Origin: a virus
Reading direction: 5' to 3' (one strand)
Length of the DNA: 28,503 nt
IMG/VR virus record: IMGVR_UViG_3300023210_000160
Span: 1-28,503 of that record
Position numbers and translations under genes: made by a program. Of this stretch, positions 1 to 28,503 are shown piece after piece. The notes below the pieces were generated by a model, which worked only from the letters and a program-made list of their open reading frames with translations, had not been told where the DNA came from and made no database searches. Each line of letters starts with the position of its first letter. Position 1 is the first letter of the stretch.

Positions 1-460
1 AAGCTAAAGTTGGTGTACCACCACCACTAAATATACCCGGCTCAGCATAAATAGTAGAACTATTAAATGCATTACTTCCATATGTATATGTTTGATTTGT
101 AGCACCACTAACGCTAAACGTAAGTGTGTTACCTGATTTAGTTATACCATCAAGATAAAAGTTTGAAGCAGATGTTAAATATCTACCATCTAAATCTACT
201 GTAAGGTCTGCTAGACCTGAACGTGTCAATGTTAATACACCTGTTCCTGTAGCAAAGCTAATACCAGATACATAATTATTTGCATCCGTGGGTACATCAA
301 TCCAATTTGTTGCACCTCCTGTTGAAGAAAGTATTTGTCCTTTAGTTCCTACATCCCCATCTGAATCCAACAATGTACCACCAGCTCCAAGTGTTACTGA
401 AGTAGTAAAGTTATTTCCATCTAGGTTTAAAAGCCTTTGTGATCCTGGTGTTGTTGCCAT
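1..460 (-). CDS. Tail fibre-like protein, N-terminal part (cut by window edge)
   Basis: The frame opens with MATTPGSQRLLNLDGNNF at 460 and stays open for 153 codons to the window edge, so the C-terminus is missing. The translation is rich in Gly, Thr, Ser, Asn and Asp, with short beta-strand-like repeats typical of fibrous tail proteins. It carries the phrase VLTLTRSGLADLTVDLDGRY, which recurs nearly unchanged in the 522-aa protein at 2353-3921, so the two are paralogues or share a module. The start lies one base after the stop of the 579-aa gene, suggesting translational coupling. The inferred role is host adhesion or virion decoration. Which fibre position it occupies cannot be said. Confidence 0.8.
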   Translation of the reverse strand, partial: MATTPGSQRLLNLDGNNFTTSVTLGAGGTLLDSDGDVGTKGQILSSTGGATNWIDVPTDANNYVSGISFATGTGVLTLTRSGLADLTVDLDGRYLTSASNFYLDGITKSGNTLTFSVSGATNQTYTYGSNAFNSSTIYAEPGIFSGGGTPTLA

Positions 461-461
461 T

Positions 462-2201
462 TTATTTCTTTTTACCTTTTATTTTAAATCTAGTCATTTT
501 CATTTTTATAGCTGGATCCATTTCTGCTGCGTACTTAGTACCAAATAAAATAGTATCTTTTGAATCACCCATTTTATATGCATTTTTTGAAACATCACCA
601 GAAGCAGTCATTCTTATACGCAATGTATCTCCAACTGAACTAAAGGTATGTTCTCCTGTATCAGTTCCTTTATATGTTTCCCAGGTAGTCCCATTATCAT
701 TAGAAACAAAATAACTTAAGCTACATCCACTTGGTATAAAGTAATTTGTTCTATTCCACCAAACAAAAGCAACATTAGCTGAATTGTCTAATTTATACTC
801 TCCATATTCTATTGACCAGTTTTCTATTAGCTCATTTCTATATGTATCACTCCAGATTCTAAAACCATTTCCATCACTTCCATATCCCGTTTGTACCCAC
901 CATGGAGTTCCGTTAGCTGAATACATTCTTGCTACAGTATTTCCGTAGTCAGTTCTATATGATCTACCTCTACCTAAAGAAGTTTGATCTTCAGTAGTAT
1001 CATTATATCTTAAAAGACATACTATTCTATTATTATCAAAATCTACCCATCCAGGGTTCATTGCCTTTCCTCTATCTGCTGCAGTTGGCATAAAATTAGG
1101 ATACCCAGGCATTTTATCAGTAGGTTGTCCACCTGTAGCAGATTGATATTTAGTACCTGCTCTCATTTCTACAGCAAAATTATTACCAGGAGTTTGAGCT
1201 TCAACATACCTTATATCTAGTATTGTAGCAGTATTCCCTGAAAAACATGGAGTAATATCCATTAAAGTAAATCTAGAATTACATCCTGTCCAAAACACAT
1301 TAGGTTCATTTACAGGATCTGGTATAAACCAACCATGTTCATACCCATCATCTCCTTGACCAGCATCACCCATATCACACCACACCGTTTTAGGTCTAGC
1401 TGTTGAAGCATCTACTATAAGTACAAAGTTTGCATTATAAAATCTAGAGTTTAATACTCTATCATTTACTTCATCATAAAAGCACTTTCCTCTATATCCA
1501 TTTCTATCTTCTGGGGCTGAACCAGGATACATTACATTAGTATCATTTGTTGCTAGTCTTTCTTCAACACCTGTTTTTAAGTTTCTACGCATTACTTTCT
1601 TGTAATGGTGTGAATCATGATCCGCTGCATACACCCATTCCCCAGCTGCACATAAACCACTAAAGTGCCCACCACCTACTCTATTAACATATCCACCTCC
1701 CATATCTTGTGAACCTATAAATACATCAGGGTTACTGTGTGTAGGCCTTGGATCTTTTATAAAGGTTGATCCTCCATTTACACAACCACTATAATCAAAA
1801 GTAGTATAGCCTTCAACATTATATGTCATGACCACACCTAACTTATTTCCTTTATCTATTGCAACAGAGTTTAGATGATTATATGTAGATGTTGTATCTC
1901 TCCAAAGAAATTGATCTTCATGATACAACTTTGTCATAGTACCATCATCATTCAGTCTCCTTAAAGCAAAGCCATCACCCCAACCAACAGTAAACAATAA
2001 GTCTCCATCAATTTCATATCCATTACCAAATCCTATTACCCTGTCTCCGCCATCATACTCACCACTACCGCTAGATGCGGTAGTATTGCTCATACCTCTT
2101 TTGGTCACAGGAACAATAGCAACTTGACCTGAATAATCATTTGCTGCACATCCTACTATGGATTTTATGTTTGCTCTTTCTAAGTTAACTGTTTTATACA
2201 T
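462..2201 (-). CDS. Putative receptor-binding / tail spike protein, beta-propeller-like
   Basis: This 579-aa protein sits among fibre genes but has a different composition: many Trp, Tyr, Gly and Asp residues and recurring short blocks such as GEWVYAADHDSHHYKKV and NEPNVFWTGCNSRFTL, as expected of a beta-propeller. The last ~110 residues look like a separate beta-sandwich (a 'SYFVSNDNGTTWETYKGT' stretch) ending in a very basic tail (KMKMTRFKIKGKKK). No enzymatic motif was recognised; a glycan-binding or glycan-cleaving spike is possible. The first ATG (2201) overlaps the upstream 56-aa gene by 22 bases. A later in-frame Met (MSNTTASSGS, about residue 37) is an alternative start. Function is inferred from context. 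Confidence 0.7.
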   Translation of the reverse strand: MYKTVNLERANIKSIVGCAANDYSGQVAIVPVTKRGMSNTTASSGSGEYDGGDRVIGFGNGYEIDGDLLFTVGWGDGFALRRLNDDGTMTKLYHEDQFLWRDTTSTYNHLNSVAIDKGNKLGVVMTYNVEGYTTFDYSGCVNGGSTFIKDPRPTHSNPDVFIGSQDMGGGYVNRVGGGHFSGLCAAGEWVYAADHDSHHYKKVMRRNLKTGVEERLATNDTNVMYPGSAPEDRNGYRGKCFYDEVNDRVLNSRFYNANFVLIVDASTARPKTVWCDMGDAGQGDDGYEHGWFIPDPVNEPNVFWTGCNSRFTLMDITPCFSGNTATILDIRYVEAQTPGNNFAVEMRAGTKYQSATGGQPTDKMPGYPNFMPTAADRGKAMNPGWVDFDNNRIVCLLRYNDTTEDQTSLGRGRSYRTDYGNTVARMYSANGTPWWVQTGYGSDGNGFRIWSDTYRNELIENWSIEYGEYKLDNSANVAFVWWNRTNYFIPSGCSLSYFVSNDNGTTWETYKGTDTGEHTFSSVGDTLRIRMTASGDVSKNAYKMGDSKDTILFGTKYAAEMDPAIKMKMTRFKIKGKKK

Positions 2202-2350
2202 TCGTTTATCTCAAATTTTAATAATTGAATCATATTGTCATCAAACCCATAGCCAGCCTCCATTTGAAATTCTTCTTCAAGTGCAAGCTCATATTCAGCT
2301 AAACAATTTAGCCAATACTCTCTATCTGTTCCTGGTTCTGTTCCTGCCAT
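2180..2350 (-). CDS. Small acidic protein of the fibre cluster (56 aa)
   Basis: The chosen start (MAGTEPGTDREYW) lies two bases after the stop of the 522-aa fibre gene, which fits re-initiation. A longer start nine codons upstream would run into that gene. The protein is acidic, with two probable amphipathic helices (WLNCLAEYELALEEEF and NMIQLLKFEINECIKQL). It has no recognised domain. A small helical protein between fibre genes could be a fibre-assembly chaperone, but that rests on position alone. Its 3' end overlaps the next gene by 22 bases. Confidence 0.6.
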   Translation of the reverse strand: MAGTEPGTDREYWLNCLAEYELALEEEFQMEAGYGFDDNMIQLLKFEINECIKQLT

Positions 2351-2352
2351 AA

Positions 2353-3921
2353 TTATGATGTTACTACTTCTACCCAAAACTGATGGTAATTTCTACTAGT
2401 TGCTACGTTATACATATATGATGCGTTGTCCCCACTATATATAATAGAGGCATTTGATCTACTTAATGCAGCAGATGTAGTTTGTGAATCCATATATATT
2501 TCAATATGATCTATAAACCTTGTTACTGGCTTTTCATACTGTACATAATATGCTGTGTTTAAATTAATAACAGTCATATTACTAACACTTAATGCACCAA
2601 CAGTGTATGCTTTAGATACCGTACCGGGGCTAGAGTATATTCCTTCTTTAACTGCATATATTCTATATGACATTGTACCACCTGTATTAAAAGTAGTATC
2701 TACAATTGTCATAGTTCCTGCAAAATCATCTGGAGGTATTTGTCCAATAATCCCAAAATCACCACCATCATCTGATGACCAAACTTGATAGTAATCTATA
2801 TTATTTGTTGATGATTTACCAAATAAAATCTCTATAGTTTCACCTACAATATTTGCACTAATGTTAGTAGGAGCACCTGGTGCTGTAGGTCTATAATTAC
2901 TTATAGCATTATCTACATATGTTTTATTTGTTGCATCTGTACCAGATGAAACTGTATCTACCCCTTGTATCCTACCAGTTCCTCCAAGAGTAATATCACC
3001 ACCAGAAACTGTTATATCATTAGCAAAAGTAGAATTACCACTTGTATCATTTATTGTTGTTGTTTTTCTACCTGCCCATCCACTACTCCAATTATCAGGA
3101 GAAGAGTTAATTTCCAGTCCTGATTCAGCATTTATATAAAGAAATTCATTTGTTTGTCCTGTTGCTACAGAATATGCTTCACCTGCATTTAATACAAGTT
3201 GTTGTCCACTACCTCTAATATAACCATTAAATGTTGTATTATCTGTAAATGTTTTAACACCACCTATTGATTGTGCTCCTGTGGTTCTTATAACTGTACT
3301 GTCTAATTGAATAGTACCTGTACCCGTTATAGTTCCACCTGTAATACCATTTGTTGTGGCTATAGAAGTAACACCTGAGCTTGTAACATATCTTCCATCA
3401 AGATCAACTGTTACTGCAGTAAGTCCAGATCTATTAAGTGTTAATACACCATTACCTGTATTAAAAGATGCAGAACTTAAATAATAGTTTGTTGTTGTAT
3501 CCTTAGATATAATCTCAATAGTATCTGTACTTGCATCAGTCTTTATTGTAATATTACTACCTGCTTTAAATGTAAGTGTATCATTATTATTATCTGCAAC
3601 AATGTTAGATTGACCAGCTGCTGCAATATTTTTAAATATGTTTTGAGCTGAACCTCTATCACTATTTGATAAGGTTATTGTACCACTTGATGTTATTGTA
3701 CCTGTACCAGATAAACCATTAGAACCTGTAACAGTAACTGAAGTCACAGTACCTGTTCCTGTACCTGCACCAATATCTGATAAAAGTTGAGCTTTAGTTC
3801 TGTACTTCAATCCTGAACCATCCCATACTAATATACCAGTATATGTACTGTTATCATTCCCTATACTAGTGACAGTACATGATCCGTTTATTTCTATTGA
3901 AGATAAAAAACTTATAGCCAT
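2353..3921 (-). CDS. Tail fibre protein with fibronectin type III-like domain
   Basis: This 522-aa fibre protein has three visible parts. Residues ~1-230 are Gly/Thr/Ser-rich beta repeats including GLSGTGTITSSGTITL, GITGGTITGTGTIQL and the VTVDLDGRY module shared with the gene at 1-460. Around residues 310-340 there is a phage-fibre joint, GTDATNKTYVDNAIS. From ~343 to 440 a fibronectin III-like domain begins PGAPTNISANIVGETIEILF and continues through YYQVWSSDDGG and SYRIYAVKEG; a further beta domain follows. Fn3 domains are common accessory modules on virion surfaces that bind cells or carbohydrates. The gene follows a terminator-containing 97-base gap. The fibre assignment is firm; its exact position in the tail is not. 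Confidence 0.85.
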   Translation of the reverse strand: MAISFLSSIEINGSCTVTSIGNDNSTYTGILVWDGSGLKYRTKAQLLSDIGAGTGTGTVTSVTVTGSNGLSGTGTITSSGTITLSNSDRGSAQNIFKNIAAAGQSNIVADNNNDTLTFKAGSNITIKTDASTDTIEIISKDTTTNYYLSSASFNTGNGVLTLNRSGLTAVTVDLDGRYVTSSGVTSIATTNGITGGTITGTGTIQLDSTVIRTTGAQSIGGVKTFTDNTTFNGYIRGSGQQLVLNAGEAYSVATGQTNEFLYINAESGLEINSSPDNWSSGWAGRKTTTINDTSGNSTFANDITVSGGDITLGGTGRIQGVDTVSSGTDATNKTYVDNAISNYRPTAPGAPTNISANIVGETIEILFGKSSTNNIDYYQVWSSDDGGDFGIIGQIPPDDFAGTMTIVDTTFNTGGTMSYRIYAVKEGIYSSPGTVSKAYTVGALSVSNMTVINLNTAYYVQYEKPVTRFIDHIEIYMDSQTTSAALSRSNASIIYSGDNASYMYNVATSRNYHQFWVEVVTS

Positions 3922-3956
3922 GACATTTTATTCTTTGTTTGCAATATACATATTTT

Positions 3957-4003
3957 AAAAAAAAGGGGAAACACTAAATTCTAGATTTAAATGCTCCCCC
4001 TTT
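3957..4003 (-). terminator. Rho-independent-type terminator after the 801-aa fibre gene
   Basis: Read on the minus strand, AAAGGGG pairs with CCCCTTT around a ~28-base interior (itself containing the near-palindrome AAATCTAGAATTT). A run of eight T follows directly. It begins about 16 bases past the stop of the 801-aa gene. The stem is 7 bp with a large loop, so efficiency may be partial. Confidence 0.65.
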
Positions 4004-4018
4004 AAATTCTACTTTTTA

Positions 4019-6424
4019 TTATCCTACAAGTTGCATTACTACTGTAATGTCATTTGCACCCATATTAGAAGTTGTAGTAAATGTTACAGTTCCTGAAGCT
4101 TTATCTGCAAGAACATCCATAAATACTTGATTTCCTTTAGAATCATAAGTTTGAATAATCCAAGGTCCATTAGCTAATCCATGAACACCAGTAGCAATAC
4201 TAAAAGTGTTTGCAGTAGTTGCTGGATAAGTACCTGTGTATGATCTTTTAGATTGAGCACTTGCTAATGTTGCTGGAGTTACATATCTAAATGTATCTGT
4301 TCCTGCATCTACTTCAGCTTGTGTTGCAATCTCTGTAACACCAACTGTTGTTGTTGTAGCATTAGGTAATGTTCTTTTCTTCATTGATTGAATAACACCA
4401 TCAGTAACATTAATCTCATCTACTACATCTACACCACTAGTATTAAGATCTGTATCAGTACCAATAATCTTATTGAATGTACTTGCTAGTTGAGCATCAC
4501 TAATTCCACCTGCTTTAACAGTAATGAATCCAGTTGCTGTACCAGCAAAAGTTGCACTACTAAATCCAGCAACACCTTTTTCAGTTGCTCCATCTGTAGC
4601 ACCTACACCCGCAATGTTTTGATCTTGTATTACTATAGCATAATCTGAAGCTGGAGGATTAGAACTTGCTGCAATTGTTTGATTAGCATAAATTGTATCA
4701 CCAACCTCTACGGCTACCGTACTTCCATTAAATGCTATAGTACCATCTTTAGTAACAACAAAGAAATCCCCGGTTGTTAGTGCAATGTTACTTGCTCCTG
4801 CTATTGCTGGTGAGTTTGCTGATGCATCATATCCACCTTGGAATACACCAACTCCGGCTACAAGTGCTTGTACTTGTCCTAAATTAACTCCATCCTTTGA
4901 TGCTGTACCATTTGCTAGTTCTGTAAGTTTGAAGTTTCCAAAACTTAAATCAGCAGAAGGTTTATCAAATACAGATAATGAAACCTTACCAAGCGGTTGT
5001 TTAGCTGTTACACCTGTACCACTTGCAGCATCTTGTATTAATATTAAGTCATCAGCTAATGGAGTTTGTCCAAATAATGGAGCATCTTCTATAAGACCGG
5101 CTGTTCCATAATCAACTTCAACTGTACCTGTAGATGTAATTGTTCCACCTTTAAGACCTTTTCCTGTAGCAACACTTGTTACTGTACCAGTTGTATAAGT
5201 ACCTAAAGTTAAATCACCACGTACTACTTGAGCTGATGAACCTGCTCCAGCAATATTAATTGTACCTGAAGTAGTAATTGGTCCACCTGTAATTGTTAAT
5301 GCATTACCTGTTTCTGTTATTTCAATACTTGTTACACCTGAACCAGAATCATTAACCCACTCTACTACACCTAATGAGGAAACAGCAAGTCTTTGCCCAC
5401 TTCCACCAATTGCTAATGTAGCTAATGAATTTGCACCGTCTGCAAATAATATATCTCCTTTAGTATATGCTGCTAATCCTGTACCTCCATTTACTTCATT
5501 TAATGTACCAGCTAGAGTAATTGTTCCACTACTTGTAATTGGACCACCACTTGTTGTTAAACCAGTAGTTCCACCACTAACATCAACAGAAGTTACAGAA
5601 CCTGCACCTGCATTAATATAACTTGCTACTTGAGATAAGTTTGCATATTTAGCATTGCTATCTGTATCATCAGAAAATAAAATTTTATCATCCGCAACTA
5701 AATCAATAGCTGTTCCATTAGCAGCTGCTAATACAACGTTGTCTACTCCTGCATAATCTACTGCTAGTGTTCCTGCTGCAGTAATTGCACCACCTGTTAA
5801 ACCTGCTCCAGATCCTACAGAAGTAACTGTACCATCTTTACCAAAACCTGGCATAGTAGCAAGAGTAGTCTTGTAAATAGTAGCATCCTCTTTAGCTGAG
5901 AACCATAAGTAATCGTCAGGTTGAATAGCTAAAGTACTAGCTGTTAAGATTGCATTATCTGCACCGCTATAATCAATATTTACAGTTGGTGTTACAGTTG
6001 ATGTACCTGTAACAGAAATTCCTTTACCTTCAACTACATCTGTTACTGTACCAACATATTGATCAGCTGAATTAATAGTGAATGTAGAACCAGCACGTGT
6101 TACTGTGGTTGTACCTGAACCTGTATATACTATTGCATCAGTACTAGCTGGATTTGAAGCAACTAAATTTAATGTTGCTGTTCCGTTACCAGATCCTGTT
6201 GCTGTTAAGTCATAGGTTGTGTTACCATCTGCACCTGTTGTTAAATCTACCCAAGCAGAACCATCATATAATCTTAGTTTACTTGTACCAGAGTTATAAT
6301 AGATTTTACCTGCAATTCCTGACGGGTCAGCGCCAAGAGGCTGAATAATAACATTTTGTATTTGATTATTATTCAGGTTTAAATTTCCTTGGACATTAAG
6401 TCCCGTTAAAAATTGTACTGCCAT
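4019..6424 (-). CDS. Major tail fibre protein (801 aa)
   Basis: This long fibre has almost no charged patches and dense Gly/Thr/Ala/Ser content. The N-terminus (AVQFLTGLNVQGNLNLNNNQ, then LGADPSGIAGKIYYNSGTSKLRLYDG) resembles the attachment domain I recall from marine phage fibres. The shaft contains at least five variants of a repeat 'GG-x-IT-x2-GT-x3-DY' or 'SGGPITSSGTITL', consistent with a trimeric beta-structured shaft. Near the C-terminus GVTEIATQAEVDAGTDTFRY matches the tail-collar-type segment common before fibre tips, followed by a ~100-residue tip domain ending NDITVVMQLVG. It is the largest fibre gene and has its own downstream terminator, suggesting high expression. Confidence 0.9.
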   Translation of the reverse strand: MAVQFLTGLNVQGNLNLNNNQIQNVIIQPLGADPSGIAGKIYYNSGTSKLRLYDGSAWVDLTTGADGNTTYDLTATGSGNGTATLNLVASNPASTDAIVYTGSGTTTVTRAGSTFTINSADQYVGTVTDVVEGKGISVTGTSTVTPTVNIDYSGADNAILTASTLAIQPDDYLWFSAKEDATIYKTTLATMPGFGKDGTVTSVGSGAGLTGGAITAAGTLAVDYAGVDNVVLAAANGTAIDLVADDKILFSDDTDSNAKYANLSQVASYINAGAGSVTSVDVSGGTTGLTTSGGPITSSGTITLAGTLNEVNGGTGLAAYTKGDILFADGANSLATLAIGGSGQRLAVSSLGVVEWVNDSGSGVTSIEITETGNALTITGGPITTSGTINIAGAGSSAQVVRGDLTLGTYTTGTVTSVATGKGLKGGTITSTGTVEVDYGTAGLIEDAPLFGQTPLADDLILIQDAASGTGVTAKQPLGKVSLSVFDKPSADLSFGNFKLTELANGTASKDGVNLGQVQALVAGVGVFQGGYDASANSPAIAGASNIALTTGDFFVVTKDGTIAFNGSTVAVEVGDTIYANQTIAASSNPPASDYAIVIQDQNIAGVGATDGATEKGVAGFSSATFAGTATGFITVKAGGISDAQLASTFNKIIGTDTDLNTSGVDVVDEINVTDGVIQSMKKRTLPNATTTTVGVTEIATQAEVDAGTDTFRYVTPATLASAQSKRSYTGTYPATTANTFSIATGVHGLANGPWIIQTYDSKGNQVFMDVLADKASGTVTFTTTSNMGANDITVVMQLVG

Positions 6425-6454
6425 TTTGTTTTATTTATTTAATTGTTATAATAT

Positions 6455-6997
6455 TTAGTTTAAAAAGACACATCCTGAAAAAGATGCAGCAAATGTTATT
6501 TTTAATTGTTGTGAGCTTATATATTCTACATTACCTACTACTACTGTATTTCCACTATCTATTACTGTTACAGAAGGATACTCTCCTAAATTATGTGTAA
6601 TAGTCCAAATAGATGATGCTACTTCAAAACATTCTGTATATGTACCTTGATCTGCTAATACTCCTTCTAAGTCAAGTATTGTACAAACACTACTTGGTGT
6701 CTCAGCACAACTTACACTTGCTTTTAAGTTAATCTCTGCTAAAGGTTCTACAAATACCCCGGCTGTTTCTGTTGCAGCTACTACTTTATTACTAGATGCA
6801 TTTTGCCAATCACATAAATCTTTTCTAATAACTGCTAATTCCATATCTGTGTAACAGCATGCTTCAATACCAAATCTAATAGATTGAAAATTTGCATATA
6901 CTTGTTTTGCAAATGTTTGTTCTACATTTATTTGTTTTAGTAGTGCAAGTTCTTTTACTTTTTCAGCATTAGAATAAGATCTTATTGCTTTAGCCAT
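6455..6997 (-). CDS. Virion protein with C-terminal fibre-type beta domain (180 aa)
   Basis: The N-terminal ~70 residues are helical and Cys-containing (EACCYTDMELAVIRKDLCDW). The last ~50 residues (WTITHNLGEYPSVTVIDSGN to FAASFSGCVFLN) match the 'His-Asn-Leu-Gly ... Pro-x-Val' beta module found at the ends of many phage fibre and baseplate proteins. Seven Cys residues are present. It starts one base after the stop of the 59-aa zinc-ribbon gene and precedes the big fibre, so an adaptor joining fibres to the particle is a reasonable inference. Only the terminal module is recognised. Confidence 0.7.
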   Translation of the reverse strand: MAKAIRSYSNAEKVKELALLKQINVEQTFAKQVYANFQSIRFGIEACCYTDMELAVIRKDLCDWQNASSNKVVAATETAGVFVEPLAEINLKASVSCAETPSSVCTILDLEGVLADQGTYTECFEVASSIWTITHNLGEYPSVTVIDSGNTVVVGNVEYISSQQLKITFAASFSGCVFLN

Positions 6998-6998
6998 A

Positions 6999-7178
6999 TT
7001 ATTTATTTCTTAAATCTTGTATCTGTTGCCTAGCCAATTCTCTATTCAAATTACTTGAGGTAGATACATCTGCTTCAGCTTTTGTTTTACATTGTTTACA
7101 TACAATAACTCCATTGCCTAATGAAGCTTTTTGACATCCACAAGTAAATTGTTTATTACAGTGAGCACAATTTGCCAT
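6999..7178 (-). CDS. Small zinc-ribbon-like protein (59 aa)
   Basis: This short gene (59 codons) fills the gap between the 191-aa and 180-aa genes. It reads MANCAHCNKQFTCGCQKASL, then a central CKQC and a polar helical tail ending QDLRNK. Cys residues at 4, 7, 13, 15, 27 and 30 form CxxC and CxC pairs suited to binding one zinc ion, perhaps more. The start has an A-rich leader (AAAAAGAAATGG) like its neighbours, and its stop is one base from the next ATG, so it fits the operon. A structural or assembly role alongside its Cys-rich neighbours is inferred. Confidence 0.75.
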   Translation of the reverse strand: MANCAHCNKQFTCGCQKASLGNGVIVCKQCKTKAEADVSTSSNLNRELARQQIQDLRNK

Positions 7179-7190
7179 TTCTTTTTGGTT

Positions 7191-7766
7191 TTACATTAAA
7201 TATTTTGAACTAGATCCACAGTCTCCTGATGGACAAGATATTTTACTTAGTCTACTTTTAGCATAGTTATAAAGTTGCATACCATGTGCAGCAGATTGAC
7301 AATATTCTACATTGGCAACAGCAGCATCAATAACAGTTCTTATATAACTCATTTCAGCCAATAGTGATTGTTTTTCTGAATCTGGCTGACAAGCTTGAAC
7401 TTCTAAATCACATAATACTTCATAATAAGTAGTTAGTAATCTAGTTACTCTTAAATGATTATATTCTACATAAACTTTAGAGTTAGGTGATACACTATAC
7501 TTAATAATATAAACACCATCAGGGATCTTTTCTTGTGTAGTTCCACAACCGGTAGTTTGCAAAGCCATTGTACATGCGGTAAGACACATATCAAAATCTT
7601 TATCAACCTTTATAAGAACAGGAACACTAAAGCCTGGGAGAGTAATTAATAACTCTTCACAATCCACAGCAAGCTCTGAACTATATTGACTTGTATCTTT
7701 AATACATAGTAAATCACAGTTAGATACTGCGGGTATTTCTAAACTTAATATATGTTTGCTTGCCAT
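7191..7766 (-). CDS. Cys-rich putative virion protein (191 aa)
   Basis: The protein holds 11 cysteines over 191 residues, several in pairs (NCDLLC, DMCLTAC) and two near the C-terminus (ISCPSGDCG). The centre (GVYIIKYSVSPNSKVYVEYN) looks like a beta-sandwich and is followed by a helical region (SYIRTVIDAAVANVEYC). No named family is recognised. It lies between the 400-aa structural gene and the zinc-ribbon gene, so it is probably part of the particle or needed for its assembly. The 117-base gap upstream contains the terminator of the 400-aa gene, implying this gene either has its own promoter or depends on read-through. Confidence 0.65.
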   Translation of the reverse strand: MASKHILSLEIPAVSNCDLLCIKDTSQYSSELAVDCEELLITLPGFSVPVLIKVDKDFDMCLTACTMALQTTGCGTTQEKIPDGVYIIKYSVSPNSKVYVEYNHLRVTRLLTTYYEVLCDLEVQACQPDSEKQSLLAEMSYIRTVIDAAVANVEYCQSAAHGMQLYNYAKSRLSKISCPSGDCGSSSKYLM

Positions 7767-7822
7767 TTTTTAGTACTTTATTACACTATATAGATAATAT
7801 ACAAAAAATAACAGACAATATA

Positions 7823-7855
7823 AAATAAAAAGAGCAGGAGATTTCTCCCCTGCTC
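7823..7855 (-). terminator. Terminator after the 400-aa structural gene
   Basis: On the minus strand GAGCAGG pairs with CCTGCTC (7 bp) around a 10-base interior, followed by TTTTTATTTTAT. It lies ~28 bases after the stop codon. This is the clearest intrinsic terminator in the window. Confidence 0.8.
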
Positions 7856-7883
7856 AATTATTTAAACTATAAAGTCTTAGAGT

Positions 7884-9086
7884 TTACCAGTAAGCATTCT
7901 CTTCAACAGGAACATCATTACCTTTTGCAGTTGCCCACGCAGATAAAGCATCCATTAGTTTTTCAACTTCTGCTTGTGCAGCAGCATCAGAACATTTTAC
8001 ATAGATCTTATATACATACTGATCATTATCAAACACTCCAGAAGGATTGTTGAATCTTGGTACAGAATGTTGGATGTAATATGCTTTGTATGTTGCAGTA
8101 CGGTCTACAGCAGATAAGAGCTCATCAGACATTTCAATCTCTCTCAATCTAGCACTATCAGCATTTCCTTGGTTATAAGGAGACTGACGGTATCTTTCTG
8201 ACATGATTAAATCTCTAACTACTTCTTCACCTTGAGTTTGTTGCATTGAACCTGGAGTTCTTGAAGCAACACCACAGTCATTACATACTTCACCTGTTTC
8301 ATCCAATTCAGAAACAATGATTTCAACTGGTTCAGCATTAAAATGATCTCTTGTGTCAAAAGAACAGTTACCAAATACAGTATCAACATAGGCTCCAACA
8401 AAGTTGGCAGCAGCACTTACTTGGTCAGCAACTGGATCAGTTGAAGGTGTGTAAGTTCCGTCTAAAGCCTGAGCAATAGTGTAAGTTGTAGCAACACCTG
8501 CTACAGTAGCAACAATACCACCTCCTGATGCTTCAGCAACAAAAGGCTTGATTAATGGATCAGCTAAAGCCATTTGAGCCATAGTAGCTAGTACTAATAC
8601 TGGATCAATATACTCTTGTCCATCAATGCAGCAAATGTTTGCTGAATCAGCAATTGCATAAGCATTGTGATTTAAGAATCTTAGTGCAGGTGAACCCTTT
8701 ACATCAATTCTCATAAATTGAGTTTTACCACATGGTGCACAATCAGCTGCTAATGAAAGACTAGCTGTTGCTTGAGATGCAGTAAGGCAATTTGCTTGCC
8801 ATAATCTTGTAATATATCTTGGGTTGATCCCTTTAGATTTTACAGATTCTTTGTACCCACCGTGTCCAGGATTGTTTCCAATAGTATCTTTAGAATAGAA
8901 TGAACCTTGTACAACGTAGCCAAGTGCTCCTGCAACAGGTGCTCCTGGTAATGCTACTGATGCCCAAGTGGAATCATCTACTAAAGCTACTTGACCAGCG
9001 GTAAGAGCGCTTGTTGCAGTACCTGCTGTTGCCAGCGTGCTGTCTGCAATAAACGTCTTGTTAAACGCATGATTAAAATAAGCCAT
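7884..9086 (-). CDS. Major structural protein, Cys-containing (400 aa)
   Basis: This 400-aa protein begins MAYFNHAFNKTFIADST. It has an Ala/Thr-rich N-terminal region, a central RIDVKGSPALRFLNHNAYAI block and nine cysteines, four of them in CAPC and CNDC pairs plus a CC dipeptide. The composition and the ending (DVPVEENAYW) look like a tail or connector structural protein; similar sequences occur in marine phage data as I recall, but a specific role (tube, sheath, ring) cannot be assigned. A 125-base leader with hairpins upstream and a strong terminator downstream make it an isolated transcription unit, as expected for a protein made in many copies. Confidence 0.7.
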   Translation of the reverse strand: MAYFNHAFNKTFIADSTLATAGTATSALTAGQVALVDDSTWASVALPGAPVAGALGYVVQGSFYSKDTIGNNPGHGGYKESVKSKGINPRYITRLWQANCLTASQATASLSLAADCAPCGKTQFMRIDVKGSPALRFLNHNAYAIADSANICCIDGQEYIDPVLVLATMAQMALADPLIKPFVAEASGGGIVATVAGVATTYTIAQALDGTYTPSTDPVADQVSAAANFVGAYVDTVFGNCSFDTRDHFNAEPVEIIVSELDETGEVCNDCGVASRTPGSMQQTQGEEVVRDLIMSERYRQSPYNQGNADSARLREIEMSDELLSAVDRTATYKAYYIQHSVPRFNNPSGVFDNDQYVYKIYVKCSDAAAQAEVEKLMDALSAWATAKGNDVPVEENAYW

Positions 9087-9101
9087 AATTATTAATTTTG
9101 T

Positions 9102-9121
9102 GTAAGGACCATTACCCTTAC
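9102..9121 (-). promoter_or_regulatory. Leader hairpin just upstream of the 400-aa gene
   Basis: In the 125-base gap before this gene, GTAAGG and CCTTAC form a 6-bp stem with an 8-base loop, ending ~15 bases before the ATG. A second small stem (GTAAC/GTTAC, 9159-9174) lies further upstream. The rest of the gap is A/T-rich and could hold a promoter, but no convincing hexamers were identified. Confidence 0.4.
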
Positions 9122-9211
9122 TGGTTATAAATAAAGATTTTAACAGTTTACTCTGCTCGTAACTTATGTGTTACTATAATAATATAATCAATTTTTATTA
9201 GAAATCATATA

Positions 9212-9916
9212 TTAATTATTTCTTTCTGCTGCTTGAACACCTCTTTGTGCTTGATACATATTTTCTATATCACCAGCAATTAATGCTGCAGTGTCATCTA
9301 ACATAACTTCTACTAAGTCATCTTTAAATTGACAATTTACATTTGTGGTACTTGTTAATCCTGTATAAGGATCAACACAACCTTCTACTTGTATTAGTAC
9401 AGGTTTTTCATAATAAGTCAATATAGGATTAACAATATTAAAATTGCTAGTCCTATATATTCTTATTGTATTTCCTAGCATAGTACAAAATGTTTCACCC
9501 CAATCAAAATCTGGATTTTTTAATGGATCCCTTAATAACAATGATACATTTGCTTCTTCAGCTAAATATACAGTCATTGACCTTGGTGTACAACAATCAT
9601 CTTTTGCTTGTGTAGTAACACGTTTAAATTCAAGATATGTATCTACTGGAAAATTATTTGACTGAAAGTAATCATCTGTCTCAGCACCAGTAAGGCTTAA
9701 CTCTCTAAGTAATGGTTGTAAATCATCTATTCTTTTTTTAGATAATTCATCACCTTCCTTATACATGTTTCCACCATGTAGATTTCTTCTACACCACTCT
9801 ATTTGTGCTTTATTAAAAGCCTCAACAAATTGCCAACACTCTATATTATCATAGTCATTGCTGTCTAGCTTATTAAGCCTTTGTTTTAATTTAATTAAGA
9901 GTGTACTATTTTCCAT
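9212..9916 (-). CDS. Putative head-tail connector / adaptor (234 aa)
   Basis: The N-terminal helices (LLIKLKQRLNKLDSNDYDNI and FVEAFNKAQIEWCRRN) are followed by a beta-rich centre (NTIRIYRTSNFNIVNPILTY). A C-terminal segment, FKDDLVEVMLDDTAALIAGD, resembles the 'Asp-Asp-x-Val-Glu ... Ala-x-x-Ile-Ala-x-Asp' ends of connector-like proteins in other Bacteroidetes phages. Six Cys residues are present, including DDCCTP. Its place a few genes after the capsid gene suits a connector ring protein. The call combines position with a weak sequence resemblance. Confidence 0.55.
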   Translation of the reverse strand: MENSTLLIKLKQRLNKLDSNDYDNIECWQFVEAFNKAQIEWCRRNLHGGNMYKEGDELSKKRIDDLQPLLRELSLTGAETDDYFQSNNFPVDTYLEFKRVTTQAKDDCCTPRSMTVYLAEEANVSLLLRDPLKNPDFDWGETFCTMLGNTIRIYRTSNFNIVNPILTYYEKPVLIQVEGCVDPYTGLTSTTNVNCQFKDDLVEVMLDDTAALIAGDIENMYQAQRGVQAAERNN

Positions 9917-9927
9917 TAGTTATATGT

Positions 9928-10947
9928 TTATGAATTCCAATATGGTTCTATCTTATCCATTAAAGAAAGAAGTTCATCTTCATTATCCGGCTTCTGTAAA
10001 AACTCAAGAACTTCAGATGGTCTTTTACCCATTCTGATACCACTATCAATTGGTTCAATCCATCCTCCAGCTTTTGTTGTAATAAACCTATAATATAAAC
10101 CATCTTTAATTAATGCTCTAATTTTTAATTCTTCCATATCAAGTTGAGAAACATCTAAAAACTGTTGTGCAGCTCTTTTTTTGTTTGACTCTCCACCATG
10201 ACCATTAACATATGCATCCATGTTTTCATACATGACATCATTAGGTGTATTCTTTGTATACTGTACACTGTCTACATCTGCTACTTTAGCTACATACATT
10301 AATTTTGTAGGATTAGTATCATACAAACTTTGTAAAGCAGACAAAGCTTTATTCTTTAATTTAGTTAATTCAGTTCTTGTTGTAAGAGTTTCTTCAACAG
10401 TATCTAAATAAAACTTAGGATTATTTTGTGATTTCTTAGCTTCTTTTAATGATCCTGCAACAATAGAAAATCCACCTGCTCTAATTGCATGAAGTTTAAT
10501 TCTATCATATGGATCTACTTCACCATCTAAAAACACTGGATCATTACCACATCTTAAACTAATTTTATCCCAAAATTTAGAGTTATCTGGTTTCATAACA
10601 GTTAACTTATTCCAAAAATCTTTATCATCTGGATCAACTACATTTGCAGCTAACTCAGCTTCAAGCTCAGAAACTACTTTTCTAATTTCTGCAATCTTAG
10701 CCTTTTTTTCTTTAGGAGGTAACATTTTTACTTTTGGATCAAATTCATTCAATCCAGTAATGTACCTCTTCACTCCGTTCATCTCTAAACATGCAAGTGA
10801 CTCCTCATGAAATACCCCATCATGCAGGGATAGTCCGTAAGTTTCTAAACCCATATTCTCCTTATTAGGATTAAAATACGGTCTTATAGCAATAGTGCTA
10901 GTCTTTTTTGTATGTTGATACTTTTCAACAATTGTGTAATCTTCCAT
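9928..10947 (-). CDS. Hypothetical structural-region protein (339 aa)
   Basis: This Lys/Glu/Asp-rich, mostly helical protein has a predicted coiled coil around residues 80-105 (KEKKAKIAEIRKVVSELEAE). The C-terminal third (MEELKIRALIKDGLYYRFIT then GGWIEPIDSGIRMGKRPSEV) is more globular. No family is recognised. It lies between the capsid/accessory genes and the putative connector, so it could be an internal virion protein or a completion protein. It ends 11 bases before the next gene's ATG. The 116-base gap before its own start separates it from the 84-aa gene. Confidence 0.6.
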   Translation of the reverse strand: MEDYTIVEKYQHTKKTSTIAIRPYFNPNKENMGLETYGLSLHDGVFHEESLACLEMNGVKRYITGLNEFDPKVKMLPPKEKKAKIAEIRKVVSELEAELAANVVDPDDKDFWNKLTVMKPDNSKFWDKISLRCGNDPVFLDGEVDPYDRIKLHAIRAGGFSIVAGSLKEAKKSQNNPKFYLDTVEETLTTRTELTKLKNKALSALQSLYDTNPTKLMYVAKVADVDSVQYTKNTPNDVMYENMDAYVNGHGGESNKKRAAQQFLDVSQLDMEELKIRALIKDGLYYRFITTKAGGWIEPIDSGIRMGKRPSEVLEFLQKPDNEDELLSLMDKIEPYWNS

Positions 10948-11032
10948 TTTTTGGTTTTTAAAAATTAATAATTATTACTCTAGTCAAATTGTATACCGTA
11001 GCATACGCTTCTATTATTACTAATATTTCTAA

Positions 11033-11052
11033 AGCAAGGTTTAACCCTTGCT
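11033..11052 (-). terminator. Hairpin after the 84-aa gene (weak terminator or processing site)
   Basis: AGCAAGG and CCTTGCT form a perfect 7-bp stem with a 6-base loop, starting 12 bases past the stop of the 84-aa gene. The sequence that follows on the minus strand (TTAGAAATATT) is only moderately U-rich, so it may be a leaky terminator or an RNA-processing or stability hairpin. Confidence 0.45.
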
Positions 11053-11063
11053 AAAGTATTTGA

Positions 11064-11318
11064 CTATTCTTCTTCAACTACTGGTATAACAACTTTAAGT
11101 AAGCCTGCTGTATGATATATATCTCCTGTCTTTAGTCCTGCTGCAATTGCTGCTGCATTATCTAAATACGAAGAAGAAACAGCCACATCACGTATCCAAG
11201 ATATTACTTCATTTACATGTAGTAATCTTGCGTTTCCTGTTTCTGCTCTTGATACACCTTCATAAGCTGGGCTCTCAAATTGTTGCTTCAACTTAGTTAT
11301 TTGTTTTGGTGCTGCCAT
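11064..11318 (-). CDS. Small virion-associated protein (84 aa)
   Basis: The C-terminal half, YLDNAAAIAAGLKTGDIYHT then AGLLKVVIPVV, is a short module I recognise from small phage structural proteins ('DxAAAxAAGLxxGDxYrT...LxVV'), often adjacent to capsid genes. The N-terminal half is polar and helical. It lies directly downstream of the capsid gene, beyond that gene's terminator. A head decoration, fibre-linker or minor capsid role is likely, but which is unknown. Confidence 0.65.
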   Translation of the reverse strand: MAAPKQITKLKQQFESPAYEGVSRAETGNARLLHVNEVISWIRDVAVSSSYLDNAAAIAAGLKTGDIYHTAGLLKVVIPVVEEE

Positions 11319-11335
11319 GATTGTTATATTTATTA

Positions 11336-11376
11336 GTTAAAAATAAAAAGGGAGGAGGTATTAGCCCCTCCCCTTT
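11336..11376 (-). terminator. Terminator after the major capsid gene
   Basis: On the minus strand AAAGGGGAGG pairs with CCTCCCTTT (nine pairs, one bulged G) around an ~11-base loop, followed by TTTTATTTTT. It starts 12 bases after the capsid stop codon and would end an abundant capsid transcript. Confidence 0.8.
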
Positions 11377-11387
11377 AATTATAGTTC

Positions 11388-13007
11388 CTAGAATGATCCT
11401 CCTGTTACAGGATTTCTCATTACAATTTTAAGAACTTTGGTTGGATCTTTAACCCAAATAGCTGGCATAGTCTGAGTCATATAAACTCTATATCCATTAA
11501 ACTGACCAGTAGATGCAAACCCTTGAGTTCTTCCCATGTAGTCCATAGTACCATTTTGGTAGAACCACTTAAGTTGATTATCCCAAGAAAGTTTCAACAA
11601 GTGAATGTTGTCATTTCCTTCATCAGTTACATCAAAGATAATAAAGCTAAATGAACTTAGAGGTCTACCATCAATTAATGGATTCTCAATGTCATTCGTG
11701 TTTAAGTTATCAAATGCTGGATTCAATACAAACTTAACGTTAGCTAAGAATGGAATAGTAAAGCTTGTGTAAGCAAAACCATAATCTAAATCCATACCAG
11801 AACCTTTAACCGCTCCTATATCAGATGCATTTTGAACTAGACCTGAACCATACACTTCATCAGCAATTGCTTTGTTGATTAATTGCATACCTCCAATACC
11901 TGTTTGTACAACAAGTGATCTTTGTGGGTCTGGCCCTTTAAACTCAACTTTACCTTGGTAGAAGTTGTAAAGTTCAGATTTAAACATGTCAAGAGTAAAT
12001 GATGACTTGTTATATACTCTCTTGAAAGAGTTATCTAACTGTGACCATAAACCTACAGATAATCTAATATCATCTGGTCCGTCTTGTTTAATTCTACCAC
12101 CTTTACCCCACATTAGGTAAGTTTCAATATCCGTTGCAATTTTAGATAAGTGAGCTGCTTCCATATTTGTAATGAAAGTTCTTGTAAGAGTTCCATTCTC
12201 AAATGCCTCTCTAGCTCCTGCTTTACCCATATTTGCTACAAGCCCTTCAATACTAGGTACTGATGGATTGTTTGGATCTGTGTTGAAGTTTCTCCAGATT
12301 TCAGTAACAGGTACAGTACCATCAGCATTTAATCCGCCTTTGATCATTAAATCTGCTCTTGAAGAAATTGAATAGTGTACGTGTGCTTCTGCTCCTCCTA
12401 CAAAGTTGTAGAATTCACGGAAACCAGAACCTGTTTCAATGTCAGAGAATCTTTCTCCGTACTCACCTCTTGCAGAACCTTTTCTGAAGAACTTTGTACC
12501 TTTAGCTAAATACTTGTTATCCAAGATAGCCGCATTGTTGTTGTTAACTAATTGAACAGTGTAAACAAAACCGTCACCTGCTGGGATAATATCATCAGCT
12601 GTGATGTAAAGTTCAAGTCCATTATACTTATCATAAGTAATAATGTCACCATGTCCAAAAGTTCTTTTATTAATTTTGATCTTAAATGTTGTACCATCTA
12701 CACCTTTGTTTGCGTTACCTGGTTCAATATCCGCTACTACGTAGGGAAGATCTTGTGCAATAGGAGTTTGCCACTTGTACTCACCTCTAGCGTTATCCAC
12801 CATGATTGTATTCTTTCCACCGAATGAAGCCATTTGATACAAAGGCATTTCTACCTTTTGGGTCATAGCCCATAAATCAATTGGTCCCATATCCATAGGC
12901 TCAGGGTTACCAAGCATTTGGGTAAGGTGATAAGAATCAACATGAGAACTAGCTTTGTAGCTTGTATCACGTAGGAAAATCCCATTATTTAAAACTGGAG
13001 TTGCCAT
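11388..13007 (-). CDS. Major capsid protein
   Basis: This 539-aa protein follows the portal and the acidic scaffold-like protein, the usual order for capsid genes. It has the mixed alpha/beta character of an HK97-fold capsid protein, with an extended N-terminal arm (MATPVLNNGIFLRDTSYK), a long middle section with an IETYLMWGKGGR helix, and a C-terminal beta-rich region ending IVMRNPVTGGSF. It is longer than a minimal HK97-fold protein, so it may contain an inserted domain, perhaps around residues 85-175 where short beta strands dominate. A strong terminator follows it. The call rests on order, size and expression layout more than on a single motif. Confidence 0.85.
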   Translation of the reverse strand: MATPVLNNGIFLRDTSYKASSHVDSYHLTQMLGNPEPMDMGPIDLWAMTQKVEMPLYQMASFGGKNTIMVDNARGEYKWQTPIAQDLPYVVADIEPGNANKGVDGTTFKIKINKRTFGHGDIITYDKYNGLELYITADDIIPAGDGFVYTVQLVNNNNAAILDNKYLAKGTKFFRKGSARGEYGERFSDIETGSGFREFYNFVGGAEAHVHYSISSRADLMIKGGLNADGTVPVTEIWRNFNTDPNNPSVPSIEGLVANMGKAGAREAFENGTLTRTFITNMEAAHLSKIATDIETYLMWGKGGRIKQDGPDDIRLSVGLWSQLDNSFKRVYNKSSFTLDMFKSELYNFYQGKVEFKGPDPQRSLVVQTGIGGMQLINKAIADEVYGSGLVQNASDIGAVKGSGMDLDYGFAYTSFTIPFLANVKFVLNPAFDNLNTNDIENPLIDGRPLSSFSFIIFDVTDEGNDNIHLLKLSWDNQLKWFYQNGTMDYMGRTQGFASTGQFNGYRVYMTQTMPAIWVKDPTKVLKIVMRNPVTGGSF

Positions 13008-13068
13008 AATTTTTGATTGTTTTTGTTGTTAATAATTAATTTACTGTTTATATTTAATTTACTTCTAA

Positions 13069-14373
13069 TTAAATTCTTTTAAATATGTTGGTTGGTCTTT
13101 GAATCTTTCTTTTTGAACTTTTCTTAGTAGCTTCTTTTTCAGCTTGATTAACACCTAATGATGCTCCTCCTACATTTGATTGTTCACTTTTCAATTTTCT
13201 AACCGTTTTCTCAACACTCTTTTGTGCACCTTTATCCATTATCTTAGCTTTATAACCTGTTGGATCTTGTAACAACCACAGGGCTTCTGATATTAATGAA
13301 TAGTTTGGTTCCACAAATTGATATTTTTCTAGCAAGTGACCTAATAGATTAGTATTACGTCCACTAACTGATGGATAATTAGGTTGAACTAAACCATTAT
13401 ATAACATGGCTTGAGTTTTTCTATCTACTTTGATATCTCCCAATTGTCCTTCTTTTAATGTCTCATATACATTTTTCATGTATGCTTGAGATGCATTTTC
13501 TTGTTGTTTCTTTTTAAGCTCTTGCTCTTCAAGTTTTTGTGCAACAACTTTTTCTTGCATCTTATCTAGCTTTGGTTTGAACTTATTTGCTTGTGTTTCA
13601 AGCTTACCTAAGTCTTTCCAAATTTCTATTTCTTCTTGAATATCTTCAGCAGTACCATATCCAGTAGCACTTAAATATTCTTTGATTACTCTTTCTTGTC
13701 CACTTACAGACTTAGTATCAATAGTTTTTGTTTCTTCTACTTGACCAAGTGTGGTAAACAAACCTTTTAAATCTTTACCTCCATCAGCTACATACTTAGC
13801 AGCTATTTGCAATTCTTGTGGTAAACTTTGAAAAAATTGTTTTGGAGTTTCTCTTCTGACTTGATTAGCTTTTTCTTCTAAGTTTGCTTGAATGAGTTCT
13901 TCCCAATCCTTAGCAGAATAATCTTCTAAATCTTTATCATCATCAAAAGGAACTATCTTATCATCTTTAATAAGTTTAGAAAATACATCAGATATCCCTG
14001 ATATAGATTTTCTACCTCTTTTTTCCTTTTCTTCTAAAACTTCTTCAGTTTCTTCTTGTCCAAGTTCTCCAAAAATGTCTTCAACACTTTCTGTTGAAGT
14101 TTCTTTTTTCTCTTCTGCTACAATTTCTTCTTCTGAAGTTTCTTCTTTTTCTTCTGATTTAGCTAGTACATCTGTTGCACCATCTTTATCAGGATCAGCA
14201 AATGACATGTCAGCTTTTTCATTTAATCCAGAGAAGATATTTTTTTGTTTAGATTTATCATCTTGTAACATATCAGCACCGCTTGGAGCAGCATTGAATA
14301 TCTCATCTAAATTAATTTCTACATTTTGTGCTACATTGCTTTTCACAGGCTGTGTTTCTGTTGTTGTACTCAT
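13069..14373 (-). CDS. Scaffolding protein
   Basis: This 434-aa protein between portal and capsid genes has the classic scaffold layout. A highly acidic, low-complexity N-terminal half carries runs such as EEKEETSEEEIVAEEKKETS. A helical coiled-coil segment follows at about residues 255-290 (ANKFKPKLDKMQEKVVAQK). The C-terminus is strongly basic (KKSSKRKIQRPTNIFKRI), suited to contacting the acidic inner capsid surface. It would guide capsid assembly and then leave or be degraded. No protease motif was found. The 129-base gap upstream contains a promoter-like pair and a palindrome, so expression may be controlled separately from the portal. Confidence 0.8.
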   Translation of the reverse strand: MSTTTETQPVKSNVAQNVEINLDEIFNAAPSGADMLQDDKSKQKNIFSGLNEKADMSFADPDKDGATDVLAKSEEKEETSEEEIVAEEKKETSTESVEDIFGELGQEETEEVLEEKEKRGRKSISGISDVFSKLIKDDKIVPFDDDKDLEDYSAKDWEELIQANLEEKANQVRRETPKQFFQSLPQELQIAAKYVADGGKDLKGLFTTLGQVEETKTIDTKSVSGQERVIKEYLSATGYGTAEDIQEEIEIWKDLGKLETQANKFKPKLDKMQEKVVAQKLEEQELKKKQQENASQAYMKNVYETLKEGQLGDIKVDRKTQAMLYNGLVQPNYPSVSGRNTNLLGHLLEKYQFVEPNYSLISEALWLLQDPTGYKAKIMDKGAQKSVEKTVRKLKSEQSNVGGASLGVNQAEKEATKKSSKRKIQRPTNIFKRI

Positions 14374-14414
14374 AATATTCGTTGGTTTTAATATTAATTA
14401 CTTCTTACATAAAT

Positions 14415-14446
14415 AATATAAGAAATGTTTCTCATATAATTGTCAA
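14415..14446 (-). promoter_or_regulatory. Putative promoter with a palindromic operator before the scaffold gene
   Basis: On the minus strand TTGACA (14441-14446) and TATATT (14415-14420) are separated by 20 bases. The spacer is almost entirely a 22-bp inverted repeat (14416-14437): ATATGAGAAA, centre CA, TTTCTTATAT, with one mismatch. A near-perfect palindrome lying between promoter-like boxes is what a dimeric repressor site would look like. It lies ~45 bases upstream of the scaffold ATG. The long spacer is unusual for sigma-70 but not for Bacteroidetes-type promoters. Confidence 0.45.
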
Positions 14447-14490
14447 GTTAAACTTAAAAAATTTTATTAAAAGTGAAAGTTTATTGCAGT

Positions 14491-14507
14491 ATATAGCTAA
14501 CGCTACT
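14491..14507. repeat. 17-base repeat copy 1 (ATATAGCTAACGCTACT)
   Basis: This exact 17-mer covers the stop codon of the portal gene (opposite strand) and recurs in the same orientation at 26745-26761 in a non-coding gap. Its core forms a 4-bp stem (TAGC/GCTA). Chance recurrence of 17 bases in 28.5 kb is unlikely, though AT bias raises it somewhat. Confidence 0.6.
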
Positions 14508-17253
14508 TTTTGTCCTTACTATTTTTGACATCATACTTGTTTTTATTCTCTCTTGCTATTTGAAGTTTAGTATCAGCTATTTGTTTTGACGCTGCAATTT
14601 TTTCTCTTTCAACAGTAAGTCTACTATTTTCTTGAGCTGATTTGACTGCACTTTCTTGACGTTTAAAGTTCATCTGCTCTCTATATTGAGTAGACTCTTT
14701 AATATCTTTCATAGCATCTTGATAATCAGATTGTTGATTTTGATTTAAATCAACCATTGACCCATATCCAGCTGATCTAATTTCAGCTAGTAATACATCA
14801 TTCTTTCTATCTTTGTCATTTTCTGCCATTTCAACTTGAAGTTTTTGTTGCTCTTCTTGAGCTTTAGCTTGAAGTTGTTGCTCTTGCATTTGACGTTGCT
14901 GCTGCATATCTTGCTCTCTTTGTTTTTGAAGTCTTGTTTCAGAGTCTTTGAGTATGTCAGATACTTCTGCAATTGAGTCTGCTTTAACAATATTACCTAA
15001 CTCATATATACTTGCTCCTGAAGTATTGTTAGTTAATGCCATTTGTTTTAAGTTTTCTAAAATGGCTCTATGGTTAGTTTTAGTTGTAGCAAATACATTA
15101 AAATCTCTAAGTAATAAATCAGTACCATTTATAGTAAAGTTAACTTTCTCAGCTTCTGTAGATATATATTGTAGCCTAACACTTGGGTTAGTACTATAAT
15201 AATATTGTGCTAAGTCAGTTCTCATTTGATGTATACGTGGCATCAAGTGATCAGAGTGTTGTACAAAGTACATTTCTGTTTGTGCATATGATTGTTGCAT
15301 AGCTTGTACCACTCCTGTAGCCGTTTGAGCTGATACAGCTCCACCTAGACGTTGTGGATTAATTCCTATAGCATCAAAACATTGTTGTTTAAAATAATTT
15401 GCAAGTTGAATTCTAGACATCAATCTACTTGTCTGCTCCATGTTTAGAGTTTGATAGTGATTGAAGTTAGTTGCATTCTCAGTATTTGTAATAGATGTAT
15501 CAAGAGGTAGCATTTGAAAATCTTTCATTGCTACATATGCTTTTGCATAATTGTTCTTACCCCAATCCTCACCCATAGAGTGACGTGGTAAAGCATTTTG
15601 ATCAAACATTATTACTGTTCCTAATTCATCTATTAGAATGTCAGCAATCTGGTTATTAACCATATTATATCCAACTTGATATGCTTTCATCAAATCTACT
15701 AAAGATGTAGATCTTGTATTTCTATCAGAAAACACTCTTCCTTCTACAGGTAGTTTACAACCATATAAAGAGTTATCTCCCTTAAACTGAAAAGGTAATC
15801 TGCCAGGTTTAGTTCTATTAATTCCTATGTATATAGGATTAATGTTATCACCCATAGTTGATTGCCACATTGCTGGTAAGTTAGGACCAATCTTTACACC
15901 ACCCCAAACTTCATTAATCCATATCCAGTCTATATGTTCACCTTGTAATAAGTTTTCTTTTGTTTTATGTTTAAATATAGAAGTATCATATATGGGCTTT
16001 TTTGTAACCTTAAATGTCTCATCTATAATCTCTTGCGTAACTTCTCCATCATCTTCAATTTTTGTAAGATGACCTACTTTCCTTTGAGTTTTCCAATATA
16101 TAGTTGCAACTCTCATCAAGTTACCTTCACCCCACATTGAAACATCTTCATTTTCATTTAATATCTCACTAAGTATATCTCCACCTGCTTCTGGATTATT
16201 CCAATAGTTAGATGTAAACTGTCTATAGGCTAATCCTGGTGCATTAGTATTCCACTCATGTGATCTTGTTGCATCATAGTAAGCCCCATCATTCTGGTAA
16301 CCACTAACTTGATATTGTGCTGATCTTGCTGGATAGATCTTTTGTAAGGATTCAAGTTGTTTACTATCCATTAGATATCCGTATCTGTCTACTACATCTG
16401 AGACAGTCATTAGATCTACTTTACCTGCATAGTTTGAATCTGCTATATATCTTTGGTCTGGAGATTTTTGATAGAAAGTTAATACTGGATTCCATAGCTC
16501 TACATCATAGTCATCTTCAAGCATTCTAAAATGCCAAAATTCTCTATCTGCAATAAGCATATCTTGAAATCCTCTTTCTTCAAGTTCTTGCATTTTAAAT
16601 CTTTCTTCATCTACTGCAAGTTGGTGGGATGCCCACTCTTCTACCATGCTTCTATAAGACTTACTAAAAAAGTCTTCTATTTCTGGTAATGATTTTAATG
16701 CCTCTGGAGATAATTGCTCTTGTGATTCTTTTGAACCAGGATCTGCACCCATCTCAATCATTCTACGTACTAGGTTTGCTTCAGCATCAGCTAATAAAGA
16801 TTCTTCTATTTGAATTTTCTTTTGCTCAAGCATTTCATTGTATGATGCATCATCTACAGCTCTAAATTGAACCTTAGAATATCTTTTAGCAAATTCTCCT
16901 GTAAGTACATTTATAACATTTGGTACAATTGGATAAAACTTTAGCTCTAGTGCAGAATCATTTTCTGCTGTAAGGGTATCCATAAGATCTTTATATTCAT
17001 TGTCTGGTTCAACAATGTAATCAGTCTTATCAATAATACCTTTAGCAAGTTTATAATTTTTAAGTAGTCTTCTAGAATTAACACGCAAAAACTCAATACC
17101 CTGGAGCTCTAACCAATCTAAATTCCATGCAGCCCAATCATCTGTTTTTTCTTTATATGGTAAGAACTGAACCGGTTGGGTTAAGCTAGAGAATGTAGGC
17201 CCGCCTTCAGCTTTTGCCCCATTCTTCATTTGCATTGCGTTTAATACTCTCAT
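14503..17253 (-). CDS. Portal protein
   Basis: This 916-aa protein directly follows the terminase gene. The large, mixed alpha/beta sequence has features of portals: an N-terminal stretch describing membrane-free helical and beta blocks, a central region with SLVDLMKAYQVGYNMVNNQI and LMSRIQLANYFKQQCFDAIG (typical portal stem/clip-type helices), then PQRLGGAVSAQTATG. The last ~155 residues form a Gln/Glu/Lys-rich coiled coil (e.g. QQQRQMQEQQLQAKAQEEQQ). That makes it longer than most portals and might extend into the capsid. It would form the DNA entry ring and dock the terminase. Its start is 11 bases from the terminase stop. Confidence 0.9.
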   Translation of the reverse strand: MRVLNAMQMKNGAKAEGGPTFSSLTQPVQFLPYKEKTDDWAAWNLDWLELQGIEFLRVNSRRLLKNYKLAKGIIDKTDYIVEPDNEYKDLMDTLTAENDSALELKFYPIVPNVINVLTGEFAKRYSKVQFRAVDDASYNEMLEQKKIQIEESLLADAEANLVRRMIEMGADPGSKESQEQLSPEALKSLPEIEDFFSKSYRSMVEEWASHQLAVDEERFKMQELEERGFQDMLIADREFWHFRMLEDDYDVELWNPVLTFYQKSPDQRYIADSNYAGKVDLMTVSDVVDRYGYLMDSKQLESLQKIYPARSAQYQVSGYQNDGAYYDATRSHEWNTNAPGLAYRQFTSNYWNNPEAGGDILSEILNENEDVSMWGEGNLMRVATIYWKTQRKVGHLTKIEDDGEVTQEIIDETFKVTKKPIYDTSIFKHKTKENLLQGEHIDWIWINEVWGGVKIGPNLPAMWQSTMGDNINPIYIGINRTKPGRLPFQFKGDNSLYGCKLPVEGRVFSDRNTRSTSLVDLMKAYQVGYNMVNNQIADILIDELGTVIMFDQNALPRHSMGEDWGKNNYAKAYVAMKDFQMLPLDTSITNTENATNFNHYQTLNMEQTSRLMSRIQLANYFKQQCFDAIGINPQRLGGAVSAQTATGVVQAMQQSYAQTEMYFVQHSDHLMPRIHQMRTDLAQYYYSTNPSVRLQYISTEAEKVNFTINGTDLLLRDFNVFATTKTNHRAILENLKQMALTNNTSGASIYELGNIVKADSIAEVSDILKDSETRLQKQREQDMQQQRQMQEQQLQAKAQEEQQKLQVEMAENDKDRKNDVLLAEIRSAGYGSMVDLNQNQQSDYQDAMKDIKESTQYREQMNFKRQESAVKSAQENSRLTVEREKIAASKQIADTKLQIARENKNKYDVKNSKDKK

Positions 17254-17264
17254 ACCTGTTTAGT

Positions 17265-19454
17265 CTATTTAATATTCTTGAATCCGGATCTCCTAACTTT
17301 AGAACTTCCCAATGTCTTATTGCGGCCTATATTTCTAAAAGGACCACTATACTTTAATTTACTCAATTTTTCTGAATTATCCAAAGAATTACCTTCTGAT
17401 TCACGTCTTTTTGTATAACCTCTATTTGATTGTTGAATTTTTACAAATGCAATTAATGCACCAAAAGTAACAAGTCTATCTACGTTTAAACCAGGATAAT
17501 ATGCTGCCATCTCTTTAAGTAACATTCCATCTGGAACTCTTTCTATACCTAAAGTTTGTTTCATTACATTACCATTTTCATCAAGCTCTTCATCAATTAC
17601 TTCTCTTAAAAATTCTATTGCGTAGGATATTAAATGGTTTTTAAATAATGTACCTGTGTTCTTCCATCCATATTCTTGATATACTGTTCTATTAGAACCT
17701 AGATCTTTTAAGAAAAGAATTTGTTGTTTTGGTACAAGGTATCTTTGTTTTTTTCTAGCAATCATATGTTGAATAAATAATGATATATTATTTTCAACAA
17801 TTGTCCATGCATTATACCACTCAATGATCATCTCTAATCTTTCATGAGTTTTATTTATATCATCAAAACGTCCACACCATGCTGCTACAATTTTATCTTT
17901 TTCAATAAACTGTTCTACTTCACCTGACGCAGTTGTTCTTGTTACTTCTGTTGCATTTTTATAAATATAAATACTACATAAAGAATCTGATGTAGTTGTT
18001 TTACCTTCTGACACAGGATCAATAGATCCATAGTATGCACCAAAGGCTGGGCTTTTTACTGGTCTTTCCCAAACAACAATAGATCCTGTTTTATCAACTT
18101 CCTTTTTATTTACTGGAAATGAAGATATGGGAAGTTTTTTTGTGCGTTTTGCAACTATACCTGTTTGATCTCTGTCTAATTCTATAAGCTCATATGGGTA
18201 TTCTTTTTCCTCTACTCTTTTTTGTTGTCTGCTTAAAATTCCTTGTGGGAATACTGACTCTTTTCTATATGCAAATGCCTCAGCAATATTTAGAGGTTTC
18301 TGAGATATTCTTAACTGGTATTGTTCTCCACTTAATTCATTTCTCCACCTACCTCTTTCTATATCTATAGCTTCTATGGCTTCTTTAACTTGAGAGTTGC
18401 CATAATCATCTATATAAGGGGGCATAGACCACTGTTCTGGAATAAATAACCCTGCCATACCAATTGTACCATCAGCATCCATAAGATCCGTCTGTACTGC
18501 ATAAATATCATTAGCACCTGGATTTAAAATCATATCCTTTAACGGACCACATTGTTCTAAATCACCCACTGAACCAGCAGCAATAAATTGACCTGTAGTC
18601 ATCATACCAGATGACATAGCTGGACGCAAGTACTCATAAGTCTGCATCATGTTTTTTGCAATTCCTGCTTCCTCATGAAAGAAATATGTACATGGACCCC
18701 CTACCCCTGTGGTAGCATTCTTTTCAAATGAAGCACCTTGTATCTTTGATTTAAGACCTCTTGATGTTTTTCTGTTGTTTATTTTGACTTCAATTTGCTG
18801 TTGCCATAACAATACCTTTTCTGGATTACTGGGTCTATACCATGCAGTATGTTCATTGAGGAATGTTTTATATTCCTCTAAAAACTTCCATGATCCTTTA
18901 TCATTAATATAATCTTTTAATGATGCACCAATTTTACATATGGATCCTTCCTCAAACCAATATTGATTAATGATTTTACCCATGTGAAAATAAGAAGATG
19001 CAATCTGACGTTTTTTAAGTATAGCTACATGCTGATTATTTAACTCAGCTATTACTTCATACAAAGCCATATGATACTGAGCATCTCTTACTTTAGCAAA
19101 CCCATAATGTTTTTCTTCCTTATCAAAGATAGGAAGGAAGTTGAGCCACATATAATAATCTCTAGTTAGGTACCAATGTTTGTCCCCATCTTTATAAATT
19201 ACACCTGCTCTACATTTGTTTTTTTGATCTTCCCAGTATGCTATAAAATCTTTAGACCTAAACGGAGCATTACAATAAAAACCTTCTTTATTAAATATCC
19301 GTGCTTGCTCATTAAACTTAAGTGCAAGTTTATTAAACTCATATTTTCCAGGCTCTTTAAATATGGATTCTAGGTATTCTCTAAACTCTACATCTGATTT
19401 AAATTCAGTTGTTGTCCATAAACCTTTATCATATGTTGGTATGATTCTACTCAT
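17265..19454 (-). CDS. terL: Terminase large subunit (ATPase and nuclease)
   Basis: This 729-aa packaging motor protein has recognisable motifs. The ATPase has an atypical Walker A-like segment KKRQIASSYF (~147-156), a Walker B CTYFFHEEAG with Glu261/Glu262, and a coupling-type motif FIAAGSVGD (~290). The RNase H-like nuclease shows Asp479 in GSIDPVSEG, Glu554 in IVENN and Asp659 in VDRLVTFGALIAF, the three metal-binding acids. It cuts concatemers and drives DNA into the prohead. Its start overlaps the GroES-like gene by 8 bases, and the portal follows. The Walker A lacks the classical GKT but resembles variants seen in other terminases. Confidence 0.95.
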   Translation of the reverse strand: MSRIIPTYDKGLWTTTEFKSDVEFREYLESIFKEPGKYEFNKLALKFNEQARIFNKEGFYCNAPFRSKDFIAYWEDQKNKCRAGVIYKDGDKHWYLTRDYYMWLNFLPIFDKEEKHYGFAKVRDAQYHMALYEVIAELNNQHVAILKKRQIASSYFHMGKIINQYWFEEGSICKIGASLKDYINDKGSWKFLEEYKTFLNEHTAWYRPSNPEKVLLWQQQIEVKINNRKTSRGLKSKIQGASFEKNATTGVGGPCTYFFHEEAGIAKNMMQTYEYLRPAMSSGMMTTGQFIAAGSVGDLEQCGPLKDMILNPGANDIYAVQTDLMDADGTIGMAGLFIPEQWSMPPYIDDYGNSQVKEAIEAIDIERGRWRNELSGEQYQLRISQKPLNIAEAFAYRKESVFPQGILSRQQKRVEEKEYPYELIELDRDQTGIVAKRTKKLPISSFPVNKKEVDKTGSIVVWERPVKSPAFGAYYGSIDPVSEGKTTTSDSLCSIYIYKNATEVTRTTASGEVEQFIEKDKIVAAWCGRFDDINKTHERLEMIIEWYNAWTIVENNISLFIQHMIARKKQRYLVPKQQILFLKDLGSNRTVYQEYGWKNTGTLFKNHLISYAIEFLREVIDEELDENGNVMKQTLGIERVPDGMLLKEMAAYYPGLNVDRLVTFGALIAFVKIQQSNRGYTKRRESEGNSLDNSEKLSKLKYSGPFRNIGRNKTLGSSKVRRSGFKNIK

Positions 19455-19725
19455 ATCTTATGATAGCATATACATCTCCTACTTGCAATAATAAATGTTC
19501 TTCACCATGATGTTGCATTGGTGTAGGCATTGCATGATCTGCATATTGTACCACATCCCCTATTTGAATTTCTGTTACTTCATCCCCACGTCCTACAACC
19601 AAACCTTGAAATGTTTGTTTACGGGCCATTTCAGGTAATATAATTCCAGAAGCTGTTTTAGACTCTGCTTTTATTTCCTTTATGAGTAACTTCATCCCTA
19701 CTGGTACTACTACTTGATTTTTCAT
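19447..19725 (-). CDS. GroES-like co-chaperonin (Cpn10)
   Basis: The 92-aa sequence aligns by eye along the whole GroES fold. VGMKLLIKEIKAESKTASG is followed by the hydrophobic mobile-loop triplet IIL (28-30), then QGLVVGRGDE, then the VxVGDxV-like EIQIGDVVQYAD, then GEEHLLLQVGDVYAIIRYE, which matches the GroES 'EEVLIMxExDILAIVE' end. In family terms it would cap the host GroEL chamber and help fold phage proteins, as T4 gp31 does for its capsid protein. The gene sits directly upstream of terminase, portal, scaffold and capsid genes, which suggests capsid or terminase folding as the client. It overlaps the terminase start by 8 bases. Confidence 0.92.
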   Translation of the reverse strand: MKNQVVVPVGMKLLIKEIKAESKTASGIILPEMARKQTFQGLVVGRGDEVTEIQIGDVVQYADHAMPTPMQHHGEEHLLLQVGDVYAIIRYE

Positions 19726-19801
19726 TCTTTTTATTTGTTGATTTATTATTAAATTCTAGTTCATCCCAATAACAAAAATGCCATTCTATTTTTTTATTCA
19801 T
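19658..19801 (-). CDS. Possible small ORF overlapping the GroES-like gene (47 aa)
   Basis: An ATG follows the stop of the 172-aa gene directly (TAAATG) and opens 47 codons beginning MNKKIEWHFCYWDELEFNNK. Its last ~22 codons overlap the GroES-like gene in another frame and are Ser/Lys/Asn-rich, which looks like non-selected sequence. It may be a genuine short gene, the remnant of a longer one interrupted when the chaperonin gene arrived, or simply a re-initiation bridge. Support is limited to start placement. Confidence 0.35.
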   Translation of the reverse strand: MNKKIEWHFCYWDELEFNNKSTNKKNEKSSSSTSRDEVTHKGNKSRV

Positions 19802-20320
19802 TTACATTTGATCATAAGATAATCCAGCACCACCACGCACTGAACTTTCTTGTTCTTGTTGCATATCAGTAAATGCACCTTTATATGATTGTCTGATTTG
19901 CTCAAACTTTGCAGCTGCGTTAATCATTGAATTCATATTACCATCTCTACCATGTTCAATAGGGGTTACCTCCATATACCTTGCTAATCTATCTAACATA
20001 GCTTTAATACCCACGTAGGCCCTATAGGTAGGTGTTTCATACATTTGTTTACACATATCTATTGCATATCTTATCTTACCATCTTCTGGAGATTCTTCTA
20101 AACCAATTTCTTCTATAATAATATCTTCTTTCTCATGTTCTGGAAGATTAAAGAAGGGATTTAAATCTGGGTTAGGACAAGTCATGTAAAATAGGTATTG
20201 ATATACCTGCATGTGTGTGTCAGGATATGTATCCATTATTTTTTTTAAAAATGGTAAAGCATAACAGTGTTCTGTTAATACTACCTTGCTGTTTTGTATG
20301 TCAAATAATCTTATTACCAT
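19802..20320 (-). CDS. Conserved-type protein upstream of terminase; small terminase candidate (172 aa)
   Basis: This helical protein contains TYPDTHMQVYQYLFYMTCPN followed by PFFNLPEHEKEDIIIEEIG. That pattern ('xYlYymxdpxSPyxnlpexeRxxxI') I recall from proteins encoded near terminases of other Bacteroidetes phages. A later helix (YRAYVGIKAMLDRLARYMEV) and a polar C-terminus (MQQEQESSVRGGAG) follow. Small terminase subunits are usually encoded just upstream of terL, are short and helical, and are poorly conserved, so it is a candidate. No DNA-binding helix-turn-helix is evident, and the assignment is inference only. Confidence 0.6.
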   Translation of the reverse strand: MVIRLFDIQNSKVVLTEHCYALPFLKKIMDTYPDTHMQVYQYLFYMTCPNPDLNPFFNLPEHEKEDIIIEEIGLEESPEDGKIRYAIDMCKQMYETPTYRAYVGIKAMLDRLARYMEVTPIEHGRDGNMNSMINAAAKFEQIRQSYKGAFTDMQQEQESSVRGGAGLSYDQM

Positions 20321-20323
20321 ATC

Positions 20324-20665
20324 TTATATACAATTACATCCATCCTCATATAAATCATCTTTATTTATTGTCAGCATTAGTGTTCTTAAATAAGCAGCAG
20401 ACTGAGTTACAACAAAAGGTGTTATTATATTCCTTAAATAAAGCATTCTCCTATCAGGAAACTTATTTTCTGGTGTTCCTATATATAATTCCGCTACTGC
20501 AATTATATCATTTCTATTAATGAAAAAAGGTTTAGTTTTATTATAATCAGTATTTGTGGTTGATTGATAATTATTACTCTCATCTCCAGGTGTAATTATT
20601 GTAGTGGGAAATGATTGAGTTAACTCTACATAATTATTATCATATAATGGTATTTTTCTTGCCAT
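20324..20665 (-). CDS. Hypothetical protein (113 aa)
   Basis: The protein starts MARKIPLYDNNYVELTQSFP, with a polar Asn/Thr-rich first half and a more hydrophobic helical second half (RMLYLRNIITPFVVTQSAAY). The C-terminus is CNCI. No family is recognised. It is separated by three bases from the 172-aa gene downstream and by six from the nuclease gene upstream, so it is co-transcribed with packaging genes. A small virion or packaging accessory is plausible. The Asn/Thr-rich middle suggests a flexible linker. Confidence 0.6.
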   Translation of the reverse strand: MARKIPLYDNNYVELTQSFPTTIITPGDESNNYQSTTNTDYNKTKPFFINRNDIIAVAELYIGTPENKFPDRRMLYLRNIITPFVVTQSAAYLRTLMLTINKDDLYEDGCNCI

Positions 20666-20671
20666 GATTTT

Positions 20672-21487
20672 TTATTTTTTATTTTCTTTTAACCACATCA
20701 TAATAGAGTTTACTTCATCTTTTAAATATGGTAATTCATAGATTTTAATTTTCTCTAATACTGGCTCTCCATTTACATGTTCATTAATAGGATAGCCATT
20801 TGTATCTTCACCCACTTGTTTAAACTTTACATGTTGAATTGTTAGTTTTCCAATTTTAAGTTGAGGGTTGTGCTTTTTAATAATATACGCATAAATACTG
20901 AGTTGAAGGTTATAATGGTTTAAATTACAATCATCTAAATGATTAACGGGCTTATACATTTTATTAGTAATGCCCTCCCAATTTGTAAATCCTTTATCTT
21001 TTATTTCTTTATTTGTTTTGTAATCATTAATGTTAATATATCCATTTACAACTTCAACAACATCAGCTTGTCCGCATAAACCTACTGATTTTAAGTATAC
21101 TAAGTGTTCAGGATATAATCCATCTTTTAATTTTTGAACTGGTGCAAATTTAATACCTTCATCATTAATGATTGGTTTTATAATTGGCACTTCTACTCCA
21201 TGACGGCCTATAGTATCTAGTTCCATCATATCTGCTTCTCTTTGATCATGATAAAAGTTACCTAACTTAATAGCTCTTGCTGTCTCACCATCCCATGCAG
21301 CTAGAATTTCTTTTGGTGTCATACCATACCACTTGGACCTTTTATTTTTAGCTGATTTCTTAGCTTGACCATCTCTATCAAACTTAGGTTTAAACTTAGC
21401 AATAAATGAAGTTACACTTAGCCAGTTTATTTTTTCATCATCCGTACTTTCATACACATGACCTTCTTCTACAAATTTTAGTCCCAT
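20672..21487 (-). CDS. PD-(D/E)XK nuclease (RecB/Cas4-like fold)
   Basis: With the start at MGLKFVEEGHVYES (271 aa) the nuclease core is clear: a G75-NFY-H80 helix, Asp142 in GQADVVEVV, the catalytic pair Asp155 and Lys157 in INDYKTNK, and the supporting helix Q195-x3-Y199 (LQLSIYAYII). These match the exonuclease-type PD-(D/E)XK family used in recombination and DNA processing. An upstream in-frame Met exists, but it would put a Gln/His/Lys leader over the previous gene's 3' end; the chosen start is 10 bases after that gene's stop. It may process concatemer ends or recombine DNA near packaging. The substrate is unknown. Confidence 0.88.
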   Translation of the reverse strand: MGLKFVEEGHVYESTDDEKINWLSVTSFIAKFKPKFDRDGQAKKSAKNKRSKWYGMTPKEILAAWDGETARAIKLGNFYHDQREADMMELDTIGRHGVEVPIIKPIINDEGIKFAPVQKLKDGLYPEHLVYLKSVGLCGQADVVEVVNGYININDYKTNKEIKDKGFTNWEGITNKMYKPVNHLDDCNLNHYNLQLSIYAYIIKKHNPQLKIGKLTIQHVKFKQVGEDTNGYPINEHVNGEPVLEKIKIYELPYLKDEVNSIMMWLKENKK

Positions 21488-21497
21488 GGTTTTATTT

Positions 21498-21653
21498 TTA
21501 TGTTGTTGTTGTTGTATAATCAAACGCAGGAATTGAAAAAGTATTTACTATTGTAGTAGCCTTTTCAGTTAATAAAGTAACTGCTTCTTCTGCAGTTATT
21601 TGTTCTTCAGCTAACAATTCTCCTACTATTTGTTCTTTAGTTAATTTTTCCAT
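21498..21653 (-). CDS. Small helical protein (51 aa)
   Basis: This short gene sits between the nuclease and the zinc protein. It starts MEKLTKEQIVGELLAEEQIT, continues with an amphipathic helix (AEEAVTLLTEKA) and ends in five consecutive Thr encoded by (ACA)5. The first ~30 residues resemble short 'LTKEQIxxxLLxxxxITxEEAvxLL' helical hairpins seen in many phage and bacterial small proteins. It overlaps the upstream zinc-protein gene by 17 bases and ends 10 bases before the nuclease start, consistent with translational coupling. The function is unknown. Confidence 0.7.
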   Translation of the reverse strand: MEKLTKEQIVGELLAEEQITAEEAVTLLTEKATTIVNTFSIPAFDYTTTTT

Positions 21654-21969
21654 TTTCAATTTGTTTGGTTATTATTTCTTCTTCTTCTTCTGTTGTATAG
21701 GCATCCCAGTATCCCTTTGGGCACTCTGAGGATAGTGACCTAACCTTAAATGCTAAACTACAACCACAGTCACTACAGCATGGCTGTGTGCCTGGTGCAA
21801 TACATTTATCTCCTCCAGCATCAAACAAAGAACAAGCAATACATTTTTGAAATCTATCAGTAGCAACTGCTTCAATATGTTCCTTTTTAAAAATACTATT
21901 CTTAATTCCTTCTGCAATTTTATCAGCATTTTTAAATACATCAAGATACTTACTCCATTTACCTTTCAT
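21637..21969 (-). CDS. Cys-rich zinc-binding protein (110 aa)
   Basis: A helical N-terminal region (~40 residues) precedes a Cys cluster: C43 and C46 (CIAC), C56, C64/C65, C68 and C70 (CCSDCGC) and C83, enough for two zinc sites. The segment CGCSLAFKVRSLSSECPKGYW is characteristic of small phage zinc proteins of unknown role that I have seen in Bacteroidetes phages. The tail is acidic (TTEEEEEIITKQ). It overlaps the HU-like gene upstream by 11 bases. DNA or protein binding is possible, but no partner can be named. Confidence 0.75.
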   Translation of the reverse strand: MKGKWSKYLDVFKNADKIAEGIKNSIFKKEHIEAVATDRFQKCIACSLFDAGGDKCIAPGTQPCCSDCGCSLAFKVRSLSSECPKGYWDAYTTEEEEEIITKQIENGKIN

Positions 21970-22315
21970 TCTTAAATCTTTTTTTCTTAATTATATCTTG
22001 TTCTAGCTGTGTCATTGCTTTTTCCATTTGTATGATATTATTTTGAATATCTTCACTTTTAGCAAAACCATTATAAGTTCTTTTAGCAATGTTTCCTAAA
22101 AGACTTTTATTTTTTAGTATTGCTTTATCTAATTTATTTTTTCTTAGATAAAATGTACCTAATCCGTCTATATTTATTCTAGGATAAGCTAAAGTTGATA
22201 ATTTCTTTCTAACCTTTGCATAATAGAATGAAATAAAATCATCAACTACTGAAGGGTGAACACCAACTTCATCAGCAATATCCTTTTTAAACTCTCTATG
22301 ACTCTTCGGATTCAC
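21959..22315 (-). CDS. HU/IHF-like DNA-binding protein
   Basis: The helical N-terminus EFKKDIADEVGVHPSVVDDF and a long helix (ISFYYAKVRKKLSTLA) precede INIDGLGTFYLRKNKLDK, which matches the 'xxxlpGfGtFxxr' strand-turn at the start of the HU/IHF DNA-binding arm. The rest is Lys-rich and helical (118 aa in all), longer than the ~90 aa of bacterial HU. Such proteins bend DNA and are encoded by crAss-like and other Bacteroidetes phages. It may condense DNA for packaging or act in replication. It overlaps the preceding gene by 20 bases. Confidence 0.8.
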   Translation of the reverse strand: MNPKSHREFKKDIADEVGVHPSVVDDFISFYYAKVRKKLSTLAYPRINIDGLGTFYLRKNKLDKAILKNKSLLGNIAKRTYNGFAKSEDIQNNIIQMEKAMTQLEQDIIKKKRFKNER

Positions 22316-22667
22316 GTCCTAATATTTTATAATCTAATAATACTAGCCCATTAGATTGAACATTAATATCTGGATTTAAAGAAATAGTTTTTTTGTTATG
22401 TCCTTTTTTAAGTAGTAAGTTTTTTTTCTCAGCTTTTGTTATTGCATTTCTAGCTGACTGAGAACTTTTAAATATACCTCTACCTACTGCATCTAAACAA
22501 AACTTTGTTAATTCTATTTCTTGAACCTTAGCTAATTCAGTTAAAAACTTTAAGTCAGAATTACTTATTAATATATCATTAAAGAAACAATATGTAACTA
22601 TCTGATACTTTATTGAAACATTAATATCTACTTGATGTTTTAAATCTACTTTATTTACTATAGCCAT
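22296..22667 (-). CDS. Putative winged-helix DNA-binding protein (123 aa)
   Basis: The central part reads as helix, helix, recognition helix and wing: NSDLKFLTELAKVQEIELTK, then FKSSQSARNAITKAEKKNLL, then a beta wing LKKGHNKKTISLNPDI. That arrangement fits a winged helix-turn-helix, and the lysine-rich wing supports nucleic-acid binding. The N-terminal ~30 residues are beta-like. It starts two bases from the amidase stop and overlaps the HU-like gene by 20. It could be a phage transcription regulator of the late block or a replication/packaging factor. The call is structural inference from the pattern, without a named family. Confidence 0.6.
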   Translation of the reverse strand: MAIVNKVDLKHQVDINVSIKYQIVTYCFFNDILISNSDLKFLTELAKVQEIELTKFCLDAVGRGIFKSSQSARNAITKAEKKNLLLKKGHNKKTISLNPDINVQSNGLVLLDYKILGRESEES

Positions 22668-22669
22668 AA

Positions 22670-23590
22670 TTATAAACTCATTATCATATCAACAAAGTCA
22701 GGGTGTGGATAGCAATCCATTTTACCCTTACGTACATTGGTATGTGTTAATAAACCTTTTATTTTACCATAGAATGCATCAGATTGAAATTCAAAACCTT
22801 TATAAGGACCGTATTTTTTAATAAACTGCTGTAATCCAATTCTAACATCTATTTCATCTCTTTCAGCTACATATTTGATCCACTTTTCAGTTTCTCTAAT
22901 TTGTGCATCTGAATATGAATGCCAGTATAATTTACCTTTAAATGGTTCTTCAAGTTCTGTTACTTGTTCAGGTATACATTTAGATCCAACATAAGTTAAG
23001 TAATTTTTATCTAGATAACCCATATTACATATTTCTAAACCTACTGAATGACGGTTCATAAAACCAGAACCAGTCTTACCTAAGTGCCACCCCTGACAAC
23101 CTTCTGGAAATGCTTGTACCATTACACCATCAAACTCATCATCCCCATTCCTATGATTAATACCACCTAAAACAAACTCAGTAGCTATACGCCCTCTGCT
23201 ATCTCTACCCCAATGATCAATACATCTATATGGATTAGGATTACCTGCTGTATGATGTAAGAATATGTAATCATTTTTTACAGGTCCTTTTAAGTATTCA
23301 CCTTTAGGTAAATAATGCCTATGAATAACCTGATCATAATCTGTTTTAAAGTATTGGGTTGATACATCAGTATCTTCAGTTATTCCATCAGGAACATTAT
23401 GTTCCATGTTTAGAAGTAATACCCATGTGTCAGAATCAACAACACCAGTGACCATTAATTCTTTATCTAATTGGAATCTTTCTACAGCTTTTTCTGTCAA
23501 AGGTCCAAAGACCCCATCTACGGTAAGCCCTAATGCTGTCTGTAGTGTTTTAACATCAGAACCCCTGCTACCTTTCTTAAGCTGTTTCAC
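22670..23590 (-). CDS. Endolysin: peptidoglycan-binding domain plus N-acetylmuramoyl-L-alanine amidase
   Basis: Residues ~3-58 (LKKGSRGSDVKTLQTALGLT, DGVFGPLTEKAVERFQ) are a peptidoglycan-binding type 1 domain. Residues ~105-300 are an Amidase_2/T7-lysozyme-type domain: His112-His113 in FLHHTAGN, His169 in GWHLGKTG, Glu186 in VGLEICN, and His283 with Cys293 in THTNVRKGKMDC. The first and last sets supply the zinc ligands, and the KxDC arrangement is that of the family. It would cut the amide bond between muramic acid and the stem peptide to release progeny. There is no signal peptide, so export needs a holin; the membrane/coiled-coil gene at 24727 is a possible lysis partner. It overlaps the 103-aa gene by 14 bases. 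Confidence 0.93.
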   Translation of the reverse strand: MKQLKKGSRGSDVKTLQTALGLTVDGVFGPLTEKAVERFQLDKELMVTGVVDSDTWVLLLNMEHNVPDGITEDTDVSTQYFKTDYDQVIHRHYLPKGEYLKGPVKNDYIFLHHTAGNPNPYRCIDHWGRDSRGRIATEFVLGGINHRNGDDEFDGVMVQAFPEGCQGWHLGKTGSGFMNRHSVGLEICNMGYLDKNYLTYVGSKCIPEQVTELEEPFKGKLYWHSYSDAQIRETEKWIKYVAERDEIDVRIGLQQFIKKYGPYKGFEFQSDAFYGKIKGLLTHTNVRKGKMDCYPHPDFVDMIMSL

Positions 23591-23888
23591 CTTGCATAGC
23601 TTTTACCATTGCTTCTTGAAATGCTTTGCCTTCTTCAGTGTTAGGATCAGGTTGACCTTCACCTTTTTGACTAGCATACTGCTGTGCCATAAACATCTGA
23701 GCTTGCATACGCTCTGCTCTAGATTTTTCAATAGCTGCTAATAAGCCTTCATAGTCTGCTTGAATTTCTAAATGAGGTATGTTTTCTTTGTAGAATGCAG
23801 TGATCTCTTCTCTACGTGCTGCCATTTCTTCTTTTGACATTTCTGGATTAGTATCCTGAAGATTTGGGTTGGTTTTTGAATTTGACAT
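23577..23888 (-). CDS. Hypothetical helical protein (103 aa)
   Basis: This acidic, Gln/Glu/Met-rich protein begins MSNSKTNPNLQDTNPEMSKE and has long helices (EEMAARREEITAFYKENI; LLAAIEKSRAERMQAQMF). A Gly/Pro-rich linker leads to a final helix (AFQEAMVKAMQGE). No cysteine and no membrane segment are present. It overlaps the amidase start by 14 bases, so it is translated with it. Composition suggests a small coiled-coil assembly or virion protein. The 61-base gap upstream is A-rich with nothing identifiable. Confidence 0.65.
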   Translation of the reverse strand: MSNSKTNPNLQDTNPEMSKEEMAARREEITAFYKENIPHLEIQADYEGLLAAIEKSRAERMQAQMFMAQQYASQKGEGQPDPNTEEGKAFQEAMVKAMQGETA

Positions 23889-23949
23889 TTTTACGTTTTT
23901 AAAAGTTTATAAAAACAAATGTACTAAAAATAGTTTAAATAAAAAAAGT

Positions 23950-24210
23950 TTACATACTTATTTTAGAAACCGTATTACGTCTCAATACGTCTATTAACAT
24001 TTTAGCTTCCGAGTATTGCCATATTTTAATTGTATATGACGGATCTTGAATATACCATCCACCATCTTCTTCAGCTTCATCATTACCTCCAGAGTGAAAT
24101 AGGATATCACCAAACTCAATACTAAAATAATAATATCCTTCTGGCCAATCATCATCTTCATGGTGACCCATCTTAGTAAATCCTAACTCTCTTAAATTTG
24201 CTGCTGTCAT
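23950..24210 (-). CDS. Hypothetical acidic protein (86 aa)
   Basis: A small, soluble protein with an aromatic, acidic core (DDWPEGYYYFSIEFGDILFH, then EDGGWYIQDPSYTIKIWQYS) and a C-terminal helix (AKMLIDVLRRNTV). The pattern of 'LGFxk ... yyyFsieFgdi ... WyI ... L' occurs in many short phage proteins of unknown function. It starts three bases after the stop of the 94-aa basic protein gene and so belongs to the same operon. No catalytic residues were identified. Confidence 0.65.
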   Translation of the reverse strand: MTAANLRELGFTKMGHHEDDDWPEGYYYFSIEFGDILFHSGGNDEAEEDGGWYIQDPSYTIKIWQYSEAKMLIDVLRRNTVSKISM

Positions 24211-24213
24211 ATC

Positions 24214-24498
24214 TTACCATTTAACCTTGTCTGCCCAATAAGCAGCAGACATTTTACCTTTCTTAATGTTTTTGCCGTGTCTAGCTTTAAAAGACTTACG
24301 CTTTGCTTTCATTTTAGCTGACTCACCTGCTTTTGGTTTACCTGCTGTACTTGCGCCTTGTTGTCCAAAACGAATAGTCTTAACCTTATCTCCTACTTTA
24401 GCTACAACTACGTGAGACTTCTTTGGGTGTCCTGGTGTACGCTTAGGCTTATTAAAACCTGATACGCCTGCTCTTGTTAATCTGCTGTCTTTTGCCAT
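24214..24498 (-). CDS. Small basic conserved protein (94 aa), DUF6321-like
   Basis: The sequence begins MAKDSRLTRAGVSGFNKPKR, has VKTIRFGQQGASTAGKPKAG in the centre and ends KNIKKGKMSAAYWADKVKW. I recognise this signature from a widely distributed family of ~90-aa phage and bacterial proteins; the DUF number is from memory and may be wrong. About 30% Lys/Arg makes nucleic-acid binding or packaging with DNA likely. Its ATG overlaps the stop of the upstream 80-aa gene by one base (TAATG). It is one of three such basic genes in 1 kb. Confidence 0.75.
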   Translation of the reverse strand: MAKDSRLTRAGVSGFNKPKRTPGHPKKSHVVVAKVGDKVKTIRFGQQGASTAGKPKAGESAKMKAKRKSFKARHGKNIKKGKMSAAYWADKVKW

Positions 24499-24740
24499 TA
24501 CCTTTTTTTACCTTTGTGCAAACCGTGGCTTGCGAATTGTTTACCACTTTTAGTAGCTGCTCTTTTCTTTTTATTAGCTGCAGCTAGTTTAGCTTTACCT
24601 TTTTTAGTACTCTTTAACTTGGCAATAGTTTTCTTTGGAGCATAAACTTCACCTGTCTCAGAACTTTTCTTTCCTGATGCAGTTGTCCATTTTTGCTTAG
24701 TCCACCTAGTAAGACTTTTTTGTTGTTTAGTCTTTGCCAT
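24498..24740 (-). CDS. Small Lys-rich conserved protein (80 aa), DUF5872-like
   Basis: The start chosen is the internal MAKTKQQKSLTRWTKQKW. The upstream in-frame ATG at 24770 would only extend into the 3' end of the 79-aa gene. The family pattern is LTRWTKQKWTTASGKKSSET, then APKKTIAKLKSTKKGKAKLA, then KKRAATKSGKQFASHGLHKG. It resembles the DUF5872 type as I recall it. Nearly 40% of residues are Lys or Arg, with little hydrophobic core, so it is likely a histone-like nucleic-acid-binding or virion-internal protein. It overlaps the upstream gene by 14 bases and the next by one. Confidence 0.75.
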   Translation of the reverse strand: MAKTKQQKSLTRWTKQKWTTASGKKSSETGEVYAPKKTIAKLKSTKKGKAKLAAANKKKRAATKSGKQFASHGLHKGKKR

Positions 24741-24966
24741 TACTTTTATGTTTACATTGAGTCTGCTCAAGTCTAATAAGATCTTTTTCTAAATCTACAA
24801 TTTTATCTTCACACTCATTTATCAATCTTATCTTCTTTTCCAGTCTAGATTCTATAACTTCTATATCATCCGATAACTGTGCTATCTGGCTGTATGCTAT
24901 ACCCATTGTGAATATAATACCTATAATCCAGATTATATTACCAATATTTAGGGTTAGATCTTTCAT
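24727..24966 (-). CDS. Single-pass membrane protein with coiled coil (79 aa)
   Basis: A hydrophobic N-terminal helix (IGNIIWIIGIIFTMGIAYSQ, residues ~8-27) is followed by a continuous heptad-like region to about residue 70 (LSDDIEVIESRLEKKIRLIN, then KIVDLEKDLIRLEQTQ). This layout, one membrane anchor and a periplasmic-side coiled coil, is that of a small inner-membrane spanin or holin-like lysis accessory, and the amidase lies 1 kb downstream in the operon. There is no lipobox, and an outer-membrane partner was not seen on this strand. The lysis role is inference. Confidence 0.65.
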   Translation of the reverse strand: MKDLTLNIGNIIWIIGIIFTMGIAYSQIAQLSDDIEVIESRLEKKIRLINECEDKIVDLEKDLIRLEQTQCKHKSNGKD

Positions 24967-25157
24967 TATTTCTTTGTTTTATATCCGCCACCGTTAGCTT
25001 TATAACGTTTAGCAAGCATTTGAGCTTTACGTGCAGACCACTGACCAGGAGCCCCACCTTTGCCACCAGCCTTGATAGAGTTAAATAATCTTTTACGCAT
25101 TCCCGGTTTAGTGTAGTTACCACTACTATTTACGGTACTTTTTTTCTTTGTTGCCAT
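24966..25157 (-). CDS. Small basic conserved protein (63 aa)
   Basis: The signature is SGNYTKPGMRKRLFNSIKAG, then GKGGAPGQWSARKAQMLAKR, then YKANGGGYK. I recall close relatives in many marine phages, usually annotated only as hypothetical. It is strongly basic, and its Gly-rich loop and 'QWSARKAQMLAK' helix suggest nucleic-acid binding. It is flanked by single-base start/stop overlaps on both sides, so it is tightly coupled to the 107-aa and 79-aa genes. It is part of the basic-protein trio at this end of the late block. Confidence 0.75.
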   Translation of the reverse strand: MATKKKSTVNSSGNYTKPGMRKRLFNSIKAGGKGGAPGQWSARKAQMLAKRYKANGGGYKTKK

Positions 25158-25480
25158 TATGCTTCAAATGTTTCTGGATATGCATTATTCATTATATCCC
25201 TTAGTTTTGCACACTTCTCATAATCTTCTTCTTCTATGAAATATGCTATCATGTTTTTAAACTCTTCTTCCTTCGGTCCATTATCTGGATCATAAGCCAT
25301 CACTAATTCTCTTCCCTCACTAAATTGACTTGCCATCAATTCATCAAACGTGATCTCACCAGTCAATAACATCCAGGCATTGTTGTAAGCAGTGTCAAGT
25401 ATAATTGCGTCCATCTGCATCTGCTCCACCTCATTTAAACCGCCTCCCTTGTCTTCATTATTGTCATCCCAGTTTGCCAT
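25157..25480 (-). CDS. Acidic protein with UVR-like C-terminal motif (107 aa)
   Basis: This is the first gene of the leftward block. The acidic N-terminus (MANWDDNNEDKGGGLNEVEQ) precedes a helical centre. The C-terminal FKNMIAYFIEEEDYEKCAKL followed by RDIMNNAY resembles the UVR helical hairpin ('xxxlxxaieeedYekAAxlRD'), a short protein-protein contact motif. Its leader contains ACTAAAT (25489-25495), the same word that precedes most rightward genes, so the two divergent transcripts may share start signals. No enzymatic role is indicated. Confidence 0.65.
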   Translation of the reverse strand: MANWDDNNEDKGGGLNEVEQMQMDAIILDTAYNNAWMLLTGEITFDELMASQFSEGRELVMAYDPDNGPKEEEFKNMIAYFIEEEDYEKCAKLRDIMNNAYPETFEA

Positions 25481-25616
25481 AGTATTTTATTTAGTGTGAA
25501 ACCCTTCTATAAGAACAATATACTAAATTTCTAAATCCTATAAAAATTTTTAAGTAAGAACATACCCCCGCCTACTGTTAAATTGTCCTCCTGGCCCCCA
25601 CAAAAGTTATGTGTTT

Positions 25617-25655
25617 GGCGTGCTTAAGAGGTATTACTGTTCTGCTCCCCAACTA
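25617..25655. repeat. TCTGCTCCC repeat element, degenerate copy
   Basis: GGCGTGCTT (25617-25625) and TCTGCTCCC-CAACTA (25641-25655) match the 5' arm and the 3' consensus of the copy at 26484-26525. The intervening 3' stem arm has diverged, so no strong hairpin forms here. Confidence 0.5.
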
Positions 25656-25770
25656 AATTTTGCAGTCAGGGTACCCCCTATCATTACATAGGGACTCAAA
25701 CTGCATATGCTAACTGCATAATTGTTGTACTTTAAAAATAAAGAGTATGACATCTATGCATTGCATTCGG

Positions 25771-25787
25771 AGTAGTATAGTACTACT
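25771..25787. promoter_or_regulatory. Perfect inverted repeat, possible operator
   Basis: AGTAGTA and TACTACT are separated by TAG: seven pairs with a 3-base spacer. It sits centrally in the divergent region, where a dimeric regulator could affect both directions; as RNA it would be a tight hairpin. Similar short-spacer palindromes of different sequence occur at 26579-26593 and 28383-28397. Confidence 0.4.
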
Positions 25788-25883
25788 TTGTCTACGTCAG
25801 TATCTACTGAATATCAATACATCATTGACTTGTTTGTATTCATCAGTATGCTATACATAGGTAGGCAAGCTCAGTACTGTATA

Positions 25884-25923
25884 AGGCATTTTTCAATGCC
25901 TCTGCTCCCAAACTATTATTAGC
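25884..25923. repeat. Hairpin + TCTGCTCCC repeat element, copy 1
   Basis: The stem is AGGCATT/AATGCCT with loop TTTC (GAAA, a GNRA loop, on the minus strand). It is followed by TCTGCTCCCAAACTAT and TTAGC. It lies 76 bases upstream of the first rightward gene, and copy 2 flanks that gene on its other side. Confidence 0.7.
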
Positions 25924-25925
25924 GG

Positions 25926-25968
25926 GATAAGCCGTTTAACCTTTTCAGCAATAGCCTTATCACTATTG
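25926..25968 (+). promoter_or_regulatory. Possible leader pseudoknot before the 153-aa gene
   Basis: CAATAG (25949-25954) and CTATTG (25963-25968) form a 6-bp stem whose 8-base loop contains CTTATC. That loop is complementary to GATAAG at 25926-25931. The arrangement could fold as a pseudoknot about 30 bases before the ATG. Confidence 0.4.
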
Positions 25969-25998
25969 TAAATAAATAATTACTAAATAAATTTTATT

Positions 25999-26460
25999 AT
26001 GATTAACAAAGTAACAGTACGCAAGCATGAAGACGGGAACTACGTTCAAAAAACTAAAAACAATGACATAGGCTACGTCATCTATGAATCACAAGAAATG
26101 GTTTATAATGGTAGCTGGTTGGATAAAAAGACTTTGTCTGCCTTAATTTTGGCTCCAATGGAATTGCTTAACAGTATGGACCATAGTAAACCATTATCAG
26201 GTAAGATAGTGGTGCGTGAGCAACTTGAGCCTATTAATGCTCAGGACCTGAACTTCAAACTGAAGTATGCCGGTGATACAGGGATTGTATGTATGCATGG
26301 AGATTCTCCTATCTACAGAACCACGGAGTATACACCTGACTTAAATGCTCAGTCTGTACTTATCAAGCACACCAATGGTGCTGAGATAAGAAACGCTAAC
26401 TCTTCCACGGAAGCAGTTGAGAGCTTGGAAGCTTTCAAGCAGGAATCTGTAGAAGCGTAA
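25999..26460 (+). CDS. Hypothetical protein, first rightward gene (153 aa)
   Basis: The start MINKVTVRKHEDGNYVQKTK follows a TACTAAATAAATTTTATT leader. The protein is soluble, with mixed beta strands and helices (a LSALILAPMELLNSM helix and a KIVVREQLEPINAQDLNFKL strand region) and an acidic helical tail (STEAVESLEAFKQESVEA). No family is recognised. It is flanked by two copies of the TCTGCTCCC hairpin element, and parts of it look somewhat richer in G+C than the late genes, so it may have arrived as a unit. Position suggests an early gene. The function is unknown. Confidence 0.75.
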   Translation: MINKVTVRKHEDGNYVQKTKNNDIGYVIYESQEMVYNGSWLDKKTLSALILAPMELLNSMDHSKPLSGKIVVREQLEPINAQDLNFKLKYAGDTGIVCMHGDSPIYRTTEYTPDLNAQSVLIKHTNGAEIRNANSSTEAVESLEAFKQESVEA

Positions 26461-26483
26461 TCCTAACATAGTAGCTTGTGGGT

Positions 26484-26525
26484 AGGCGTGCTTTCCAGCA
26501 CGTCTGCTCCCAAACTATGTTTAGC
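26484..26525. repeat. Hairpin + TCTGCTCCC repeat element, copy 2
   Basis: The 9-bp stem is AGGCGTGCT/AGCACGTCT (one G-U), loop TTCC (GGAA, also GNRA, on the minus strand). It overlaps TCTGCTCCCAAACTAT and is followed by TTAGC. Compared with copy 1, both stem arms change together, which suggests selection on pairing. Confidence 0.7.
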
Positions 26526-26744
26526 ACTTAATAAGCTGTAACTGTATGAATAGTACGGAACGTTACCAAAAAACAACCATAGTTACCAACTATTGTTACA
26601 TAAAGACCTAAACAGTCTAATTAAGTTATAAATACTGTGGTAATTTTATTTTATTTGGGTGTGTCTCTCTCAATGGGAGGTCATATACCCACAAAATACC
26701 ACCTTTTACCACTCTTGTAACTATCACTGTTACTAATAATATAA

Positions 26745-26761
26745 ATATAGCTAACGCTACT
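26745..26761. repeat. 17-base repeat copy 2 (ATATAGCTAACGCTACT)
   Basis: This is identical to 14491-14507 at the portal 3' end, in the same orientation. Here it lies in the loop of the ACTCTTGTA/TACAAGAGT stem and contributes its final base to the 3' arm. Confidence 0.6.
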
Positions 26762-26874
26762 ACAAGAGTAACTATTACACACAACAATATAACAAGGGTA
26801 GTCTTTGTCTCTTCCTCTATAGGATAATAGACATATTACCCGTAATCTCAATAATCCTTAAATACTAAATCATT

Positions 26875-27213
26875 ATGCAAATCAAATCAGAAACCAAGTT
26901 ACCAAACACTGTAATAACTATAAGATTAAATACAGCAAAAGAAATGTATGACTTCAGTGAAATTACACATGAACATACAGAGTATGATACTGATTGGAGT
27001 GAATTACTCTATTCATTAAGTGAGTACAAAGGTATTGATTCACATGTATACCTTCAGTATCCATCAGAACAACAACCTAAGAATGGGGATGTAGTTTGCA
27101 CTATAACTTTGTATTGTAAAGATTATGAGAAACTAGATTATCTTGAGGCAGAGATAACTAAATGTATATCAACTGCATTAACAGTTACTTGGCCTTGGGA
27201 AAGGAATAACTAA
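26875..27213 (+). CDS. Hypothetical protein (112 aa)
   Basis: The start MQIKSETKLPNTVITIRLNT follows the leader AATACTAAATCATTATG, nearly the same as that of the 66-aa gene. The protein looks like a small alpha/beta domain: beta strands VITIRL and DVVCTITLYC flank an acidic Tyr-rich helix (YDTDWSELLYSLSEYKG), and it ends with KCISTALTVTWPWERNN. No family is recognised. Its long, structured 5' gap suggests regulation at the RNA level. Probably an early phage gene. Confidence 0.7.
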   Translation: MQIKSETKLPNTVITIRLNTAKEMYDFSEITHEHTEYDTDWSELLYSLSEYKGIDSHVYLQYPSEQQPKNGDVVCTITLYCKDYEKLDYLEAEITKCISTALTVTWPWERNN

Positions 27214-27505
27214 ATAATAACTAATAATCCTACCGTATGGATGGAGGTGAATAACGGAGTGAATATCTCTATTAGTTATATCTTTTTAACCCGTGGCAAC
27301 GGGAGTGCTGGGTGTCACTATGTACACCAAGAGGAGTAGTTTGTCAGCTTAACCTCGTACTCTTTAGGCAATAATGCTGTAAGGTTTGACAACTGGAAAT
27401 GGAGTATTTGACTTGTCTGTGGAATATGTAACAGTCACCGTCAACCGGGTAAACGGTCGTTAAGAGGTAACCAAGCTCTTTATTTTTAACCAATACTAAA
27501 TCGTT
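27214..27505 (+). ncRNA. GC-richer structured gap (candidate RNA) before the 66-aa gene
   Basis: Positions 27290-27480 rise to about 45-50% G+C in an otherwise ~33% region. Helices: CCCGT-GGCA-ACGGG (27290-27303); GGTGT/ACACC (27311-27328); TTGTCA/TGACAA with inner AACCT/AGGTT (27341-27392); ACCGT/ACGGT (27437-27457). Last comes AAGAG/CTCTT (27462-27480) followed by TATTTTT, attenuator-like, ending ~20 bases before the ATG. A 32-codon ORF (27241-27339) runs through the first two hairpins but lacks independent support. Confidence 0.5.
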
Positions 27506-27706
27506 ATGAGAAATACTAAAACTATGTTACTGAGTATATCCGTGTATATTATCACAGTACTCTTATTCAACACAATCGTATGGTATCTAGAAGATACTTG
27601 GACATTTAAACAATGCTTTGCTCATGGTGCAACCATAGGCTTCTCACTTATATTTGCATGGGTACCTGCAACTATAGTAGCAAGAGATTATTATACTCGT
27701 ATTTAA
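27506..27706 (+). CDS. Small membrane protein (66 aa)
   Basis: Two hydrophobic segments are visible: LLSISVYIITVLLFNTIVWY (about residues 8-27) and ATIGFSLIFAWVPATIVA (about 42-59). They are separated by a polar loop (LEDTWTFKQCFAHG) and followed by a basic tail (RDYYTRI). It would be an inner-membrane protein with two spans. The leader AATACTAAATCGTTATG matches that of the 112-aa gene. Early phage membrane proteins often alter the host envelope or block superinfection, but no specific family was recognised. Confidence 0.75.
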   Translation: MRNTKTMLLSISVYIITVLLFNTIVWYLEDTWTFKQCFAHGATIGFSLIFAWVPATIVARDYYTRI

Positions 27707-27709
27707 TAC

Positions 27710-27820
27710 ACTGATTGATGACACTAGAGATCAGTATAAATGTATGTGTCAAAGAGCTAATCCATAACCAGTGGGAATGAGTCAACAATACCAATAAGAC
27801 TACAGGTTATGGCATTAGTT
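27710..27820 (+). promoter_or_regulatory. Pseudoknot-like and long-hairpin leader before the lipoprotein gene
   Basis: Directly after the 66-aa stop, ACTGAT/ATCAGT (27710-27735) and TGACAC/GTGTCA (27719-27751) interlock as an H-type pseudoknot or as alternative folds. Then CTAATCCATAACC (27757-27769) pairs with GGTTATGGCATTAG (27805-27818), 13 pairs with one bulged C, plus two flanking pairs, around a 35-base loop. It ends ~25 bases before the ATG at 27846. Confidence 0.55.
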
Positions 27821-27845
27821 AATTAATAGATAAATCCAATTTAAA

Positions 27846-28025
27846 ATGAAAAAGAAATTCTGTTACCTTATGCTATTCCTCTTTATAGGAGGACCAATAC
27901 TTCAATCTTGTGGATCATCTCGTGGATGTAAAAACATGAGAAAATACCGTAAGAAAAGAAGTAAAACTTCATATGCATATCAAAATGCATTAATCATTAA
28001 TCAATTAAACACTAAACTATCATGA
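27846..28025 (+). CDS. Small lipoprotein (59 aa)
   Basis: This 59-codon gene has a type II signal: MKKKFCYLMLFLFIGGPILQ, then SC at Ser21-Cys22 followed by GSSRG. Cys22 is the expected lipidated residue. The mature part is ~38 residues, strongly basic at first (KNMRKYRKKRSK), then a polar helix (YAYQNALIINQLNTKLS). 'SCGSS' after the signal is typical of Bacteroidetes lipoproteins, which supports the host guess. Its stop overlaps the next ATG (ATGA), so it is coupled to the 103-aa membrane protein. Phage lipoproteins made early can mask receptors and exclude superinfecting phage; that role is inference. Confidence 0.82.
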   Translation: MKKKFCYLMLFLFIGGPILQSCGSSRGCKNMRKYRKKRSKTSYAYQNALIINQLNTKLS

Positions 28026-28333
28026 AATATTTATTCAAGTACCTCGTTAAACTAATCTTTGTAGCTGTTATACCTATCGTTATGACAGTGATACTAGTCA
28101 ATCTATTCTTTACAATGGATTGGTCACCTACTATGATTGCAATTGTTGCTATCGTAACTATACTTACTTATGTCAATGCAATGTTTTACTCTATACATAT
28201 GAATAAAACATACTTATTACCCAGAATGAGGATAAGTACAAGACCTGGTATTGGTCTTGACATAGAGAAAGTACTACGTCATTGGGAATTAAGACTCCCT
28301 TTATTAACCGTAATCTTTCAAAGAAGAAAATAA
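28022..28333 (+). CDS. Membrane protein coupled to the lipoprotein (103 aa)
   Basis: Two hydrophobic helices, LVKLIFVAVIPIVMTVILVN (residues ~8-27) and TMIAIVAIVTILTYVNAMFY (~37-56), precede a basic, soluble C-terminal tail of ~45 residues (RMRISTRPGIGLDIEKVLRH and a final FQRRK). The positive-inside rule puts both ends in the cytoplasm. The start codon overlaps the lipoprotein stop by four bases, so the two are translated together and may act together at the envelope. No family was recognised; a holin is possible but less likely given its separation from the amidase operon. Confidence 0.75.
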   Translation: MKYLFKYLVKLIFVAVIPIVMTVILVNLFFTMDWSPTMIAIVAIVTILTYVNAMFYSIHMNKTYLLPRMRISTRPGIGLDIEKVLRHWELRLPLLTVIFQRRK

Positions 28334-28484
28334 AAAGGCTCACATATGGACCACTAACAACACCAGTAATTATATACTATAATAACACTAGGTGTTAAGG
28401 CTGTGTCCTTAATCAAATCATAGACTATCACTGTTACATTTCATACTTGTTTGCAGTGTGGTCTATGATTACAATATAAAATCA
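28334..28484 (+). promoter_or_regulatory. Hairpin-rich leader before the last gene
   Basis: Successive stems: TAACAC-TAG-GTGTTA (28383-28397); TTAAGG/CCTTAA around CTGTGT (28395-28412, sharing bases with the first); and AATCATAGAC/GTCTATGATT (28416-28470, 10 bp) with inner CACTG/CAGTG. The last ends 14 bases before the ATG at 28485, close enough to affect ribosome access. ACTATCACTGTTAC (28424-28437) also occurs at 26720-26733. Confidence 0.5.
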
Positions 28485-28503
28485 ATGGCAAAACAATATA
28501 ACG
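28485..28503 (+). CDS. Start of a further rightward gene (cut by window edge)
   Basis: An ATG at 28485 follows an A-rich leader (ACAATATAAAATCA) after the large hairpin and opens MAKQYN before the window ends. Position and leader match the other rightward genes. Nothing can be said about the product. Confidence 0.45.

Follow-up and report, generated by a model that had tools for sequence, protein, structure and literature searches.

Why does a phage that packs one arm tightly with genes leave half of the other arm non-coding? The window analysed here is the whole 28,503-nt stretch of a virus record in IMG/VR (IMGVR_UViG_3300023210_000160). Its leftward arm is 96% coding, with a median gap of 11 nt, whereas the rightward arm is 50% coding. 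This contrast was described in a first, sequence-only reading, and the ORF coordinates bear it out together with the five rightward non-coding gaps of 518, 414, 292, 139 and 151 nt (gaps 1 to 5). The same reading took the gaps for a possible array of undescribed RNA elements, every one densely structured. The rightward ORFs are as follows:

25999..26460, + strand: gene A, 153 aa, putative first early protein
26875..27213, + strand: ORF
27506..27706, + strand: ORF
27846..28025, + strand: ORF
28022..28333, + strand: ORF; the next ATG is at 28485

Phage and relatives

The window matches Crass_capsid (PF23898) above the Pfam cut-off (E = 2.1e-30), which indicates a crAss-type major capsid protein, and its TerL shares 25–27% identity over 82–87% with Flavobacterium FPSV/Fpv phages and gut crAss-like records (tblastn). 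Judged from its sequence, the window belongs to a crAss-like phage (Crassvirales). The phage family consists of uncultured, mostly marine crAss-like phages; IMG/VR holds hundreds of relatives, and about 200 relative loci were retrieved from it for comparison. One relative, G002, has a 4567-aa protein whose ADFDIDK aligns to SDFDIDK of phi14:2 gp66 (E = 3e-5); by this alignment it encodes a giant crAss-type virion RNA polymerase (RNAP) with the DFDxD motif, a region absent from the 28.5-kb window. In phi14:2 and crAss001, early genes are the first to be transcribed, and those of phi14:2 are transcribed by the virion RNAP (PMC10136315, PMC8375218).

No named phage DNA matched the window, whether near or distant, and no tRNA or tmRNA was found in it. 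Rfam gave 0 matches in the window at the gathering score and, for the region at a permissive threshold, a single 20-bit chance match (E 0.69). A Ro/TROVE ribonucleoprotein with a Y-like RNA was rejected because the TROVE protein is absent (0/10 records).

A 15-nt motif and the RNA structures of gap 1

25560..25679, + strand: copy-1 block, about 110 nt conserved, GCCCC..AAAAGTTrTGTGTTTGGC..AGGT..TCTGCTCCCCAACTA..GGTACCCCC (alignment of relatives)
25641..25655, + strand: motif copy 1, TCTGCTCCCCAACTA (pattern search)
25661..25705, + strand: stem P1, TGCAGT/ACTGCA round GGGTACCCCC, and small hairpin CCCTAT/ATAGGG, directly after copy 1 (MFE)
25771..25849, + strand: hairpin 25771–25787 and long hairpin 25804–25849, CTACTGA../..TCAGTAG, inner ARTACA/TGTAYT (alignment A7)
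25885..25900, + strand: H1 hairpin GGCATT-TTTC-AATGCC, immediately 5′ of copy 2 (stem/loop comparison)
25901..25915, + strand: motif copy 2, TCTGCTCCCAAACTA (pattern search)
25921..25968, + strand: kissing-hairpin RNA, after copy 2 (covariation)
25921..25936, + strand: its hairpin A, AGCGG(GATAAG)CCGTT (covariation)
25949..25968, + strand: its hairpin B, CAATAG(CCTTATCA)CTATTG (covariation)
26487..26502, + strand: H1 hairpin CGTGCT-TTCC-AGCACG, 5′ of copy 3 (stem/loop comparison)
26503..26517, + strand: motif copy 3, TCTGCTCCCAAACTA (pattern search)

The motif TCTGCTCCCnARCTA occurs three times in the window (0/100 shuffles) and is found exactly in dozens of phages, with one to three copies in each. 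Its matches in relatives number 72 in the sense orientation against 1 antisense, and the reversed pattern has 0 matches in 20 whole records. All copies are intergenic (25 loci checked), and in records of 116 kb and 80 kb the motif is confined to the head of the early arm. It lies at most 220 nt upstream of 20 among 94 places with a gene-A homologue, all at the early-arm head; the other 74, located elsewhere, are without it. The distance from motif to first gene is 74–84 nt in the other clade and about 97 nt before gene A in the window clade. The copy-1 block, aligned in 26 distinct relatives down to 83–84% TerL identity, seen in 41 instances and present in divergent versions in Flavobacteriaceae MAG contigs (L209, L217), stays in place while the gene after copy 1 varies between clades, evidence against the motif belonging to a gene-specific leader. 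In L042, L051, L053, L153, L157 and L197, a motif copy is preceded at 50–130 nt by an intrinsic terminator with a T5-8 tract, as expected if every copy opens a new unit. The motif also ties gaps 1 and 2 together, a link missed in the first reading.

Other repeat and promoter classes were considered. CRISPR-type and iteron readings were rejected, the copies being too few and too far apart, and so was a sigma-70 promoter reading, since suitably spaced TTGACA/TATAAT pairs are at chance level (17 found, 15.3 expected). The Bacteroidetes-type TAnnTTTG, with its spacing of TA-N3-TTTG, was judged by eye only.

Nested folding of the sense strand against dinucleotide shuffles gave z = −7.3 for 25640–25998 in gap 1 and z = −6.2 for gap 2 (0/100 each), z = −5.0 for gap 5 (0/200), a weak z = −2.9 for gap 4 (2/200) and z = +0.13 for gap 3 (27214–27505; 110/200), which folds no better than its shuffles. 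The dense structure proposed for every gap is thus seen in gaps 1, 2 and 5, is weak in gap 4 and fails in gap 3. The antisense strand folds less well than the sense strand in 25640–25998 and in gaps 2, 4 and 5, and relatives do not keep the gap 4 structure in the corresponding position. The last helices stop about 16–40 nt ahead of the ATG, close to what had been noticed at first. One leftward intergenic stretch folds well too.

In the covariation results that follow, counts are inflated by related sequences, and the hand-delimited composites A5, A8 and A12 favour structure. The clearest case is the pair of hairpins after copy 2, in which the hairpin A loop, GATAAG, pairs with CTTATC in the loop of hairpin B. 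Across 11 sequences, 98.9% of cells are paired against 68.9% (0/500 shuffles), 14 of 17 pairs show double changes and covariation reaches 0.883 against 0.271, with slid controls at or below 0.143. The three helices are 96.4, 100 and 100% paired, with 5, 4 and 5 double-change pairs, and the loop–loop covariation, like that of the gap 5 hairpin, includes G-U pairs. An automated kissing-loop search, in which shuffles did as well in 0–2/60 for every copy-2 element, and the covariance model built for this RNA (R1) add to the support; around copy 3 or non-window-clade copy 2, the same search gave kissing loops mostly not above shuffles. The structure is well supported by these alignments, and the RNA appears to be an undescribed family with complete loop–loop covariation.

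The kissing-loop cassette always precedes gene A in the set examined, at a distance of about 25–30 A/T-rich nucleotides from hairpin B (88–97% A/T in most members). Gene A matches neither Pfam nor PHROG. Its AF2 model (pLDDT 82.7) retrieves mostly SSB/PriB structures in Foldseek, with best E values of 0.11 (PDB) and 0.04 (BFVD), a weak predicted resemblance to SSB/PriB (OB-fold) proteins that falls short of establishing SSB homology.

Elsewhere in gap 1, alignment A7 (12 sequences) has 97.0% of cells paired against 89.8% in shuffles (0/500), and five of its 11 double-change pairs, spread over six helices, fall in the 25771–25849 helices. The equivalent of P1 in the other clade covaries (0.295 against 0.107, 0/500) in a ten-sequence subset of constant geometry; a single consensus P1 stem for all copy-1 blocks was rejected, the unaligned per-sequence test being weak and only that subset significant. 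H1 is present at every window-clade copy 2 and 3 as four different complementary stems with a TTYC loop (shuffles 0–5/300); copy 1 and all non-window-clade copies lack it. In most copies the motif core stays single-stranded, and it is invariant instead of covarying. The window clade has no conserved gene between copies 1 and 2. In the window itself, neither this stretch nor the final part of gap 2 yielded a T-tract terminator.

Modules in gaps 2, 3 and 5

26739..26850, + strand: conserved tail of gap 2, ATATAAATATAGCTAAC..TGTCTCTTCCTCTATAGGATAATAGACATATTACCCG (alignment)
27341..27406, + strand: candidate H-type pseudoknot of gap 3, TTGTCA/TGACAA and AACC/GGTT, with TACTCT/GGAGTA across the loop
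27462..27487, + strand: terminator-like AAGAG..CTCTT TATTTTT at the end of gap 3 (sequence)
28348..28401, + strand: gap 5 module with hairpin X, AACACC/GGTGTT (AATACC/GGTATT in relatives)
28416..28470, + strand: gap 5 hairpin Y, 12-bp stem with conserved apical ATACTTGTTT (covariation)

The gap 2 tail was aligned across 21 diverse loci and is present once each in 19 of 31 records (reversed control 0), and it is kept while the following gene differs in many phages. Only a 4-bp helix is predicted in it, with no double-change pairs, so that an RNA element and a DNA element are both possible; the shuffle test is the only one that gap 2 clearly passes. A coding role was rejected, the open frame to GGATAA having in-frame stops in L129, L138, L149 and L153 (by eye), and a hairpin in the GTGTGTGTCAC block of gap 2 was dropped since its pairs are inconsistent by eye.

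The gap 3 pseudoknot is 99.1% paired, with two double-change pairs and covariation of 0.185 against 0.085 (0/500), and its pair count is not significant (141/500); homologues thus lend it modest support. Together with the gap 1 kissing loop, it answers to the interlocking pairings described at first. In L108 the gap 3 module sits before a different gene. The terminator-like hairpin at its end is kept in 7 aligned relatives and falls below the G+C threshold of the terminator scan.

The core of the gap 5 module, CTAACARYACCAGTAATTATA..AACACTAG, occurs in 27 distinct loci with an AACACC/AATACC exchange. RNAalifold found no structure in this 27-locus alignment, probably because the A/T part aligns badly. 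Hairpin Y is 100% paired, with 4 double-change pairs (1/500). The proposal of undescribed RNA elements gains from the blank Rfam search, from covariation, strong in gap 1 and also seen in gap 5, and from modules that recur before different genes in diverse phages; gaps 3 and 4 give it modest or no support. Of the refuting conditions named in the first reading, shuffled controls and missing covariation were both checked, and gaps 1 and 5 withstood the two.

Probable early transcription starts and structured leaders

The sequences show a motif that is repeated, placed at the arm's head and kept on one strand, and RNA structure that covaries in gaps 1 and 5. We consider it moderately probable that the region is a series of repeated early transcription-start cassettes, each a motif core followed by a structured 5′ leader; a repeated sense-strand element at putative transcription-unit starts, instead of one plain array of RNAs, would then organise the arm. 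We infer that the motif is the core of an early promoter, and infer likewise the polymerase, the start sites and the function of the leaders; the repeated cores probably serve the virion RNAP. The region heads the early (rightward) arm, and each core would lie at, or slightly upstream of, a transcription start. Copy 1 would lead into the stem enclosing GGGTACCCCC, copy 2 into the two kissing hairpins, the A/T-rich stretch and the first early gene, and copy 3 would open a leader or small RNA of about 370 nt. Early transcription could be begun by the injected virion RNAP, or by the host polymerase with a phage factor, and the leaders may stabilise or control early mRNAs; for example, a phage protein on the kissing loop could repress translation of gene A. 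A more specific version, that the motif is the promoter of the injected crAss-type virion RNAP, that a structured leader or small RNA is made from each start and that the kissing-loop RNA controls the first early protein, we put forward tentatively. The distance of about 370 nt from copy 3 to the next gene is long and counts against a simple leader there.

Some cassettes could be free-standing small RNAs with their own motif promoters, acting in trans on host or phage genes: about 240 nt between copies 1 and 2, and about 350 nt from copy 3 to the CTATAGGA..TACCCG block. We hold this possible for gap 2 and for the stretch between copies 1 and 2, and rather doubtful as a general account. The strong folding of a stretch that has no conserved gene in the window clade, the persistence of the gap 2 tail while the next gene changes, and the gap 3 module with its terminator-like end before different genes all suit it; however, with no T-tract terminator to end either RNA in the window, read-through is the simpler default, and the kissing-loop cassette stays with gene A. 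Alternatively, the motif may be no promoter but a transcript element, an RNA site comparable to nut or put, to which a protein or the elongating polymerase binds, with H1 and the downstream hairpins as one RNA structure. Its sense orientation at the head of long early transcripts, the pairing of the motif with upstream bases in the copy 3 MFE and the terminators of the early arm would fit, and the covarying H1, contiguous with the motif, means that transcription could start further upstream. Yet the core would work with different flanks wherever H1 is missing, it is mostly unpaired and invariant, and the terminators found lie before the motif copies, not after them; we regard this reading as unlikely.

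It is still less probable that the conserved blocks are DNA sites (a replication origin, a packaging site or extruded N4-like hairpins) whose RNA-like pairing is incidental. The junction of two arms is a usual location for such sites, H1 (6–7-bp stem, TTYC loop) upstream of the core is laid out like an N4 promoter hairpin, and the gap 2 tail is conserved without covariation, but the G-U pairs among the covarying positions, the advantage of sense over antisense folding and the lack of H1 at most motif copies argue otherwise. Overall, A/T-rich sequence and related genomes are very unlikely to have produced the structure as an artefact. Such an artefact might account for gap 3, for the marginal gap 4 and for the well-folded leftward stretch; it is refuted for gap 1, where shuffled and slid controls stay far below the kissing loop and dozens of phages carry the motif unchanged, with no reversed matches, less strongly for gap 5, and it stands for gap 4.

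Among known systems, the early promoters of the N4 virion RNAP (Schitoviridae) come near, with a hairpin at −17 to −5 (PMC4496689). As in N4, the copies are few and lie close to early genes, the conserved core is directly preceded by a short hairpin (at window-clade copies 2 and 3 only) whose stems vary without losing their pairing, and the phage brings its polymerase along in the virion. Where N4 requires a hairpin with a 5–7-bp stem and a 3-nt loop at every promoter, H1 has TTYC tetraloops and occurs at those two copies only. The N4 vRNAP is moreover T7-like, with no relation to the two-barrel crAss-type RNAP. We know of no covarying leader RNA in N4. In P23-45, a short conserved motif upstream of pre-early genes is common to relatives encoding a virion two-barrel RNAP (PMC10770324); the arrangement here, known from sequence alone, is similar, but that motif is AT-rich and ours C-rich (TCTGCTCCC).

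On the RNA side, lambda nut and HK022 put are likewise structured sense-strand elements that head early transcription units; here, by contrast, terminators precede the motif copies, and conservation is strongest in a 15-nt core that is unpaired. In the autoregulatory leader of T4 gene 32, an H-type pseudoknot and then an A/U-rich single strand precede the start codon. Gap 1 resembles it in loop tertiary pairing, an A/U-rich strand and a weakly SSB/PriB-like early gene, and differs in having a kissing loop between two hairpins. GOLLD, ROOL, HEARO and other large phage and bacterial ncRNAs are likewise long, conserved, non-coding and structured, whereas the units here lack Rfam matches, are much shorter and are tied to putative early-arm transcription starts.

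In the literature searched, the original phi14:2 paper lying outside it, we found no crAss-like promoter motif, no reported recognition sequence of a crAss-type virion RNAP and no description of how these enzymes pick start sites. A 15-base motif limited to the early-arm head in many relatives makes that question directly testable. Should the motif prove to be a virion-RNAP promoter joined to structured leaders, early infection in an abundant phage order would have a start system of two layers, RNA and DNA. The other modules hint at an early arm unusually rich in RNA elements left blank by annotation. In phi14:2, the crAss-like phage with a studied virion RNAP, the motif was not found (best match 8.7 bits), which counts against the promoter reading; the early arm of this cultured relative also contains long stretches without annotated genes.

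Placement at the early-arm head and a repeated 15-nt motif

The window, 28.5 kb long, comes from one end of a virus record that is not complete. Its major capsid protein matches Pfam Crass_capsid (E = 2e-30), and its terminase is 25–27% identical to those of Flavobacterium and gut crAss-like phages. A terminase query against IMG/VR gave more than 590 related stretches, 80 of which were kept. One 116 kb relative, G002, has the crAss plan: its early arm occupies one strand and its late arm the opposite one, and some of its genes are giant. One of these giants encodes a 4567-aa protein in which ADFDIDK aligns with SDFDIDK, the catalytic motif of gp66, the virion RNA polymerase of phi14:2 (E = 3e-5). 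From this plan and the polymerase-like giant gene, the rightward gaps fall at the early-arm head, immediately to the right of the point where the two arms diverge. The five gaps do have the sizes given in the sequence-only reading (518, 414, 292, 139 and 151 nt), and the coding share is 50% on the right vs. 96% on the left.

The direct repeat TCTGCTCCC[AC]AACTA occurs three times here (0/100 shuffles); its copies are listed with neighbouring features:

25641, rightward: motif copy 1
25901, rightward: motif copy 2
25921–25968, rightward: hairpins A and B, a kissing pair
25999–26460, rightward: gene A, the 153-aa first early protein
26503, rightward: motif copy 3
26739–26850, rightward: tail of gap 2

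The consensus among relatives is TCTGCTCCCnARCTA-N5/6-TGY. A weight matrix gave 72 sense matches and 1 antisense match in the first 83 loci, the same loci on which it was trained. As an independent check, a plain pattern matched in 16 of 20 whole records, nearly all its matches being early-sense and close to the arm head, while the pattern read backwards had no match in these 20. Scores above 15 bits are reached at only three places in G002 and at two in the 80 kb relative G003, all early-sense and at the arm head, and all copies are intergenic in the 25 loci checked. The motif was not found in phi14:2. The early arm of that phage contains long stretches without annotated genes (L096:1278–1984 and 2904–4602, NC_021806.1), earlier ORF calls having been removed from the record.

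Surroundings of the copies and a possible role in early transcription

Copy 1 lies inside a block of ~110 nt, kept in relatives down to 83–84% terminase identity. In one group of relatives (the other clade), it stands 74–84 nt upstream of a gene for a protein starting with MSVFFRKL, or a related one; in the window's own clade this type of gene is absent, and ~240 nt of structured sequence separate copy 1 from copy 2, which itself stands 97–98 nt upstream of gene A. Since different genes follow copy 1 in the two clades, the block is independent of its downstream gene. In L042, L051, L053, L153, L157 and L197, intrinsic terminators (perfect stem, T5–8 tail) separate motif copies from the early genes that precede them, as expected if each copy starts a transcription unit.

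Mainly for this last reason, we consider it fairly probable that the copies are early-promoter cores: they are the sole repeated, strand-specific, arm-head signals found, they follow terminators and they are indifferent to the next gene. In crAss-like phages, early transcription starts within minutes, and in phi14:2 it requires the virion polymerase, which is injected (PMC10136315, PMC8375218). Such a polymerase would be the most likely user of the cores, a further step that we propose much more tentatively. Early transcription would then open at the motif copies, the structures 3′ of them would form 5′ leaders, with the kissing loop ahead of gene A as a possible stability or translation switch.

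A hairpin, H1 (6–7 bp stem in four different versions, TTYC loop), directly precedes every window-clade copy 2 and 3 and never the other copies. It could serve as a terminator, belong to the RNA or act in DNA as a promoter hairpin; N4 has a hairpin of this last kind, and the position of H1 directly upstream of the core resembles it (PMC4496689). At copy 2 of the other clade (L034, L042, L051, L055 and others), an extra ATCTGCTC 20–30 nt upstream, or a polypyrimidine run, replaces H1.

No Rfam family was matched, 50,697 phage records gave no match, and no crAss-like promoter motif appeared in the literature searched, the original phi14:2 RNAP paper lying outside it. The kind is known (phage early start cassettes with structured leaders); the form seen here is apparently not previously described.

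Several further observations concern these regions. In L043/G003, each of the first two early genes (6774–7103 and 5796–6131) has its own motif copy upstream, and the two look by eye like paralogues (FRKLRVNENTG..GEETNLRW and VHMHCVNKV..GEETGMFW). At 25481–25560, left of copy 1, the blocks CTTCTATAAgAACAATATACTAA and CTATAAAAATTTTT are conserved; they precede the leftward (late) genes and may form a late promoter region. Copy-1-type blocks also occur in Flavobacteriaceae MAG-binned contigs (L209:5528, L217:4586–4607), a hint of flavobacterial hosts, and in a Pseudomonadales MAG contig, probably a phage contig (L261:4685–4706).

Probable RNA structure in the gaps

Sense-strand folding was scored gap by gap against dinucleotide shuffles. 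The sequence-only reading had every gap densely structured, which holds clearly for gaps 1 (z = −7.3 for 25640–25998), 2 (−6.2) and 5 (−5.0) and marginally for gap 4 (−2.9), but not for gap 3, whose nested folding is at chance (+0.13). In the structured gaps, antisense folds are weaker. Minus-strand folding of 10948–11387, upstream of the capsid gene, also beats shuffles by a wide margin (z = −6.2); a small ORF lies in part of this stretch.

Covariation in homologues, named in the same reading as a check, is found as double-change pairs in gap 1 (kissing hairpins and other helices) and in the gap 5 hairpin. After copy 2, the GATAAG loop of hairpin A, AGCGG[GATAAG]CCGTT, is complementary to CTTATC in the loop of hairpin B, CAATAG[CCTTATCA]CTATTG. 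Stems and loops co-vary in relatives, e.g., GCATA[CGTAAT]TATGC with GAATG[TATTACGG]CATTC, or GCGTA[GGCAAT]TACGT with AGGATG[ATTGCC]CATCTT. Over 11 distinct sequences with hand-delimited structure pieces, 98.9% of cells are paired vs. 68.9% when shuffled, 14/17 pairs change on both sides, and covariation is 0.883 vs. 0.271 (0/500; slid partners ≤0.143). Because the pieces were delimited by hand, we also searched unaligned sequence automatically for hairpin pairs whose loops could kiss; this recovers the loops chosen by hand in every copy-2 element (0–2/60 shuffles as good), but gives no such result in most other motif copies. L197 carries a more divergent version, read by eye. Hairpin B is separated from the ATG by 23–30 nt, 88–97% A/T in most members.

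Six helices spanning the whole of gap 1 are 97.0% paired vs. 89.8% shuffled in 12 sequences, with 11 double-change pairs (0/500). In the other clade, ten sequences show covariation in the stem directly 3′ of copy 1 (TTGTGG/CCACAA, TTGAGG/CCTCAA, ATGTGC/GCACAT), though per-sequence tests are weak. The gap 5 hairpin (12 bp, conserved apical sequence) is 100% paired in six sequences, with four double-change pairs (1/500), and the first half of this gap is kept in 27 distinct loci.

The gap 2 tail is kept in 21 diverse loci, occurs once per record in 19/31 records and is followed by varying genes in many phages; RNAalifold yields just a 4-bp helix there, with no double changes, and the tail may act either as RNA or as DNA. 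A pseudoknot in gap 3 has modest support from seven relatives; the module ends in a terminator-like hairpin and, in L108, precedes a different gene. Pieces of gap 4 are common to other loci, with no conserved position among relatives. AATACTAAATCRTTATG repeats at the start codons of different early genes (26861–26877, 27492–27508; also L197 and L203), possibly a translation-start sequence in hosts without Shine–Dalgarno pairing.

Gene A

Gene A belongs to no known family, with no Pfam or PHROG match. Its homologues have the motif within 220 nt upstream at 20 places, all at the arm head, and lack it there at 74 others. The protein model (pLDDT 83) weakly resembles SSB and PriB proteins (E 0.04–0.11). 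T4 gene 32 represses itself; if the resemblance is real, similar self-repression would be a natural guess. A paralogue with 40% identity lies ~3.9 kb further right (L002:8883–9353), and phages of this group carry one or two members of the family.
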